From NCBI GenBank assembly GCA_005518205.2, contig RFFC02000036.1, positions 1 through 64,000 on the forward strand: a DNA stretch of 64,000 nt, read 5' to 3'. The notes beneath the pieces are model-generated. The model worked only from the letters and a program-made list of their open reading frames with translations. It searched no databases and was not told the DNA's origin. This DNA comes from Hormoscilla sp. GUM202. Its GTDB lineage: Bacteria > Cyanobacteriota > Cyanobacteriia > Cyanobacteriales > Desertifilaceae. Numbering within the stretch: the stretch's first letter is position 1; each line of letters starts with the position of its first letter. Both the position numbers and the translations under genes were made by a program. Shown here piece after piece: positions 1 through 64,000 of this stretch.

Positions 1-26
1 CCGACAACTGACAACCTTCCACAAAC

Positions 27-560
27 CTAATAGACTCTGAAGGATTTAACAACTTGTTCAAACATCGACTTTCCCTTCTGCCAGCGTCTTTCTGTCGTTG
101 AGAGGTTGAAGCTGTAGAGTTGCCCGTGACTCCTGGCCTGCCCGACACTGGCGAGAACGTGCCGTTGCTGCTGGTTTGAGAGCGTGACTGCGTACTCTAG
201 CAGGTAGTAGGTGCGATCTGACGATCGCAGTTCTTCCGCATTTACCAATTCTGCTTGGCGACCGGAATCTGGAGGGGCGATCGCATTTTTCGACAACCTG
301 TATCCCACATCTGTGGGAGTTCCCAGATCCGTCAGAGTTTTGCCTATCGCCACCGACAGATTCTCACTGTACTCGATCAAATCCCGAAACACCACATCAG
401 GTCCATTTGTCACCTCCACGGGAACCCAACCATTGGGATAGAGGAACTGATAACCGTCGGTGCTATCGACATAACTTTGCAGTCCCACACCAGTTGAGAC
501 ACAACCTGTTATACTCAAGCTCAATAACAGGATAACTATTGCCGCAATGCCTTTGAGCAT
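27..560 (-). CDS. psbP: PsbP-family photosystem II lipoprotein
   Basis: The 177-aa product begins with a lipoprotein signal (hydrophobic residues about 5-17, then lipobox ITGC with Cys20). A soluble domain follows that opens with a YQFLYPNGW-type motif, typical of PsbP proteins. Members of this family sit on the lumenal face of thylakoid membranes and help assemble or stabilise the oxygen-evolving side of photosystem II. The length fits cyanobacterial CyanoP. The start is the ATG directly before the signal peptide. The gene reads leftward and stands alone at the window edge. Family placement is fairly secure; which PsbP paralogue it is cannot be told. Confidence 0.75.
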   Translation of the reverse strand: MLKGIAAIVILLLSLSITGCVSTGVGLQSYVDSTDGYQFLYPNGWVPVEVTNGPDVVFRDLIEYSENLSVAIGKTLTDLGTPTDVGYRLSKNAIAPPDSGRQAELVNAEELRSSDRTYYLLEYAVTLSNQQQRHVLASVGQARSHGQLYSFNLSTTERRWQKGKSMFEQVVKSFRVY

Positions 561-870
561 CTATCTTCTCCCCCTGGAAATTTCATTCGGTGTTATATCA
601 AAACCAATAGTCCCAGTCCCTCTACGTGATTTCATTTTCTCATTTTGTGGCTCCTCTGGGAATTCGATCTTGCTCTCAAGGGCCTGGTATAACGATCATT
701 ATCTAGACAAACAAGGCTAAATATTAGTTCGGAGTCAACACTCTTCGTGCTGACAAGGCGCTTTCGAGCCTAGAAAGTCAGTGCAGTGAGATTATCCGTC
801 GATGCTAATATTTGTTAAAATGTCGCGTTTTATTAACGAGCAGATGAAATTAGCAGCAAGACAGTAATTT
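561..870. other. intergenic, upstream of the methyltransferase
   Basis: About 310 bases between two divergent genes. It is AT-rich towards the methyltransferase and should hold both promoters. A GTTAAAATG stretch near 815-823 could be a -10 region for the rightward gene, but no convincing -35 is seen. I see no further gene here. Confidence 0.4.
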
Positions 871-2058
871 ATGTGTTATACTGATGTAAATAGTTGGGTA
901 AAAAGTAAAATGAAACCATTAGTATTAGATTTATTTGCCGGTGCCGGTGGATTTAGCCTGGGCTTTAGATTGGCCGGTTGTGAAATAATTGGCGCAATAG
1001 AAATAGACAAATGGGCGGCGGAAACCTTCGCTTACAATCATCCTAATTCTCCGGTCATCCAGGCAGATATGGCTACAATTACTGAGGACGACCTCAAAGA
1101 ATTGTGCAAAAATCAAAAACCCACAATTGTGCTCGGGGGCCCTCCCTGCCAGGGATATTCTGTTTGCCGGAAAAATGCCGGCGATCCTAAAGATCCGAGA
1201 AATAATCTGTTTAAAGAGTTGATCGGAGTGGGTTCTATTTTTGAGCCAGAACTATTGATAATGGAGAACGTGCCGAACGCGATCAATGCTCGGACTAACT
1301 CTCAAGAAAAAGTAATTGATATCTTGAATAAAGAATTAACAGAGATTGGCTATTACGTCTATGTTGAAATTTGGCAAGCTACAGATTACGGAATTCCTCA
1401 AATTAGAAAAAGATTGTTTGTTATTGCCTCAAAAACAAATCTCGAAAATCCTTTTCCCTCTCCAACTCATTTAGCGATCGATTATAACAACCCTTCTCTA
1501 TTTAATTATTTAAAACCTTGCCCGACGTTATGGGAGGCAATTTCAGACCTACCCCCATTAGAGGCAGGGGAAGGGGCGGAGGAATCTGATTACAATACAG
1601 GGCGCATAAATGACTATCAACAGCTTCTCAGAAATGGAAATAATACTCTATTTAATCATAAGGCAATGAATCACAGCAAACGGATGGTAGAAAGATTTGC
1701 AGCGATGAATTTAGGAGATTCTTGTAAAGATGCACCGGAGCATTTATGGCCACGCCAAAGAAATTCGACAGCAATAGCTAAGAGAGTTTACGACCAAAAT
1801 AATCGCAGAATGTATCCAGATAAACCATGTCATACATTGCCGGCATCTTTTTATGCTAATTTTGTGCATCCCTATCAACATAGGAATTTTACCGCCAGAG
1901 AAGGGGCGAGGATACAGTCATTTCCAGACAGTTTTAGATTTCTGGGCAAACCAACGGTAGTCAGTCACAAACTGTTAGCGAGGGAGGGTCGAAAGGAGGA
2001 AAAATATTTATGTCAATACAATCAAATTGGCAATGCAGTCCCCCCCCTTATTAGCTAA
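871..2058 (+). CDS. DNA (cytosine-5) methyltransferase, frameshifted at its very end
   Basis: A type II C5-cytosine methyltransferase that transfers a methyl group from SAM to a target cytosine. Motif I (DLFAGAGGFS) lies at residues about 20-29, the catalytic Pro-Cys (GGPPCQGYS, Cys93) at about 89-97, ENVP further on, and motif X (QIGNAVPP) at the C-terminus. The frame stops right after motif X within a run of eight C. Removing one C restores 19 more codons (LLAKAIARNLLKE and on) and moves the stop to 2104, three bases before the next gene. The normal end is therefore lost by a +1 slip, or the base count is wrong. The ATG at 910 (MKPLVLDLF) is an equally good start. It is the modification partner of the broken nuclease downstream. 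Confidence 0.9.
   Translation: MCYTDVNSWVKSKMKPLVLDLFAGAGGFSLGFRLAGCEIIGAIEIDKWAAETFAYNHPNSPVIQADMATITEDDLKELCKNQKPTIVLGGPPCQGYSVCRKNAGDPKDPRNNLFKELIGVGSIFEPELLIMENVPNAINARTNSQEKVIDILNKELTEIGYYVYVEIWQATDYGIPQIRKRLFVIASKTNLENPFPSPTHLAIDYNNPSLFNYLKPCPTLWEAISDLPPLEAGEGAEESDYNTGRINDYQQLLRNGNNTLFNHKAMNHSKRMVERFAAMNLGDSCKDAPEHLWPRQRNSTAIAKRVYDQNNRRMYPDKPCHTLPASFYANFVHPYQHRNFTAREGARIQSFPDSFRFLGKPTVVSHKLLAREGRKEEKYLCQYNQIGNAVPPLIS
2040..2047 (+). repeat. C8 homopolymer causing the methyltransferase frameshift
   Basis: Eight consecutive C residues code for the last prolines of motif X. With seven C the reading frame runs to the stop at 2102-2104. With eight it ends at 2058. Such a tract is a classic slippage site and also a classic place for a sequencing length error. 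Confidence 0.85.
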
Positions 2059-2106
2059 AGCGATTGCCAGAAATTTGTTAAAGGAATACCAAGTTGAGGG
2101 TTAACT

Positions 2107-2583
2107 ATGTACGTTCACGGTCGCAATTTAGAACAAAAGGAAAATCACAAAACTAAGTATCGAGATGAAGCGTCTAGAATGTATTTGGGAGAAATTCGAG
2201 AGAAATATGATAATTGGAAATTAGCTAATGAAAATATTATTGGTCCGGGCATTGCTAAAAACGAAGGAGATGGTGCAGTAATTAAAAGAAGAGTTGAATT
2301 GTTAAACGAGTATAAGAACTTTATAGACCAGCAGCATTACGCTGAAAAGTTCGATTCTCGTTCAAATCTTCATTCATCTGTGTTAGAAGAGTTTATGTAT
2401 TATCTCTTCAGAGATTTAGTATCGTAATTTTTGAAAAATGCTTTAATCGGTAAATCTCATACATTCAAAGACATTTTCTTTCGTTCTGATAATTACCGCG
2501 ATATGTTAAGTAGTCCGAATGCGTTAGTTGAAAGAAAAGACCATGACTTTGCTATTGGAGTTAGAATAAATTCAACAATGAAT
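2107..2583 (+). pseudogene. type II restriction endonuclease remnant
   Basis: An open segment starts two bases after the restored stop of the methyltransferase, as expected for an R-M pair. The first 106 codons include LHSSVLEEFMYYLFRDLV, a helical motif I associate with Bpu10I-like nucleases. An in-frame TAA interrupts at 2425-2427. The same frame then continues (KSHTFKDIFF, KDHDFAIGV) to about 2580, where homology ends just before the conserved nuclease core. The C-terminal catalytic part is missing and the sequence joins toxin-like DNA. Premature stop plus C-terminal deletion means it cannot make an active nuclease. The subfamily assignment is tentative. Confidence 0.65.
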
Positions 2584-2957
2584 TGTGGCGGAGTGGGAAT
2601 TGCGGATTGGCAAGTATCGAGTGTTATATGATGCTATAATGGAGGATGAACTTCAGCTATGTAAAATATCTACAGTAGGATATAAAGAACGTAACAAGCT
2701 GTATATTAGAGGCGTTTCAGCTATGAAAGTAATTGATGTTTCCTGGAAATCAACAGAACTGCGTGCTCTCTTGGCAGAAGCAAGGGAGAAAAATATAATT
2801 TTGCGAACTGCGTTCATCCTCGCGCTCGATTGATGAGTTTGATGTAGAAATTGAATTGACTCGCCAAAACTCAGAATTAATGGAATTTATAGAGGAAAGG
2901 GCACGGAGTACGAAAACAGTTTCAGCAGCAGAAGCATGTGGGAGATTGGGTTTATAG
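2582..2957 (+). pseudogene. RelE-like toxin end fused to a frameshifted antitoxin
   Basis: The frame first reads the C-terminal half of a RelE/ParE-type toxin (WELRIGKYRVLYD, then KERNKLYIRG) without its N-terminus. It runs on with no stop into MKVIDVSWKSTELRALLAEA, the start of a short antitoxin of a type often found behind RelE toxins. Near 2822-2832 the antitoxin frame shifts; the second part (IDEFDVEIELTRQN to CGRLGL) is in another frame and stops at 2957. The toxin lacks its front, the stop between the two genes is gone and the antitoxin is out of frame, so the module is dead. Its left edge abuts the truncated nuclease, which suggests one deletion joined the two loci. Confidence 0.6.
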
Positions 2958-2972
2958 CGCATTCGGCGCTAG

Positions 2973-3033
2973 TGAGGTACAGCAAGATTGATGACCACTG
3001 ACAGTTTCGAGAAGACGGAGAGATGTACCTCAC
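2973..3033. repeat. small element with 10-bp inverted ends
   Basis: GTGAGGTACA at the left and TGTACCTCAC at the right are perfect inverted repeats about 61 bases apart. The segment lies next to a gene fragment, so it may be a very small insertion. No target duplication was confirmed. Confidence 0.35.
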
Positions 3034-3045
3034 CAGGGTGAAATT

Positions 3046-3105
3046 TGCGGTAATTTGAAATTCTTGGAAGCAGCGATAGTTTTGAATGGTGAGGTCGCGT
3101 GACAT
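3046..3105 (-). pseudogene. possible N-terminus of an OLD/RecF-like ATPase
   Basis: The leftward frame MSRDLTIQNYRCFQEFQI resembles the opening strand of AAA_15/OLD-family ATPases, where LTIxNYRxF precedes the P-loop. After about 20 codons the resemblance ends and no Walker A follows. It may be the tip of a deleted defence-type ATPase. The evidence is short. Confidence 0.3.
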
Positions 3106-3199
3106 TTTACAGCGGCAGTTTTCCGATCTAGAACGATTATAGCATAACCCACTCTAGGTGTTCGTTCCCTGACTCTCCCAGGGAACGAGAAAACAGATT

Positions 3200-4891
3200 T
3201 TAATCTAACTCTTCTTCGCCCACTTCTACAAGTGCTGGGGGTTCGTCTCCAGGGGTCCGCAAGATCTCTACCATCTCTTGAATTTCTGCTGGGGGTGCTG
3301 GCGTCAGGCGCGAGACAACTAAAGTGACGACAAAATTGAGTGCCATCCCCACGGTGCCAATTCCTTCTGCGGAAACTCCAAAAAACCAAGTATCCATCCC
3401 GTAGAATTTTACCCCGATGATGTAAGTTGCGGTGAAAATTAACCCGACTAACATGCCAGCGATCGCCCCTTCCCGGTTAGTACGCTTGTCAAACACGCCT
3501 AAGATAATCACGGGAAAAAAGCTTGCTGCTGCTAAACCAAAGGCAAATGCTACCACTTGGGCGACAAAACCGGGGGGGTTAATTCCAAAATATCCCGCGA
3601 TCGCGATCGCAAACCCGACCATTATTCTTCCTACCATCACCCGTCGGGACTCCGACGCCCCGGGATCGATCATGCGATAATAAAGATCGTGAGCGATCGA
3701 ACTCGATATGACCAAGAGTAACCCCGATGCCGTGGATAACGCTGCTGCCAAACCCCCTGCTGCTACCAAGGCCACGACCCAGGGAGCAAGTTTCGCCACT
3801 TCTGGGGTGGACAGGACGATAATATCGCGATCGATCTCAATTTCGTTTGTGTTTTTATCGGGCGTCAGCTCAATTTTCCCATCGCCGTTTTTATCCTCAA
3901 AGGCCAACAGTCCCGTATTTTCCCACTTCGTGGCCCAGTCTAGCTGACGCACTTCTTCAATTTTATGGTCGTGCAAGCTGTCGATCAGATTGTAGCGGGC
4001 GAAGGCTGCCACTGCCGGTGCTGTAGTATACAAAATCGCAATAAATAGCAGGGCCCAGCCCGCCGAATAACGGGCCGATCGCACGTTAGGCACTGTATAA
4101 AAGCGGACGATGACGTGGGGCAATCCCGCCGTCCCCACCATCAGGGCAATAGTGATAAACAATACATCCAGCATGGACTTATTGGCAAAGGGCTGAGTGT
4201 ATTCTTGGAAACCCAGGTCCAGCTGCACTTGGTTGAGTTTATCGACGATATCGCTGAAAGTGAAGGCTAGCTGGGGGATGGGGTTGCCCGTCAGCAGGAT
4301 GGCGATCGCGATCGCGGGGATCAGGTAAGCAATAATCAGCACGCTGTACTGAGCAACTTGGGTCCAAGTAATACCTTTCATGCCCCCCAGGACTGCGAAA
4401 AAACCCACAATCACCATGCCAATTACGACACCCGTACTGACATCAACTTGCAGAAAGCGGCTAAAAACGATACCGACACCTCGCATCTGTCCCGCTACGT
4501 AGGTGAGGGAGACAAAGATAGCCGCGATCGCAGCGACAATGCGGGCGACATTAGAGTAATAGCGATCGCCGACAAAATCCGGTACGGTATACTTGCCGAA
4601 CTTGCGCAGATAGGGTGCTAAAAGCAAAGCCAGGAGAACATATCCCCCGGTCCAACCCATCAGATAGATAGAACCATCGTAACCCAGGAAGGAGATTAAT
4701 CCAGCCATGGAGATAAAGGAAGCAGCGGACATCCAGTCAGCAGCAGTCGCCGCACCATTAGCGATCGCGGGTACCCCCCGATCGGCCACAAAAAACCCCT
4801 GAGAGTCCCGGACGCGCGATCGCCACCCTATATAAAGATAGAGCATAAACGAAATCGTCACGAATAAAAAAGTCCATACTTCAACAGACAT
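3200..4891 (-). CDS. sodium:solute symporter, VC_2705/acetate-permease type
   Basis: A 563-aa polytopic membrane protein of the sodium:solute symporter family that couples uptake of a small organic acid (acetate or similar) to Na+. About 13 hydrophobic segments are visible. Family signatures include TAADWMSAASFISMAG near residue 50 and the ALSTASGLLLVISSSIAHD stretch in the second half. A hydrophilic insert with an EDKNGDGKIEL motif, which looks like an EF-hand calcium loop, sits near residue 320. The next gene upstream encodes DUF4212, the small subunit that accompanies this subfamily, so the two form a transporter operon. Substrate is inferred from the family only. Confidence 0.85.
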   Translation of the reverse strand: MSVEVWTFLFVTISFMLYLYIGWRSRVRDSQGFFVADRGVPAIANGAATAADWMSAASFISMAGLISFLGYDGSIYLMGWTGGYVLLALLLAPYLRKFGKYTVPDFVGDRYYSNVARIVAAIAAIFVSLTYVAGQMRGVGIVFSRFLQVDVSTGVVIGMVIVGFFAVLGGMKGITWTQVAQYSVLIIAYLIPAIAIAILLTGNPIPQLAFTFSDIVDKLNQVQLDLGFQEYTQPFANKSMLDVLFITIALMVGTAGLPHVIVRFYTVPNVRSARYSAGWALLFIAILYTTAPAVAAFARYNLIDSLHDHKIEEVRQLDWATKWENTGLLAFEDKNGDGKIELTPDKNTNEIEIDRDIIVLSTPEVAKLAPWVVALVAAGGLAAALSTASGLLLVISSSIAHDLYYRMIDPGASESRRVMVGRIMVGFAIAIAGYFGINPPGFVAQVVAFAFGLAAASFFPVIILGVFDKRTNREGAIAGMLVGLIFTATYIIGVKFYGMDTWFFGVSAEGIGTVGMALNFVVTLVVSRLTPAPPAEIQEMVEILRTPGDEPPALVEVGEEELD

Positions 4892-4953
4892 CTTTTCCCC
4901 TCATATCATATTAATTTTTCCCGCACAATTGGCAATTCTCAATTTTCAATTTT

Positions 4954-5205
4954 CTAATCCTTGTTATATTTGCGTTCGATCTTATCCATCTGCACGGCAT
5001 AGATAAAGATTAGGGAAACAAACACGAAGATCGAACCTTGCTGGGCCATCCAGAAACCCAGAGGTACGCCACCCAGGCGCAGCGCATTCAAAGGTTCTAC
5101 TAGCAGAATACTGCATCCCAGGGACACTATGGCCCAAACTATCAGCAAATTTCTGATTAAAGCCATGTTTGCCCGCCAGTAAGCCCGGCGTTTAGACTCA
5201 TTCAT
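4954..5205 (-). CDS. DUF4212 small subunit of the symporter
   Basis: An 83-aa protein starting MNESKRRAYW, with two transmembrane segments (about residues 16-37 and 50-72). DUF4212 proteins are encoded beside VC_2705-type sodium:solute symporters and are regarded as their small subunit. A longer reading frame exists upstream, but the ATG at 5205 is chosen because AAGGAG lies just before it and the extra codons belong to an unrelated decayed gene. The symporter gene follows 62 bases downstream on the same strand. Confidence 0.85.
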   Translation of the reverse strand: MNESKRRAYWRANMALIRNLLIVWAIVSLGCSILLVEPLNALRLGGVPLGFWMAQQGSIFVFVSLIFIYAVQMDKIERKYNKD

Positions 5206-5409
5206 ATCGGATCTCCTTATTTTAACGAAATCAAGCTCTGCGATCGCATTATACAATTGCGGAGCAGTTCCCAGTAATTTTCCTTCAAAGCCGCCATTGC
5301 TTCTAGGAATTATGGCTGCATCTCGATCTGCTCGGTGATATGAGTGGGATCTTCCGGATGAAAGTTGCGTCGCCAATATGCACGATCGCGAATTGCTTGG
5401 GTGCATCCC

Positions 5410-5613
5410 AATTTGGCAATGAGCCAAAATACTTCATTGTTAAACTGTCACTAATAGACCCTTGGTCTGTCAAGGAAATGATGACGGATAAGAGAAGGGA
5501 AGGCTCGGACCAATTTGGCAATGAGCAAAAATACTTCATTGTTAAACTGTCACTAATAGACCCTTGGTCTGTCAAGGAAATGATGACGGATAAGAGAAGG
5601 GAAGGCTCGGAAG
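5410..5613. repeat. 102-bp tandem duplication inside IS copy 1
   Basis: Two adjacent copies of a 102-bp unit, beginning AATTTGGCAATGAGC, differ at very few positions. Copy 2 of the IS has only one unit, and 1689 minus 1587 is exactly 102, so the duplication arose in this copy. Confidence 0.9.
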
Positions 5614-5727
5614 CGGTTATCTCCGTAAAATTCGTCAATTTTATCTTGACAGACCACGAGATGATGAGAATGTCAAGATTGACTCACCTTGAGAATACTC
5701 CATTGAGATAAGCACGCTCCGGGCCCC

Positions 5728-6762
5728 CTACGCTGCGAGATGCCGCAGAACTTGGGGAACATTGGCAGCTTTCCACTGCGCTCCTGAGAGCTTCACCCGT
5801 GCCGCAACCTGCTTAATCGTTGATTCCACCTCTCCCGAACCGATTGAAATTCCCTCGGCTTGGTAATAGCCATAGTTCACAATGCGGTGACGATGCTTAG
5901 TAACATAGGCCCTGAAGTTATCAACCCGTGGATGCTCCCAGTCGTCAAATTCTTTGAGGGCTGCATCTACCTTGCCTGACCATAGGAGAGCTTTCACTCG
6001 TGCCAGTCTAGAGCTGGACCCACCGACTTTCTCGAGGTTTTCCATCAAGTGATACCAATCGAGGATTTCCAGACGGAAGATGGTTGGGCCAATCTCGGCA
6101 AACAAATTCCAAACGCCATCATGACCGTCTCCGATACTCACAAGTGGATTCGCCAAGGGCTGCTGGTTGACCCATTTGACCAGTCCTGCATTGTCCCGAA
6201 AGAAGGCCGCTACCCCGAGGTCATGTAGATTAACGCCCTTGTAATCGCGCCACTCACAGGGTCTCCCTTGCGGGGTCCGTAAGCGTACTTTCCCCCCATC
6301 AATGCTCATTTCCTCAACAACTTCCTTGACAGTCGGCAACTTCAACTCATGGGCGAGCACTTTCGGTTCTTGAGGGCTGATTTCGGAAACAGCTTTTTTA
6401 GCCGTCGGCAACTCAAACTCCTGAGGGGGCAGTTTCGGTCCTTGAGGGCCCGTTGAGGAAACGGCTTCTTTAGCTGTGGGCAACTCAAACTCCTGAAGGG
6501 GCAGTTTCGGTTCTTGAGCGCTCGTTGAGGAAACGGCTTCTTTAACTGTCAGTAATTCAAACTCATAACGTTGCACCAGTCGTTGCTGAGTTCCCCGGGA
6601 AACGCTCATCCCCGTGAGCTGCTTAAGATCTTCCGAGGCGTGCTCATAAGAAGAGTTCGCACTCAGTAACAAGCAACATTTTTCCAGATAGGGACTCCAC
6701 TGGCTATAGGCTCTCACATCAAAATAAGTCGCTTGCTTCTCCGTGATGAGGAGCTGGCCCAA
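5728..6762 (-). CDS. ISKra4-family transposase, main ORF
   Basis: A 344-aa protein that moves the element. The segment GDGHDGVWNLFAEI followed by EILDWYHLMENLEKVGG, and SGEVESTIKQ near the end, match the DDE-type core of ISKra4 transposases. Residues about 70-150 hold three or four repeats of an FELPTAKEAVS / PQEPKLP unit, a low-complexity linker. The frame opens at a TTG, nine bases after the small ORF stops and in the -1 frame relative to it. The functional protein may be made by frameshifting from the small ORF. Confidence 0.8.
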   Translation of the reverse strand: MGQLLITEKQATYFDVRAYSQWSPYLEKCCLLLSANSSYEHASEDLKQLTGMSVSRGTQQRLVQRYEFELLTVKEAVSSTSAQEPKLPLQEFELPTAKEAVSSTGPQGPKLPPQEFELPTAKKAVSEISPQEPKVLAHELKLPTVKEVVEEMSIDGGKVRLRTPQGRPCEWRDYKGVNLHDLGVAAFFRDNAGLVKWVNQQPLANPLVSIGDGHDGVWNLFAEIGPTIFRLEILDWYHLMENLEKVGGSSSRLARVKALLWSGKVDAALKEFDDWEHPRVDNFRAYVTKHRHRIVNYGYYQAEGISIGSGEVESTIKQVAARVKLSGAQWKAANVPQVLRHLAA

Positions 6763-6770
6763 AATGCTGT

Positions 6771-6989
6771 TTAAGATTCGGGTTCGCCCTGCGGTGGTGC
6801 CACTGGTGCTTTCGATAAAAAAAGGGCAATCTCTGGACTGACGTATTGAAGCAACTGCCCACGGACTGTAGCTTCGAGTCCTGAGAGTGTTTTCAATTGC
6901 TCTGGAACAGTCCCTTGGGCCTCCTCATACAACAAGGCGGCTATTCCCAAAGCATAGGTTTTAATTTGAGCTAAATTTTCAGGATTCAT
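6771..6989 (-). CDS. IS small ORF, N-terminal part of the transposase
   Basis: A 72-aa frame (MNPENLAQIKTYALGIAALL) precedes the main transposase frame inside the IS. The main frame lies at -1, and a run of seven T in the coding strand (plus-strand A-run near 6817-6823) is a plausible slippery site. The -1 frame stays open from there to the main ORF. Whether the small protein acts alone or as the N-terminus of a fusion is not known. Confidence 0.6.
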   Translation of the reverse strand: MNPENLAQIKTYALGIAALLYEEAQGTVPEQLKTLSGLEATVRGQLLQYVSPEIALFLSKAPVAPPQGEPES

Positions 6990-7453
6990 AGTTTTAGAGG
7001 GAGCGTTTACCGACTGTCTCAGCTTAACACCATCTCGGAACCCGTTCGACTAAGCATTTCTACTCATTGCGAAACTGGGATGCACCCAATTGCTTCTGCT
7101 ATTAGCCATTCCATTTCGTCAGCATTTTCTGCCTTTGTGCCTAAAACCATGCTGGCACCGAATTCGTCGCCTTGCTTGAGAGTGTGGGCAGCTTTTGGCT
7201 CGATTTCAATAACTTCGCTATGTCACTGCTAGCTTTTTAATCCTTCGCTTTCCAAATGACGTGGGCGCATTTTTTTTCAGCCTTCTGGAAATACTACAAC
7301 TATTAACAATTTCTCTACGATCTTCTTTCTCTGCGATCCGCTTCGAGCGGCACGACTATAATGCTGCTGCCAAGTTCTAGTCGAGGTCCATTAGTTTCAT
7401 GTCATAGCACCCCAACCACAACTTGTCAACAGCATCGCCGTCCTGACTAATTT

Positions 7454-8185
7454 TTAACTGTCAGCAGTTGCCAGTTCCGTTTCCGCTTCCTTGCTACCGC
7501 GAGTCCGACGCCGTGTCAGAGAATTATACAGCATCTGACCGATCGCCTTGATCAAGCTACCCTCTAACTCTTGGAACATTTTCATATTCATGCCAAAAGC
7601 GTCATTAGCTTCATCCACGATCTTATCTGCTGTCGCCTCGTCGATCGGCAAATCATTCATGGTTTGCCGATAGTTAGCCTTAAACGCCTTCTCATCGGAA
7701 ATTTCTGCGAACTCGTAGAAAGCCGTTCCTTGGCCATTTCTCAAGTTCATTCCTGTTTGGGCAATTTTCTTGAGAATTTGTCCTCCAGACAAGTCGCCCA
7801 TGTAGCGGGTATAAAGGTGAGCGATCAGCAGTTCTGGATCCGTAGCAGACACTTCCCGGATCCGCTGCACGTAAGCTTCTCCCCCTGGCGTGCTCGACAC
7901 TTGTTCCTGCCAGTTGGCACCATAGTAGTATGTCAGGTCCTTTTCCAAGCTGCGCTTGCGGTTTAGCTCGGAAAAGTACATTTTACCCATAATCGGGTGG
8001 TTGCGGTGGCGTTCCATCTCTTCTTCCATCGCTGAATAGACGAAGTAGAGGTTACCTACTAGCTTCCGGTAAGAGTTTTTCTCAACCGTGCCCTTCAAGA
8101 AGCACTTGATAAAACCCATGTTTTCTGCCATCGTGTGGGCTTTTTTCGTGCCTTCGCGCAATTTTGTGGCTAGATTATTGCTCAT
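7454..8185 (-). CDS. ho1: heme oxygenase (biliverdin-forming)
   Basis: A 243-aa soluble enzyme that opens heme to biliverdin IX-alpha with electrons from ferredoxin, the first step towards phycobilins. The proximal heme ligand is His17 in TKKAHTMAEN. The distal helix signature GDLSGGQILKKIA is at about residues 131-143. Length and start (ATG at 8185) are normal for cyanobacterial Ho1. The gene stands alone, with IS-related debris downstream and a hairpin repeat and MITE upstream. Confidence 0.95.
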   Translation of the reverse strand: MSNNLATKLREGTKKAHTMAENMGFIKCFLKGTVEKNSYRKLVGNLYFVYSAMEEEMERHRNHPIMGKMYFSELNRKRSLEKDLTYYYGANWQEQVSSTPGGEAYVQRIREVSATDPELLIAHLYTRYMGDLSGGQILKKIAQTGMNLRNGQGTAFYEFAEISDEKAFKANYRQTMNDLPIDEATADKIVDEANDAFGMNMKMFQELEGSLIKAIGQMLYNSLTRRRTRGSKEAETELATADS

Positions 8186-8326
8186 ACGTTCCTGTTTGTG
8201 AGTGTAAATTTGACTATCCAGCAGCCTGCCTAAACTGTTACCTAAGATACTTTAGAACTATTTGATGAGGATTAACATTAAGAATCGTTAAGATGTGTCT
8301 CGCCCCAACCCGACCGAATCAGCCAC

Positions 8327-8370
8327 CGATGTCTCTGGAGTAGTGCGAGTAGCGCTCTCCAGAGACATCG
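8327..8370. repeat. hairpin element, GTAGTGCGAGTAGCGC family
   Basis: A perfect 14-bp stem (CGATGTCTCTGGAG with its complement) encloses a loop AGTGCGAGTAG-like core. Two other hairpins in the window, at 25978-26021 and 26880-26926, have different stems but nearly the same loop, so they are one dispersed family. Confidence 0.7.
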
Positions 8371-8587
8371 CCAGCCACGGCGGGGCGCAGTCGGGAGATG
8401 TTTGCGGACAGCAGATTTCCTGGCGAGGACCTTGAATGTGAAGAAATCTGAACATAGCACCGGCAGATAGCAAGCTAAGTCGCCAGGGCAGTTCTGGAAC
8501 TTTTGAGGTAAACTGGCAAGAGGACAAAGCTGATGAAGATATATTTCATACTTCCGAATCACGAGCTGGGTTATAGGAGTAGTAGTA

Positions 8588-8740
8588 ACCTAAGTTGCTA
8601 CCTATAGAACCTCAAAACCACAATTAGCCAAAATTGGCCAAAATTACCTTAATATTTACCCCCAAATGGCATTTTTGTGGATAAATTTACCAAAAATGGC
8701 TGTCTGGGACATAAAAATTTTTATAGGTAGCAACTTGAGT
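8588..8740. mobile_element. IS982-derived MITE, copy 1
   Basis: 153 bp with ends ACCTAAGTTGCTACCTATA and TATAGGTAGCAACTTGAGT, matching the ends of the IS982 element at 39257-40275. No coding capacity. Flanked by TAGTA on both sides, a likely target duplication. Confidence 0.8.
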
Positions 8741-8919
8741 TAGTAATAATCATCGTCGCTGGACTGTCGATCGCAGTTTTTTCCCATCAGCTTCAGCGAG
8801 AAGAAAAAATCGGCGACCGATGTGCGACAAGGGGTACGGCTCCTACGATGTCTCCGCGATGTGCGCGCAGAGCACATCGGGAGTAGTGATCCTAGAGCGT
8901 CGGTCAAGTAATAATAGTT

Positions 8920-10541
8920 GACAAACGGACTGGACAGCGCTCATACTTTACCTGCATTTCTGCCTTGGCACCGCGAATATGTATTGCGTTTTGAAGATGC
9001 CTTGCAGGAAATCGATCCCAGTGTCACAGTTCCTTACTGGGGTTGGACCGATGGAACCGCCCTGGTGTCATGTTTCAGCCCGAGTTTTTAGGCGATCGGG
9101 GAAAAGTGATATTCATAGAAATTCCCGGAGTCGGGACATTTGAAGGCGGACCGGTCCGGACAGGAGCATTTGCGGACTGAGTTTTGAACAAAAATATTAA
9201 TATCGAACCGATCGAGATGTCATCTCTCGGTCCGGATCTCGTCCGGTTTGTGGAAGTGCCTCCCTTTGACGAATATCCCTTACGGTCAGCAGCAATAAAA
9301 CAACTGTGGGAAATTGACAATTATGAAATCTTCCGCGCCGTTCTCGAAGGAGACATGATTATCGACGATCGGGGGAATCTCGAAGAAGGCTGGCGCTTCA
9401 TAATTATTCTCACGGCGTAATTGGCGGTGCAAGGGTCACGGATGTCAATTTGACACCTGTTCCCTTCAATCAAACCCAGATTCTGGGCACGATGAACAGC
9501 ATTCTCAGTTCTCCCTACGATCCGATCTTCTGGTTAAATCACTCGAATGTCGATCGCCTGTGGGCTGAATGGCAAGACCGAGGCCATACGGGTATAGATT
9601 TCTATCCCGCTGAGGGGATGCCTTTCGGACATAATTTGCATGACCCGATGTGGCCCTGGGATGGGGGCTTATCAATGCCTGTAAATCTTGGAGAAGGAGA
9701 TTTCCCCCCGTTGTTACCGAGTTTTTCCGAGAATGATGCGGTCACCCCCTTTGATACCTTAGATTTTCGGGAACTTGGTTATACCTACGATACCTTGATA
9801 GAAGATGATGAGGATAAAGATGAGCCCGATCGGGTTTTGGGTTCTCGCCGCGACGATATCCTCGCAGCGGGGGTAACGCCTGGTTTTGATGACTTCCGAG
9901 ACTTAGTATTGACGGGTCCAGGTGATGATAGGATCGAGATTATCGATGCGATCGGGGAAAATTTAGTTTACAGCGGTCGAGGTGGTGACGAGGTTTTTGC
10001 GGGAACGGGCGATCGCATATTTGGCGGCCAGGGGGACGACAGACTGGATGCTGCATCAGGGGGAGGTAATAACCGTCTCATTGGCCGTACAGGAGATGAC
10101 GAACTAATTGCTGGTACGAACGATCGCTTGTTTGGCGGCAGGGGAAATGATATCTTATCTGTTGGCGCAGGTGGGGACAATCTTCTCACTGGAGGTGCTG
10201 GTGCCGATACTTTCTCTATCGCCTGGTGCCATACCCAATACTCCTAATACTATCACCGATTTTGAATTAGGGGTTGATGCGATCGAGATTCGCGCGATCT
10301 GCATTTCATCTGTAGATGAGTTGGGAATGAGGATTTAATAACGTGTCAAAATCATCTGAAACGCCCGCCCTGACAATGCTTTATGGCTTCTCGGATGAGC
10401 ATCTTGTTTAATCCTTGTTCCTTGAGCTTTACCCAGAATGAAAATAATGCTATTCTTAGCATTGAGGGTGGTTCCAATCTAGCAATTTTCCTAGGTCTGC
10501 AAGCAACGGACTTGGCAAACGCTGATTTTACTTTTGTTTAA
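8920..10541 (+). pseudogene. tyrosinase fused to RTX calcium-binding repeats, broken
   Basis: Pieces in several frames together spell a tyrosinase. CuA-site HTLPAFLPWHREYVLRFE lies near 8945-9000, CuB-site HNYSHG near 9400, and DPIFWLNHSNVDRLW near 9520-9560. A C-terminal RTX nonapeptide region follows (GGRGNDILSV, LTGGAGADTF) and a final segment ending at 10541 (NLAIFLGLQATDL). Frames change near 9070, 9183, 9400 and 10220, and about 90 bases of unrelated sequence interrupt near 10340-10425. Copper-binding histidines are still present, so decay is recent. The intact protein would be a secreted or type-I-exported copper oxidase acting on phenols. Confidence 0.75.
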
Positions 10542-10564
10542 TATTGTCACTTCGCACTTCACCC

Positions 10565-10622
10565 GCCGGGGGTTCAAACCCCTTCTCTTCGCTGTCATAC
10601 CGCCGGGGGTTCAAACCCCCGG
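10565..10622. repeat. paired palindromes with TTCAAACCCC cores
   Basis: Two copies of a GCCGGGGGTTCAAACCCC-type palindrome. The second is followed by GCTAATAGCTAAAGTCGGTT, which is shared with the repeat at 63791-63853. It resembles a tRNA T-arm by chance only. Confidence 0.65.
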
Positions 10623-10701
10623 CTAATAGCTAAAGTCGGTTAAAACCAGACTAAAAACATCGTTCCCTGTTCCCGAAAACTGCGACGAAGTCTTATGTTA
10701 A

Positions 10702-11037
10702 TTACAGGTATTCTACCTGTCCCACCATCTCTTCAGGTTCGAGTACCTCCCAAATTAGAGCTAATCCTCCAATGATTTCTCCAATCGATCGACTCTCCTT
10801 GATACAGTAAGCAATGCCAGCATGGTTTACTCCTCCATGATGCAGCCGCAGAAAGTCATTATCCTGAGTAAAAATCACTCGATTTTGAGAGCATGCAAAC
10901 GCAAGTTGCACCTCATCTGAGGCCCCAATTAGTCCCGCTTCTGGGGTTGTTGTCACATTAACTCCGCGCCTTCGCAAGCCATCAGCGACGGAATTGTTGA
11001 CATTTTCATCCAAGTGGAATCTAATCGTTCTTGCCAT
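10702..11037 (-). CDS. DUF5615 PIN-like toxin
   Basis: A 111-aa protein with the PIN-like acidic residues of DUF5615: LDEN near the start, a central DEVQLAFA, and TQDNDFLRLH. This family is predicted to act as an RNase toxin paired with a DUF433 antitoxin. The antitoxin gene lies directly upstream and overlaps it by 17 bp, indicating translational coupling. A second such pair is at 60998-61687. RNase activity is inferred from the fold; the pairing is directly visible. Confidence 0.75.
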   Translation of the reverse strand: MARTIRFHLDENVNNSVADGLRRRGVNVTTTPEAGLIGASDEVQLAFACSQNRVIFTQDNDFLRLHHGGVNHAGIAYCIKESRSIGEIIGGLALIWEVLEPEEMVGQVEYL

Positions 11038-11347
11038 TGAGACCCTTTAACTTGTGTTGAACTAGAGAAGGAATTGGAGTTTTAGCCTTCATTTCCCGAG
11101 CAAAGGCTTTTTCCTCTTCGATCTGTTGCACAATCTCATCCATATGGTCGAAATAATACGCCAAAGCTGCATACACGTCAGCTAGAGTAATGGTTGGGTA
11201 TTGGGACACGATCTCGTCAGGGCAAAGACCCATCCGTTCGTGCCAGATGACAATATCTTCCACCCGAATTCGATGTCCGGCAATGCGCGGTTTCCCCCCG
11301 CATACCCCCGGCGTGATTTCGATATGTTCCTTAATTACTGATTCCAT
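11021..11347 (-). CDS. DUF433 antitoxin
   Basis: A 108-aa protein with the DUF433 signature TPGVCGGKPRIAGHRIRVED and a helical C-terminal tail. DUF433 proteins carry a winged-helix-like DNA-binding domain and accompany DUF5615 toxins, so it likely neutralises the toxin and represses the pair. It overlaps the toxin gene at its 3' end. Confidence 0.75.
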   Translation of the reverse strand: MESVIKEHIEITPGVCGGKPRIAGHRIRVEDIVIWHERMGLCPDEIVSQYPTITLADVYAALAYYFDHMDEIVQQIEEEKAFAREMKAKTPIPSLVQHKLKGLNGKND

Positions 11348-11448
11348 AGATAGACTGCTTCCTTTGCTAATGACCGATCAACATCTATCCTATTCTAACT
11401 TAAAAGCAGTAATGGTGGGCGATCGCAAGTGTAGTTTGCGACTAGACC

Positions 11449-11512
11449 AGAAACCGGGTTTCTGCTAAGATTTTCCCATTTCCACCAAGATAGTCACAGA
11501 AACCCGGTTTCT
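11449..11512. repeat. inverted pair of AGAAACCGGGTTTCT
   Basis: Each arm (11449-11464 and 11497-11512) is itself a palindrome and the two are complementary. A related hairpin with an A in place of G lies at 22697-22729. It is a dispersed intergenic repeat between convergent and divergent genes. Confidence 0.65.
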
Positions 11513-11592
11513 AAACTCCCACCCGACAGGGTAAGCGGGCAAGCAGTTGGCATTTAGTTATTTTAGTTATTACGCTTTTGGGTGAAAACTGC

Positions 11593-11598
11593 TATAAT
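11593..11598 (+). promoter_or_regulatory. -10 box before the GNAT gene
   Basis: A perfect TATAAT lies about 35 bases before the GNAT start. A weak -35 (TTACGC) is about 18 bases upstream. Confidence 0.35.
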
Positions 11599-11633
11599 GG
11601 TGAAAGAAAAAGCCCCGATCGCGCGAGTTGACC

Positions 11634-12110
11634 ATGATTCGACCGACCACAAGCGATGACATTTCTGACCTAATCGCCCTGGCCAACTCGATCTGCTTCG
11701 AGCCGAACCAGCTCGAGGAACTCACCGGAATGCTAGCCGACTACCTCGACGGCAAAAGCAACAGCGATCGCTTTTGGCTCACCGACAACGATGACGGGCC
11801 TGTGGGGGTTGTATACTGCGCGTCCGAACCCATGACCCAGGGGACGTGGAACCTGCTGTTGATCGCCGTCCGACCCGACTGTCAGGGGCAAGGACGGGGT
11901 AGGGCACTGATGCGCTATGTTGAGGAAACCTTGACGGCACGCGGCGCGCGCTTGCTGCTAGTGGAAACGTCGGGTCTGGCAAGTTTCGATCGCACGCGGG
12001 CGTTCTATCGCAAGTGCGGTTACTCCGAAGAAGCGCGAATTCGCGACTTCTACAACGCGGGCGACGACAAGATCGTTTACCGCAAGGCGCTGGTCGCTCA
12101 GGAGATGTAG
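11634..12110 (+). CDS. GNAT-family N-acetyltransferase
   Basis: A 158-aa acyltransferase using acetyl-CoA. The CoA-binding pyrophosphate loop is visible as VRPDCQGQGRGRALM near residues 80-95, and the C-terminal FYRKCGY motif is typical of the fold. The substrate cannot be predicted. The ATG at 11634 is preferred over a TTG six bases earlier. The gene is GC-richer than its neighbours and stands alone with its own promoter-like sequence. Confidence 0.75.
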   Translation: MIRPTTSDDISDLIALANSICFEPNQLEELTGMLADYLDGKSNSDRFWLTDNDDGPVGVVYCASEPMTQGTWNLLLIAVRPDCQGQGRGRALMRYVEETLTARGARLLLVETSGLASFDRTRAFYRKCGYSEEARIRDFYNAGDDKIVYRKALVAQEM

Positions 12111-12151
12111 TTTTATATCAGTTTACCTGGGTAGCGACGACGATCCATGGT

Positions 12152-12883
12152 TTAGCTAGCAGACTGAATATTTAAAGCCTGTCGTTGAGCTGCTAACAAT
12201 TGCTCAATGCCGATTTCTGCCATATCCAGCATCCCATTTAACTGCTGACGGCTAAAACTGCCTGATTCGCCAGTTCCCTGGATTTCAATCATCTCCAACC
12301 GATCGTTCATCACTACATTGAAATCCACTTCAGCTTCCACATCTTCGGCATAGTTTAAGTCCAAAACTGGCTCGCCCCCCAACAGTCCTACCGAAACAGC
12401 AGCAATTTGGTGGCAAATGGGCGATCGGGGCAAAACTCCCTGCCGAACCAATTTTTCCACAGCATCGCTCAAGGCCACAAATCCACCCGTAATCGAGGTA
12501 GTGCGGGTCCCCGCATCCGCCTGCAAAACATCCGCATCTACAGTCAAAGTAAAAGAGTCCAAGGCAGTTAAATCTAAAGCAGCCCTCAAACTGCGTCCGA
12601 TCAGTCGCTGAATCTCCTGAGTACGTCCCGAAAGCTTGAGAAATTCTCTACCTTGTCGCTGGGGGGTCGCACTGGGAAGCATGCGGTATTCAGCCGTCAG
12701 CCACCCCTTACCAGAGTCTAGCAGAAACTTAGGCACCTTCTCTTCAACCGTTACCGTACAGAGAACCTTAGTATTGCCACAGGATGCCAACACCGAACCC
12801 GCAGCAAATCGAGTAAACTCTCGCTGAAAATGAATCGGACGCAATTGGTTTAATAGACGACCATCGGGACGTTGCCAAGACAT
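12152..12883 (-). CDS. rph: ribonuclease PH
   Basis: A 243-aa phosphorolytic 3'-5' exoribonuclease that trims tRNA precursors. Signatures: [13 protein letters not shown] at the start, [31 protein letters not shown] and [15 protein letters not shown]. Full length for the family. The ATG at 12883 is 19 bases after the end of the adenylate kinase gene, so the two are probably co-transcribed. Confidence 0.95.
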
Positions 12884-12902
12884 TACAGATTTAACCTCAA
12901 AA

Positions 12903-13454
12903 TTAAGAAGACAGTTTCGCTAAAATTTCTTGCTGAACCTGGTCCGGCATCTGGTCGCCGTTAATCTTCAACAGCCGCTGACGCCAGTCATAATACTCCA
13001 TCATCGGCATCGTGCGATCGTAGAATAATTGGATGCGACGCTGTATCACCTCCGAGCGATCGTCCGGACGCGATCGACCCAAACAGCGCTCGATCGTCAC
13101 TGCTTCGGGCACATCTAGCCAAATTGCCCAATTGAGCTGTTGCTGCAACTCCTCCAACAAGAAATCTAACTCCTCCGCCTGAAAAGCCGTCCGGGGATAG
13201 CCCTCCAACAGCCAACTGGAACCTGCGTCGAGCATCTGTAGCCGGTTGCTAATAAATTTAATCATCGTGCGATCGGGAACCAACTCCCCTTTTTCCACAT
13301 AGGGTTGAGCTTGGCGTCCCAACTCCGTTTGAGCGGCGATCGCCTCCCGCAGAATGTCCCCAGTCGAGATCAGAGGAATATGCAGATCGTTAGATAACCG
13401 CCTTGCTTGAGTTCCCTTGCCCGCCCCAGGCCCTCCCAGTATGACCAATCTCAC
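12903..13454 (-). CDS. adk: adenylate kinase
   Basis: A 183-aa enzyme that interconverts 2 ADP with ATP and AMP. P-loop [10 protein letters not shown] at residues 7-16, AMP-binding STGDILR, and the LEGYPRT motif (usually DGFPRT) are present. The LID is the short type without a zinc finger, as in other cyanobacteria. Upstream partner of rph. Confidence 0.93.
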
Positions 13455-13490
13455 GCGCCCTTCTCCTCCAGACAGATTTCTCGCCGAACT

Positions 13491-13565
13491 TACTGGTGGG
13501 CCGTGCCCACCCTACTGCTGGTGGGCCGTGCCCACCCTACTGCTGGTGGGCCGTGCCCACCCTAC
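13491..13565. repeat. three tandem 25-bp palindromic units
   Basis: Three consecutive copies of a 25-bp unit carrying the palindrome GTGGGCCGTGCCCAC lie upstream of adk. The same core (GTGGGTAGTGCCCACC) occurs next to the IS630 at about 36510. Confidence 0.85.
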
Positions 13566-13728
13566 AAAGCTATTGTCCCATCAAAATTAGATTTTCTGCC
13601 ATTAGCCGACTCCCCATGGGGGGCCTGGGCTATAGGGTACCAGATCTTGGCCTCTACCCATATATAGTGTTTAAAGATCGTAAAAAGTACCCAAACACGC
13701 TATATATTGATATATTAGTTATATAAGC

Positions 13729-13759
13729 GACCGATGGCAGCAGACTGCGGCCATCGGTC
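13729..13759. promoter_or_regulatory. hairpin in the leader of the CobO-like gene
   Basis: A 9-bp stem, GACCGATGG with CCATCGGTC, encloses a 13-base loop 25 bases before the gene. No U-run follows, so it is more likely a leader structure or repeat than a terminator. Confidence 0.4.
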
Positions 13760-13783
13760 CTGTTATTGATTGGAAGTTGTTAC

Positions 13784-14320
13784 ATGGTCTCACAGTTAGA
13801 AACCCCAGCCCTGAACCTCGAACGACCAATAATCCCGAAAGTTGAAGGACTGGTGCAAATTTTCACGGGCTCCCAGCGCGGCTTTTTCACCGGCGTCATG
13901 GCAGAAGCCCTGAGAATTGCCGGTCAGGGCATGCCAGTGCTAGTGGTGCAGTTTCTCAAAGGCGGTATCGGTCAAGGTCCCGATCGCCCAGTACAGTTAG
14001 GGCAAAACCTAGACTGGGTGCGCTGCGACTTACCACGCTGCATTGAGAGCCCCCAGATAGATGAAGTAGAAACTTCCTGCTTAAAGCAGCTATGGGACTG
14101 GACTCAAGAAATTGTTTTTACAGGGAAATATTCCCTAGTAGTTCTGGATGAATTAAGCTTAGCAATTAAATTGGGATTAATTCCAGAACCAGAGGTGTTA
14201 GCCTTGCTAGAAAAGCGTCCACCTCATATCGATATCATCTTGACTGGACCGGAAATGCCCCCAGTGCTTTTAGACGTGGCCGACCAAATCACGGAAATTC
14301 GTCGCAGTCACCGGCCCTAA
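13784..14320 (+). CDS. CobO/BtuR-like P-loop protein with a degenerate P-loop
   Basis: A 178-aa protein with the layout of cob(I)alamin adenosyltransferase: VQIFTGSQRG at the P-loop position, MPVLVVQFLKGG, VLDELSLAIKLGLI and PPHIDIILTGPEMP. The Walker A that normally reads GNGKGKTT here reads GSQRGFFTG and lacks the Lys-Thr pair, so ATP binding in the usual way is doubtful. Many cyanobacteria carry such a divergent paralogue. The ATG at 13784 (MVSQLE) is preferred over one 18 bases upstream. Confidence 0.7.
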   Translation: MVSQLETPALNLERPIIPKVEGLVQIFTGSQRGFFTGVMAEALRIAGQGMPVLVVQFLKGGIGQGPDRPVQLGQNLDWVRCDLPRCIESPQIDEVETSCLKQLWDWTQEIVFTGKYSLVVLDELSLAIKLGLIPEPEVLALLEKRPPHIDIILTGPEMPPVLLDVADQITEIRRSHRP

Positions 14321-14335
14321 GATCCTTTGTCCTAA

Positions 14336-14392
14336 GAAGCACCCGGACAGAAATTTTCCGGTTAACCAGATAGGTTATATCCCGGGTGCTTC
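14336..14392. terminator. hairpin between convergent genes
   Basis: An 11-bp perfect stem, GAAGCACCCGG with CCGGGTGCTTC, encloses a long loop between the CobO-like gene and the leftward methyltransferase. It may end both transcripts, but no T-run follows. Confidence 0.35.
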
Positions 14393-14411
14393 GTCCCTAC
14401 AAAGCTCACCC

Positions 14412-15356
14412 CTACACAATAACCTCTGGGCTTTTTAGCTGATTTTCCCTGTCAATTTGCTCTTTAACTTCGCGAACGGTAGCCGCCTGGATAGCGATTC
14501 TATACTCCATTGTCAGCGATGGATCGTAAGAAGGTTGCCTGGTATTCGTAACTTTCCCTCCTCCACCGGTAGGGCAGGCAATAAAAGCCACAGAAGCCAT
14601 CCAGGGATATTTAGCAGAGAAATCGGCAATCCAGTTTTGGGCGTAATCCCTCCAGTGCGGATCTGCGAGTAGGGATGCTAGTTCGCCATTCATAAACTCC
14701 TTACTAGGCATTCTTGGTAATACTTTGTCGTGATAGCGAACGGTTGCATCCGAACCGAAAGCATCTCGGATTGTTTCCAGAGCAGCGATCGCATCCCCTT
14801 CTTTGGCCGGAGATACATGCTGACCGCAGTAAAATCCGTCTGCCCATAAATGGATTGCTGCCGAGGTAACGACTACCTCCAGCATTCCCAATCCTAATTC
14901 ATCGCCAGTCTGACCGTAAGAAGGCAAGCGATCGCCTATCTTTTTAGGCGCAATAAACTGAGCTGGATTGCAGATGATTCCGTGAAGACAATGAGGTTCA
15001 AAGGTATTTTCCGTATATGGTTCTTGCTTGAAAACAATACCAGAGCTTTTATTATTCTCGCCCAAAAGCCCATTTTCTTGGCAGAGCTGAATTCCTAATT
15101 CCACATCTTTTGCTTGTGGTTCTACGGCGTAAACAATGCAGGAACTTATACCTTGTTTTTGAGCTTCATCCATAATAGCCATTGCCAAGGTTCCCGTGCC
15201 CGCACCGATATCGGCAATTCTGAATTGTACATCTCGTCCATACTTCCGCAACAATTCCTCAAGGAACTGAGGAATCATCTTCAGCATATAGCCAGTTGCA
15301 TCTGCTTTGGGAACCAAAGGTCTATACAAATCTCCACTCATTAGCTTTACCTCCAC
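14412..15356 (-). CDS. SAM-dependent methyltransferase with an NPA motif
   Basis: A 314-aa class I methyltransferase. Motif I is visible as IADIGAGTGTLAM at about residues 47-59 and the acidic motif II as YAVEPQA. Motif IV reads IICNPAQFI, similar to the NPPY of amide, adenine and glutamine methyltransferases but with Ala and Gln replacing Pro-Tyr. The target is unknown. It is the last gene of a leftward operon with a second methyltransferase, a large unrecognised protein, a dCMP deaminase and a thymidylate-synthase-like protein. Confidence 0.65.
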   Translation of the reverse strand: MEVKLMSGDLYRPLVPKADATGYMLKMIPQFLEELLRKYGRDVQFRIADIGAGTGTLAMAIMDEAQKQGISSCIVYAVEPQAKDVELGIQLCQENGLLGENNKSSGIVFKQEPYTENTFEPHCLHGIICNPAQFIAPKKIGDRLPSYGQTGDELGLGMLEVVVTSAAIHLWADGFYCGQHVSPAKEGDAIAALETIRDAFGSDATVRYHDKVLPRMPSKEFMNGELASLLADPHWRDYAQNWIADFSAKYPWMASVAFIACPTGGGGKVTNTRQPSYDPSLTMEYRIAIQAATVREVKEQIDRENQLKSPEVIV

Positions 15357-15376
15357 GACTCAAAATATAAGGCTTA

Positions 15377-16138
15377 CTAGCTCATCATTTCCTTGGGAAT
15401 ATCGGCCATTTTAAATCCGATTAAAGCTACTTCATACAGAGGAACGCCCGTCACGGATAGGCGATGGCGATAAGCATGTTTTACTTGCACCCTGAAAATG
15501 CCTTCTTTAATCATGTTGGCCAGCATTTTACCGCTACTATGGTCGGTGGGATTGGCGTCCAGTAAATCCTCTCGGATATTACAAGCTATTGGGCCCCCAT
15601 CAGCAATTAAATTATAGGCAAAAGCAAATGCCGGTCCCGGCAGTCCCCCCGTTAGTGCAGAGGCGCAAACCAAACAGTTAAACTTTGAGTTTTCTAACTC
15701 TTGACGAACCCCAGCGGTTACATGGGGCAATTCCTCAACATAATATCGGTTATAAACATTTGGTCTGTCACGTTTGGCCGCTTCTGCTGCTTCCTCTATC
15801 AGATCCACCCCCACAATTGACTTAACACCTTTATCTTTGAGACAGGCGCCAACTAAACCAACTCCAGATCCTAATTCTAAAACAGACAGTTCGGAAACAG
15901 ACAACTGTGATTGAGTCACTTGCTCTACAAGCAGTTCGGAAATAACCTGGTGTGAAGTATGTTTTAGCAGCTCGACTAAAACATACTCGTACAAACCGGG
16001 AATTTTGTATACTTTTTCGTAATCGCGAACCTTCAACCTTTGCTCTTGGTTGTTATGGACGAGAATAAAATACTCCTCTTCTCGTTCTAAATTTTGAGTT
16101 ACCGAAGGTAACTTGACATTGTAGCTAATTTTCTTCAT
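15377..16138 (-). CDS. class I SAM methyltransferase (METTL16/21-like fold)
   Basis: A 253-aa methyltransferase starting MKKISYNVKLP. Motif I is VLELGSGVGLVGACL near residue 105, followed by VGVDLIEEA. The arrangement resembles small protein-lysine-type methyltransferases (Methyltransf_16), but the substrate is unknown. The ATG at 16138 is chosen because an AGGTG ribosome site precedes it; a longer frame overlaps the upstream gene. It ends 20 bases before the next methyltransferase gene, so the two are co-transcribed. Confidence 0.65.
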   Translation of the reverse strand: MKKISYNVKLPSVTQNLEREEEYFILVHNNQEQRLKVRDYEKVYKIPGLYEYVLVELLKHTSHQVISELLVEQVTQSQLSVSELSVLELGSGVGLVGACLKDKGVKSIVGVDLIEEAAEAAKRDRPNVYNRYYVEELPHVTAGVRQELENSKFNCLVCASALTGGLPGPAFAFAYNLIADGGPIACNIREDLLDANPTDHSSGKMLANMIKEGIFRVQVKHAYRHRLSVTGVPLYEVALIGFKMADIPKEMMS

Positions 16139-18039
16139 CAATTCACCTCCGACATTTCTGTTTTCAACGTGACCTACTCCTTTATTTATTTTGCAAGTCT
16201 TCGTATTTCCTGGCTTGGAGCATAATCCGCGCCATAAGTTCTTCAGAAGGCTGAAGACAATAATCGCCGGTTCTATGGGCGACAATTAAAGGGTATCGGC
16301 TGCATTCTCTTGGTTCGCAACTGGCCCGGTATTGCCGGACTTCATTGGCAAGGGTTTGAAAATCTTGCGCCAAATAGCTGACAAACCTCTCAGCAAAGCT
16401 TCCCATCCCTTCCCCTTCACTTTTCGCACGCAGCAAAAAATCGGTCTCTGTCTGATAATCTTCTGGATTGAGGGCGGTGAATTCCTCTAGTCCTATGCCC
16501 GATCGTTTTAATATCCAAGCCACCTCCTTGGCTGAAATAATATCCTTATCTACCCATGCCTGTAATAGTCCTGCAACAGCGAAAGAACCAGCTAACTCAG
16601 GTAGTTTAGCAGCTTTGCCATACTGTTGAATTTCGCTGGCAAAAGTTAGTGCAGCAGCAATATAGCCCATTGTATGAGTAGTTGGACAAACGTGGGTTTC
16701 TCCTTTGAAGGATCCATTATTATTGACGCTGCGCATAATTACTTCTTGGGGCAAGCTGTTATATGGGAAACCACTGGAACCCAGCCCCATAAACTTTTTG
16801 CCGTCTCCTGGGATGTGAGGACTCGTAACTTTAAAGGCTCCGGCAATACCAGGACGGGTATGGTTGTCCGGTACGGCATAAATTAAAGTCTGAAAATCCA
16901 AGGAACCATTGTGAAGATCCAGATACTGTTTCAAAGCTGGCAATTCCCTTTCCAAAACCGACAGCTCTTCTGGATCCAATGTAGATAAAATATCAGCCTG
17001 ATGAAGAGACATATCGGCTTCAACAAACCCTGCTAAAGTCCCTCCCAGAGAAGTGGGATTGTAAACGGACGCTTTAGTAGAGCCCTCAATGTCGAACAGA
17101 CATTCTTCTTGAACGAACTCATTCAAAAAGTAAAGGTAAGGAATCATGGCTCCATACATTCCACCTCGGATTGATGATTTTAGTTTTAGCCCAAGTCGGG
17201 ATGCTTTTTCTAGCAAATTGCGATTTTCCTGGGAAATCTCAACCAAGAGGGCTTTCATATTCTCTTCTGACTGAGGGTTTGTCGGGAAAAAGTAGCCGGA
17301 GTTCTCTAAAACTTGACAAATAGCCTTGACATCTCTCTCTTTGCGGTTTTCGTAGCGACAAAGATGGCATTTTAACGAGCTAGAGTTAATTTTATCTTGC
17401 AGAATATCGTCTTTTTCATTGCGCATGATATCTGACCCTCTTCTCGGACACCAGATTAGCAGTTCTCCTTCATCTTGGTTGAGAATATAAATTTTTTTAT
17501 CTGCTATCTTAACTGGCTGGCTCTGCATTTTTGCTAGAACCTCGTACCAAGCAATCCCAAAATTACCAGAAGTAGCACAGACAATAGGTTTGCTAGCAAA
17601 TGCTTCCCACAAAGCTAAATGGATTGGTTTCACAGCCTGGAGTATTTCATCAGTAAGTCGCTCCGGAGGTAAAATTAAATTACCTAACTTGTCCTGGCGG
17701 CTTTTCAGAAAAAATAATTGGCGCTGCTTAAGTTGTTGTTCTACTGTTATGTCTCCTTTGTTTGCTAATTCTTGCCAAACCTCAATTTCCCCTAAAATGG
17801 GACGCACTACTGGGGTGCATCCCAATTTGGCAATGAGCAAAAATACTTCATTGTTAAACTGTCACTAATAGACCCTTGGTCTGTCAAGGAAATGATGACG
17901 GATAAGAGAAGGGAAGGCTCGGAAGCGGTTATCTCCGTAAAATTCGTCAATTTTATCTTGACAGACCACGAGATGATGAGAATGTCAAGATTGACTCACC
18001 TTGAGAATACTCCATTGAGATAAGCACGCTCCGGGCCCC

Positions 18040-19074
18040 CTACGCTGCGAGATGCCGCAGAACTTGGGGAACATTGGCAGCTTTCCACTGCGCTCCTGAG
18101 AGCTTCACCCGTGCCGCAACCTGCTTAATCGTTGATTCCACCTCTCCCGAACCGATTGAAATTCCCTCGGCTTGGTAATAGCCATAGTTCACAATGCGGT
18201 GACGATGCTTAGTAACATAGGCCCTGAAGTTATCAACCCGTGGATGCTCCCAGTCGTCAAATTCTTTGAGGGCTGCATCTACCTTGCCTGACCATAGGAG
18301 AGCTTTCACTCGTGCCAGTCTAGAGCTGGACCCACCGACTTTCTCGAGGTTTTCCATCAAGTGATACCAATCGAGGATTTCCAGACGGAAGATGGTTGGG
18401 CCAATCTCGGCAAACAAATTCCAAACGCCATCATGACCGTCTCCGATACTCACAAGTGGATTCGCCAAGGGCTGCTGGTTGACCCATTTGACCAGTCCTG
18501 CATTGTCCCGAAAGAAGGCCGCTACCCCGAGGTCATGTAGATTAACGCCCTTGTAATCGCGCCACTCACAGGGTCTCCCTTGCGGGGTCCGTAAGCGTAC
18601 TTTCCCCCCATCAATGCTCATTTCCTCAACAACTTCCTTGACAGTCGGCAACTTCAACTCATGGGCGAGCACTTTCGGTTCTTGAGGGCTGATTTCGGAA
18701 ACAGCTTTTTTAGCCGTCGGCAACTCAAACTCCTGAGGGGGCAGTTTCGGTCCTTGAGGGCCCGTTGAGGAAACGGCTTCTTTAGCTGTGGGCAACTCAA
18801 ACTCCTGAAGGGGCAGTTTCGGTTCTTGAGCGCTCGTTGAGGAAACGGCTTCTTTAACTGTCAGTAATTCAAACTCATAACGTTGCACCAGTCGTTGCTG
18901 AGTTCCCCGGGAAACGCTCATCCCCGTGAGCTGCTTAAGATCTTCCGAGGCGTGCTCATAAGAAGAGTTCGCACTCAGTAACAAGCAACATTTTTCCAGA
19001 TAGGGACTCCACTGGCTATAGGCTCTCACATCAAAATAAGTCGCTTGCTTCTCCGTGATGAGGAGCTCGCCCAA
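18040..19074 (-). CDS. ISKra4-family transposase, copy 2
   Basis: A 344-aa transposase frame identical to copy 1 except for one residue (E instead of Q at position 3). It shows the same GDGHDGVWNLF and EILDWYHLMENL core and the same repeat linker. It appears intact, so either copy could mobilise both. Confidence 0.8.
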   Translation of the reverse strand: MGELLITEKQATYFDVRAYSQWSPYLEKCCLLLSANSSYEHASEDLKQLTGMSVSRGTQQRLVQRYEFELLTVKEAVSSTSAQEPKLPLQEFELPTAKEAVSSTGPQGPKLPPQEFELPTAKKAVSEISPQEPKVLAHELKLPTVKEVVEEMSIDGGKVRLRTPQGRPCEWRDYKGVNLHDLGVAAFFRDNAGLVKWVNQQPLANPLVSIGDGHDGVWNLFAEIGPTIFRLEILDWYHLMENLEKVGGSSSRLARVKALLWSGKVDAALKEFDDWEHPRVDNFRAYVTKHRHRIVNYGYYQAEGISIGSGEVESTIKQVAARVKLSGAQWKAANVPQVLRHLAA

Positions 19075-19082
19075 AATGCTGT

Positions 19083-19301
19083 TTAAAATTCGGGTTCGCC
19101 CTGCGGTGGTGCCACTGGTGCTTTCGATAAAAAAAGGGCAATCTCTGGACTGACGTATTGAAGCAACTGCCCACGGACTGTAGCTTCGAGTCCTGAGAGT
19201 GTTTTCAATTGCTCTGGAACAGTCCCTTGGGCCTCCTCATACAACAAGGCGGCTATTCCCAAAGCATAGGTTTTAATTTGAGCTAAATTTTCAGGATTCA
19301 T
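19083..19301 (-). CDS. IS small ORF, copy 2
   Basis: A 72-aa frame matching the small ORF of copy 1 except for the last residue (F instead of S). It carries the same T-run that could allow -1 frameshifting into the main transposase frame. Confidence 0.6.
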   Translation of the reverse strand: MNPENLAQIKTYALGIAALLYEEAQGTVPEQLKTLSGLEATVRGQLLQYVSPEIALFLSKAPVAPPQGEPEF

Positions 19302-19801
19302 AGTTTTAGAGGGAGCGTTTACCGACTGTCTCAGCTTAACACCATCTCGGAACCCGTTCGACTAAGCATTTCTACTCATTGCGAAACTGGGATGCACCCG
19401 CACTACTTCTGCTGTAAGGCCGAGAACATGAAAAGCTTTGATGCTGTTATTAAATTCCGACCAACCTGAAAGCATGGCAATGGGTTTGCCCAATAACTCG
19501 CTGAGTAATGGCGAATTCTCCACCAGTTTCTGGGGCTGACGATCTCCCCCCTCCGCAAGACCAAAATCTAGTTCTTTGGCTAGATGCAGGGAAAATATCG
19601 CGTGTCCGAGAGGATTTAAGCACTTGCTCGGTTCGAGCAATGTTGTCAACTTTAAATCAATTACATGTCTAACCATATACAACCAATACAGTCCTGCGAA
19701 ATATAACTGACTTTCAACTTGCCCATGTTGGCTAATCATCTAGTCTTTCTATATAAACACATTTTTTTGTTACTGTCAAGTGCTACTCAAAAAAAAATTT
19801 A

Positions 19802-19972
19802 TTATTTTCCGGTCTCTCGGGCAGGATGGTGGCGCTCGATCCAACTGATGACCGCACTTTGGGCAGCAATCAGCGAACAACGGATGTAATCTCCTTCTCG
19901 GGTGGGCGATCTCCCACCCCAGACATATAAACCACCGGTGCATAGGAAAACCACAATAGCCCGACAAGGGCA
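19802..19972 (-). pseudogene. unassigned coding remnant
   Basis: A leftward frame of about 56 codons has no start codon but looks like protein (TGGLYVWGGRSPTREGDYIR, then CSLIAAQSAVISWIERHHPA). It lies just after the dCMP deaminase and before the large split gene. It may be the end of a lost operon gene. No family was recognised. Confidence 0.35.
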
Positions 19973-20542
19973 CTAACTACAACGATCGCTTTTAACGGAA
20001 GTGGGATGAAGTAGGAATGAAGCTGCTCTTTTAGCAGTAGCTTCATCGATGCAAATTTGTTTCAGAGTAACTAAGCCATCGGAGATAAAGGAATCTCTCA
20101 CTAAGGCTTTTTCTCCACTGTTGAAAATACTTTCATAGAAAACTTCATGAATTCCAGCAGAAATAATTAACTTCAAGCAAGAGAGGCAAGGTTCTAAGGT
20201 AACGTAAATACTGGCACCATCTGTGGAAATTCCGTGCTTCGCTGCTTGGGCGATCGCATTAGCCTCAGCATGGACAGCGCGGGAGGGCAAAATCTTACTA
20301 GCATCGCAGCTACTCAGCCCCGGATAGCAATAGCCCTGAGCCGTACAATGAACAGAACCAGATGGGGAACCATTGTAACCCGTTGCCAGCACTTGCCGAT
20401 CTTTAACTATTACCGCCCCCACGGGAAAAGCGAGACAAGTTGAACGAGTAGCTGCCAGCTTAGCCAACATCAGGAAATACTCGTCCCATGTTGGTCTTTC
20501 TGCTTCCATATTCATTATATCATCCTGTCCCAAAGAATTCAT
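19973..20542 (-). CDS. deoxycytidylate (dCMP) deaminase
   Basis: A 189-aa zinc enzyme of the cytidine deaminase fold that converts dCMP to dUMP. The zinc ligands are in HAEANA (His91, Glu93) and EPCLSCLK (Cys119, Cys122). An additional CTAQGYCYPG / LSSCD cysteine set, usual in dCMP deaminases of the ComEB type, lies between residues 66 and 80. The ATG overlaps the stop of the thymidylate-synthase-like gene by 4 bp, so translation is coupled. The product dUMP is the substrate of a thymidylate synthase, which fits the neighbour. Confidence 0.85.
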   Translation of the reverse strand: MNSLGQDDIMNMEAERPTWDEYFLMLAKLAATRSTCLAFPVGAVIVKDRQVLATGYNGSPSGSVHCTAQGYCYPGLSSCDASKILPSRAVHAEANAIAQAAKHGISTDGASIYVTLEPCLSCLKLIISAGIHEVFYESIFNSGEKALVRDSFISDGLVTLKQICIDEATAKRAASFLLHPTSVKSDRCS

Positions 20543-22041
20543 GAGAGTGGTTTATCCTGTTCGTAGACCTGTTTCCTTGACAAAGCGATCTCGGCCTTTT
20601 GCAACTCCGTGCCCAAGTACATGGCATGTTCCACGTGCATCCCTTGACAGTCTGCTGCAATTTGTCGATAAAGTGAAAGGGCGGATCTGCCCTCATAACG
20701 GTTAACTACCTCTCCCAAACCAGGAGTCATTTGTTCTACCAGGATTTTACCGGACTGCACGGTAATGACAAAATTACCTGTAGGATCGTGATAGTCTCGT
20801 TGCTGACAGATTTTGGCATATTGGGTTTTAATCAGCCCATCGGCATTTTCAAAAGTATCGTCATATAGATGAGCACTTTGACTTACAGTAATCAGCGGTC
20901 CCATCTGCAGGTTATAATCGGAACGAGAGGCGATCGCATCTCGGATATATTGCTGCAAAGCCCGTAACCCGATCGCATTGGCGGGCCAAGCCATATACAT
21001 ATCATTACTGCGGATGGTCGCCGTCAAAGACAATTCCCCATTGACAACCCTGACCCAAATATGATTTAAGCAAGGGCTACCGCCCTTTTCGTGGTCCTGC
21101 ACGTCCCAGAGTGACATGACTGCACTAGCCGCGTCAATTTCTGCGATTAATTTAGCAATTACCTGCTCGATTTGATCTCGTCCAAACCAGGACCGCAAGC
21201 GTTGACCGTAAGTATATTTTACTCCTTCCCGGTAGGGGGCATCATCTAAAATTTGCGGAATGTACTCTTGAATAAAGGCGCGGTCTACAGGCAAATAATT
21301 GGGTTCGGGAAAATAGAAATCCTGGGGTTCGGACGTCACCACAGCCATCAGATCGATTAACTCTTGCCATTGGCCATCGTAACCCGTAGGTCGCAGAGTG
21401 CCAGTAGTTCGGATCCTATGAATAATCTTTACCCAAGTTTCGGCGATCGTCTGCCCTTCTATTCTATGTCCGTAACGGGGTCCGGGCAATATCTTACTCT
21501 CGATTTCAGTCAGAGGAAATTCCTGGGGCGAACCCCAAGGTGGAACTACACCCCGTTGGGCGTATAACTTAACTTGACTGACTGCCTCAGCGATCGAGGA
21601 TACCTCTTGCCATTCTACCGACTCTCGCAGCCGAAGTAGTATAGTAGGATCGATTTCTATATCAATGTAGCCAGGGATAGGAGAATTAATCAGCCAGCAG
21701 GGGCGATTTGTATCGCTTTTGCCTTCTGTAAACCCGTTGCGGAAGAAATCTAACAGACAGGTTACTCCACCAGCATTTCGATCTTCTTTCGTAGCCTTAA
21801 GTACCACCAAGAAACGCACGTGAGGATTCGCTAACATATTCCTAATTAGCAAACTGATTCCCCTGGTCGGACTGTACAACTGACCGATCGCAGCAAATTC
21901 AGCCACATGCAAATGCTTGGCAACTGCTTGCTTGACAGTCCACCCCGTGACGACCGCAGTTTGTCCCGTGCCGTAAATCAGTTGATTAGGTTTGTGCAGA
22001 GCCTTATACTGAAATTGGGTTGCCTGAATCGTTGCTGTCAT
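20539..22041 (-). CDS. thymidylate-synthase-like protein with an N-terminal extension
   Basis: A 500-aa protein. The C-terminal half carries the thymidylate synthase fold: nucleophile Cys324 in GGSPCLNHIWV, then TIRSNDMYMAWPANAIGLRA, the RSxD/N-nucleotide-binding motif. The first 170 residues form a separate domain with no clear match. Archaeal-type ThyA proteins have a similar layout. The enzyme probably transfers a one-carbon unit to dUMP or a related nucleotide. The gene leads a leftward operon with dCMP deaminase, the split 655-aa protein and two methyltransferases. Whether it makes dTMP or a modified base cannot be decided here. Confidence 0.7.
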   Translation of the reverse strand: MTATIQATQFQYKALHKPNQLIYGTGQTAVVTGWTVKQAVAKHLHVAEFAAIGQLYSPTRGISLLIRNMLANPHVRFLVVLKATKEDRNAGGVTCLLDFFRNGFTEGKSDTNRPCWLINSPIPGYIDIEIDPTILLRLRESVEWQEVSSIAEAVSQVKLYAQRGVVPPWGSPQEFPLTEIESKILPGPRYGHRIEGQTIAETWVKIIHRIRTTGTLRPTGYDGQWQELIDLMAVVTSEPQDFYFPEPNYLPVDRAFIQEYIPQILDDAPYREGVKYTYGQRLRSWFGRDQIEQVIAKLIAEIDAASAVMSLWDVQDHEKGGSPCLNHIWVRVVNGELSLTATIRSNDMYMAWPANAIGLRALQQYIRDAIASRSDYNLQMGPLITVSQSAHLYDDTFENADGLIKTQYAKICQQRDYHDPTGNFVITVQSGKILVEQMTPGLGEVVNRYEGRSALSLYRQIAADCQGMHVEHAMYLGTELQKAEIALSRKQVYEQDKPLS

Positions 22042-22098
22042 AGTTTGTCAGAATGGGAAATAAGCTGCTAATATAGCATAAAGTTTAGCGAGGAACAG

Positions 22099-22680
22099 AT
22101 GAATATTCAAAAAATAACCATATCGGCAGGTGCGGCCCTGGCAGTATTGCTGCCGATCGCCGCTCCCGCAATGGGTAAGCCAGCTGAGCAATCAGAGGAA
22201 CTGGTCCAAGAGCAACTAGTCAGCCAGAGGTCTGGCAGAGAGCAAGTAGTCAGTGGCAAGATCGTAGAGATTGTCGGTGATGTGGTAAAGCTGAGCCTGG
22301 ACAACGGCAGGGCGGGGATCATCTCTATGTGCTGGCAAGAAAGAGGAGCCCAGGGCATAGTAGTTGGCATGAGGATTTCCGCTACCTTGGAGGGTCGGAG
22401 TATAGTCGCTATGAATCGAGAAGTGATAACATCACAACGGATTGCTTCGAGCAGTCTGCTACAAAGAGTACGACAAGTCAGACGCCAGCTACAGCGAACT
22501 CAGAGAACTCCTCAGCGAACTCAGAGAACTCCTCAGCGAACTCAGAGAACTCCTCAGCGTAGTTTCACCACACCACCTCAGCAGCGGATCCCACAGGTTC
22601 CCCAGAGGGTCCGTCCTCAAGTGCCAGCACTGACCGTACCGCAAGCACCAGCATCACGACCTGTAAGAGCACTTTGGTAA
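22099..22680 (+). CDS. exported Arg/Gln/Thr-rich protein
   Basis: A 193-aa protein with an N-terminal signal peptide (hydrophobic ALAVLLPIAAPAMG, probable cleavage near residue 27). A small beta-rich domain follows (VVSGKIVEIVGDVVKLSLDN). The C-terminus is basic with three QRTQRTP repeats encoded by a 21-bp tandem repeat. I do not recognise a family. It may be periplasmic or cell-surface. Confidence 0.6.
   Translation: MNIQKITISAGAALAVLLPIAAPAMGKPAEQSEELVQEQLVSQRSGREQVVSGKIVEIVGDVVKLSLDNGRAGIISMCWQERGAQGIVVGMRISATLEGRSIVAMNREVITSQRIASSSLLQRVRQVRRQLQRTQRTPQRTQRTPQRTQRTPQRSFTTPPQQRIPQVPQRVRPQVPALTVPQAPASRPVRALW
22492..22554 (+). repeat. 21-bp tandem repeat in a coding region
   Basis: Three perfect units beginning CAGCGAACTCAGAGAACTC code for QRTQRTP. 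The length is a multiple of three, so copy-number change keeps the frame. Confidence 0.9.
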
Positions 22681-22696
22681 TTGCCCATTTGCATTT

Positions 22697-22729
22697 AGAA
22701 ACCAGGTATATGGGAAAAACCTGGTTTCT
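22697..22729 (+). terminator. hairpin after the exported protein gene
   Basis: AGAAACCAGGT pairs with ACCTGGTTTCT over 11 bp, 17 bases after the stop codon. It belongs to the same repeat family as 11449-11512 and could act as a terminator. Confidence 0.45.
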
Positions 22730-22767
22730 GGCCGCTTAGTGGCTCTTTTTCAGAGTCCGAAACCACA

Positions 22768-23028
22768 ATGATCAGAATAGAAAAAACAACTGGCACTGCT
22801 ACCGCTAACGGCGAGATGACCGTAATCCTACCTGCTGACCTTCCCCCAGGAGAATACAAAGTAGCGGTTGTAATTGACGAAACCCCTCTACAGCCCAAGC
22901 AGCAGACTCCAAAACCCCCCCTGAAGCTGAAGTCGTGGAAATGGGAGAATTGGCCAGCCGACTGTCGCTTTAGTCGGGCGGATATTTATGGTGATTATAA
23001 TGATTATGGTGATGGAAGCAGCAGATAG
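22768..23028 (+). CDS. orphan antitoxin-like small protein
   Basis: An 86-aa protein (MIRIEKTTGTATANGEMTV, then LPADLPPGEYKVAVVIDE) of a kind common in cyanobacteria upstream of PIN-domain toxins. The usual C-terminal FRREDIYGD motif appears as FSRADIYGDYNDYGDG. No toxin gene follows within 250 bases. Family recognition is from memory and moderate. Confidence 0.5.
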   Translation: MIRIEKTTGTATANGEMTVILPADLPPGEYKVAVVIDETPLQPKQQTPKPPLKLKSWKWENWPADCRFSRADIYGDYNDYGDGSSR

Positions 23029-23218
23029 ACGTACAACAGGGATGATTTTGCTCGGTTTTCCGAACTAATTTCCCTGGTGTCGCTAGAGATTCCCTAGTGT
23101 CAGCGATCGGTACGATCGGTTACCAGTGCCTCGTTACCTGGCGACCCCTGGTAACGCATCACATAGCACATGGTAAATTGCCAATATAAACTATACCTAT
23201 AAATGAATAAATAATCAA

Positions 23219-23296
23219 CAATTAGCAATTCTCAATTAGCAATTAGCAATTAGCAATTAGCAATTAGCAATTAGCAATTAGCAATTCTCAATTAGA
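23219..23296. repeat. AATTAGC heptamer tandem array
   Basis: About ten copies of the 7-bp unit AATTAGC, twice interrupted by AATTCTC, lie at the 3' end of the flavoprotein gene. It is a simple-sequence tract with no spacer structure. Confidence 0.9.
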
Positions 23297-24763
23297 CCAA
23301 GAACGACGAAGATTAAAGAAGGTTTCAAGGAAATTTTGCTTGCGGGTGTTGCGGTTAAAGCGTTCCCGTCTCCATTCGAGAGCAGTTTGGGAAATAATTT
23401 CTGAAAGAGTGGGTCTGACAATAGCATCCAGATTCAGGGATCCTAACTTAATCTTCTGCCCCATCGCTAGAGCGATCGTCCCGATCGACTCACTAGCAGC
23501 AGGTCCAACAATAGTAGCTCCCAAAATTTGGCCACCTCTCCGCCCAATCAGCTTACAAAAACCGGTAGTTTCCCCCCGGATAACAGCAGCATCAACAGTC
23601 TTAAAATATTGCCGTACCGCTAACACATCCTTACCATACCTGCGTCTGGCTTGGGCTTCAGTCAACCCCACTCGTGCCAACTCTGGTGAGGAAAATATTG
23701 CCCAAGGAATTGGGAGGTAATCGACATTAAATATTGGTAAAAACAAAGCATTTTTTAAGGCAATTCCTGCTTCATAAATAGCCAGATGCCCAAACCGATA
23801 GCCACCAATAATATCTCCACAAGCGTAAATGCGAGGATTAGTAGTTTGCAGTTTTTGATTAGTCTGAATGCACCTGCTGTTCCACTTGACCCCAACCGCC
23901 TCCAGATTTAAGCAGGCCACATCACCAACACGTTGACCCATTGCTAGGAAAATTTCATCAGCCTCGATCGCCTTATTTCCGGCCTGAATCCACTTTTTGT
24001 TCTCCAGCAGCTTAGCTTGAGTTACTTCAGTTTGGGTGAGAACTTTTATCCCCTCTGCTTCTAACTGCGCTTGAATCAGTTGTCCCGCCTCTGGATCCTC
24101 TTTGGGAAAAATCTGGGGACTACTGACTACCAATGTGACTCGACTACCCAGCCTGGCCAAAGTCTGACCTAGTTCCACTCCAACAGGATCCGATCCCATC
24201 ACCACTAATGTTTCCGGTAGCTTTTCCAGACTACCCAGGGTTTCAGTCGTCACATAGCCAGTAGATAGCAGTCCTTCTAGATCTGGGACATCCGGACTCG
24301 AACCAGTAGCTATTAAGTAGGCAGAGGCCCGCAGACGGCGATCGCTGACAGCAAATACAGGCATGTTCCGGTGGTAGACAAATTCACCCCGATCGATAAT
24401 CACATCTACCCCCAAAGACGCCAACAAAGCCGGTTCTTGCCGTGATTGGAGGGTACTTTCCACAGTTGCTGCCCATTGCCGTGCATCAGCAAATTGCATT
24501 CCCCTAGCATCACCAGTTCCTGGGACATTTATGCCAAATCCCAAGCCTGCCCTCTCACCCAGCATCTGGGCTACCCGTCCCACCTGATTTAGGCAATGCT
24601 GGTATCTAAATCCCGATTTCTCGGGAACCATAGCACCCCTGAGAGTCCCAGACAGTTGGGGTTCTACCAGGGCGACACGGGCTTTCAGTTGGGCTGCTGC
24701 TGCTGCCGCATACACACCGGCAGGGCTGCCACCAATCACAACCAAATCGTACTCAACTGCCAT
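23288..24763 (-). CDS. dihydrolipoamide-dehydrogenase-like flavoprotein lacking the redox disulfide
   Basis: A 491-aa FAD/NAD(P)-dependent oxidoreductase. FAD-binding VVIGGSPAGVYAAAAAA is at residues 8-24, the NAD-binding VVMGSDPVGVELGQTLA near 190, and YACGDIIGG near 315. The active disulfide CxxxxC expected near residue 45 is absent (the region reads LSGTLRGAMVPEKSG), and the C-terminal His of HPTLSE is replaced (VRPTLSE). It therefore cannot work as a lipoamide or mercuric reductase. A quinone- or NAD(P)H-dependent role is possible; the substrate is unknown. Confidence 0.75.
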   Translation of the reverse strand: MAVEYDLVVIGGSPAGVYAAAAAAQLKARVALVEPQLSGTLRGAMVPEKSGFRYQHCLNQVGRVAQMLGERAGLGFGINVPGTGDARGMQFADARQWAATVESTLQSRQEPALLASLGVDVIIDRGEFVYHRNMPVFAVSDRRLRASAYLIATGSSPDVPDLEGLLSTGYVTTETLGSLEKLPETLVVMGSDPVGVELGQTLARLGSRVTLVVSSPQIFPKEDPEAGQLIQAQLEAEGIKVLTQTEVTQAKLLENKKWIQAGNKAIEADEIFLAMGQRVGDVACLNLEAVGVKWNSRCIQTNQKLQTTNPRIYACGDIIGGYRFGHLAIYEAGIALKNALFLPIFNVDYLPIPWAIFSSPELARVGLTEAQARRRYGKDVLAVRQYFKTVDAAVIRGETTGFCKLIGRRGGQILGATIVGPAASESIGTIALAMGQKIKLGSLNLDAIVRPTLSEIISQTALEWRRERFNRNTRKQNFLETFFNLRRSWSN

Positions 24764-24854
24764 CTGTTTTTTAGACTAATAACGACCAATTACTCTATTT
24801 TTTTCAAATGCTACATATTGCTAATAATAGCTTCCTTAGTTAGTAAAATATTTG

Positions 24855-24887
24855 CGCTAGCTGTTACCTGACATGTAACAGCTAGCG
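24855..24887. terminator. hairpin between flavoprotein and CobD-like genes
   Basis: A perfect 13-bp stem, CGCTAGCTGTTAC with its complement, around a 7-base loop, 29 bases after the CobD-like stop codon (leftward reading). The following bases are AT-rich, so it may end that transcript. Confidence 0.5.
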
Positions 24888-24915
24888 AAAGGTTGTCCTA
24901 TATAGAGAACTGGGA

Positions 24916-26055
24916 TTAGGAAAGCAGGTCGGCGAGACCGGAGAGTAAACGCTGGTTGTCCGCTGCGGAACGAACAGCTACTCGGAAGTAGCGATCGCCC
25001 AATTCGGAGAAACTCAGACAATCCCGAATCAGAAGCCGGCAGTGTAATAGTAAAGCTGACTGCAACTGGGAACTGGGGTAGTCCGACTCTACCAATAAAA
25101 AGTTAGCCGCACTGCTGAAAGGTTGCAAACCGGGTAAAGACCCTAACCCCTCGAACAGATCTGACCTGGTTGGAGACAACCAGGACCAAGTTTGCTCTTG
25201 GAATTGAGTATCCCCCACGCAGGCCACCCCTGCTGCTGCTGCCAAGCTGTTCACTGGCCAGGGGTCGCGCCAAGCACGCCACTGTTGCAGCCGGTCGGGA
25301 TGGGCGATCGCATAACCCAGGCGCAGTCCCGGCAGACTGTAGAACTTAGTGAGCGATCGCACGATTACCAAATGGGGATAATCCCGTACCACCGGGATTA
25401 AGCTTTGCTCCTGGTCTGGGGGTAGAAAATCCATAAACGCCTCATCCACCACCACCAGAGCAAACCTCTCCAGGATGGAGCAAATCTCCTCCCTGGTCCA
25501 CAGCCGACCTGTGGGATTATGGGGATTATTGAGTAGTAAACCTTTCTGCAATGTCTGCGATCCGAAGTTCCAAGCTAATGACCACCGACCGCTGATCGCT
25601 GACAAAGGACACTCCAGTACCTTAACATTAAATGCCCGGAGTGCCCGCCAGTAATCCCCAAAGGCAGGAGTGACTAAATAGGTTGCCTCCAACCGAGACA
25701 AGGACCAAGCCACCCAAGTCAGCAACTCCGCAGCACCATTGCCAGGTAGAATCCACTCCGGCGGCAGCTCGTGCATTTGAGCCAACGCCTGCCGCAGCTG
25801 CTGATAATCTGGGTCGGGATAGGCTTTCAAGGAGTCCAAGTGGGCAGTAATAGCCGCGCGAGCCGTTTCGGGAGGTCCCAAAGGATTGATATTGGCAGAG
25901 AAATCCAGTAATTCCTCCGCCGAACAGCCTGCCAGTGCAGCTGCCCAGACTAAATCCCCCCCATGTACAGGAGTCTTCGGTGTCTCTTGGGTAGTACTCG
26001 TAGCGCTCCCAGGAGACACCGACCAAGGATTAATCTTGTTCCTATTCCACTGCAT
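24916..26055 (-). CDS. cobD: threonine-phosphate decarboxylase / HisC-like aminotransferase
   Basis: A PLP fold-type I enzyme of about 379 aa. HGGDLVWAAALAG and LDFSANINPLGPP near the start are typical of CobD, which makes aminopropanol phosphate for cobalamin. The PLP lysine is in RSLTKFYSLPGLRLGY and the substrate-binding NPHNPTG is present. The start is uncertain: ATG 26055 overlaps the end of hup by 14 bp, and a GTG at 26019 is an alternative. The codons between them lie partly in a dispersed hairpin repeat, so the native N-terminus was probably altered. Confidence 0.75.
   Translation of the reverse strand: MQWNRNKINPWSVSPGSATSTTQETPKTPVHGGDLVWAAALAGCSAEELLDFSANINPLGPPETARAAITAHLDSLKAYPDPDYQQLRQALAQMHELPPEWILPGNGAAELLTWVAWSLSRLEATYLVTPAFGDYWRALRAFNVKVLECPLSAISGRWSLAWNFGSQTLQKGLLLNNPHNPTGRLWTREEICSILERFALVVVDEAFMDFLPPDQEQSLIPVVRDYPHLVIVRSLTKFYSLPGLRLGYAIAHPDRLQQWRAWRDPWPVNSLAAAAGVACVGDTQFQEQTWSWLSPTRSDLFEGLGSLPGLQPFSSAANFLLVESDYPSSQLQSALLLHCRLLIRDCLSFSELGDRYFRVAVRSAADNQRLLSGLADLLS
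25978..26021. repeat. hairpin element in the cobD N-terminus
   Basis: A 14-bp stem (CGGTGTCTCTTGGG with one imperfect pair) around a GTAGTACTCGTAGCGCT loop. Same family as 8327-8370. It is read through by the cobD frame. Confidence 0.65.
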
Positions 26056-26341
26056 TGGATTTCTTGTGTGGTGCCACCTTATCCTTAAACGACTTGCCAG
26101 CTGAAAAAGCTGGCACCTTAGTAGCTGGTATTTCCATCTTATCGCCTGTCTTAGGATTGCGTCCCTCACGGGCCTTGCGCTCCCGCGGCTCAAAGGAGCC
26201 AAACCCCACTAGCGTCACCTTATCGCCTCCAGCAACTACTTCGATAATTGTGTCTAAGGCAGCACTCAGCACGGCGTCGGCCTGCTTCTTCGTCACCTGA
26301 GCCTTCTCAGCTACTGTATCCACCAATTCGCCTTTATTCAT
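26042..26341 (-). CDS. hup: HU-family DNA-binding protein
   Basis: A 99-aa histone-like protein starting MNKGELVDTVAEKAQVTKK, with GFGSFEPRERKAREGRNPKTG, the beta-arm that grips the minor groove, and the GKSFKDKV end. It compacts DNA and assists recombination and replication. The ATG at 26341 is the family start; a longer frame continues upstream but has no merit. The gene ends inside the presumed cobD start. Confidence 0.93.
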   Translation of the reverse strand: MNKGELVDTVAEKAQVTKKQADAVLSAALDTIIEVVAGGDKVTLVGFGSFEPRERKAREGRNPKTGDKMEIPATKVPAFSAGKSFKDKVAPHKKSNAVE

Positions 26342-26378
26342 TTTGTCTTGTCTCTCCTTTGGGTTTATCTGATTTTTC

Positions 26379-26412
26379 TGAGGTTTGTAGTGAGTCCTCA
26401 CTACAAACCTCA
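26379..26412 (-). promoter_or_regulatory. long hairpin in the hup leader
   Basis: A perfect 16-bp stem, TGAGGTTTGTAGTGAG with its complement, and a 2-base loop lie 38 bases upstream of the hup ATG. It could control hup or be a repeat insertion. Confidence 0.5.
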
Positions 26413-26591
26413 GTACGGGCCTTAAATCCCCCGCCACCGTTTGCTGATTCAACGATGGCGGGGGTCACCCGGATGTGGGAGTATTTTTACTGTTTTACGC
26501 CAAAACTCCCATGCATACGACTTTTCAATCGTTTATTCTAAGTGCTGCTTACCCGATATGGATCGAGGACACCGGTATTTATCTGGATTTG

Positions 26592-26632
26592 GGCAGTATA
26601 GAAGTCGATCGCCTTCTATACTGCCATTTTTT
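26592..26632 (+). terminator. intrinsic terminator, rightward
   Basis: A perfect 13-bp stem (GGCAGTATAGAAG with its complement) and an 8-base loop, followed by ATTTTTT. This is a textbook Rho-independent terminator, yet no rightward gene precedes it. Confidence 0.75.
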
Positions 26633-26672
26633 CTCAGATGTCGCGCACGCTGCGCTAAACTGCATATTGGGG

Positions 26673-26704
26673 CTTATGGGTCGAGGGTTGCCTCGACCCA
26701 TAAG
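26673..26704. repeat. 14-bp perfect hairpin
   Basis: CTTATGGGTCGAGG, a GTTG loop and the exact complement. It lies 40 bases after the terminator. No T-run follows. Confidence 0.6.
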
Positions 26705-26879
26705 CGTTTCAGCCATAACGGCAATTTTGGACTAGGCAATAGGAATGCACGCTTCGCTACATCTGGACTTTTACCAGATGGTGAATTGGCTCACCTATCC
26801 CCTCTCGGAGCCCCACTGCCAGTGTTTCCGGCATTTTACTCCCTTGACCACGTACCATGCCTCCTGACAACTGACTCCT

Positions 26880-26926
26880 CGATGCGCGAGGGGTAGTGTG
26901 AGTAGCGCGACACCCCGACGGCATCG
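26880..26926. repeat. hairpin element, third copy of the GTAGT-AGTAGCGC family
   Basis: Outer stem CGATGC with GCATCG and inner stem GGGGT with ACCCC around GTGTGAGTAGCGC. Its loop matches the hairpins at 8327 and 25978. Confidence 0.55.
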
Positions 26927-27025
26927 AAGGCGGGACAAGTCCGGAGCAACTGACAACTGACCACTAACGACCACTAACACCACTAACAACTTTCCCTTGA
27001 CTTATTTAATTTTATATGCTATCAT

Positions 27026-29065
27026 CTAAACATTAGCTGTTTCTGGAAAAACCACAATGTTATCGTTAGTCAGGTCAAAACCGTCAGGTAGGCTGGCAAT
27101 CGGTCTGCCGCCGCCAGCATTATCACCATTGGAGTCAAAGTATAACAGAGCATTAGAGTTGTCGTAGACGAATCTGATATCATCAGTAGTACCATCAGCA
27201 GGATTGGCTGGATCCAGATCGTTTCCCTCTGCAAACCGAGTAGTCCGGAGAGTTCCCCGATCGCCCGTCTCGGTCAAGCTGAAAGCAGTGGCCTCCACAA
27301 AAATTAGATCGTCGGCAGTAAAGTCATCGATACGATCGCCATCGTCACCACCATCCAATGGGTTGATGAAGATAAAGTAATTCTCGCCGCCACCACCAGT
27401 CAGGTTATCAGCATCACCGCCACCCAGGAACAGGTCATTACCACTACCACCAGTCAGGTTGTCAACGCTAGAGGTACCCACAAGTACCCCATCGATATTC
27501 CCAGCAATTTCGGGCAGGTCATTGGGAATTAGGGTAAACTGATTCAAACTGGAAAACTTCAAAGTTGTGGTACTATTGCTGGGCAAGTTCTCATCATCAT
27601 AGGTTCCAGAAGCCACCAAGACAGTATCTTGCCCAGTCCCATCACTAATATCGTCCCCATCCCCGATCGCGCTATCCCGAATCGCGTCATCAATGTCTCT
27701 GTAAACAGTGAATTGAGTCGTGCCTAAAGTCCCTCCCTCTGCGTCTTGTGATGCAATTGTCAGATTCACATATCTATTACCAGATATACCTGAAGCCAAC
27801 ACGCTACTATTTACCAATCCTAGGTTACTACCCTGAATCTCAAAATCTGCCGATACCTCTTGACCAGTGTTGCCAGTAGCATTGTTAATCGTAAAACTGG
27901 AAGCGCCAGTCCCTGTCAGTTGGGCTAAATTCCCGATTGGCGTCGAACTATTGGCAACCAGTACCTCTGCGCCGACTACGCGGGGACCATTACCTGGTGT
28001 TGGTGGTGTTGGTGGTGTTGGTGGTGTTGGTGGCGTTGGTTCTTCCGGGAGTTCAACATCTATGAAATCAGTTTCATCTATCGAGCCAGCATTTACATTC
28101 TCGATCACTAACAAAACATTGCCTTGGAGGGTGTCTTCAATAATGACGTCATTGGCATTTTCTCCTGTACCCTGAGTAATCTCCAGATCTGCAAAGGCGA
28201 GTCCCTCTGCTAGACCAATTAAATCCTGACCATCTTGGAAATCAAGCACAACATCCGCCTCAGATGTTGCGGTGACTGTGAATCTGTCAGAGCCAGCACC
28301 TCCTGTGAAAGTATCTACGCCGCTACCACCAAAGAGCGTGTCATTACCGGCATCCCCAGAAACTTCGTCCCTGCCATTGCCTCCCAGCAACAGGTCATTG
28401 TCATCTCCACCAGAGAGGATGTCATCCCCCGCCTGACCAAAGATGGTATCATCCCCCGCTTCGCCAAACAGCCGATCGTTACCATCTTCTGTGGTGCTGT
28501 CGCTACCTCCTCCGATCGAGTCATCTCCATCCCCACCAAAGACAGTATCGTCACCCAGATCCCCCAGCATGGAATCATCACCGAGGTCGCCAAACAACTG
28601 GTCATCCCCTTTGCCACCTCTAATGCTGTCATTGTCTTTACCGCCGTAGATGATATCGTCTCCCAGGTCGCCGAAGAGAGTATCTCTACCAGTACCGCCA
28701 AGCACCAGGTCGTTGTCTTTGCCTGCACGCACCCGGTCATTACTTTCTCCCCCTGCGATCGTATCATTGCCTTCGTTACCAAACAGGACATCGTTTTCCT
28801 GATTCCCTTCCAGGAAGTCGTTACCCTCTCCACCATAGATCAGGTCTAACCCATTCCCTCCCAAGACTGTATCATCGCCAAGGTCGCCATAAAGCTCGTC
28901 AAAGCCTTCCGCACCGCGCACAAAGTCATTATCTTTGCCGCCGAAGATGGTATCGTTACCCAAACTTCCATCTATATTGTCATTCCCTTGTGCTGCCAGA
29001 ATGATATCCGACTCTAGGGTTCCAAATAAAAACTCATGCCCTGGCGTGCCTGCGATCGTTGCCAT
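27026..29065 (-). CDS. RTX-type calcium-binding repeat protein
   Basis: A 679-aa protein. Residues about 10-265 and 540-575 hold many GGxGxDxhx nonapeptides (GGKDNDFVRG, YGGEGNDFLEG, LTGGSGNDLFLGG), which fold into a Ca2+-binding beta-roll. A proline linker with repeated PTPP (about 345-360) separates a middle domain without RTX repeats. There is no N-terminal signal peptide, so export by a type I system through the C-terminus is likely. The biological role is unknown; cell-surface or S-layer-like functions are common. A MITE sits in its upstream region. Confidence 0.85.
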   Translation of the reverse strand: MATIAGTPGHEFLFGTLESDIILAAQGNDNIDGSLGNDTIFGGKDNDFVRGAEGFDELYGDLGDDTVLGGNGLDLIYGGEGNDFLEGNQENDVLFGNEGNDTIAGGESNDRVRAGKDNDLVLGGTGRDTLFGDLGDDIIYGGKDNDSIRGGKGDDQLFGDLGDDSMLGDLGDDTVFGGDGDDSIGGGSDSTTEDGNDRLFGEAGDDTIFGQAGDDILSGGDDNDLLLGGNGRDEVSGDAGNDTLFGGSGVDTFTGGAGSDRFTVTATSEADVVLDFQDGQDLIGLAEGLAFADLEITQGTGENANDVIIEDTLQGNVLLVIENVNAGSIDETDFIDVELPEEPTPPTPPTPPTPPTPGNGPRVVGAEVLVANSSTPIGNLAQLTGTGASSFTINNATGNTGQEVSADFEIQGSNLGLVNSSVLASGISGNRYVNLTIASQDAEGGTLGTTQFTVYRDIDDAIRDSAIGDGDDISDGTGQDTVLVASGTYDDENLPSNSTTTLKFSSLNQFTLIPNDLPEIAGNIDGVLVGTSSVDNLTGGSGNDLFLGGGDADNLTGGGGENYFIFINPLDGGDDGDRIDDFTADDLIFVEATAFSLTETGDRGTLRTTRFAEGNDLDPANPADGTTDDIRFVYDNSNALLYFDSNGDNAGGGRPIASLPDGFDLTNDNIVVFPETANV

Positions 29066-29210
29066 TTTTCCACCTGCTTATACTATTTGGCAGTGGCTAT
29101 TGCCCTACTTTCCATTTCTTTTGCAGCGAATGGCGCATCCCGGAGAGGAGATCGGGTACTGCCCACCCTACTTTCTCTTTTACATTTTTCCTTCCCAATT
29201 TCCTATATTA

Positions 29211-29368
29211 ACCTAAGTTGCTACTACCTATAAAATTTTTGACCTCTGAGACAACATTTTTGCTAAGAAAATTCAAAACAATGCCTTTTTTGGTAAATCA
29301 AAAAGTAATTTTAGCTAATTTTGCCGACCTAATGTTGGGGTTGAGGTTCTGTAGGTCGCAACTTGAGT
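29211..29368. mobile_element. IS982-derived MITE, copy 2
   Basis: 158 bp, ends ACCTAAGTTGC and GGTCGCAACTTGAGT as in the IS982 element. A perfect 7-bp target duplication TATATTA flanks it (29204-29210 and 29369-29375). No coding capacity. Confidence 0.88.
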
Positions 29369-29414
29369 TATATTAACGATTGGGATTCCGATTTTTACAG
29401 AACGGTAAACCACC

Positions 29415-32132
29415 CTAGGGCATCATTTGTTGTACTTCTGGACCTGGCCTGTAGCCGTAGCCAAAATTCGATCGTTCTGTATCCTCGATAATCCGAGGCG
29501 TAATCACAATCACTACTTCATTGCGGATGTCCTCACTGTCTCGGCGGCGGAACAGCGAGCCGACGATCGGCAAGTCGCCGAGAAGCGGTATTTTTGTGAC
29601 AACTTCTCTGTCTTGCTCTTGAATTATACCTGCCAGAATCAAGGTTTGACCATCTCGCAAGCGAATTGTTCCAGAATTCAGTTCGCGTTTAGCAGTCAGA
29701 AATATCTGCTGCTCGCCCTCTCCTGTATCAATGATAGTACTGCCGACAATTGTTGATACATTGGGTACGACATTGAGAGTGATAAAACCATTATCATCAA
29801 TTCGCTGTATACTTATTGGTAACACAAGCCCCACATCCTCGAATTCCCTATCTATGTCTGTAGTTGTACCAGCCTCCGTTCTTTCCCTGGTAATTTTCAC
29901 GTCGATCGGGACTCTTTGTGTCAAGTTTACTCTCGCTGTTTCCCCTTCTTGTACCGTCAGGGTCGGATCGGTGAGAATCTTGGCATTATTCTCTACAACA
30001 CTAGCTTGTAACTGTGCCAGGAATTGTCGAGGATACTGAAACGCTTCGGGCAGTCCGAAGGCAAATTGAGCCGCCCTGCCGATGAAAGGAATTAAACCCG
30101 TCGCCTGAGTTCCTACTTGGATCAGCTCGCTCTCTTCAAACAGGGGTTGAAAAGAGCCCCCAGCAATGGTCAACTGACTGAGAGTTCTAGGAATGAAGTT
30201 GACATCAAAGAATAAAGGAGATGATGTGGAAACTCCCGGATTTCCTAGCACCCCCGTTACAGCCGTTACAGGGGTCCCATTTGGATTAAGTAAAGGTTGG
30301 ATTGAGCCAGTAAAACCTGGGATATCGCCAGGATTAGCGAGCTGACTGGGAAGCCTAGGATTTCCTTGAAAATCAAAGAATTGCTGGGGAACTCCTGCCG
30401 TTCCAGTGTTTCCTACTCTAAATGCTCTGGCTTGAACTAAATCACCCTCGGGGTTAATGAAAGGTGCAATATTCCCTCCGCCGATCGTCAGCTCATTAGC
30501 TGGTCTGGGAATGCCCTGAGCATCCAGGTAGAGAGGTGCCGATGCATCAGCTGGCAGTCGCTGTGGAGTAATTTCAGTAATTCCAGGGGTAGTGGGCAGG
30601 CCGCCCGGACTAAAGATGGAACCAGCTTGGTTAGGCGCTCCGGGTACAAAATCACCACTGGCGGGGTCGCGTATCTGTTGAGTGCCGTCAGGGTTTAAGA
30701 AGGGTTGAACCCCTGAGAGTGGGTTAGGCACGATCGGGCGACCAAATTGATTCGTGCTTGTAGTATTGGCTGACGGCGGTTGAAGTCGCCCAAAATTTGC
30801 TACCCCTTGACCCCCATCAACCACAAAGAAGGAATCACCAATCCCGAAGGAGAAACTGCTGTTCAAGTTATCTGTCGCTGACAAGTTCACATCAATTATT
30901 TTTACATTCACTGCTGCTTGGCGACGGCGCAGGTCTTGCTGAGTCAAAAGGGCTGTAGCCATTTCCACTTTTCTGGCTTCCCCGATCAGCGTGATCGCGT
31001 TGAGACGCTCATCCGTTATCACTGATAACCCTCTAAGTAACAATGTTCTTATCTCGTCTGTGGCGGTCAGGGGTTCAATTACTGATCTTGTTTTTGATCT
31101 GACTACACTTCCCTCTCCCCCTCCCTCAGTTATTGTCTCGGTTATAACTTGTTGGCTGGAAGCTCCCTGAATAGCCAGAAATGCTGCTGCACTCCCTACC
31201 AGGACTTGATTTAGTCGTAAAGTACGAGTCACTATCTGTCTGGCTGCGATCGGCAGTTTTTTGCCCACAAATATTGTCCGCCCCATGCGATTTGCTTCTA
31301 AACCAGTCACCCGCAGAATGTTGTTAAACACATCTTGCACTGGCTCGTTTTTCACATCCAGGGTTATTGTTGGGCCAACGTCAGCTTCAACTCCTTGTCC
31401 TTGGCTTTCTTCTTTTTCTATGCTAAACGCCATGTTTAAGCCAGCAACTCTAGCCAGGAGAGATAACACGTCTCGGACGGGAGCATCCCGCAAGACTAAG
31501 CGGGGCACCAGTTCATTACTGCCGAGATTGATGGTACTGGCCGAAGAGTCGATCGTTGAGACAGAAATATCTCCTACCGGAGGGGCGATCGCCCTTGGTC
31601 GCAAGGGCGGTGCCACGTTCTGGGCTTGAGGCCAAACCGGGGATCCGTTCTGGAGCCGGGGCAATTGAACCGGCGATGTTACTTGTGGCCGGGGAGTAGC
31701 AGTGGGAGTAGTGCTTTGGGCCACAATAGTCTGTTTGATGCTGAAGGTCAGACCTGCGGCACCACTATCGATCGCACCGCCTGTTATCGGTCCATTTTTC
31801 CCGGTCACAGTCACCCGAATGCTGTTGGCATTTTGCTGCTTCACAGTTACGAGAGCGATGCCTGGGGCCGGGTTATCCTGACTAAAACTGGTGCCATCCG
31901 GCAGTCTTAGCTGGGTATTGATGATATCTGCCATCCAGCTGTTGCCGTTGGGTACTGCGAATACTTGGGGGCGTTTGCCTCCTTTTGTCTCCAGCGTCAC
32001 CTCAATGCCAGCATTTGTCTGGTTTATTCTCACTGCCGTTACCTCGGTTGGCGCCGCCCAAGCTGGCTGTGTCGCCACCATTACTGCTGCGGCCCCACAT
32101 AACATCCCCGCCCATCTGGCATATTGTTTCAC
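29415..32132 (-). CDS. pilQ: type IV pilus secretin PilQ
   Basis: A 905-aa outer-membrane secretin through which the type IV pilus passes. Signal peptide (MLCGAAAVMVATQPAWA) at residues about 10-26, an AMIN domain (about 30-130) that binds peptidoglycan, an STN/secretin N region (about 210-290), and the secretin pore domain near 690-890 with VPNVSTIVGS and ILAGIIQEQDREVVTKIPLLGDLP. Between about 430 and 660 lies a long Pro/Gln/Asn-rich insert containing repeats such as PLFFDVNFIPRTLSQLTIAGG. It is the last gene of the folC-pilMNO-pilQ run. Confidence 0.95.
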   Translation of the reverse strand: MKQYARWAGMLCGAAAVMVATQPAWAAPTEVTAVRINQTNAGIEVTLETKGGKRPQVFAVPNGNSWMADIINTQLRLPDGTSFSQDNPAPGIALVTVKQQNANSIRVTVTGKNGPITGGAIDSGAAGLTFSIKQTIVAQSTTPTATPRPQVTSPVQLPRLQNGSPVWPQAQNVAPPLRPRAIAPPVGDISVSTIDSSASTINLGSNELVPRLVLRDAPVRDVLSLLARVAGLNMAFSIEKEESQGQGVEADVGPTITLDVKNEPVQDVFNNILRVTGLEANRMGRTIFVGKKLPIAARQIVTRTLRLNQVLVGSAAAFLAIQGASSQQVITETITEGGGEGSVVRSKTRSVIEPLTATDEIRTLLLRGLSVITDERLNAITLIGEARKVEMATALLTQQDLRRRQAAVNVKIIDVNLSATDNLNSSFSFGIGDSFFVVDGGQGVANFGRLQPPSANTTSTNQFGRPIVPNPLSGVQPFLNPDGTQQIRDPASGDFVPGAPNQAGSIFSPGGLPTTPGITEITPQRLPADASAPLYLDAQGIPRPANELTIGGGNIAPFINPEGDLVQARAFRVGNTGTAGVPQQFFDFQGNPRLPSQLANPGDIPGFTGSIQPLLNPNGTPVTAVTGVLGNPGVSTSSPLFFDVNFIPRTLSQLTIAGGSFQPLFEESELIQVGTQATGLIPFIGRAAQFAFGLPEAFQYPRQFLAQLQASVVENNAKILTDPTLTVQEGETARVNLTQRVPIDVKITRERTEAGTTTDIDREFEDVGLVLPISIQRIDDNGFITLNVVPNVSTIVGSTIIDTGEGEQQIFLTAKRELNSGTIRLRDGQTLILAGIIQEQDREVVTKIPLLGDLPIVGSLFRRRDSEDIRNEVVIVITPRIIEDTERSNFGYGYRPGPEVQQMMP

Positions 32133-32238
32133 CGTTCCCTCCTGGACACCAATTTCGGCTAATGGCTAATTTTATATCTTTACCTGTTAAATCTTAACAG
32201 TCAATAACCATCAACCATAACGCATCTGACAACTTTTA

Positions 32239-32922
32239 TCACTTTTTCTTTGTCTCCGGCTTTGCTGACGGCAGTTCTGCTGGCATCAGCGCCTGGATTG
32301 TCAAGCTTGTTTTCAGCTTCGGTTTCCCCGAGATTGTCAGTCTGCCTTGGTTATATCTTACCTCCTGAGTTGACCTATCCACCAACTGAGTTCTAAAGTC
32401 TTTCACCACCAGTAGCGGCTGCAACCGCTCCATAGTTAGCAACACCGAGCGAATTTGATCGAAGCTGCCTGTCAACTCCATTTTCATCTCTTTCTGTTTG
32501 AGTTTTCCATTTACCAGCGGTCCTAATGACCCATCTGATATCACCTCAGGAGGTCCACTATTACTTAGTTCAAACCGCTTCATCTCCGCCTTTCTGGCAT
32601 CTACTATTCTGTTCAGGTCTAGCAGCAATGTCTCTAGAGCTTTTTCCGAGGCAAATAATGCCGTCACGTCCTCTTTTCGCCTTTGCGCGATCGCCCTTTG
32701 GGCCTTAGCCTTTTCCTCCTCTGCTTCTAGAGTCCCTCCTGTTTTTATTTGTTTCTCTAGTTCTGCCAGCTTCTTTGTCTGCTCTTTATTTTTTTCTACC
32801 GCTGGCTTTACCATAAACCATCCTATCAATGCTGCTACCACCACACCTAACACGCCAATCCCAATTCCTATCAGCTCGTAATTTGGTTTTGACCCTTCTT
32901 CTCCTACTGCTAATGCCACCAT
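32239..32922 (-). CDS. pilO: type IV pilus inner-membrane protein PilO
   Basis: A 227-aa protein with one N-terminal membrane segment (about residues 18-36), a coiled coil (KNKEQTKKLAELEKQIK and on), and a small periplasmic domain. It pairs with PilN to link the pilus motor to the outer-membrane secretin. Position between pilN (14 bases upstream) and pilQ supports the call, since sequence conservation is low. Confidence 0.85.
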   Translation of the reverse strand: MVALAVGEEGSKPNYELIGIGIGVLGVVVAALIGWFMVKPAVEKNKEQTKKLAELEKQIKTGGTLEAEEEKAKAQRAIAQRRKEDVTALFASEKALETLLLDLNRIVDARKAEMKRFELSNSGPPEVISDGSLGPLVNGKLKQKEMKMELTGSFDQIRSVLLTMERLQPLLVVKDFRTQLVDRSTQEVRYNQGRLTISGKPKLKTSLTIQALMPAELPSAKPETKKK

Positions 32923-32936
32923 TTTTCTCCTCCTGT

Positions 32937-33719
32937 TTATTCCCTAATTCTTTGCAAATTTTCGATTCTATTTACCAATCCTACTGCACCTTTCCTTTCT
33001 AGTTCTGCCAGTATTTCTTCAGCTGGAGCATCTGACAGGAATGTGCGGATTTTGTAGTTGACCACCGGCGGCAGTTCCACTTTGATATCACTTCCTTCGG
33101 GAACTTCCACCCTTGTGGGGTTATTTTGCATTCTTGCTGACACCAGTTCTATCTCTTTCCCGCTCAATAAACTTGATTTCGTCAGCAGTAGCATAAAATC
33201 GTTCACATCCTTATAGGATCTCGCCAATCCCCTTATTTCAATTCCCAGTTTTTTGAGCTGAGTCGGCTTTTCTTTATTGTTTTTCGCCGGAATTCTCGTT
33301 ACCACTTCTACTTGTTTCAGTTCTTCTATTTGCACGCTTGCCGGCGTCCGATCGCGCATTTCCTGCAACAATGCTGACCATGGTTTTATCTGATTAAACA
33401 CCGTTGCTAGCGCTTCTGTCTGAGCATTTATATCCTCTGTCCCCTTTTTTATTGCTGCGATTTTATTCTTTTTTGCCTGGATCTGTTTGAGACTACTATC
33501 TGCTTGCCCCACTAGGTCTTGCAACTTCTCATTTTCTCCATCATAGTATATTTTTATCCCCACAGATCCACCCACCAGCACTCCTGCCACCATCAAACCC
33601 ACCGCCACCGGGACTAGATCCTTGAGTTCAATATTTCTCGGAGTACCAGGCAGCTTTTCCCTTTCTCCACCCTGCGCTATACCTCTGTCTTTGAGAAAAT
33701 TAATCTCTAGGCTATACAT
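32937..33719 (-). CDS. pilN: type IV pilus inner-membrane protein PilN
   Basis: A 260-aa bitopic protein. The N-terminal YSLEINFLKDRG is the PilN cytoplasmic peptide that binds PilM. A membrane segment at about 32-54 and a coiled coil follow. Periplasmic part contains PASVQIEELKQVEV. Co-transcribed with pilM 12 bases upstream and pilO 14 bases downstream. Confidence 0.88.
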   Translation of the reverse strand: MYSLEINFLKDRGIAQGGEREKLPGTPRNIELKDLVPVAVGLMVAGVLVGGSVGIKIYYDGENEKLQDLVGQADSSLKQIQAKKNKIAAIKKGTEDINAQTEALATVFNQIKPWSALLQEMRDRTPASVQIEELKQVEVVTRIPAKNNKEKPTQLKKLGIEIRGLARSYKDVNDFMLLLTKSSLLSGKEIELVSARMQNNPTRVEVPEGSDIKVELPPVVNYKIRTFLSDAPAEEILAELERKGAVGLVNRIENLQRIRE

Positions 33720-33731
33720 GCTGTTAACACC

Positions 33732-34853
33732 TCAAGTTACAAACCGTAATCCTAATCCCAATGCTACCCCTAAACCCGGTCTTTGGCTCGGGGGGATTTC
33801 TGTATCCAACTCTAGAGATAGTACCTCGATCGGGTCCACAAACGAACTTGGTACCGACAATCTCTGAGTGAAGAATTCATCCAGCTGTCCTATGCTAGCA
33901 CCCGGTCCTGCTAGTAGTAGTTGAGCCACTTCCTGATTTTCCCCTTGATTTACGTAGAAATCAATCGATCTACGCAGTTCATCTGCCAATTCTCCCAATA
34001 CTCTAATCATAGCAGCCGCACCTGGATTTGTGCCCGTCATCTCAGTGCGCACGGCATCTACTACTGTCCTCGGAATCGACATTCCTTGCAGCAATTCCGT
34101 ATTCCGGGAAGGCGGTAGGTTCATCGCTTGGGACAGGGCCGTCTGTATTTGGGCCGTCCCTAGCGGCACTGTGCGCGAAAACTGCGGCACCCCATTTACT
34201 GCGATCGCTATTTCCGTCCCCTCATATTCTATATTGGCGATCGCCACTGCTTCCGATTTTTCCGGAACGGTGGGCGCAAATTGCCGCAACTGTTCAATGA
34301 TTGTCCTAATCAAAGCAAAACTGCTAATTTCTAAAATATCTAGTTGCAACCCTGCTTGTTCAAATGTATTGATGTAGTTATCTGTCACTTCCTTGCGGGT
34401 TGCCACTAGCAGCACGCGCACTTTCTCTATCCCATCGTCACCTATCATCAGATCCAGCTTTTGATAATCTACATCTGCTTCTTCCCGGGGAAACGGCAAA
34501 TATAAACCTGCTTCCTGGTTCAGTACCATGTCCCGCAGTTCATTGTCCTCCAATTCTGCTGGCACTGTGATTAAACGGGTTACTGCTTCCCTGCCTGATA
34601 CTGCTGTCGCCGCATTTTTTACCTTGATCTTATTTTTTTCCAGCACTGTCTGAATCACTTGCGCCATTTCTGGGGCGTCTATGCTCCGTCCCTCTTTATA
34701 TACCCCTTCTGGCACCTCCGCCGAGTGGAAATTGATTAATTTATATCCTTGACCTTTTTTGCTCAGACGGACTATATTCACTTTCTCTGGCGTCAGTTCC
34801 ACACCTATTCCTTTAGAACGATTTTCTAATAAACCTTTGAGAAAATTAACCAT
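33732..34853 (-). CDS. pilM: type IV pilus assembly protein PilM
   Basis: A 373-aa cytoplasmic actin-like ATPase of the pilus platform. GIGVELTPEKVNIVRLSK opens the domain, and GPGASIGQLDEFFTQRLS and GVALGLGLRF are the C-terminal signatures. The ATG at 34853 (MVNFLKGLLE) is the usual family start. A GTG at 34883 overlaps the folC stop and has a better ribosome site (GGGAG), so translation coupled to folC is possible. Confidence 0.9.
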   Translation of the reverse strand: MVNFLKGLLENRSKGIGVELTPEKVNIVRLSKKGQGYKLINFHSAEVPEGVYKEGRSIDAPEMAQVIQTVLEKNKIKVKNAATAVSGREAVTRLITVPAELEDNELRDMVLNQEAGLYLPFPREEADVDYQKLDLMIGDDGIEKVRVLLVATRKEVTDNYINTFEQAGLQLDILEISSFALIRTIIEQLRQFAPTVPEKSEAVAIANIEYEGTEIAIAVNGVPQFSRTVPLGTAQIQTALSQAMNLPPSRNTELLQGMSIPRTVVDAVRTEMTGTNPGAAAMIRVLGELADELRRSIDFYVNQGENQEVAQLLLAGPGASIGQLDEFFTQRLSVPSSFVDPIEVLSLELDTEIPPSQRPGLGVALGLGLRFVT

Positions 34854-34876
34854 ATTTTTAATTCCCAATTCCCAAT

Positions 34877-36121
34877 TTACCACTTACTCCCTAGGAAATC
34901 ACCTACAAGATAGAGAGAACCTGACAAGACTGTTAAGTTTTCTGAATCTGTCACAGCTGCTTCTAGACCTGCGATCGGATCTAGATATGCTTGACAAGAA
35001 GCCAACTTTGTGCATATACTCTGCGCTCGCGTTGCTAGCTGTTGTGGATCGGCTCCACGAGGATCTGGTACTGGGACTAGATATAACTTGTCAGCTGGAC
35101 GGAGTAAGGTTTTGAATATTTCAGAATGATCTTTGGTGGAGAGCATCCCTATTACCCAGCTTACTGCTTGGCGGTCTAGATTGTCAACATATTGGCGTAA
35201 TGCTGCGGCTGCGGCCCCGTTGTGGGCACCATCGATTAATATGGGATGGTTGCGCCAGGTTGTCCATTGGAGCCGCCCTGGCCAGGTGGTTTTTGCCATT
35301 CCCTGACTGATGGCCTCGGCGGAAATGTCCCAACCTTGCTGCCCGAGGATTTGCAGACAGGCGATCGCCAGTGCAGAATTGCCCAGCTGCATGTCTCCCA
35401 GCAAGGGCAAGGGATATTTCCTACCTTGATATGCTGCCCAGCCTGGTTCTAAGTATACTGCCAGTTCCGGATAAATAGCGGGACAGTCTAGTGCTGCTAT
35501 TCTCTGTTTTACCACAGCCATTGCGGCTGGTGGCAGTTGTCCGATGACTGCTGGACATCCTGGTTTCAGGATCCCGGCTTTTTCTCTGGCAATGTCAGCT
35601 AGGGTAGGACCGAGGACTTGCCAATGTTCCCGACTGATGGTGGTGATGATGGTGACCAAGGGGCGATCGCATACATTTGTAGCATCCAATCTTCCCCCTA
35701 ATCCTACTTCTATCACAGCTATATCGCATTGTTCTTGGGCAAAGTACAGCCAGGCCGCAGCGGTCAATACTTCAAACTGAGTGGGTGACTCTTCTACTAG
35801 GAAGATCGCATCAATGACTTGTAACAGTAGTTGCTGGAGTTTTTCCGAGGCGATGGGCTGTTCTTTAATACATATACGTTCCGTCCAATCCACTAAATGA
35901 GGCGAAGTATAGCGTCCGACGCGATAACCTGCCTGGGTCAATACTGCCGACAGATAGGCGCAAACAGATCCTTTTCCATTCGTACCCGCCACGTGAATAA
36001 TTGGGACTTGCTGATGGGGATTTCCCTTCGCAGCTAATAGCTGGTGCATTCGTTCTAGTCCCAGGCGGACACGCTGGACGCTAAAATGTTGAAATGGTTT
36101 GAGGATTTCCTGAATATCCAA
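34877..36121 (-). CDS. folC: folylpolyglutamate / dihydrofolate synthase
   Basis: A 414-aa Mur-ligase-fold enzyme that adds glutamate to dihydropteroate and folates. P-loop HVAGTNGKGSVCAYL at residues about 43-57, TSPHLVDWTERI, EVGLGGRLDATN and the C-terminal WVIGMLSTKDHSEI are typical. The stop codon overlaps a potential GTG start of pilM. Its association with pilM is transcriptional and not functional. Confidence 0.93.
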   Translation of the reverse strand: MDIQEILKPFQHFSVQRVRLGLERMHQLLAAKGNPHQQVPIIHVAGTNGKGSVCAYLSAVLTQAGYRVGRYTSPHLVDWTERICIKEQPIASEKLQQLLLQVIDAIFLVEESPTQFEVLTAAAWLYFAQEQCDIAVIEVGLGGRLDATNVCDRPLVTIITTISREHWQVLGPTLADIAREKAGILKPGCPAVIGQLPPAAMAVVKQRIAALDCPAIYPELAVYLEPGWAAYQGRKYPLPLLGDMQLGNSALAIACLQILGQQGWDISAEAISQGMAKTTWPGRLQWTTWRNHPILIDGAHNGAAAAALRQYVDNLDRQAVSWVIGMLSTKDHSEIFKTLLRPADKLYLVPVPDPRGADPQQLATRAQSICTKLASCQAYLDPIAGLEAAVTDSENLTVLSGSLYLVGDFLGSKW

Positions 36122-36531
36122 AATTTACTTCTCTACTGGTAAATTATTACTATCTTGACATTTGCTCATAACATTAACGATATTATCAGTCAACCACATC
36201 GGAAGCATCTCCTATTTGTAAATATCTCGTCAATACATTGCTATGGATTATTCTTAACATACTACTGCATGAAAATATTTAAAATAGTCTAACTATTTAG
36301 GACCAAATTATTGGGCTATTTTTACCAACTGTAACATTAAATATACAATCAAAGACGAATCTAGATTTTTTAGTAATGAGTTGGTCTAACTTTAAGCACG
36401 CACTGATAAATTTCCACAGCAGTTCGATCGCCCAGGGTAAGCGCACGCTTCGCTAATTTTGTCTACATTATTCTTGACAAAAACACATAATTATAGTATA
36501 ATTATCAGGTGGGTAGTGCCCACCCGATAAG
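36122..36531. other. intergenic upstream of folC
   Basis: About 410 AT-rich bases between the folC start and the IS630. They should hold the folC-pil promoter. A GCACGCTTCGCTAA motif, found also near 26747 and inside the IS982 transposase, lies at about 36443. A GTGGGTAGTGCCCAC palindrome sits next to the IS. Confidence 0.4.
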
Positions 36532-36533
36532 TA

Positions 36534-37712
36534 AGTAGTCAGACAAAATTAATTACATATTTTTCTCCAAAATTTTTTATGATTGTTTCAACGGAATCAA
36601 CTAAGTTTTTCCAGCAAGAATAAGCATCGATTTCAATCCATTCGTATTTAATAAACCGCCACAAGATTTCAATCAAATTCAAATGAGGTGAATAAGTGGG
36701 GAGATGGAATATAGTAATATTGCGTTCTTTCCATTCTTCAATCTTATCTTGAATAGCATCACTAGTATGGACAGATGCTTGGTCTACTACAATTACTGTT
36801 TGCTTTTCCATTCTCGTGGGAAAAAATGCATCGATACAAGCTATGACTACATCTGAATTAATATTTTGAGTAGATACATACGCTTCTAAATGATTGTGGC
36901 GATTCATTATTCCTAATACATTTAATCTGCGGCTACTCCGACTAGGTACTTCTATATATTCCCCAATATTTTGCCATCCATAAGGGACACAAGGGATTAA
37001 ATAAAACCCACTTTCATCTAAATAATACAAATTAATTTCCCCCAAATTGTCTAACAGTTTCAGTTGTTCAAGTTGTGCTTTTTTTTCCTCATACTCTTGA
37101 GCTGGGGGGCTGACAGCTACCCCTTTACGCATCCGATGCCAACTCATATTCATTGTTTTCAATATTCTCTGAACAGTTTTAACACTTGTTTCAATTCCCC
37201 ATTCTTCTTTGATTTTAGCCACCACTTTTTTTAATTGCCTCGGTTCTTCTTCAGTCCAGGCTTTAATTTTTTCTTTTTGTTCGAGACTAAAGGTTTGCTT
37301 ACGACCTCTTCCAGACTTATTATATAGTCCGACCATTCCCTCGGAATCCCAATTTTTAATCCAATTGTAGATAGTTCTATAACTAACATCAAAGATTTCC
37401 ATAAGTTCTTTAACTTTTTTATGTTCTCGATCTCGCAAAAGTAAACAATGTGCTCTTTGACGAACTTGATGATGGCGACTTTGATGATAAATTCGTAAGA
37501 GCAATTTTGCAGAAAGCTCATTTATTTCGCGCATTAAAATCCTTCTTAATTTCTCCTAATTTATCGTCATATTATGTCAAATATATCTGGCCGGGGATGA
37601 GCATGAAAACCGACTCCCCGTTAGTTTGACAAAAATCTGCTACATGTACGAGTAGCTATATCTAGTATAACAAGTTTTCTCGATTTTGTGCAATTAATTT
37701 TGTCCAACTACT
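36534..37712 (-). mobile_element. IS630-family insertion sequence
   Basis: 1179 bp with inverted ends of about 26 bp (AGTAGTCAGACAAAATTAAT against AGTAGTTGGACAAAATTAAT). TA dinucleotides flank both ends (36532-36533, 37713-37714), the IS630/Tc1 target. One transposase gene fills the element. Confidence 0.88.
36539..37534 (-). CDS. IS630-family transposase
   Basis: A 331-aa single-frame transposase. N-terminal helix-turn-helix segments (VSYRTIYNWIKNW near residue 50; VKTVQRILK near 120) bind the ends. The DDE triad is visible as YLDESGF, VVDQASVH and SPHLNLIEILW. Full length, no frameshift seen, so it may be active. Confidence 0.88.
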   Translation of the reverse strand: MREINELSAKLLLRIYHQSRHHQVRQRAHCLLLRDREHKKVKELMEIFDVSYRTIYNWIKNWDSEGMVGLYNKSGRGRKQTFSLEQKEKIKAWTEEEPRQLKKVVAKIKEEWGIETSVKTVQRILKTMNMSWHRMRKGVAVSPPAQEYEEKKAQLEQLKLLDNLGEINLYYLDESGFYLIPCVPYGWQNIGEYIEVPSRSSRRLNVLGIMNRHNHLEAYVSTQNINSDVVIACIDAFFPTRMEKQTVIVVDQASVHTSDAIQDKIEEWKERNITIFHLPTYSPHLNLIEILWRFIKYEWIEIDAYSCWKNLVDSVETIIKNFGEKYVINFV

Positions 37713-38314
37713 TAGTCATGCAAAATTATTTAGGAAACTCCAAGTGTTGCTGCCCTTGGATGTTGGCCTGGAATACCTGGAACCGGCGACCAATTTGCGT
37801 TACTCCAATCTCTGGTGGTAGCAATTTATCTATTTTAGCCTGCTCCAAGATCTGTGCTATGGCAATAATACGGAAATTATAGAATATTTTGATTACCTAT
37901 AAGAATCCCGTTCGTACTGAGTCTTACCCAAAATATGAGAGATGTGTAGGTTTTTGGGCAACAAGAGCGCAACTCAACTGTGCATCTAGATAGTTGCTGT
38001 AGCTGCTCCACTGATAAGTACCTAGAGCTTGGTCGCTGTAGAACAGATTTTGGGTAAAGGAATGAGGGGGCGGTGTCTGGAGCATGCCGAGTCCTTCAGG
38101 ACAAGAGCATGCGGAAGACGCCGAAGAGGGAGAGAGGGACTGACCAGTGACCCAAATAAGGAATGAGGATTTCTACTAAGGTGTACAAGATTCTTACGCC
38201 CTAGCTTACAGGACTTTAGGGCTTCTCGAATAAACATCTTGTTTAATCGGAGTTCCTAAGTGCTAAATTTCCACCGGATTTCAACCTGGCCTTACTGGTC
38301 ACTGGTCACTGACA
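37713..38314. other. intergenic between IS630 and psbY
   Basis: About 600 bases with no convincing gene. It contains a hairpin GCATGC...GCATGC near 38084-38115 and a segment at about 38195-38255 (CTTCTCGAATAAACATCTTG) that resembles the insertion in the tyrosinase pseudogene near 10385, so it carries a short dispersed repeat. Confidence 0.45.
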
Positions 38315-38434
38315 CTAGGCTTCCTTATTCAAAAAGTTCTGGAGCTGCTCGATCGCAATTTTACCGATCCTTAAAAATGCCCAGCCGCCCGCCACGAGAA
38401 TGGGCAGCAAAACTACTATAATCCGCCAGTCCAT
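38315..38434 (-). CDS. psbY: photosystem II protein Y
   Basis: A 39-aa single-span membrane protein: [20 protein letters not shown], then [18 protein letters not shown]. This matches cyanobacterial PsbY, a small subunit at the edge of photosystem II near cytochrome b559. GGGAGG lies ten bases before the ATG. The frame is too short for ordinary ORF lists. Confidence 0.85.
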
Positions 38435-38695
38435 GTTCTGTTGTCCTCCCAAGTTTAAGTTTTTTTAATCATTCTCATATTATTATATTATTGACCCAAC
38501 TGAGCAAGATTTTCACAATTGAGATTGCCCTGCGCAGCGGAGGGGGCGTTACCCGGGGAGCTGGTCCCCCCCTCGTTCCCACGACGAAGCCTGGGAACGT
38601 GCGAGTAGGGCCCCTGTGCGACATGTATCACTTGATACAGCATGGCGGGAGGAGTAGTGCGCCCTTTAGACATCGAACGGGGGACACAGCCCAGT
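38435..38695. repeat. repeat-rich spacer upstream of psbY
   Basis: Contains an inverted CGTTCCCA/TGGGAACG pair (about 38573-38600), a GATACA palindrome (TGTATCACTTGATACA) and GGAGTAGTGCGCCC. These are repeat fragments also seen near 52.7 kb and 61.8 kb. No gene. Confidence 0.45.
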
Positions 38696-39250
38696 TCAAT
38701 GGGGCTGGGAGAACCCCGGGTTGGTCCCTTTGCCAGCATGCACCAGCGCCAGATGTTGATAATGCTGAGCATGTTCGATCAGTTCTTTTGCTTTCGTTGG
38801 GGAAACCTCCCGTACCCACTGAGCCGGAACCCCCAGCACCAGGGAATGAGGCGGCACATCCTTGGTCACCACCGCACCTGCACCGATGATGCTACCGGAC
38901 CCTACCCGCACTCCATTGAGTACCACCGCACCAATACCAATCAGACTACCCCGTTCAATATAGGCACTGTGAATCACTGCCCGATGACCCACCGTGACAT
39001 AATCGGCTATTATCGTCGGCCGATCGGGGTCGCCATGTAAAATCGCCCCATCCTGAATATTTGTACATTCTCCAATTTCTATCCGTTCCACATCCCCCCG
39101 TACCACGGCTCCATACCAGATGCTCGCACCGGCTCCTATCTGCACCCAGCCCATCACCGTGGCATTTGCCGCCACAAAAGCAGCAGGAGATAAATCTGGA
39201 GTTGGCCAAGAGGAAATCGGGTTTTCCGATGCGGTGGGGAAACTTCTCAT
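38696..39250 (-). CDS. gamma-class carbonic-anhydrase-like protein
   Basis: A 184-aa left-handed beta-helix protein with hexapeptide repeats ([31 protein letters not shown]). The zinc-binding histidines of the gamma carbonic anhydrase fold are present in LHGD and VGHRAVIHS. Enzymatic activity depends on residues I cannot verify; many such proteins are inactive scaffolds. The frame ends at 38696. The IS982 is inserted directly before its start, within 7 bases, so its promoter may now lie in or beyond the IS. Confidence 0.8.
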
Positions 39251-39256
39251 AATATA

Positions 39257-40275
39257 ACCTAAGTTGCGACCTATTTAAAAAAATATGAATTACCCACTTA
39301 GACTTTACAGATATTTTGAGGGTTTTTGTAGCCCTAGATACAAAATTATATTTTTATTGTGCTAGGCGGCGGGTTGGCTGTTTAGAGGTTATAATGTACT
39401 AAAATAACAGTTAATTGCTGGTTCTGTAGATTATGGAAGATATGATTACAACAATTTTTGTTCTTTGCGACGAGCTACTAAAAGCTTTGAATATAAAAGA
39501 AGATCCACAAGTAAAAATGAACAATGCAGAGGTGATGACGGTAGGATTGGTTGCTGCATATTTTTTTGTCGGACACGCTTCGCTACGAGCGCTCTTGTCA
39601 ATTTATGGTGGAACACAATTATCTAAAAAATCTGTTAAGTAAAAGTAGATTCAATAGGAGATTACATAATATAGGCGAACCAATTTGGATGCTTTTATTC
39701 CAAGTCAGAGCGCAAACATTTAAACAGCTCAATCCAGGTCAAGAATATATTATTGATAGTTTCCCTGTGCCAGTCTGTGACAATATTAGGATTGATAGAT
39801 GTAAAATTTATAAGCAAGAAGAAGATCGAGGATATATTGCAAGTAAAAAACGTTATTTTTATGGATTAAGGGTTCATATGTTAGTAAACAAAAGTGGAAA
39901 TCCAATAGAATTTCATCTAGCCCCGGCTAGTTATAATGACGTTAAAGTTCTGCAATCTTTTTGCTTCGATTTACCATCAAAGTCTCTAGTTTATGGAGAC
40001 AAAGCTTATAACGATTATCAATTAGAAGATTTACTAAAAGAGTCGGCAAAGATCAAATTAAAACCTTTGCGAAAAAAGAATTCAAAAAGAAAAGAATCTC
40101 CTTGTTTTGACTATATACAAAAAGTAACTAGAAAACAAGTTGAAACATGTTTTAGTCGGATAACTAATTTGTTCCCCAAGTCAATTCATGCCGTTACATC
40201 CAAAGGATTTGAATTGAAAATAATTCTCTTTATCATCGCTTTTTGTATTCAATTTTTATAGGTCGCAACTTAAGT
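39257..40275 (+). mobile_element. IS982-family insertion sequence
   Basis: 1019 bp with 18-bp inverted ends, ACCTAAGTTGCGACCTAT against ACTTAAGTTGCGACCTAT. A 7-bp target duplication TAATATA flanks it (39250-39256, 40276-40282). Its ends match two MITEs in this window (8588-8740, 29211-29368). Confidence 0.9.
39433..40261 (+). pseudogene. IS982 transposase, frameshifted
   Basis: The N-terminal frame (MEDMITTIFVLCDELLKALN) is open from 39433 to 39642. The core continues in the +1 frame from about 39551: LLSKSRFNRRLHNIGEPIW, YIIDSFPVPVCDNIR, GLRVHMLVNKSG, YGDKAYNDY, the DDE catalytic region, to 40261. The switch falls at a T7 run followed by CACGCTTCGCTACGAGCGCT, which replaces the expected GNNFE-like residues. 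Either a small sequence replaced part of the gene or the T-run slipped. As written, one protein is not made. Confidence 0.8.
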
Positions 40276-40446
40276 TAATATAGCAATCGCTGCAACAGGT
40301 GAATGGTCGATATTTCCTGGATGCCATCACGGAGCGAAGAGCAGCCAGGAAATATCGAAGTAAAATTGGCAATAGGTTAGAATGCCCCTAGTTATAAGAA
40401 AACAACTGGTAGCAGGTCTAGAGTTCATTATGCTCTTGAGTGCCCG

Positions 40447-40956
40447 ATGATCAATCCAGGATTACAATACCCCATATTTGGGGCAGAGATTCAATGCCCA
40501 CATTGCCGCCAGATGATACCAGCCTTGACCCTGATGGATAGTTATCTATGCCCCCGTCATGGTGCATTTGAGGCAGACCCGAAAACCCGTGAACTCGTCC
40601 ACCTCCAGTCAGGGCGTCACTGGCGTCGCTGGAACGACCAATGGTATCGGCAGCATACCCATCCCGATGGGATTAGGTTTGAAATCCACGAAGCCCTCGA
40701 TCGGCTCTATACTCAAGGATACCGGGCAACGCGAGTGATTATTGCAATGCGCTATAAAGAGTTGATTGGCTCCTATCTAGAACGTAGCATCCCTTGGCGC
40801 CCCCAGATAGAACCACAGCCACTCCAGCTTTATGGTTTGCCAGTCTCCTTTAGTCCAGACCCGGCAGATGAACCTTGCTGGGAAGTAATAAATTTTGACT
40901 TAGAAAAAGAACCGGGCACGCCAGTGCGTTATCCCTATTTCCGCCTATTTGAGTGA
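40447..40956 (+). CDS. TIGR02652 family protein
   Basis: A 169-aa cyanobacterial protein of unknown function. CPHC near residue 18 and CPRHG near 34 form a likely zinc site. HWRRWNDQWYRQHTHPDGIRFEIHEALDRLY is the conserved core (only partly shown). The stop overlaps the GTG of the next gene (GTGA), so the two are translated together. Widely conserved in cyanobacteria, often beside a VOC-fold gene. Confidence 0.8.
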   Translation: MINPGLQYPIFGAEIQCPHCRQMIPALTLMDSYLCPRHGAFEADPKTRELVHLQSGRHWRRWNDQWYRQHTHPDGIRFEIHEALDRLYTQGYRATRVIIAMRYKELIGSYLERSIPWRPQIEPQPLQLYGLPVSFSPDPADEPCWEVINFDLEKEPGTPVRYPYFRLFE

Positions 40957-41393
40957 CCAGTCAAATGCATCATGTATCCATCCGTACTGCGAATATACAC
41001 CAGGCGATCGCCTTCTACGAACAGCTAGGCTTGGCGGTAAAGGAACGGTTTACTACCGGGATGACTTTGGCCTGCTGGATGGAAGGGTTGGGAGGGCGCA
41101 TCGAATTGATTCAAATTCCGGAACCGCGTCCGGCAGCAGATGCTTTTGGCGATGAACAGTATACTGGATATTACCACTTATGCTTCGATCTGACGGAGGT
41201 GACAACTGACTTACCCAGCTGGTTGGCGGCCTTGGCCGGACGCTTGAGGGACTCAGGGCAGCTGCCACCAATGCAGGTACTACTGGAGCCTACTCAGCAA
41301 ATGATCGGCGATCGGGTTTACGAAGTGGCCTTTATAGCGGACACGGACTCCTTGCCTCTAGAATTTATACGGATGTTGGCCAATGGTAGGTAA
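40953..41393 (+). CDS. VOC-family (glyoxalase-like) protein
   Basis: A 146-aa protein of the vicinal oxygen chelate fold: MHHVSIRTANIHQAIAFYEQLG at the start and VYEVAFIADTDSLPLEFIRM at the end form the two beta-alpha-beta-beta-beta modules. Metal ligands could be His7 (MHHVSI), His near 75 (GYYHLCF) and Glu near 139. The substrate is not known. The GTG start overlaps the preceding stop codon; ATG at 40965 is an alternative. It overlaps the next gene by 11 bp. Confidence 0.78.
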   Translation: MTSQMHHVSIRTANIHQAIAFYEQLGLAVKERFTTGMTLACWMEGLGGRIELIQIPEPRPAADAFGDEQYTGYYHLCFDLTEVTTDLPSWLAALAGRLRDSGQLPPMQVLLEPTQQMIGDRVYEVAFIADTDSLPLEFIRMLANGR

Positions 41394-42852
41394 TCAGACT
41401 TTAGCTCTTGCTGATAATTGGGCTTATCTGAGACTAGAATTAAGCTGGCTAGACCGCTTGCTCAGGATAGCAGTGGCGCGACAGCGACAAGATGTCAAAG
41501 AAATCGATCGAGTTGCCAAGTCGAAAGTGGACCAAGCGACGAGTCACTGGTGGAAGGGGTTGATCTCCCTGGAAAAGCAAATAGGAAATGATGACAAACA
41601 CCAGAGACAACCTAATATCCCAGGGCTAACTAACCCCCCGCTCCCAAATAGCTATCAGCAACAGCTGGAAGCGAGAATTAAAGCTAGTTACGCTCGGGGG
41701 ATAGTGCTGGGATTGCCTTCCCTGCGCGATCGGGCGGCTTTGACCCTATTCGAGAAAAATCTGGTAATAATCAGTCTAGCACCCGAAGTGAATCGCCGCT
41801 ACGGACAGCTTTATGGCTACCTGCAAGGAAAGGAAGCTGAAAGTCTGCCGACAGTGGATTTACTGTTTAGGCTGCTGTGTCGCAATGACACGGAGTGGCG
41901 AGATGCGCGAACTCGCTTGACCAGCAGTTCTCCCTTAATTGAGCTGGGTTTAGTAGAACTTCTAGATGCTAATGCTCAAACTCTTCTGGAACGCCGGCTA
42001 AAACTAGACTCGCGGCTAGTGAATTACCTGCTAGCTGCTTCCCCCGACCCCCAAGTGCTAGAAAGCTTGGTACTCGCCAAAAAGCAGAAATTGTCTTCGA
42101 TATTGGAAATTAGCAGTACTCCAAAACATTGGTCAGATTTGATTTTGCCGGCAGAACAGTTGGGATCTTTGCAACATATATCCAGACAGTGGGAATTGCA
42201 GTCCCAGGTAGATGTTGTCTGGGGTATGACAGGCAATGAATCGGCGGGCCTAGTGGTATTATTAACGGGACTAGCTGGTACAGGTAAAACAACAGCAGCC
42301 CAGGCGATCGCCCATAGCTTACAAAAACCTTTAGCAACGACGGATTTAGCTTTACTGGACAAATCTGCTCAAAAGCAAGTATGGGCCGAAATAATGGCAA
42401 CATCGCCAAGGGTATTGCTAGTAAAATCGGCACAAGAGTGGTTGGGTCGCAATGGCACTCTGAGTGCAACCGAAATCAACCAATTCATGCACCAGCGATC
42501 TAAAGAGCATTGTATTACCCTGCTGACGGTGGCACAGCGACAGACTGTAAAACCCAGCATCGTGCGACAATTAGATCGGATAATAGAATTTCCCTTACCT
42601 CAGGAGGACGCGAGGCTGCGGTTGTGGCAACAGGCATTTCCAGCCCAAGTCCCCCTAGATCCAGAAATCGATTGGCAGTTTCTGGCTCGCCGCTGGCGCT
42701 TGAGTGGGGGAGAAATAAAGGATCTGGCCCGTCAAGCAGCCTTCTACGCTGTAGCAGAATCACCTCTGACATCGGTGAAAACCTCACATCTGCTCCAGGC
42801 TTGGGAGCAAAAATATCAAAAACCCGGTCAGCGACGAGGCCGTTCATGTTAA
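41383..42852 (+). CDS. AAA-family ATPase with degenerate Walker B
   Basis: A 489-aa protein. An N-terminal alpha-helical domain (about 1-270, LALADNWAYLRLELSWLDRL) precedes an AAA module with Walker A GLAGTGKTTAAQA near residue 296-308. The Walker B position reads VLLVKSAQEWLG, without the usual Asp-Glu, so hydrolysis may be impaired. A possible arginine finger (VRQLDRIIEFPLP) and sensor 2 region are present. The layout is like AAA proteins with winged-helix N-domains, some of which accompany contractile injection systems, but no such genes are here. Role unknown. Confidence 0.7.
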   Translation: MVGNQTLALADNWAYLRLELSWLDRLLRIAVARQRQDVKEIDRVAKSKVDQATSHWWKGLISLEKQIGNDDKHQRQPNIPGLTNPPLPNSYQQQLEARIKASYARGIVLGLPSLRDRAALTLFEKNLVIISLAPEVNRRYGQLYGYLQGKEAESLPTVDLLFRLLCRNDTEWRDARTRLTSSSPLIELGLVELLDANAQTLLERRLKLDSRLVNYLLAASPDPQVLESLVLAKKQKLSSILEISSTPKHWSDLILPAEQLGSLQHISRQWELQSQVDVVWGMTGNESAGLVVLLTGLAGTGKTTAAQAIAHSLQKPLATTDLALLDKSAQKQVWAEIMATSPRVLLVKSAQEWLGRNGTLSATEINQFMHQRSKEHCITLLTVAQRQTVKPSIVRQLDRIIEFPLPQEDARLRLWQQAFPAQVPLDPEIDWQFLARRWRLSGGEIKDLARQAAFYAVAESPLTSVKTSHLLQAWEQKYQKPGQRRGRSC

Positions 42853-42882
42853 TAGTAGATCGGAACAACTCTAGAAGAAGCA

Positions 42883-43752
42883 ATGTATGAGATCGCAGTA
42901 AAACAGGAACAATACAAAACCTACATTCTGTCTGACGAAACCGCGATGTCTCGACTGGAGGTAGTGCCAGAACGAGGTGGAATAGTCACCCGCTGGCAAC
43001 TGCAAGGTCAGGAAATCTTCTATCTGGACAGCGAACGGTTTACCCAGCCCGACTTAAGTGTCCGGGGAGGGATTCCGATTTTATTCCCCATCTGTGGTAA
43101 CTTAGCCGACAACCGCTACATCCATCTGGGGAAAGAATATACTCTCAAGCAGCATGGTTTCGCCCGGGAACTGCCTTGGGAAATAACAGATAGAGTCACG
43201 AATGACCTAGCTAGTCTGACAGTGGAACTCAATAGCAACGACCGGACTCGGGAGGTTTACCCTTTTGACTTTAATGTCCAGTTTACTTATCAGCTAAAGG
43301 GCGATACTCTGGAAATTAAGCAGCGTTACGAGAATCGATCGACATCCCCGATGCCCTTTTCGACAGGATTTCATCCCTACTTCCTAGTTTATGATAAAAG
43401 CAAACTGGCCGTGGAAATCCCAGGAGACCGGTACCAAGAAAAGGGCAGTCAAGAACTTCATCACTTCGATGGGGTCTTTGACTTCAACCAGGATGAAATT
43501 GATGTGGCCTTTCGCAACCTCACCAGCAAGTCCGCTAGGGTGACGGACAAAAGCCGGCAGTTACAACTGACCGTGACCTGGGACGATAACTACTCTACCC
43601 TAGTTTTCTGGACCGTCAAGGGCAAAGATTTCTATTGCCTCGAACCCTGGACCGGTCCCCGCAACGCCCTAAATACTGGCGAAAACCTGATAACCCTGGA
43701 ACCGGGTGCCCATCTAGAAACTTTTGTACGTATCGCAGCAAATTTTTTGTAA
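42883..43752 (+). CDS. aldose 1-epimerase family protein
   Basis: A 289-aa beta-sandwich enzyme of the galactose mutarotase superfamily that interconverts sugar anomers. Characteristic stretches: RGGIPILFPICGNLAD, KQHGFARELPW with its His, FSTGFHPYFLV with its His, and CLEPWTGPRNALN with the catalytic Glu. D-hexose-6-phosphate mutarotase-like. Last gene of a rightward cluster with TIGR02652, VOC and AAA genes. A tRNA gene follows 63 bases later. Confidence 0.88.
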   Translation: MYEIAVKQEQYKTYILSDETAMSRLEVVPERGGIVTRWQLQGQEIFYLDSERFTQPDLSVRGGIPILFPICGNLADNRYIHLGKEYTLKQHGFARELPWEITDRVTNDLASLTVELNSNDRTREVYPFDFNVQFTYQLKGDTLEIKQRYENRSTSPMPFSTGFHPYFLVYDKSKLAVEIPGDRYQEKGSQELHHFDGVFDFNQDEIDVAFRNLTSKSARVTDKSRQLQLTVTWDDNYSTLVFWTVKGKDFYCLEPWTGPRNALNTGENLITLEPGAHLETFVRIAANFL

Positions 43753-43815
43753 ATACCCCTTCCCACTTGGAGAAATCTGTGTTATATTGAAGAAGAAAGA
43801 AAAATAAAGTCCGAC

Positions 43816-43887
43816 GGGTCGCTAACTCAATGGTAGAGTACTCGGCTTTTAACCGATTAGTTCCGGGTTCGAATCCCGGGCGACCCA
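43816..43887 (+). tRNA. trnK: tRNA-Lys (UUU)
   Basis: 72-nt cloverleaf: acceptor GGGTCGC/GCGACCC with discriminator A, D-arm ACTC...GAGT, anticodon loop CTTTTAA (anticodon TTT), and T-arm CCGGGTTCGAATCCCGG. The anticodon stem has one terminal C-T mismatch. CCA is not encoded. A TATATT box about 30 bases upstream may be its -10. Confidence 0.95.
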
Positions 43888-43888
43888 T

Positions 43889-44213
43889 ATTTTTTTATAG
43901 TGCGCCGGTGTTTTTAACGATTGTGACTGGTATAGCCCAGGACTAAAGAAAAACTAAATTAACTGTAACGCCGGTTCCGCGATCGCACTCTGGCCCTGAA
44001 GAGGGTTGCGGAATTCTCCATTAGCATCATGGCCCGCCGTGGGTGGGTTAAAACCCACGGCAAAGCCGCTAAAGTGGGTTTTAACCCACTGAAAGCCTTA
44101 TCGAGAGAGGATTTAATCTCCTTTGGTCTACTGGCTATTTTGGCCTCTATTTTTAACCAGAGGCGGCTTGTTGCAACAGGTGCAAGATTTGAGATTGAAG
44201 CGCGCGACAGGGG
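43889..44213. other. intergenic after tRNA-Lys
   Basis: About 325 bases. A dispersed repeat occupies 44031-44097. No other feature is supported. Confidence 0.5.
44031..44097. repeat. GTGGGTTAAAACCCAC double palindrome
   Basis: Two palindromes (GTGGGTTAAAACCCAC and GTGGGTTTTAACCCAC) are joined by GGCAAAGCCGCTAAA. The same unit lies inverted at 63791-63853 and partly at 10602-10650. Confidence 0.75.
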
Positions 44214-44579
44214 TTAAAACTCATCGCTGCTGCCATATTCAGCGGCCATGGCTTCATTATCCCGCTTAGAACCCAATAAATCCAGCCGGTCCACCTTAAT
44301 GATTGGTGCCGAACGCGCCACTCCTGTATTGCGGTCTTGCCATTGGTCAAATTTTAAGGCACCTGTAATACCAATCAAGCTGCCCTTGCGGACATAGTTA
44401 CCAGCTATCTCTGCCGTCCTGCCCCACAACTCCAGGCTAAACCAGTCGGGTTGATCTGTTTTACGGGTTGGGCGATTGACGGCTAGGGTTAGTCTACATT
44501 TTACCGCCCCTGACTCGAAATATTTGACGTCCGGATCTCCTCCCGCGCGCCCTACCAGATGAACAAGATTAAGATTCAT
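44214..44579 (-). CDS. ssb: single-stranded DNA-binding protein
   Basis: A 121-aa OB-fold protein: MNLNLVHLVGRAGGDPDVKY, CRLTLAVNR, WFSLELWGRTAEIAGNYVRKG, and LIGITGALKFDQW. It coats single-stranded DNA in replication and repair. The acidic C-terminal tip that recruits partners reads SSDEF, a variant of the usual DDIPF. Length is typical of cyanobacterial SSB. Confidence 0.9.
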   Translation of the reverse strand: MNLNLVHLVGRAGGDPDVKYFESGAVKCRLTLAVNRPTRKTDQPDWFSLELWGRTAEIAGNYVRKGSLIGITGALKFDQWQDRNTGVARSAPIIKVDRLDLLGSKRDNEAMAAEYGSSDEF

Positions 44580-44680
44580 CAGATTTTCTGTACCTCTGCA
44601 TGTTTGGTAACTTTTTAGTCAAAGCGGCAACTTTTGGTTAGGGACACCAGCACTTTACTGTCGCCTCTGCCGTCGCTGTT

Positions 44681-44816
44681 GGGTGTGGTCAAAACCCGTT
44701 GGTATTACTCGCCCGAACCCTAAAGGGTCCGGCTACTCAAACAAAGCCCGCCTGCGCGGGCTATCTTACATGCATCACCAGATGCACCTGGCTATCAACT
44801 ACTTTTGACCACACCA
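44681..44816. mobile_element. MITE with GGGTGTGGTCAAAA ends, copy 1
   Basis: 136 bp with 13-bp inverted ends (GGTGTGGTCAAAA). A 9-bp target duplication GTCGCTGTT flanks it (44672-44680, 44817-44825). The interior contains an inverted CCCTAAAGGGT segment and an AAAGCCCGCCTGCGCGGGCT palindrome shared with 52806 and 62052. A second copy is at 54654-54775. Confidence 0.88.
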
Positions 44817-45113
44817 GTCGCTGTTGCGCCTATAGCTATATAATAGGCTATACTCTCACATCCACCCCACAACTTTATCCCGAAAAGATATCCTGACGCC
44901 TGGAATATATTTGCAGGTCTTATCGGGCCCACAGTGGCGATCGAGCGCAATTTTAGTCAGCGAGATAATATGTTATAGCACGACTTACCCGGGTTTGTGG
45001 CAACCATTGCCCCACACCAGCGGATGGTCCCGATGTGATTGGTGGCTGACTGTCCGAAGTAAAAAAAATCCGAGAATCGGGATCGGTTAGATTACATATC
45101 GGTAAGCTTTGGA

Positions 45114-45119
45114 TAAAAT
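45114..45119 (+). promoter_or_regulatory. possible -10 before the mre genes
   Basis: TAAAAT lies 20 bases before the GTG start. The -35 (ATTACA) is weak. Confidence 0.3.
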
Positions 45120-45121
45120 AG

Positions 45122-46450
<1,329 letters not shown>

Positions 46451-46479
46451 AGAAGTTGTCGTTTCTTTTCCATTCCAGA

Positions 46480-46554
46480 GATCGTGTCCGAGAGCGCCCA
46501 CCCATGTCGTTGCCGGGCAGGCGAACGACAGGGTGGGCGTCTCTGGACACGATC
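46480..46554. repeat. 75-bp palindrome in the mreD start region
   Basis: GATCGTGTCC at the left pairs with GGACACGATC at the right. Inside, GCCCACCC pairs with GGGTGGGC and TCGTT with AACGA. The mreD frame runs through it, so it looks like an in-frame hairpin insertion. Confidence 0.75.
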
Positions 46555-47109
46555 CGTCCCTTTGCCAACTTGCTGGTAACGGTTGGCTCTGTTATTATCT
46601 GTTTAATGCTATCCATAACTCGCCTGCCTGGTATGGAATTATTGGGCATTAGCCCTAATTGGCTGCTGATTTGGGTGGTGGCTTGGAGTGTTAAGCGTAC
46701 AGCTTGGCAGGCCGCGATCGCGGCTATTGTTTTGGGTTTGATTCAAGATGGCTTGACTGCACCTAACCCTTTGATTCATAACACCATCTTGACTTCTGTG
46801 CATCCCTCTCACTCCCTCAGTCTTGTCTTAGTGGGAATTTTCACGGCTCGCCTTCAGAAACAGCGCTATCTGAGAGAAGATTTTATTTCTGTAGCTCTGA
46901 TTGTTTTTCCAGCGGTCCTGCTGGCGGAAACGGCGATCGCGCTGCAGTTCCTTTTCCTGGGCGATCGGGACGTCTCTGTTATTTGGACGGAACACCAACG
47001 GATTGCTCTTTGTTCTGCTATCCTCAGTAGTCTCTGGGCTCCCGTTGTTTATTTTCCTCTCAATAATTGGTGGCAGCATATCCAGCATTTAAACAAATCT
47101 CAAACGTGA
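46504..47109 (+). CDS. mreD: rod shape-determining protein MreD
   Basis: A membrane protein of about 201 aa with five or six transmembrane segments; FANLLVTVGSVIICLMLSIT and ISPNWLLIWVVAW are the first two, and IQDGLTAPNPLIHN is a recognisable loop. It belongs to the MreBCD/RodA complex. The best start is not clear: a TTG overlapping the stop of the fused mre gene (46447), or this ATG inside the 75-bp palindrome. The palindrome has replaced or extended the usual N-terminus. Confidence 0.8.
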   Translation: MSLPGRRTTGWASLDTIRPFANLLVTVGSVIICLMLSITRLPGMELLGISPNWLLIWVVAWSVKRTAWQAAIAAIVLGLIQDGLTAPNPLIHNTILTSVHPSHSLSLVLVGIFTARLQKQRYLREDFISVALIVFPAVLLAETAIALQFLFLGDRDVSVIWTEHQRIALCSAILSSLWAPVVYFPLNNWWQHIQHLNKSQT

Positions 47110-47113
47110 ATTG

Positions 47114-47575
47114 TTAATTGCTAGTTGCTTCCCGTTCTAAGATTAGGGTTACGGGACCGTCGTTTTCGCACGAGACGAGCATCATTGCACCAAATTCTCC
47201 CGTTTCTACTTTTAATCCACTCTGCCGCAATAAGTCAACAAATTGTTCGTAAAGGATTTTTGCTGCTGCTGGGGCCGCTGATTTATCAAAGGAAGGACGC
47301 CGTCCTTTCCGACAGTCTCCGTAGAGGGTGAACTGACTAATTACCAGCAGTTCACCCTCTATTTCTTGGACTGATTTATGCCAACGATTATCGGGTCTTT
47401 CTGAGTCCGGAAATATCCTTAACTCTAGGCATTTTCGCGCCATCCAGTCTAGTTCTGCTTCTGTATCCGTGCTAGCAATTCCTACTAGCAGGTTTAACCC
47501 GCGCCCAATTTTGCCGATGATTTTACCATCGACTTCTACTTGGGAAGATTTGACTCGCTGGAGCACTACTCGCAT
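47114..47575 (-). CDS. dtd: D-aminoacyl-tRNA deacylase
   Basis: A 153-aa enzyme that removes D-amino acids from mischarged tRNA. Signatures: [17 protein letters not shown], the [17 protein letters not shown] loop with the catalytic SQ, and [15 protein letters not shown] (the cross-subunit GP motif region). Full length. It converges with mreD, separated by only four bases. Confidence 0.95.
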
Positions 47576-47630
47576 ATGTATTAGAGATAGTACGTTTCGC
47601 CCCGGGCAGACGAAACGCCCGCCCTAGGTT

Positions 47631-48707
47631 TTAAAGATTGGTGGAAGGCAGACAGAGACATTTTTCCAGTTGTGAGAGCAACTTTTCATGCTCTAAATCT
47701 TGACCAATTAATACTAGCTGGTTTTTGGGCTCACCCTTCCATTCCTCATCGTCGATGGAAAAGCGTTTGCCGCTGAGGTGGAAAATGTGACGCTTGGGAC
47801 TTTCCTCAAACCAGAGAATTCCTTTCGCCCGGAAGATGTTAGACGGCAGTTGGTAGTCTAAGAAATCCTGAAATTTCTTAATCAAAAACGGGCGATCGCT
47901 CTGGAATGAGACTGAGGTAAACCCATCCTTCTCTAGGTGGTGCGAGTGATGGTCGTGGTCATGATGGTCATGATGGTGATGGTCGTGGTCATGGTCGTGG
48001 TCGTGATGGTCATGGTCGTGGTCGTGACTGTGCTCTGATTCAGAGTGGAAATACTTATCTGACTCAAAGAGACCGACACTGAGAATTAAGGGCAGTTGTA
48101 CTTTCGCCTGCTGGGTGCGCAGAATTCTCGCGTCGTTCTTGATATCGCGAATCCTCACTTCTAACCTATCTACACCTGCTTCGTCCACCAAGTCAGTCTT
48201 ATTGAGCAAGATAATATCACCGTAGACAATTTGACTGTAGGCCGCTTCGCTGTCGAACAAATCTAGGCTGAAGTTCTCTGAGTCTACCACCGTGACGATC
48301 GAATCCAAACGGGTCATGTCTCGCAGTTCTGTTCCCAGGAAGGTGAGTGCTACTGGTAAGGGGTCTGCTAATCCCGTTGTCTCGACTACCAGGTAGTCTA
48401 TCGCCTCTTGGCGTTCCAGAACTTTGTAGACTGCATCTATTAAGTCATCGTTGATGGTGCAGCAAATACAGCCATTATTCAGCTCCACCATGTCATCATC
48501 TGTGGTAACGATCAGCTCATTGTCGATACCGAGTTCACCAAACTCATTCACCAGCACCGCTGTCTTCAGTCCCTGCTGATTGCTGAGGATGTGGTTGAGC
48601 AGTGTTGTCTTGCCGCTACCGAGAAAACCCGTAATGATTGTAACTGGCAAGCCGTGTTTCGGGGCTGACATGGTCTGGGTAGGTTCTGAAATAACTGCTG
48701 ATGTCAT
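47631..48707 (-). CDS. CobW/COG0523 GTP-dependent metallochaperone
   Basis: A 358-aa G3E-family GTPase. P-loop GFLGSGKTTLLNHIL, metal-binding CICC in NNGCICCTINDDL, ETTGLADP and NKTDLVD. A His-Asp-rich stretch of about 35 residues (HDHDHDHHDH type) lies between the G domain and the CobW C-domain, suggesting zinc or cobalt buffering. The ATG at 48707 is preferred; 18 earlier codons do not look like the family. No Zur box was identified. Confidence 0.9.
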   Translation of the reverse strand: MTSAVISEPTQTMSAPKHGLPVTIITGFLGSGKTTLLNHILSNQQGLKTAVLVNEFGELGIDNELIVTTDDDMVELNNGCICCTINDDLIDAVYKVLERQEAIDYLVVETTGLADPLPVALTFLGTELRDMTRLDSIVTVVDSENFSLDLFDSEAAYSQIVYGDIILLNKTDLVDEAGVDRLEVRIRDIKNDARILRTQQAKVQLPLILSVGLFESDKYFHSESEHSHDHDHDHHDHDHDHDHHHHDHHDHDHHSHHLEKDGFTSVSFQSDRPFLIKKFQDFLDYQLPSNIFRAKGILWFEESPKRHIFHLSGKRFSIDDEEWKGEPKNQLVLIGQDLEHEKLLSQLEKCLCLPSTNL

Positions 48708-48966
48708 AGGACGACTGTCAAAAACGTCATAAAATGGCCATTTACGGTTGCAGGGTCTCAATACCTGCTAATTTACCTATTATTACTCGGATCTGAGATA
48801 TTGCACTATTAGATCTGCAGACAATGTTATTCGATCATCCCGTTTGGCGGTGCATCCAGGATCGTCCTGGGAGAGCAAGTAAAGGATGGGTAGGTCTTGT
48901 CAGCTGGGGACTCGGACTTATTCACAGCCGGTTATCGGACCCCAGAAGCGCTGACTCTAGCGCTGG

Positions 48967-49488
48967 TTGCGATCGGGTTTTCTACAATTTCCCTTAAAGA
49001 TGAGTGTTAATCTTTCGGTGAAGCAGTTTTCCCAACCTAATCTGATTTCCCAGATTGACGATATTCTCTCTCTGACTGAACTGGATGGTTCTAGCTTAAA
49101 TCTGGAGATTACGGAAAGCGCGATTATGGACAATGCTAAATCGGCTACATCTCTACTCAAAGAGATCCGTTCTCGTCGCATTCAACTGAGTATTGATGAT
49201 TTCGGCACTGGCTATTCCTCTTTGAGCTATCTGCACCGCTTTCCTATTAATACTTTGAAGATCGATCGATCTTTTGTCAAGCGCATTGGTGTTAATGGTG
49301 AAAATATCGGCATTGTTCAGGCGATCGTCACTCTGGCCGATAATCTGGGTATGGATGTGGTGGCTGAGGGGGTGGAAACAGCCCATCAGCTAGCACAACT
49401 GAAGTACGTCGGGGGACGCTTGGTGTCTGGTGAAAATGATAGCTGGGTGCTCGAACCCCGATCGCTTACTGCCGTGCTTCCTTTGTAG
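48967..49488 (+). pseudogene. EAL-domain (c-di-GMP phosphodiesterase) fragment
   Basis: About 150 residues of the EAL fold: MSVNLSVKQFSQPNLISQI, LEITESAIM, IDDFGTGYSSLSYLHRFPIN, TLKIDRSFVK and VVAEGVETAHQLAQL. The EAL motif itself and the N-terminal strand are missing, and the C-terminus changes after KYVGG where CEYGQGYFFSKP would be expected. The upstream bases show no GGDEF or sensor domain. Not functional. Confidence 0.8.
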
Positions 49489-49561
49489 GCGTAGTTGAAT
49501 TCCATAGTTTTGGTGAGGATTTGCTCTCGATTTTTGGATATTCTCTCTATAGTAACATAAA

Positions 49562-49583
49562 GAGGATCCTCGCGGGATCCTCC
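49562..49583 (-). terminator. possible argJ terminator
   Basis: Inverted GAGGATCC/GGATCCTC around CTCGCG-type loop, 32 bases past the argJ stop, followed leftward by TTTATG. The U-run is short. Confidence 0.45.
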
Positions 49584-49614
49584 AAAACTATGTGGGTATC
49601 CTCGTATCCCCTTT

Positions 49615-50856
49615 TTAAGTGGTGTACTCGGCGTTAATCTTCACGTAGTCGTAACTCAGATCGCAGCCCCAGGCAATCCCTGTCCCGGCACCATTGCCGA
49701 TACTCGCGGAGATTAATACTGTATCTTCTTTTAAGTAAGCCCCTGCTGCTGCTTTCTTGATATATTCACTCGCCCCTGCCCGATCGAACGCCAGGGGTTG
49801 ACCATTTTCCATCAGCAAGAAATCCCCCAGCTGGATGCGGAGATTTTCTGGATCGAATTGCACTCCCGCGCGTCCGGCGGCGGCAGCTATTCGCCCCCAG
49901 TTGGGGTCGCGCCCGAAGATGGCTGATTTGACTAAGGATGAACCGACGATCGTCTTGGCCACCTGACGGGCCGCTGCTTCATTATCGGCACCGGAAACTT
50001 GCACTTCTACTAAGCAGGTGGCACCTTCCCCGTCCCGGGCGATCGCCTTTGCTAAATGCTGACATACTGCTGTTAACATCCCTTCCAGTTTTTCTGCCTC
50101 TGGACCCATTTGGGTGATGGCACTGGTCCGGGATTGACCGTTGGCCAGGGCGATCAGGGTGTCATTGGTACTGGTATCCCCATCTACGGTAATTTGGTTA
50201 AAGCTGCGATCGGCTGCCCGATGGAGCATTTCTTGCCAGAGGGGGGGAGATACGGCGGCGTCGCAGGTAACGAAGGCTAGCATGGTTGCCATATTGGGGT
50301 GGATCATCCCCGAACCCTTGCATATGCCACCCACCCGCACCGGGCGATCGCCCATCATGGTCTCCAGCGCTATTGACTTGGGGACCAAATCTGTCGTACA
50401 AATAGCCTTAGCTGCGGCATCGGATCCATCTGCTGCCAGTGCTTGCACCAACTGGGGAATACCACTGCGCAGTTTATCCATCTTAATCCGTTGCCCAATC
50501 ACCCCCGTAGAGGCCAGCAATATTGATTCTGGAGTAATCTGCAATGCTTCGGCCAGCAGTTGGGCGCTTTCCATCGCATCTTGCCAGCCTTGGGAACCGG
50601 TAGCGGCATTCGCCTGGCCAGCATTGCACAAAATTGCTCTGGCGCTGGCTTTCTTCTGGAGACGCTGACGACAGTAGTCTACACAGGCCGCCCTCACTTG
50701 CACTGTCGTGAATACGCCAGCCGCGATCGCCTCTACCTCGGACCAGATCGAGGCCAAGTCCGGTTGTCCTGATGGCTTCAGACCTGCTGTAATGCCAGCT
50801 GCTTGATATCCCCTGGGGGCCGTTACTCCACCACTTATCTCTTGCCAGTCAGACAT
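49615..50856 (-). CDS. argJ: bifunctional ornithine acetyltransferase / N-acetylglutamate synthase
   Basis: A 413-aa self-cleaving enzyme of arginine synthesis that transfers acetyl from acetylornithine to glutamate. The autocleavage Thr is in KGSGMIHPNMATMLAF near residue 190. GVTAPRGYQAAGITAGLK near the start and the C-terminal GCDLSYDYVKINAEYTT are standard. SILLASTGVIGQ forms the oxyanion region. Full length, stands alone. Confidence 0.95.
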   Translation of the reverse strand: MSDWQEISGGVTAPRGYQAAGITAGLKPSGQPDLASIWSEVEAIAAGVFTTVQVRAACVDYCRQRLQKKASARAILCNAGQANAATGSQGWQDAMESAQLLAEALQITPESILLASTGVIGQRIKMDKLRSGIPQLVQALAADGSDAAAKAICTTDLVPKSIALETMMGDRPVRVGGICKGSGMIHPNMATMLAFVTCDAAVSPPLWQEMLHRAADRSFNQITVDGDTSTNDTLIALANGQSRTSAITQMGPEAEKLEGMLTAVCQHLAKAIARDGEGATCLVEVQVSGADNEAAARQVAKTIVGSSLVKSAIFGRDPNWGRIAAAAGRAGVQFDPENLRIQLGDFLLMENGQPLAFDRAGASEYIKKAAAGAYLKEDTVLISASIGNGAGTGIAWGCDLSYDYVKINAEYTT

Positions 50857-51224
50857 ATTGCTTTCCCCTCTGCTTCAGTTTGAGAGCAGATTATATCAAT
50901 CACTGGTTCCAGACCGCGAGCCACAGACAAAAAATGAGAGCCCGATCGCTCTCCTCTACCATCAGGGTGCATCTAAATAACAGATTATTACACGATTGGG
51001 GTGTGGGGCGTAACCTCTTTTTATGGTTTTTTGATGAAGATTTGCTTCCAGATATCTGTTACAGGGGCGATCGCTGAGTATAATTACGGAAAAAAAAGGG
51101 GCGATCGCCCCTCAGAGGGCAGCATACTGCCGGTTTAGGGGGAGATATCTTGGAAGCGATGGAGATGGAGGGAAATACCGCTGGTGCAGCGATCGCTATC
51201 TTGGGGGCGATCGACACAGACATC
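50857..51224. other. intergenic, HIP1-rich
   Basis: About 370 bases with three GCGATCGC-type octamers. A rightward frame of 35 codons at 51159-51266 (MEMEGNTAGAAIAILGAID) has a GGAGAT upstream but overlaps the methyltransferase end. It is not supported enough to call. Confidence 0.4.
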
Positions 51225-52148
51225 TTAACCTCCCTTTTTAATACAGAATACATCTACAGGGTATGATACGATAATTTCTCCGTCAGGTTTTTTTGAGGAT
51301 ATTTTCCTGAGATATTCTAGCAGGAGTTGCAATTGTAATGATGAAAAGTATTCCACCTTGACGCTAACTATAAAATTCAACACTTTTTTTCCTAAATCAG
51401 AATCGGGGTTGAAGCATTCTGTGATATTCAAGCTAGCGCCGATCCTTTCTTGCTTAAATGAGAGCTGGCATTGATTGAGAACGAGCTGAATATCCTCACT
51501 ATACCAGTAGTCAATTTCCCCCAGTTGTTTCATAATGCATGAAGATGGTGCTTTAAATTCTTCCAGAGGATTATTCATAATTATCAATTTCCCCCTCTCA
51601 TCCAGGAGTTCGTATGCTTTCCGAATCTTGTATTCAAGATTTGGGAAATAATAACAGACATGAACTAACAAAATAATATTAAACCTTTGGCAAGATTCAA
51701 AATTTCCGAAATCCATGGGATAAATCTGCCAAGCAAATTTATGTTTTGGAGAACATTCCGGAGCAATTGCATGACATTTTTTCTCGATGATAACGCATTC
51801 GGCTTCATTTCGATCGACTCCGACAAAATGGAGCTTTTTTGTTTTCAAACTCAGTTGCCTTAAAAAGGGTTCGTCAAAAAGTCCGTATCCGCAACCAACG
51901 CTGAGAACGCTACATTCTGCTTTTGAACCCACAACTTCATCTGCATATCTAAGTCCAGCTTCAATCATCATTGCATGTTGGTTGGTACGGCTGAAAAATG
52001 CCTTATGGGCTTGGTAATATTCTTCATTACTTAATTTTTTCAGTTGCATCTTGGCAACTTCTTGTTCAAAGCGATCTATTCCAGGAAATTTTTTGCCGAT
52101 CGCAGCGATGTCGGATGATAGAGTTTGGATATTTTGCTCTCTTATCAT
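51225..52148 (-). CDS. class I SAM methyltransferase, HNMT-like
   Basis: A 307-aa protein. Motif I SVLSVGCGYGLFDEPFLRQL near residue 80 and FVGVDRNEAE at motif II mark a Rossmann methyltransferase. The domain order resembles histamine N-methyltransferase-like small-molecule enzymes, but similarity is limited. Lower GC than its neighbours and no operon partners suggest horizontal acquisition. Substrate unknown. Confidence 0.65.
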   Translation of the reverse strand: MIREQNIQTLSSDIAAIGKKFPGIDRFEQEVAKMQLKKLSNEEYYQAHKAFFSRTNQHAMMIEAGLRYADEVVGSKAECSVLSVGCGYGLFDEPFLRQLSLKTKKLHFVGVDRNEAECVIIEKKCHAIAPECSPKHKFAWQIYPMDFGNFESCQRFNIILLVHVCYYFPNLEYKIRKAYELLDERGKLIIMNNPLEEFKAPSSCIMKQLGEIDYWYSEDIQLVLNQCQLSFKQERIGASLNITECFNPDSDLGKKVLNFIVSVKVEYFSSLQLQLLLEYLRKISSKKPDGEIIVSYPVDVFCIKKGG

Positions 52149-52563
52149 ATCATTGCTAATTGGTCAATCTCTTCTATTATACTGGGGGTGGAGATTATGT
52201 CAAGGGATGGCTATAGCGTAACAAGATCGTGTGTCAGTCGGCCCGCCATTAGGCGATCGCATCTGGTTTATACATTTGGCAAACGCGGATAAGGTTCACC
52301 TGCACCTCACCGGGAAACTCACCATGAAACCGGGCTTTAACTTCTATCGCCGCATTCAACTGGCAATGGTTGGGTTTCATGCTCTCCCTTCAACCCAGTC
52401 TGGCAATAATTCACTTTGATTTTGCGATCTGCTTTTCAGCAAGCACTTCTATCGTGATTTAACATTAGAGAGGAGATAAAATATTCGCAGAACGAGCATT
52501 TGTTTCACGACTTTCCCTTCCCACATTTACATAAATTGTTCGGATAACCATTAAACTTACCAT
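52149..52563. other. intergenic, no supported gene
   Basis: About 415 bases. A rightward frame at 52231-52419 ([20 protein letters not shown]) may be a relic of something coding, but no family was recognised. Confidence 0.35.
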
Positions 52564-52700
52564 ATGGATTTTAATCTCGATAAATTATTAAATTTTCCAA
52601 ATGCAACTGTTGAAAGTTGCTCTATAATTGATGAGGTAAGCTATTTTCAAATTCGCTGGCTTAATGAAAAAATAGAGCTATATTGCAAAACACCGAATGC
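52564..52700 (+). pseudogene. ISL3-like transposase N-terminal fragment
   Basis: About 45 codons starting MDFNLDKLLNFPNATVESC resemble the start of cyanobacterial ISL3 transposases. The frame then enters repeat DNA and no zinc-finger or catalytic part follows. Short, so uncertain. Confidence 0.4.
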
Positions 52701-52702
52701 AC

Positions 52703-53012
52703 CCTCTCGTTCCCAGGTTCTACCTGGGAATGATGCTTTTGAGGCTCTGCCTCCAGTGCGACTAACCAACAGGAAACAGAGCCTCTGTTGACGGTGTGTG
52801 AGGAGCCCGAACCCTAAAGGGTCCGGCTACAGATACAAAGCCCACGCTCCGGGCCCCCTCCGCTGCGCAGGGGCTATATTGCAAAACACCGGATGCACCC
52901 TCTCGTTCCCAGGTAGAACCTGGGAATGATGCTTTTGAGGCTCTGCCTCCAGTGCGACTAACCAACAGGAAACAGCCTCTGTTGACGGTTCCCAGGCTGA
53001 GCCACCGAACCA
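52703..53012. repeat. CGTTCCCAGG / GAGGCTCTGCCTCC repeat cluster
   Basis: Two copies of a module with TCTCGTTCCCAGGT(TCT)ACCTGGGAA and TTTTGAGGCTCTGCCTCC, followed by AACAGGAAACAG(AG)CCTCTGTTGACGGT. Between them lies AGCCCGAACCCTAAAGGGTC, also seen in MITE 44681-44816. A third copy is at 61725-61892. Confidence 0.75.
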
Positions 53013-53040
53013 GGGAAACTATATCTCCGATCGCCATTAT

Positions 53041-53216
53041 AACCCTTAAGCTTTTTACCCAACAACTGGTTGGTCAGCTTGGGATCGGCGCGATCGCTAG
53101 TTTTCTTCATCACCGGTCCGACCAAGAACCCTTGCAGCTTAGTTTGACCCAAGGGATACTGTTCGGTGTTCCTTGTATGGGAGCGGCGATCGCTTCATCT
53201 ATTATAGCTTCCAGAG
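53041..53216 (-). pseudogene. duplicated 3' end of gatB
   Basis: 176 bases align with 62150-62323, the last 58 codons of gatB, at about 85 percent identity by eye. The part from [20 protein letters not shown] is still readable, but substitutions and indels break the rest. It is a diverged segmental duplicate flanked by the same repeats as gatB's end. Confidence 0.85.
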
Positions 53217-53512
53217 GGGAGCGTAATTCAAATTGGGGAAAAAATGACTGGCAGGTATCGGCTACGGACTGTTGCGACTGGCGAGTCCCGATCGGGTGCC
53301 ATCGGTGTTGCTGCTAGCTCCGCCAAAGGAGGAAAACTGCGCTCCATCAGGATTGTAAAGGAAGTTGCATCTTCGAGCGCAACCGGAAAATTATCAAAAA
53401 AATTTCGCTTTCTCGCTTTACAGGAGGCAGTCCAATAGGTTAAGCTAGGACAAGACTAGGTAATTAGCCCGCATCTGCGGGTTAAAAGTTACTTATACCA
53501 ATTATAGAGAAA

Positions 53513-54496
53513 GTGACCCAGACTAAATCCCCGAGCAGAAATAGAACACTGAATTGCTCCATGCAAGAGATTTCCGATCTCAGTATAGAACTTGTTTATC
53601 TGATGTCAGATACATCGCTCAAAACAATTGAAAATAAAATTATTCACCAAGATATTTTCGATGCGGCACCCTATTTGCCGATCGGGTTTGCGGAGTTGCT
53701 AGTGTTGGACCCTCCATACAATCTTTCAAAAAACTACAATGGTTACCTGTTCAAAGAAAAGGAGAAGTCGGAATATCAGGAGTGGTTTGCGGGAGTGGTT
53801 AGGCTTGTCAAACCAATGCTGAAGCCCACAGCAACAGTCTACGTATGCTCTGATTGGAGAACATCTGTATTGATTGCTCCGATACTTGAAAAGGAGTTCC
53901 GCATCCAAAATCGCATCACCTGGGAAAGAGAAAAAGGGAGAGGCGCAAAATCTAACTGGAAAAATAACACTGAAGACATCTGGTTTTGTACGGTCTCCGA
54001 GCAATACCGCTTTAACCTTGATGCGGTAAAGCTCAAGCGAAAGGTAATTGCGCCCTATCGTACAGAAGATGGGCGTCCAAAAGATTGGCAAGCAGAGGCC
54101 GAAGGCAATTTCCGCCTCACCCATCCATCAAATATCTGGACAGATATCACAATTCCCTTTTGGTCTATGCCGGAGAATACCAAGCATCCCACCCAAAAAC
54201 CAGAAAAACTGATTGCTAAGTTAGTGCTGGCAAGTTCTAATCCCGGGGAGATGGTGTTAGATCCATTCTTAGGTAGTGGAACTACTGCGGTAGTTGCTAA
54301 AAAACTTGGCAGGCGCTTTGTGGGCGTGGAAATTAATCAAGAATACTGCTGCTGGGCTTTGAAGCGCCTGGCAATTGCTCAAGAGTATCCGTCTATTCAG
54401 GGATATGCTGACGGCGTGTTTTGGGAGCGAAACACCCTCAGCGCTCAACCAAAAGACAAGAAGCCGAGTGTAGTGCAGATGGAACTGTTTTTATGA
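53513..54496 (+). CDS. type II DNA methyltransferase, beta class (N4-C or N6-A)
   Basis: A 327-aa SAM enzyme. Catalytic motif IV LDPPYNLSKNYNG at about 65-77 comes before motif I LDPFLGSGTTAVVAKKLGRR near 245, the beta-class order. HPTQKPEKL just before motif I is characteristic. It methylates exocyclic amino groups; the DPPY motif favours adenine. Start GTG 53513; later ATGs are possible. Its stop overlaps the nuclease ATG (ATGA), so the pair is a translationally coupled R-M operon. The nuclease is broken, so this may now act as an orphan methyltransferase. Confidence 0.88.
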   Translation: MTQTKSPSRNRTLNCSMQEISDLSIELVYLMSDTSLKTIENKIIHQDIFDAAPYLPIGFAELLVLDPPYNLSKNYNGYLFKEKEKSEYQEWFAGVVRLVKPMLKPTATVYVCSDWRTSVLIAPILEKEFRIQNRITWEREKGRGAKSNWKNNTEDIWFCTVSEQYRFNLDAVKLKRKVIAPYRTEDGRPKDWQAEAEGNFRLTHPSNIWTDITIPFWSMPENTKHPTQKPEKLIAKLVLASSNPGEMVLDPFLGSGTTAVVAKKLGRRFVGVEINQEYCCWALKRLAIAQEYPSIQGYADGVFWERNTLSAQPKDKKPSVVQMELFL

Positions 54497-55292
54497 AATC
54501 CAACTTTTTCTATGGAGGGCACTATCAGGCGGTTGCTGCATCGATCGAAGATTACATTAACTCGGTCCCCGAATTTCTGTCTGCCCAGACTGCCCGCAGC
54601 ACAAGGGCCGCAGGTGATGCAATTGAAGGACTCATAGCCGATCGGTTCGATACGGGTGTGGTCAAAAGTAGTTGCTCCCGGGATCCCCCCCAAACCCCCC
54701 CTTAAAAAGGGGGGGTTTGGGGGGATCCGGCGACAGGGATGGCTAAGGAACTATCAACTGTTTTTGACCACACCCGTTCGATACGTTCCTAGGAGATTGG
54801 TGCCAAGAGTATTCAGCCAATTTTGCGCGTCGGGCAATGGCAGATGTTGCATTCAGGGATAAGGAAGATTTCTACTGCGTTGTCGATGTCAAGACCCACC
54901 GCGAAGATACAAAGTTCAATATGCCGAATCTTACATCTGTAGAACGGATATCTAGATTCTATGAGGACGATAAGAATATATTCGCGTTGATAATGGTCAA
55001 GTACGTGCTGGAAGGAAATCGAGTTACGGCAACAGAGGTCAGTTTCTGCCCAATTGAGTTTCTCGACTGGGATTGCCTCACCGTAGGTGCCCTTGGATGG
55101 GGACAGATTCAAATTGCGAATTCCAATCGTATCTTGGTGAATCAGGGGTACTCCAGAAAGCAGTGGATGTTGTCGCTCTGTGAGACGATGTTCGACTTTT
55201 ATCCGAAGGAAATATTGAAGATTCAAGAGAGAATCGAACGCTTCCAGGAAGTGAAGTCATTCTGGGAGAGCAAGCAAGATATTTGGGTCTAA
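54493..55292 (+). pseudogene. type II restriction endonuclease split by a MITE
   Basis: The front (54 codons, MKSNFFYGGHYQAVAASIED to ADRFDT) and the back (FLGDWCQEYSANFARRA on to WESKQDIWV) are in the same rebuilt frame once the 122-bp MITE and one 9-bp target copy are removed, giving about 222 aa. The back has a PD-(D/E)XK-like core: FRDKEDFYCVVDVKTHRED with Asp and Asp-Val-Lys. GALGWGQIQIANSN and YPKEILKIQERIERF follow. The frame is otherwise undamaged, so the insertion is recent. Recognition site unknown. Confidence 0.8.
54654..54775. mobile_element. MITE with GGGTGTGGTCAAAA ends, copy 2
   Basis: 122 bp with inverted ends GGGTGTGGTCAAAA and TTTTGACCACACCC. A 9-bp target duplication GTTCGATAC flanks it (54645-54653, 54776-54784). 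Its interior is a long palindrome of GGATCC and CCCCCAAACCCCCC with its complement. Same family as 44681-44816. Confidence 0.9.
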
Positions 55293-55342
55293 CAAAGCAA
55301 TGCATTGCCTGTTTTCCCTGGTGGTAAAACAGTTTAATTCTG

Positions 55343-55581
55343 GCAGGGCAGTCTGGGCAATGGGCATACCCGAAAAATGTTCCCACATTGACAGATCTGG
55401 CAAAATATTGCGCGTTTTGCTCCGGCGGCTTTTGTGACGGGAGGTTTAGATCCGATGGACGATCGCCACACATGGCTGGAAATGGGGCGATCGCTCTCTC
55501 AACCGGTACAGGCGATCCCCAGATCGAAAGCCATGAAGTCGCAGGAACCCTCGGTCTGCATGAATAATATGCTGAGATAGT
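55343..55581 (+). pseudogene. possible alpha/beta-hydrolase C-terminal relic
   Basis: A rightward frame (FAPAAFVTGGLDPMDDRHTW, LEMGRSLSQPVQAI) recalls the C-terminal part of cyanobacterial alpha/beta hydrolases. It has no start and degenerates after about 55 codons. Weak evidence. Together with flanks it fills the 347-base gap between the nuclease and Z1 genes. Confidence 0.3.
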
Positions 55582-55639
55582 GGGGGCGATCGGCCTTAAG
55601 TTTTTAGAGGGTTAATTCTGCGCTATTTCATCGCACTAA

Positions 55640-57700
55640 CTAAGTTCTATTTACAGAGAAAGCATAATTTCCATCGGGAAATCTAATGACAGGAACCCAG
55701 AAAGGTACTCCATCCCATCCTCGATTAATTCTATTTGGCAAATAATCTACTTTACCATTAAATTTAAATAAAAATAAGGCAAGGCAGTTTGGTTGTATGT
55801 TGAACCTAGAAGGGTTAAAACCACCAGGTAATACACTACTAATTCCTCTATAGTCTCTAGATTGATCTTTTTTACGATCTGAGCTACGAGTTACAACCAT
55901 TACTATCGCTTGATTGCTGTATTCTGGAATATTTCCTATTGACGATACAGCTTGTCTAATGAGATCGTCTTTCCAGGTTCCTCTAGATTCAGGAGAAGCA
56001 AATTTAAAATCTAGAAGATGTAGTAAGTCTTCAAAAGTTACAGAATATGGTGTCTGTTCATCAAAGGTAAAGAGGAGATTGTCAATCATTTCTGTCTGAT
56101 TTCCTAAAATATCGGGAGAAGAAATAGGAAGAGATGGAAAATAACTTTGCCCACCTAAATAAGTTACGATATCGACTGTGCTATCATCCAGAACGTTTCT
56201 TCTTGTAGGTCTAATATTCCTAGCCATCAATGGGATTACAGGAATTGCCTCATGGGAAACTCTACATTTTTCCCTCATTGCATTGTCTGTCCTGTGGATA
56301 TTACAAAATCTAATGCCAAGATGTTGAGGTAGATAAATGCGGATAGCAGGTAGCTCTGCATGTCTATAGCCATACATTCGTGCGTGCTGTAGTACGGTAT
56401 CAATTTGAGGATAAAGAGCATCCCTACCGTAATAAGTAACGAGCAAATTTTTGATCGTCACACCTCGACCTATTTTAGTTCCTCCAATGTACAGAGTATG
56501 CCGTCGTGATGGGTTAGGACTTACCCCTGCCCCTGTTCTTGCATTAATTTCAATAACTTCAGTGGAAGCAATCGCTCTCGCTGCTTCTGCAATTATCTCT
56601 TCAAATGCTGGAATATTTTCAAAAGTACGCTGCATGTCAGCATAAGCTTCTTCCAAACCTTCTCTAAAATTTTGAGATATTGAGTGTATAGAATTTCTAT
56701 TCGCTATTGTCAGTTCTACAGCTAGCAAATTCCTATACTCATCAACTAAACGAGCAGCCAATAAGTGATTGGCCTGTCTAAAGCTAGTGTGCAGCAAATA
56801 AGTATAGTTTTTAGTGCTACCCAAAAGCCGAAGAATTGCCGCTCCTACAAAAAATGCAAGTAAAGACCGAGCTAGAGTATCGGGAATAATATCACTATCT
56901 TGTAGGCTTGTGACATCAATTAATGGAACTACACGCACATGATTGGAGGTAGTAAAGTCTTCATCAGCAAAGAAATAATTCCCACCTACATACCCTGTTC
57001 CTGGAGTTGTAGGTACTACAAAATTAGGTCTAAAAGGATTGTCTCTATTTTGTAAGAGAAGCGCTTGAGGGGTTGCTGTTGTTTGTAGATATGCATAAGA
57101 AGCTAAAGTTTGTCTGAGTGTTGCAATTGCCTGATTTACGGAACTTGCAGGACGATTAGGATCGTTTATATTCGTATCTAGACTTGCTTGATCGGCCTCA
57201 TCATCTATAATCATGGTAGTCTGACTGTGCCAATATAATCGTCGAGTTAAATCAGTAACTTTCCTTAAAATTTTCGCATTTTTTGAGGAAACTAACGCTA
57301 GAGGCATAAATGAATTTGAGCCAGCATAGTTTTGGAAGTCCCTCTTTCCTAACACTTGAAAACCGTCTAGAGATCGTTGTATACGATCGAGAGTTTGATC
57401 ATAAATGTCCTTTAGATCGGAGGTCATTATGATAAAGTTTCGATAGCCATTATCTGCTGCTAAAGCAAGTGTTGTAATAATGACAGCCGTTTTCCCACTT
57501 TGAATATGCCCATAAATTAATCCCTGGGTTGAATTTGCTTGACCAGGGCTCGTACAGCGTTGAAGAATATCAGTTGCATCATGCAGTATGTTATCAAAAT
57601 CTTGGAAAGAAATATTTTCTTCCCTCTGCAAATATTCCCGTAAACTTGCGATATTGTTGCCTGGATTTGTTTTATTCATGACCAAAAACTGCAAAATCAA
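55640..57700 (-). CDS. Z1-domain ATPase (defence-associated)
   Basis: A 686-aa protein with a P-loop helicase-like N-terminal half: Walker A GHIQSGKTAVI at about 64-74, Walker B MIIDDEADQASLD near 165, motif III-like YLQTTATPQALLL near 208. The Z1 domain follows, with LYIGGTKIGRGVTIKNLLVTYYGR near 400. Z1 proteins are encoded with cytosine methyltransferases in restriction-like systems, often with MutL/MORC-type ATPases and PD-(D/E)XK nucleases (Iyer and colleagues' work on MORC origins). Here the cytosine methyltransferase gene is 45 bases upstream on the same strand. No MORC or nuclease partner is visible. ATG 57679 is an alternative start. Confidence 0.85.
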   Translation of the reverse strand: MILQFLVMNKTNPGNNIASLREYLQREENISFQDFDNILHDATDILQRCTSPGQANSTQGLIYGHIQSGKTAVIITTLALAADNGYRNFIIMTSDLKDIYDQTLDRIQRSLDGFQVLGKRDFQNYAGSNSFMPLALVSSKNAKILRKVTDLTRRLYWHSQTTMIIDDEADQASLDTNINDPNRPASSVNQAIATLRQTLASYAYLQTTATPQALLLQNRDNPFRPNFVVPTTPGTGYVGGNYFFADEDFTTSNHVRVVPLIDVTSLQDSDIIPDTLARSLLAFFVGAAILRLLGSTKNYTYLLHTSFRQANHLLAARLVDEYRNLLAVELTIANRNSIHSISQNFREGLEEAYADMQRTFENIPAFEEIIAEAARAIASTEVIEINARTGAGVSPNPSRRHTLYIGGTKIGRGVTIKNLLVTYYGRDALYPQIDTVLQHARMYGYRHAELPAIRIYLPQHLGIRFCNIHRTDNAMREKCRVSHEAIPVIPLMARNIRPTRRNVLDDSTVDIVTYLGGQSYFPSLPISSPDILGNQTEMIDNLLFTFDEQTPYSVTFEDLLHLLDFKFASPESRGTWKDDLIRQAVSSIGNIPEYSNQAIVMVVTRSSDRKKDQSRDYRGISSVLPGGFNPSRFNIQPNCLALFLFKFNGKVDYLPNRINRGWDGVPFWVPVIRFPDGNYAFSVNRT

Positions 57701-57744
57701 AAAAATCTGTTGTAAGCACCATAAAACACAATCTATATCTGTAG

Positions 57745-59142
57745 TTATAGCTTCAGAATATATTCTGCTATAGCTAGTGTTAAAAGAAAGCTAATTGCAT
57801 TGGCTAATTGCTGTTGTTTATGCATAATTCCACCTGGCAAAGAGTCATCTAAATTGCCGCAAAAAGTAAACCAATCGGGAAGTGACTGTAATCGAGCGGC
57901 TTCACGTAAAGACAAGCCCCTATCTTGTTCAGGATGAACTATCATGCTTTTTCGATAGTTTCCGATGGTAATAGAAGGCTCACACAACTTTAATCTTCTA
58001 TAAATATTGCTATGTGTTCTTGATATATCTCGGTAATTATTAATCATGTGCTGAATATTTTGCCAGTTACCACCTTGGGGTATATTTTTGTATCTGTTTA
58101 TTACATAATCTGCTTGGCGTGAAACTATATGTCCCTCGATTACGTCTCTAGGGGCCATTTCACGCATCCGCATTAAAAATGGATTTGCCTTTAATTTCTC
58201 TTCGTTTGGTTCTTGATATTTCTGAATTAGCCTACTTTCACCATTAGCGACTTCTGGTAAATCACAAATAGCCTCATCTACTGTTACATAATGTCTCTTA
58301 CCTAAAAATCCATGTGTTGGCTTTGGAAATGCACCCCATTCATCAAAGTCAGCAACGCTATAACCTAGACTTTTATGCAAGCCAAGCAGAAAGAAACGGT
58401 TTCTATGTTGTGGTACGCCATACCAAGCTGCATCCACGACCGCTGGGAAAAGAACATATCCAGCATCAATCATTTTTTGAGAGACATAATCCACCACGCC
58501 TATATCTTTTGCCCTTCTTTTGCTTGATTTCGGTGTCCAAAGTATTCCCTGTACGTTTTCCAAAAGAATAACTTTAGGCTCTAGTTCTATAGCGCATTTC
58601 ACAAAAATATCCACAAGTTTATTGTAGGGATTATCTGGACTCCAAGAATTTCTATTTGACTGTGAAAACCCCTGGCATGGAGGACCACCGATTAACAGAT
58701 CAACTCCCCCTTCTCGATCTACTACGTTTTTAATAATGTCTCGGCCATTTTGAGATTTCAAATCAATTGGAGAGAATTCTTTAGGACAGCAATCATTAGC
58801 TCGATTTTTTGCGTTTTCCTCAAAAAACTTATGGTTTTTTTCTAGGCTTTTAACATAAATTGGATTTATTTCGGCTGCACCAATCACCCGGAAACTTTTT
58901 TTTGAGTTGCTGGCCATTAAAAATCCCGTGCTCATTCCACCTGCGCCTGCAAACAGGTCAATGACTCGCAACTCATTGCGAGACTGAGTAAGACTGCCTA
59001 GTAAATTATTTTCTTTTAATAAATACTCAGAACCTTCCCTCTGCGCCAAAGATAAATTGAGCAGCTTATCCTGCTCATCGGATATCTTTATATTAGCTCT
59101 GTAACGAAGCCTTGAACCTGGACGACAAGCTGGTTTACGCAT
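57745..59142 (-). CDS. DNA (cytosine-5) methyltransferase of a Z1 system
   Basis: A 465-aa C5 methyltransferase. Motif I VIDLFAGAGGMSTGF near 60-74, catalytic GGPPCQGFSQSNRNSW with Cys156, ENVQG, and QHRNRFFLLG. Motif X is atypical: QQLANAISFLLTLAIAEYI in place of GNAVP. A 55-residue N-terminal extension precedes motif I. It forms a leftward operon with the Z1 ATPase. AT-rich composition differs from the housekeeping genes, which supports acquisition as a defence module. Confidence 0.9.
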   Translation of the reverse strand: MRKPACRPGSRLRYRANIKISDEQDKLLNLSLAQREGSEYLLKENNLLGSLTQSRNELRVIDLFAGAGGMSTGFLMASNSKKSFRVIGAAEINPIYVKSLEKNHKFFEENAKNRANDCCPKEFSPIDLKSQNGRDIIKNVVDREGGVDLLIGGPPCQGFSQSNRNSWSPDNPYNKLVDIFVKCAIELEPKVILLENVQGILWTPKSSKRRAKDIGVVDYVSQKMIDAGYVLFPAVVDAAWYGVPQHRNRFFLLGLHKSLGYSVADFDEWGAFPKPTHGFLGKRHYVTVDEAICDLPEVANGESRLIQKYQEPNEEKLKANPFLMRMREMAPRDVIEGHIVSRQADYVINRYKNIPQGGNWQNIQHMINNYRDISRTHSNIYRRLKLCEPSITIGNYRKSMIVHPEQDRGLSLREAARLQSLPDWFTFCGNLDDSLPGGIMHKQQQLANAISFLLTLAIAEYILKL

Positions 59143-60123
59143 TGATAACTGTCAGAATAATTACGTGTTTACAATACATCGATACTAATTATACAGTTGG
59201 CAGTGGATTTTTTCCACCCAAAAGCACAAAGCCGTATTAGTGGAGTTGCCTCAAATGCCGCACCAGCTTATTGCCGGTGGATATCTTGTGCATGAACAGT
59301 ATGCCGCTAAGGTGGGATAAATCCCTCTGGCTTTTTTGCCAATCTACATAAACACCCTCAAGGTCATATTATACGGAATTTTTCCATAATGCATCCTGAT
59401 TCGGGAGCTTATACAGATTTCATCCCCTAGCATAACACGCTCCTGTGCCTTGGTAGCCGAAATTATGTTAACTTTTGTTAAATTTATGAAACCCTCTCCC
59501 AGAAATAGATTCAGCTATTAGACATTTTTTAACATCGGCTGGGCCTCTTTGTGCCTACCTACTTATCTTGTACCGATCGCCCCGATCCCTTTCTGTTCTC
59601 ATATCGATATCCAGTCTGTATCGGTGTGGTGGCGATCGCTCTGCCCGCCAGTCGTTCTCCTCATGGCTACCCAAGAGCCACCAAGCGTCAAAAGCCGAAA
59701 TTGCCGTCTTGGTGGAGTTGCCTCAAATGCCGCACCAGCCTATTGCCGGTGGAGAGCTTGTACATGAATAGTATGTTGTTAATGTGGTCCAAATCCCTCT
59801 GGCTTTTTTGCCAATCTACATAAACACTCCTCTTGGTCATGTTATATGGAATTTTTCCATCTAGCATCCCGATCGGGATCTTATACAGATTTCATTGCCT
59901 AGGATAACACCCTCCCGTGCCCAGGTAGCTAATGACAAGAAAAACCCAGTCCCTCCGTCACTGGGAAAAGTTCTTAAAAAATCTTGTCTAGCATCAAGAG
60001 CGGGTTGGCGATCGCCTCTGCCTTTTGGCGTCCTTCTCGCAGCACTGACTCTAGATATCCCTTTGAGGCCATTATGCGATCGTATTTTTCTTGAATTGGC
60101 TGCAACGCCTGAATATCACATTA
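59143..60123. other. gene-poor stretch with a diverged direct repeat
   Basis: Nearly 1 kb without an intact gene. Two copies of a block of about 235 bases (59220-59455 and 59692-59930, offset 472) share TGGAGTTGCCTCAAATGCCG and TTTGCCAATCTACATAAACA. In each, a short frame reads VLVELPQMPHQ(L/P)IAGG(Y/E)LVHE. The source gene is not recognised. Confidence 0.6.
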
Positions 60124-60459
60124 TTACTTGACCGCAAAACCATCATATTGACGCATCAAGGGAGAGTGATAAGCCAGCACAATATCTTCCCGGGGAATGC
60201 CGCGATATAAAAGCTCATTTGCAACACCCACCTCAGTTCCGTCATATTGAATCCAGATTTTATCCCCTTCGATATCCATGTGGATTAATGCTCCATACAC
60301 GCGCCGTTCCTCAAGCCAGCCCGTGCGGAGTAGTTGATAGCGATCGCGATCGGCATCAAACATCAATTTCATTTGAATGTCACCGTAGGCAGGCTTCATC
60401 TGGCTATGTGCCGTCATAATCTCTTGAATAATCTGCCGATAACCTTTTATTTTATCCAT
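60124..60459 (-). CDS. xisI: XisI-family protein
   Basis: A 111-aa protein matching XisI, named from the fdxN element excision control genes of Anabaena. MDKIKGYRQIIQEIMTAHSQ, YQLLRTGW, and GVANELLYRGIPREDIVLAYHSP are typical. It seems intact. Its partner xisH overlaps the start but is broken. Outside heterocyst formers the XisH/XisI pair occurs in many copies with no known excision role, and the XisH fold is nuclease-like. Confidence 0.88.
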   Translation of the reverse strand: MDKIKGYRQIIQEIMTAHSQMKPAYGDIQMKLMFDADRDRYQLLRTGWLEERRVYGALIHMDIEGDKIWIQYDGTEVGVANELLYRGIPREDIVLAYHSPLMRQYDGFAVK

Positions 60460-60851
60460 TGCAGACCTCCATTTTTGATAGTATAAACCAAAAGCAAAAT
60501 TTGCTGTTTTTGAATAATTTCTTCTACAAATATGAGCCGAAAAAATTGCTCATAAGTTTGGCTGGGTACAGCTAAGTAAAGCCTTCTATCAGCATCTCGA
60601 GCATTCAGGGCATGACGGTAGTTTATATTGACCTACAGCGGTATGAAATTCAGAAATGGCTGAAGGTTGCGTAAAGCTTTTGACCTCTACGGCAATTCTT
60701 TCTGAATTTCGTTGGGCAGCGAGTAAGCGTTCAGCGGTCTATTTGCATTTGCACATCACCATAATCCACCGGAAACGGATCGTGAGTAATTTGCCATCCT
60801 GAGTGCGATCGGGGCTGTTTTAACAACATCATGAAACAGGTCTTTGGCCAT
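60447..60851 (-). pseudogene. xisH: xisH, frameshifted
   Basis: Leftward pieces in three frames spell XisH: MAKDLFHDVVKTA, then WQITHDPFPVDYGDVQMQID, then AAERLLAAQRNSERIAVEVK and SFTQPSAISEFHTAVGQY, then NYRHALNARDADRRLYLAVP and TYEQFFRLIFVEEIIQKQQ, ending inside xisI. At least three indels separate the pieces. The PD-(D/E)XK-like VEVK remains. The natural overlap with xisI is preserved. Confidence 0.82.
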
Positions 60852-60997
60852 ACGTCATTTACCTCACAATCTCAAGGTTTCCTTCTACATTCACCTCCAC
60901 GATCGCCATCCTATTGTTGCCAAATATATTCACCACTTATCCCTCCAAATAGATTCAGCTAATCCTGTTGAGATTATTCGCAATAGCGATCGCCTGC

Positions 60998-61342
60998 TCA
61001 TGGCGATCGAGCAGGACGCACAACGCGAATCAGCTTGCCTTGCAAATCAGATTCTACTATAATCGCAATGTGGATTCGGTTAGCTAGCGCCTCCCAATCG
61101 CGATCGTTAGTACAGGCGATGATGCCAGCATGAACGGGCTGTATGCGGTGCAACCGAAAGAAATCTTTACGATTCTGGGTAATAACGGCTCGTTTGGAGC
61201 TAGTTGCAAAAGCTAACACATCCCGGTCAGAAATTCTCTGATTTGCTTTGCCTGCTTCTTGAACAGTCAAAACATCGTGTCGCCATCGTAGAAATTCGAC
61301 TACAGGATAGGGATATTCCTCATCGGCATAGAGACGTGCCAT
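60998..61342 (-). CDS. DUF5615 PIN-like toxin, second pair
   Basis: A 114-aa protein starting MARLYADEEYPYPVVEFLRW, with SDRDVLAFATSSKRAVITQN and DFFRLHRI as PIN-like acidic blocks. Predicted RNase toxin. The DUF433 gene lies three bases upstream. Sequence differs widely from the pair at 10702-11347, so it is not a recent duplicate. Confidence 0.75.
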   Translation of the reverse strand: MARLYADEEYPYPVVEFLRWRHDVLTVQEAGKANQRISDRDVLAFATSSKRAVITQNRKDFFRLHRIQPVHAGIIACTNDRDWEALANRIHIAIIVESDLQGKLIRVVRPARSP

Positions 61343-61345
61343 CCG

Positions 61346-61687
61346 CTACAACTCCTCATACATCACTTCATCGTTTTCGGCGATCGCCGTTTCAATTTCA
61401 TCGGGGAAAGCTTCAGCATAAGCCCAGGCATTAGCAAGATCGGTAGCCGATAGAGATGGATAACTGGTGAGTAAGTCCGCTTCGCTATAGCTAAGGCGAC
61501 TAGCTTCCACGAGTCCCCAAACAGTGATGCGGGTTCCAGCAATACAGGCACTACCACCACAAACACCAGGCGTTTTTTCAATACCTCGTCCCAAGGTGAT
61601 TTTGCCTTGAGATAGGAGTTGAACGACTTGAGCTTTTTCGTCGTCAGAGAGTGCTAGCAGTTGAGGCTCTAATTCTTTCAGCTTCAT
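61346..61687 (-). CDS. DUF433 antitoxin, second pair
   Basis: A 113-aa protein. After an N-terminal helical stretch (LEPQLLALSDDEKAQVVQLL) comes the DUF433 signature TPGVCGGSACIAGTRITVWGL and YPSLSATDLANAWAYAE. The ATG at 61687 (MKLKELEPQ) is preferred over one 24 bases upstream. Likely antitoxin and autorepressor for the adjacent DUF5615 toxin. Confidence 0.75.
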   Translation of the reverse strand: MKLKELEPQLLALSDDEKAQVVQLLSQGKITLGRGIEKTPGVCGGSACIAGTRITVWGLVEASRLSYSEADLLTSYPSLSATDLANAWAYAEAFPDEIETAIAENDEVMYEEL

Positions 61688-61724
61688 GGCAAACAATGAA
61701 TTGCGGCACACTTACTATTTGATG

Positions 61725-61892
61725 GTTCCCAGGCTGAGCCTAGGAACCAGGGAGAGGTAGGATCGTAGGATATCTCTCGTTGGCAGGTTCTACCTGCCAA
61801 TGCTGTTTTTGAGGCTCTGCCTCCCGTGTCATTAACCAACAGGAGGCAGAGCCTCTGTTGACGGTTCCCAGGCAGAGCCTAGGAACCAGGAA
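61725..61892. repeat. GAGGCTCTGCCTCC repeat module, third copy
   Basis: GGTTCCCAGGCTGAGCCTAGGAACC, GGCAGGTTCTACCTGCC, GAGGCTCTGCCTCC and its inverted partner GGAGGCAGAGCCTC. Same module as 52703-53012. It lies between the toxin-antitoxin pair and a MITE. Confidence 0.75.
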
Positions 61893-61900
61893 AATTTATA

Positions 61901-62046
61901 GGGTGCATCTCTAAGAGCGCAAAAATATTAATGTCGTAGGTTGGGTTGAGGCACGAAACCCAACCCGCGAGATGTTGTTAGCTTTGCGCTTGTTGGGTTT
62001 CCTAACGTCAACCCAACCTACGAATGTCATGCATTGAGATGCACCC
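61901..62046. mobile_element. MITE with ISKra4-like ends
   Basis: 146 bp with inverted ends GGGTGCATCTC, close to the GGGTGCATCCCA ends of the ISKra4-type elements. Flanks AATTTATA (61893-61900) and AATTTCTA (62047-62054) agree at 7 of 8 bases, the 8-bp duplication size of that IS. Inside, GTAGGTTGGGTTGA pairs with its complement over a long stem. Confidence 0.8.
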
Positions 62047-62147
62047 AATTTCTAGCCCCTGCGCAGCGGAGGGGGCCCTGCGCGTGGGCTTTGTTTGTGT
62101 AGCCCGACCCTTTAGGGTTTAGGGTTGGGGTATGCAGTGTGCGGTAG

Positions 62148-63632
62148 CTAACCCTTAAGTTTTTTACCCAACAACTGATTAGTCAACTTAGGATCGGCGC
62201 GACCGCTAGTTTTCTTCATCACCTGTCCGACAAAGAAACCTTGCAGCTTAGTTTTACCCTTGCGATACTGTTCCAGTTCCTTGGGATGACTAGCGATCGC
62301 TTCATCTATAATAGCTTCCAGAGCACTTGGGTCGGAAATTTGGATTAAACCCTTACTTTCCACCAGCTCCTTCGGCGACCCTCCTTTTGATAAGATGTCG
62401 GGCAAGATGTCTTTGGCAATTTTGCTGCTGATGGTTTTATCTTCAATCAGCTTTACCATCTCCGCTAGGGCCTCGGGGGTAATGGCAATGTCAGTAATGC
62501 TGAGTTTATTCGCATTCAAATAGGCCGCAATGTCCCCCATCACCCAGTTTGCTGCTTGCTTGGGATTAGCATTGGCAGCGACGGCGGCTTCAAAATATTC
62601 CGCCACCGCCCGATCGTCCGTCAGCACCCGGGCGTCGTAAGCAGAAAGTTCCAGTTTACTTTCATAGCGATCGCGTTTTTGGGCGGGCAGTTCCGGCAAT
62701 TGGGATTTCCATGCTGCCAGTTGTTCTTTCGATACTTCAATGGGGGGCAAGTCCGGTTCCGGGAAGTAGCGATAGTCGCTAGAACCTTCCTTGCTGCGCA
62801 TGCTAATAGTCTGTTGAGAACCTTCTTCCCAGAGGCGAGTCTCTTGGACGATTTTCTCCCCTGCTTCTATCGCTACAATTTGCCGCTCAATTTCATAGTC
62901 TATCGCCCGTCCGATGGCATTAAAGGAGTTCATATTTTTAATTTCCACCTTCGTGCCAAATTCCTCTTGACCCACAGGACGAACCGAAATATTCACATCG
63001 CAGCGGAGGGAACCTTCTTGCATATTACCATCGCTAACCCCCAGGTAACGCATAATCCGACGCAGTTCTTGTGCGTACTCAGCAGCTTCCTGTCCCGATC
63101 GCATATCCGGTTCGGAGACAATTTCTATAAGGGCCACCCCGGCGCGGTTATAGTCTACCAGAGAATAGGTCGAACCCGAAAGGCGATCGCTGCCGCCATG
63201 GACCAACTTTCCGGCATCTTCCTCCATGTGGAGGCGAGTAATGCCAATCTTTTTGCGAACGGGGTTGCCATCAGCATCCGTCAGTTCAATTTCCAGCCAA
63301 CCACGTTCCGCGATCGGGAGATCGTACTGAGAAATCTGGTAATTCTTCGGCAGATCTGGATAGAAATATTGCTTGCGATCGAACTTGCTGTATTTAGCAA
63401 TCTCGCAATTGAGCGCCAAACCCGCCTTCACCGCATATTCCAGAACCTTTTCGTTCAGGACGGGAAGGACTCCGGGCATTCCCATACAGATCGGGTCAAT
63501 ATTGGTGTTAGGAGTAGCCCCAAATTCCGTCGAAGAATTGGAGAAAATCTTGGTTTTGGTACTCAGTTGACAGTGAGTTTCCAAACCAATAATCGCTTCG
63601 TACTGAGTTTTAACCGGTGCAGCAGTAGTCAT
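62148..63632 (-). CDS. gatB: aspartyl/glutamyl-tRNA amidotransferase subunit B
   Basis: A 494-aa subunit that binds mischarged Glu-tRNA(Gln) or Asp-tRNA(Asn) and catalyses amidation with GatA and Gat[21 protein letters not shown] near the start, [41 protein letters not shown] and the YqeY-like tail ending [20 protein letters not shown] are standard. The full length is present. A diverged duplicate of its 3' end lies at 53041-53216. Confidence 0.95.
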
Positions 63633-64000
63633 AAAGTCAATGATTGCAACTGAGCAGTGCTTCCTATTATAACATTTTGGCCGATGGGTCGGATTTATTC
63701 ATACACCATTCTCAACTAGAGGATCCGCCTCAAGAGCGCGTTCCCAGGGGTCGCCTGTGGGAACGAGGGTAAAAAACACTTTATCCACAAGGCTTTCAGT
63801 CGGTTGAAAACCGACTTTAGCTATTAGCCGTGGGTTTTAACCCACGGCGGGCCAGGAGGCTAATCGACAATGGTGCAAGATGTCAGATTTATGCAGTTTC
63901 ATAGGGCGCGATCGGGACGGGACTACCGGTCGATCGCCTGCCATTCGGTGACCCCCGATCGCATTATATCTCCAAATCCTGGTTACCGAGGATCTATTAT
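63633..64000. other. gatB upstream region
   Basis: About 370 bases to the window end. It holds the gatB promoter, a GTTCCCAGGGGTCGCCTGTGG-type inverted repeat near 63741-63767, and a repeat at 63791-63853. No further gene is visible. Confidence 0.5.
63791..63853. repeat. CGGTTGAAAACCG / GTGGGTTTTAACCCAC repeat
   Basis: Two palindromes joined by ACTTTAGCTATTAGCC. It is an inverted relative of 44031-44097 and shares GCTAATAGCTAAAGTCGGTT with 10622-10642. Confidence 0.75.

What the first reader, a model, noticed from the sequence alone, without database searches (positions are those of the whole stretch)
54493..55292. Restriction nuclease gene inactivated by a MITE next to an intact methyltransferase
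The 122-bp MITE with 9-bp duplication GTTCGATAC sits in the nuclease frame; removing it restores a 222-aa nuclease with a DVK core. The overlapping methyltransferase gene is intact. Loss of the nuclease with retention of the methyltransferase is the safe route for an R-M system to decay, and here the causative event is visible.
Basis: seen in the sequence. Interest (0 to 1): 0.65.

Follow-up and report, generated by a model that had tools for sequence, protein, structure and literature searches.

The report
Restriction nuclease gene broken by MITE
In this cyanobacterium (apparently genus Hormoscilla) a small transposon has landed inside a DNA-cutting defence gene and broken it, while the partner gene that marks the cell's own DNA is intact; two near-identical relatives still carry the unbroken gene, so the event is directly visible, but this kind of decay is already well known.

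Summary
The finding is confirmed. A 122-bp MITE (54654-54775), flanked by a perfect 9-bp duplication GTTCGATAC, splits a 222-aa type II restriction nuclease gene (54493-55292) at codon 54. The upstream, overlapping N6-adenine-type methyltransferase (53513-54496) is open and conserved. The MITE is the only visible lesion in the frame. Its family is abundant in this genome, mostly makes 9-bp duplications, and shares its ends with a 1.94-kb element carrying an ISKra4-type transposase. The nuclease is predicted to have the SwaI/HincII/EcoRV PD-(D/E)xK fold. So this is a very clean case of a known route: nuclease lost, methyltransferase kept. Enzyme activity and target site are untested.

The parts
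53513..54496 (+). Intact DNA methyltransferase (327 aa, GTG start), N6_N4_Mtase family, N6-adenine-type (beta class)
   Evidence: PF01555 E 2e-45; PDB relatives 8urk, M.MboIIA, DpnA, CcrM, M.RsrI; open frame, 98% identical protein in Hormoscilla L041
54493..54653 (+). 5' part of the nuclease gene (codons 1-53 plus 2 bases), ending in the first TSD copy
   Evidence: intact in L041/L047
54645..54653 (+). Target-site duplication, left copy GTTCGATAC
   Evidence: single copy in L041 and L047
54654..54775 (.). MITE, 122 bp, TIR GGGTGTGGTCAAAA, sharing its ends with an ISKra4-type element
54776..54784 (+). Target-site duplication, right copy GTTCGATAC
54785..55292 (+). 3' part of the nuclease gene (rest of codon 54 to stop), holding the catalytic core D74-x13-D88-x-K90 (rejoined numbering)
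   Evidence: longest ORF left starts at 54837 (Met72) with no clear ribosome site

Best explanation
This is a type II restriction-modification pair (methyltransferase then nuclease, overlapping ATGA) whose nuclease gene was recently knocked out by insertion of a non-autonomous 122-bp transposon (MITE), most likely mobilised by an ISKra4-superfamily transposase of the same genome. Transposition made a 9-bp duplication at codon 54, inside a long N-terminal helix and ahead of all catalytic residues, so translation stops after 70 aa and no full nuclease is made. The methyltransferase, upstream and in its own frame, is untouched and probably still methylates the genome. Methylation without the nuclease is harmless, whereas the nuclease without methylation would cut the cell's own DNA, so this is the tolerated order of decay. 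Shown: insertion, duplication, empty site, intact homologues, intact methyltransferase frame, MITE family with a matching transposase-bearing element. Inferred: mobilisation by that transposase, loss of cutting, continued methylation, former activity of the nuclease.
For: Empty site with a single GTTCGATAC and an intact 222-aa frame in two congeneric genomes at 96-98% flanking DNA identity (L041 Hormoscilla sp. GM7CHS1pb, L047 Hormoscilla sp. SP12CHS1). Family: 174+173 TIRs, 9-bp TSDs, full element C10:73082-75024 with TSD ATCGCCCTG, the same first 21 bp, and a transposase matching NF033572 ISKra4. Nuclease fold: AlphaFold model of L047 (identical protein) pLDDT 91.7; VIA Z 17.0 to R.SwaI, 12.6 to HincII; Foldseek E 7e-7 to HincII. 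Conserved M-R gene pair with both frames intact in 75 of 80 loci. No other nuclease copy in the genome.
Against: No activity data for either protein. The nearest other MITE copy is only 85-86% identical, so the donor copy is not seen although the flanks say the insertion is recent. The C-terminal 151-aa ORF keeps the catalytic residues, so residual activity is not formally excluded. The assembly is a draft; misassembly is unlikely because no identical MITE copy exists to have been pasted in.
Confidence: 0.93

Rival explanations
1. The insertion is reversible or the gene still works: precise excision between the 9-bp repeats, or translation of the 151-aa C-terminal fragment, leaves some cells with nuclease.
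For: The TSD is perfect and the rest of the frame carries no amino-acid change against L047, so precise loss of MITE plus one TSD would restore it; catalytic residues D74, D88 and K90 lie in the downstream ORF.
Against: The fragment lacks residues 1-71, including the invariant S36, R38, G41, D42 and F67-R70 and the N-terminal helices of the fold; no evident ribosome site before Met72. No evidence of mixed alleles is available.
Confidence: 0.05
2. The MITE in the nuclease is an assembly or sequencing artefact.
For: Draft assembly of 70 contigs with a very repetitive MITE family.
Against: Perfect 9-bp TSD inside a 72-kb contig, copy unique in sequence (next best 85%), and an independent analogous case in G241.
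Confidence: 0.02
3. The loss was favoured because the methyltransferase has acquired another role (domestication), rather than tolerated drift. This adds to, and does not replace, the MITE event.
For: Nuclease-less relatives recur on the methyltransferase tree (10 label changes; at least 6 forced by starred branches) and in one nuclease-less genus the gene evolves with dN/dS about 0.1 at dS up to 0.8.
Against: In the window genome the event is too recent to test; the tree cannot tell loss from gain; further methyltransferase copies in the same genus have decayed.
Confidence: 0.3

Closest known systems
Orphan methyltransferases left by degraded R-M systems (Seshasayee et al. 2012, as summarised in PMC6471742)
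   Same: Methyltransferase kept, neighbouring nuclease degraded
   Different: Here the single causative insertion and the empty site in congeners are both visible, and the nuclease is otherwise unmutated
MITE-made pseudogenes in cyanobacteria, e.g. Anabaena sp. 90 (PMC3542288: 15 MITEs within disrupted ORFs; 13 R-M genes are pseudogenes)
   Same: Small MITEs interrupt chromosomal genes in a MITE-rich cyanobacterium
   Different: Anabaena 90 MITEs were called type II (no matching IS); this MITE has a matching transposase-bearing element. The passages read there do not link a MITE to a specific R-M gene
R.SwaI (5tgx/5tgq) and HincII (1kc6/1tw8)
   Same: Predicted PD-(D/E)xK nuclease fold over about 185 residues; D-x-K motif aligned with the HincII DVKT motif
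   Different: 10-20% identity; below the Pfam HincII cut-off; recognition site unknown
ISKra4 / ISMich2 (p-MULT 4) insertion sequences (PMC3942029)
   Same: Transposase match, 8-9-bp duplications, present in cyanobacteria
   Different: The inserted element is non-autonomous, 122 bp; the putative partner's transposase lies in two frames

Membership tests
MITE of the ISKra4 superfamily | Short, no ORF of its own, terminal inverted repeats | tested here: met
   122 bp, 14-bp perfect TIR
MITE of the ISKra4 superfamily | Fixed-length target duplication (8-9 bp) | tested here: met
   9 bp here; 15 of 30 TIR pairings listed have exact 9 bp, two more 8 bp
MITE of the ISKra4 superfamily | Shares ends with an element coding an ISKra4-type transposase | tested here: met
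   First 21 bp identical with C10:73082-75024; NF033572 E 4.6e-30, though under its curated cut-off (105 vs 205 bits)
Type II restriction-modification system | Adjacent methyltransferase and nuclease genes conserved as a pair | tested here: met
   75 of 80 fetched loci with both frames intact and adjacent; pair in L031, L033, L034
Type II restriction-modification system | Nuclease with PD-(D/E)xK core | tested here: met
   Invariant D74, D88, K90 in 44 sequences; model matches SwaI, HincII, EcoRV
Type II restriction-modification system | Both enzymes act on the same DNA sequence | not testable with these tools
   No biochemical data; palindrome-avoidance counts gave no motif tied to this system
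HincII family (PF09226) | Score above the Pfam gathering cut-off | tested here: not met
   13.3 bits vs 23.7; 23 of 44 members hit PF09226 weakly, best E 1e-4
Beta-class N6-adenine methyltransferase | N6_N4_Mtase domain with the DPPY motif before the SAM motif | tested here: met
   PF01555 E 2.3e-45; DPPYN then DPFLGSGTT in sequence

The most novel reading that the evidence does not exclude
This methyltransferase family is repeatedly freed from its nuclease (by MITEs in two cyanobacterial lineages, by deletion or erosion in others) and is then retained under selection as a solitary, possibly regulatory, methyltransferase; the Hormoscilla trio would show the first step of that path with nuclease-positive and nuclease-negative states in near-identical genomes.
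Probability: 0.35. Interest if true: 0.5.

Novelty: new member of a known kind. Interest (0 to 1): 0.36.

Why it matters
It gives a clean natural before/after pair for R-M decay: the same locus with and without nuclease in genomes a few percent apart, with the causative insertion visible. That makes the transition from R-M methyltransferase to solitary methyltransferase testable by methylome comparison. It also describes a widespread nuclease family (163 relatives found in species genomes) that no Pfam model covers above its cut-off.

Tried and rejected
Recognition site: the weak HincII match suggested GTYRAC-like sites. Palindrome counts in 464 kb of this genome and 400 kb of G386 show strong avoidance of GTCGAC, ACGCGT, CGTACG, TTCGAA and GTGCAC, and GTCGAC occurs 3 times in 6.9 Mb, but it is just as rare in cyanobacteria without this nuclease (G008, G213) and not specially avoided in 76 pooled loci from other phyla; so no assignment. 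8urk/9c3s as M.BceJIV (GTWWAC) is memory only; the paper was not held. Plasmid collection: no nuclease relative. PDB sequence search with the nuclease: nothing by phmmer, only HincII at E 0.07 by profile. A different nuclease beside the solitary methyltransferases was looked for in downstream ORFs; none recurred clearly.

Full report
Observation. The nuclease frame opens at ATG 54493, overlapping the stop of the methyltransferase (53513-54496). It is interrupted by a 122-bp element, 54654-54775, with 14-bp perfect inverted ends (GGGTGTGGTCAAAA), flanked by GTTCGATAC on both sides. Taking out the element and one repeat yields 222 codons without a stop. As it stands, the frame ends after 70 aa, and the longest remaining 3' ORF starts at Met72 (151 aa, 54837-55292).

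The empty site exists. Two public MAGs, Hormoscilla sp. GM7CHS1pb (L041, JACONN010000006.1) and SP12CHS1 (L047, JACOMV010000168.1), align on both sides of the insertion at 96-98% DNA identity and carry a single GTTCGATAC. The rejoined window protein is identical to that of L047 and differs from L041 by one residue; all other codon differences in the nuclease are silent (5 and 8). The MITE is therefore the only visible lesion and is recent.

The MITE family. The terminal repeat occurs 174+173 times with at most one mismatch, against 4+6 for the reversed control. Of 30 TIR pairings listed, some of them pairings of unrelated ends, 15 have an exact 9-bp duplication and two an 8-bp one. A 1943-bp element (C10:73082-75024, duplication ATCGCCCTG) has the same first 21 bp and an ORF matching the ISKra4 transposase model, with the rest of the transposase in a different frame. 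Published members of this superfamily make 8-9-bp duplications, and the ISMich2 group is described with a frameshift (PMC3942029); whether this copy uses a programmed shift or is mutated was not settled. No copy closer than 85-86% to the inserted MITE was found in this genome or in either congener: the donor is unseen. The same fact argues against a misassembly.

The nuclease. Sequence searches give only weak HincII similarity. An AlphaFold model of the intact L047 protein, using 44 sequences from fetched loci (A2), has pLDDT 91.7. Its best solved matches are R.SwaI (Z 17.0, 187 residues, 3.5 A), HincII (Z 12.6) and EcoRV (Z about 11.9). Invariant D74, D88 and K90 fit the PD-(D/E)xK core. The insertion at codon 54 lies in helix 37-59, upstream of all of these. 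I treat it as a type II restriction nuclease of the SwaI/HincII/EcoRV-like branch, not as a member of the HincII Pfam family.

The methyltransferase. It is open, with DPPYN and DPFLGSGTT, and related to beta-class adenine methyltransferases. Between Hormoscilla genomes dN/dS is about 0.15-0.18.

How general is it? Of 80 fetched loci with this nuclease, 75 have both genes intact. Two have a broken nuclease frame with an intact methyltransferase (L059, L116), two methyltransferases are cut by contig ends (L048, L100), and in L107 the methyltransferase frame is interrupted beside an intact nuclease; single lesions in MAGs may be sequencing errors. In G241, a genome of the same class, the same nuclease is split by two other MITE-like elements of 99 and 104 bp, each at a TA. 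Their families have 55 and 44 matches in that genome, and leaving both out gives a full open frame, beside an intact 339-aa methyltransferase. In G089 a heavily mutated 3' part of the nuclease remains without the methyltransferase. In G388 a conserved 15-residue stretch of the nuclease is all that remains after an intact methyltransferase (weak, E 0.017 in a small set). Methyltransferase relatives without a nuclease are scattered over the tree: 10 changes, at least 6 forced by starred branches, with the caveat that a tree does not distinguish loss from gain. In the nuclease-less genus g3, dN/dS is 0.10-0.13 at dS up to 0.8. In Hormoscilla itself a second copy of the pair has decayed: in the window's genome (C44) the methyltransferase is internally deleted and the nuclease gone; in G386 there is that remnant plus a truncated methyltransferase.

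Known or new. Orphan methyltransferases beside degraded nucleases are established (Seshasayee et al. 2012, cited in PMC6471742), and MITE-made pseudogenes are known in cyanobacteria (PMC3542288). This is a new, very well resolved instance. The independent MITE knockouts of one nuclease family in two lineages are a modest addition; given the MITE load of both genomes they need no special targeting.

Limits. No activity, methylation or expression data; the target site was not found despite palindrome counts; most genomes used are drafts or MAGs.

Noticed in passing
window 45140-46450 (+): In-frame fusion of the first ~195 aa of MreB to most of MreC; both congeners (G386, G387) and G213 have separate mreB and mreC, so this genome seems to have an internal deletion (or assembly fault) joining the two cell-shape genes. 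Gene names from my reading of the protein sequence.
   Followed up: partly
window 44681-44816: Second member of the same MITE family (136 bp, 9-bp duplication GTCGCTGTT), between an ssb-like gene (44214-44579, -) and the mreB/mreC fusion.
   Followed up: partly
window 55640-59142 (-): Convergent neighbouring system: Z1-domain ATPase (686 aa, PADLOC 'Helicase_II', E 3e-92) with a C5-cytosine methyltransferase (465 aa).
   Followed up: no
L139 (G000:C44) 2700-3750 (-) and L190 (G386:C2): Decayed second copies of this R-M pair: methyltransferase internally deleted or truncated, nuclease gone after its first codons.
   Followed up: partly
L035 (G241) 1401-1499 and 1698-1801: Two different TA-flanked MITEs in the orthologous nuclease; the second family has about 30 copies at 98-100% identity, a recent burst.
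   Followed up: yes
whole genome G000: GTCGAC occurs only 3 times in 6.9 Mb (its reversal CAGCTG 1722 times); similar rarity in other cyanobacteria, cause not established.
   Followed up: partly
L107: Interrupted methyltransferase frame beside an intact nuclease, the opposite of the expected order; may be a sequencing error in a MAG.
   Followed up: no
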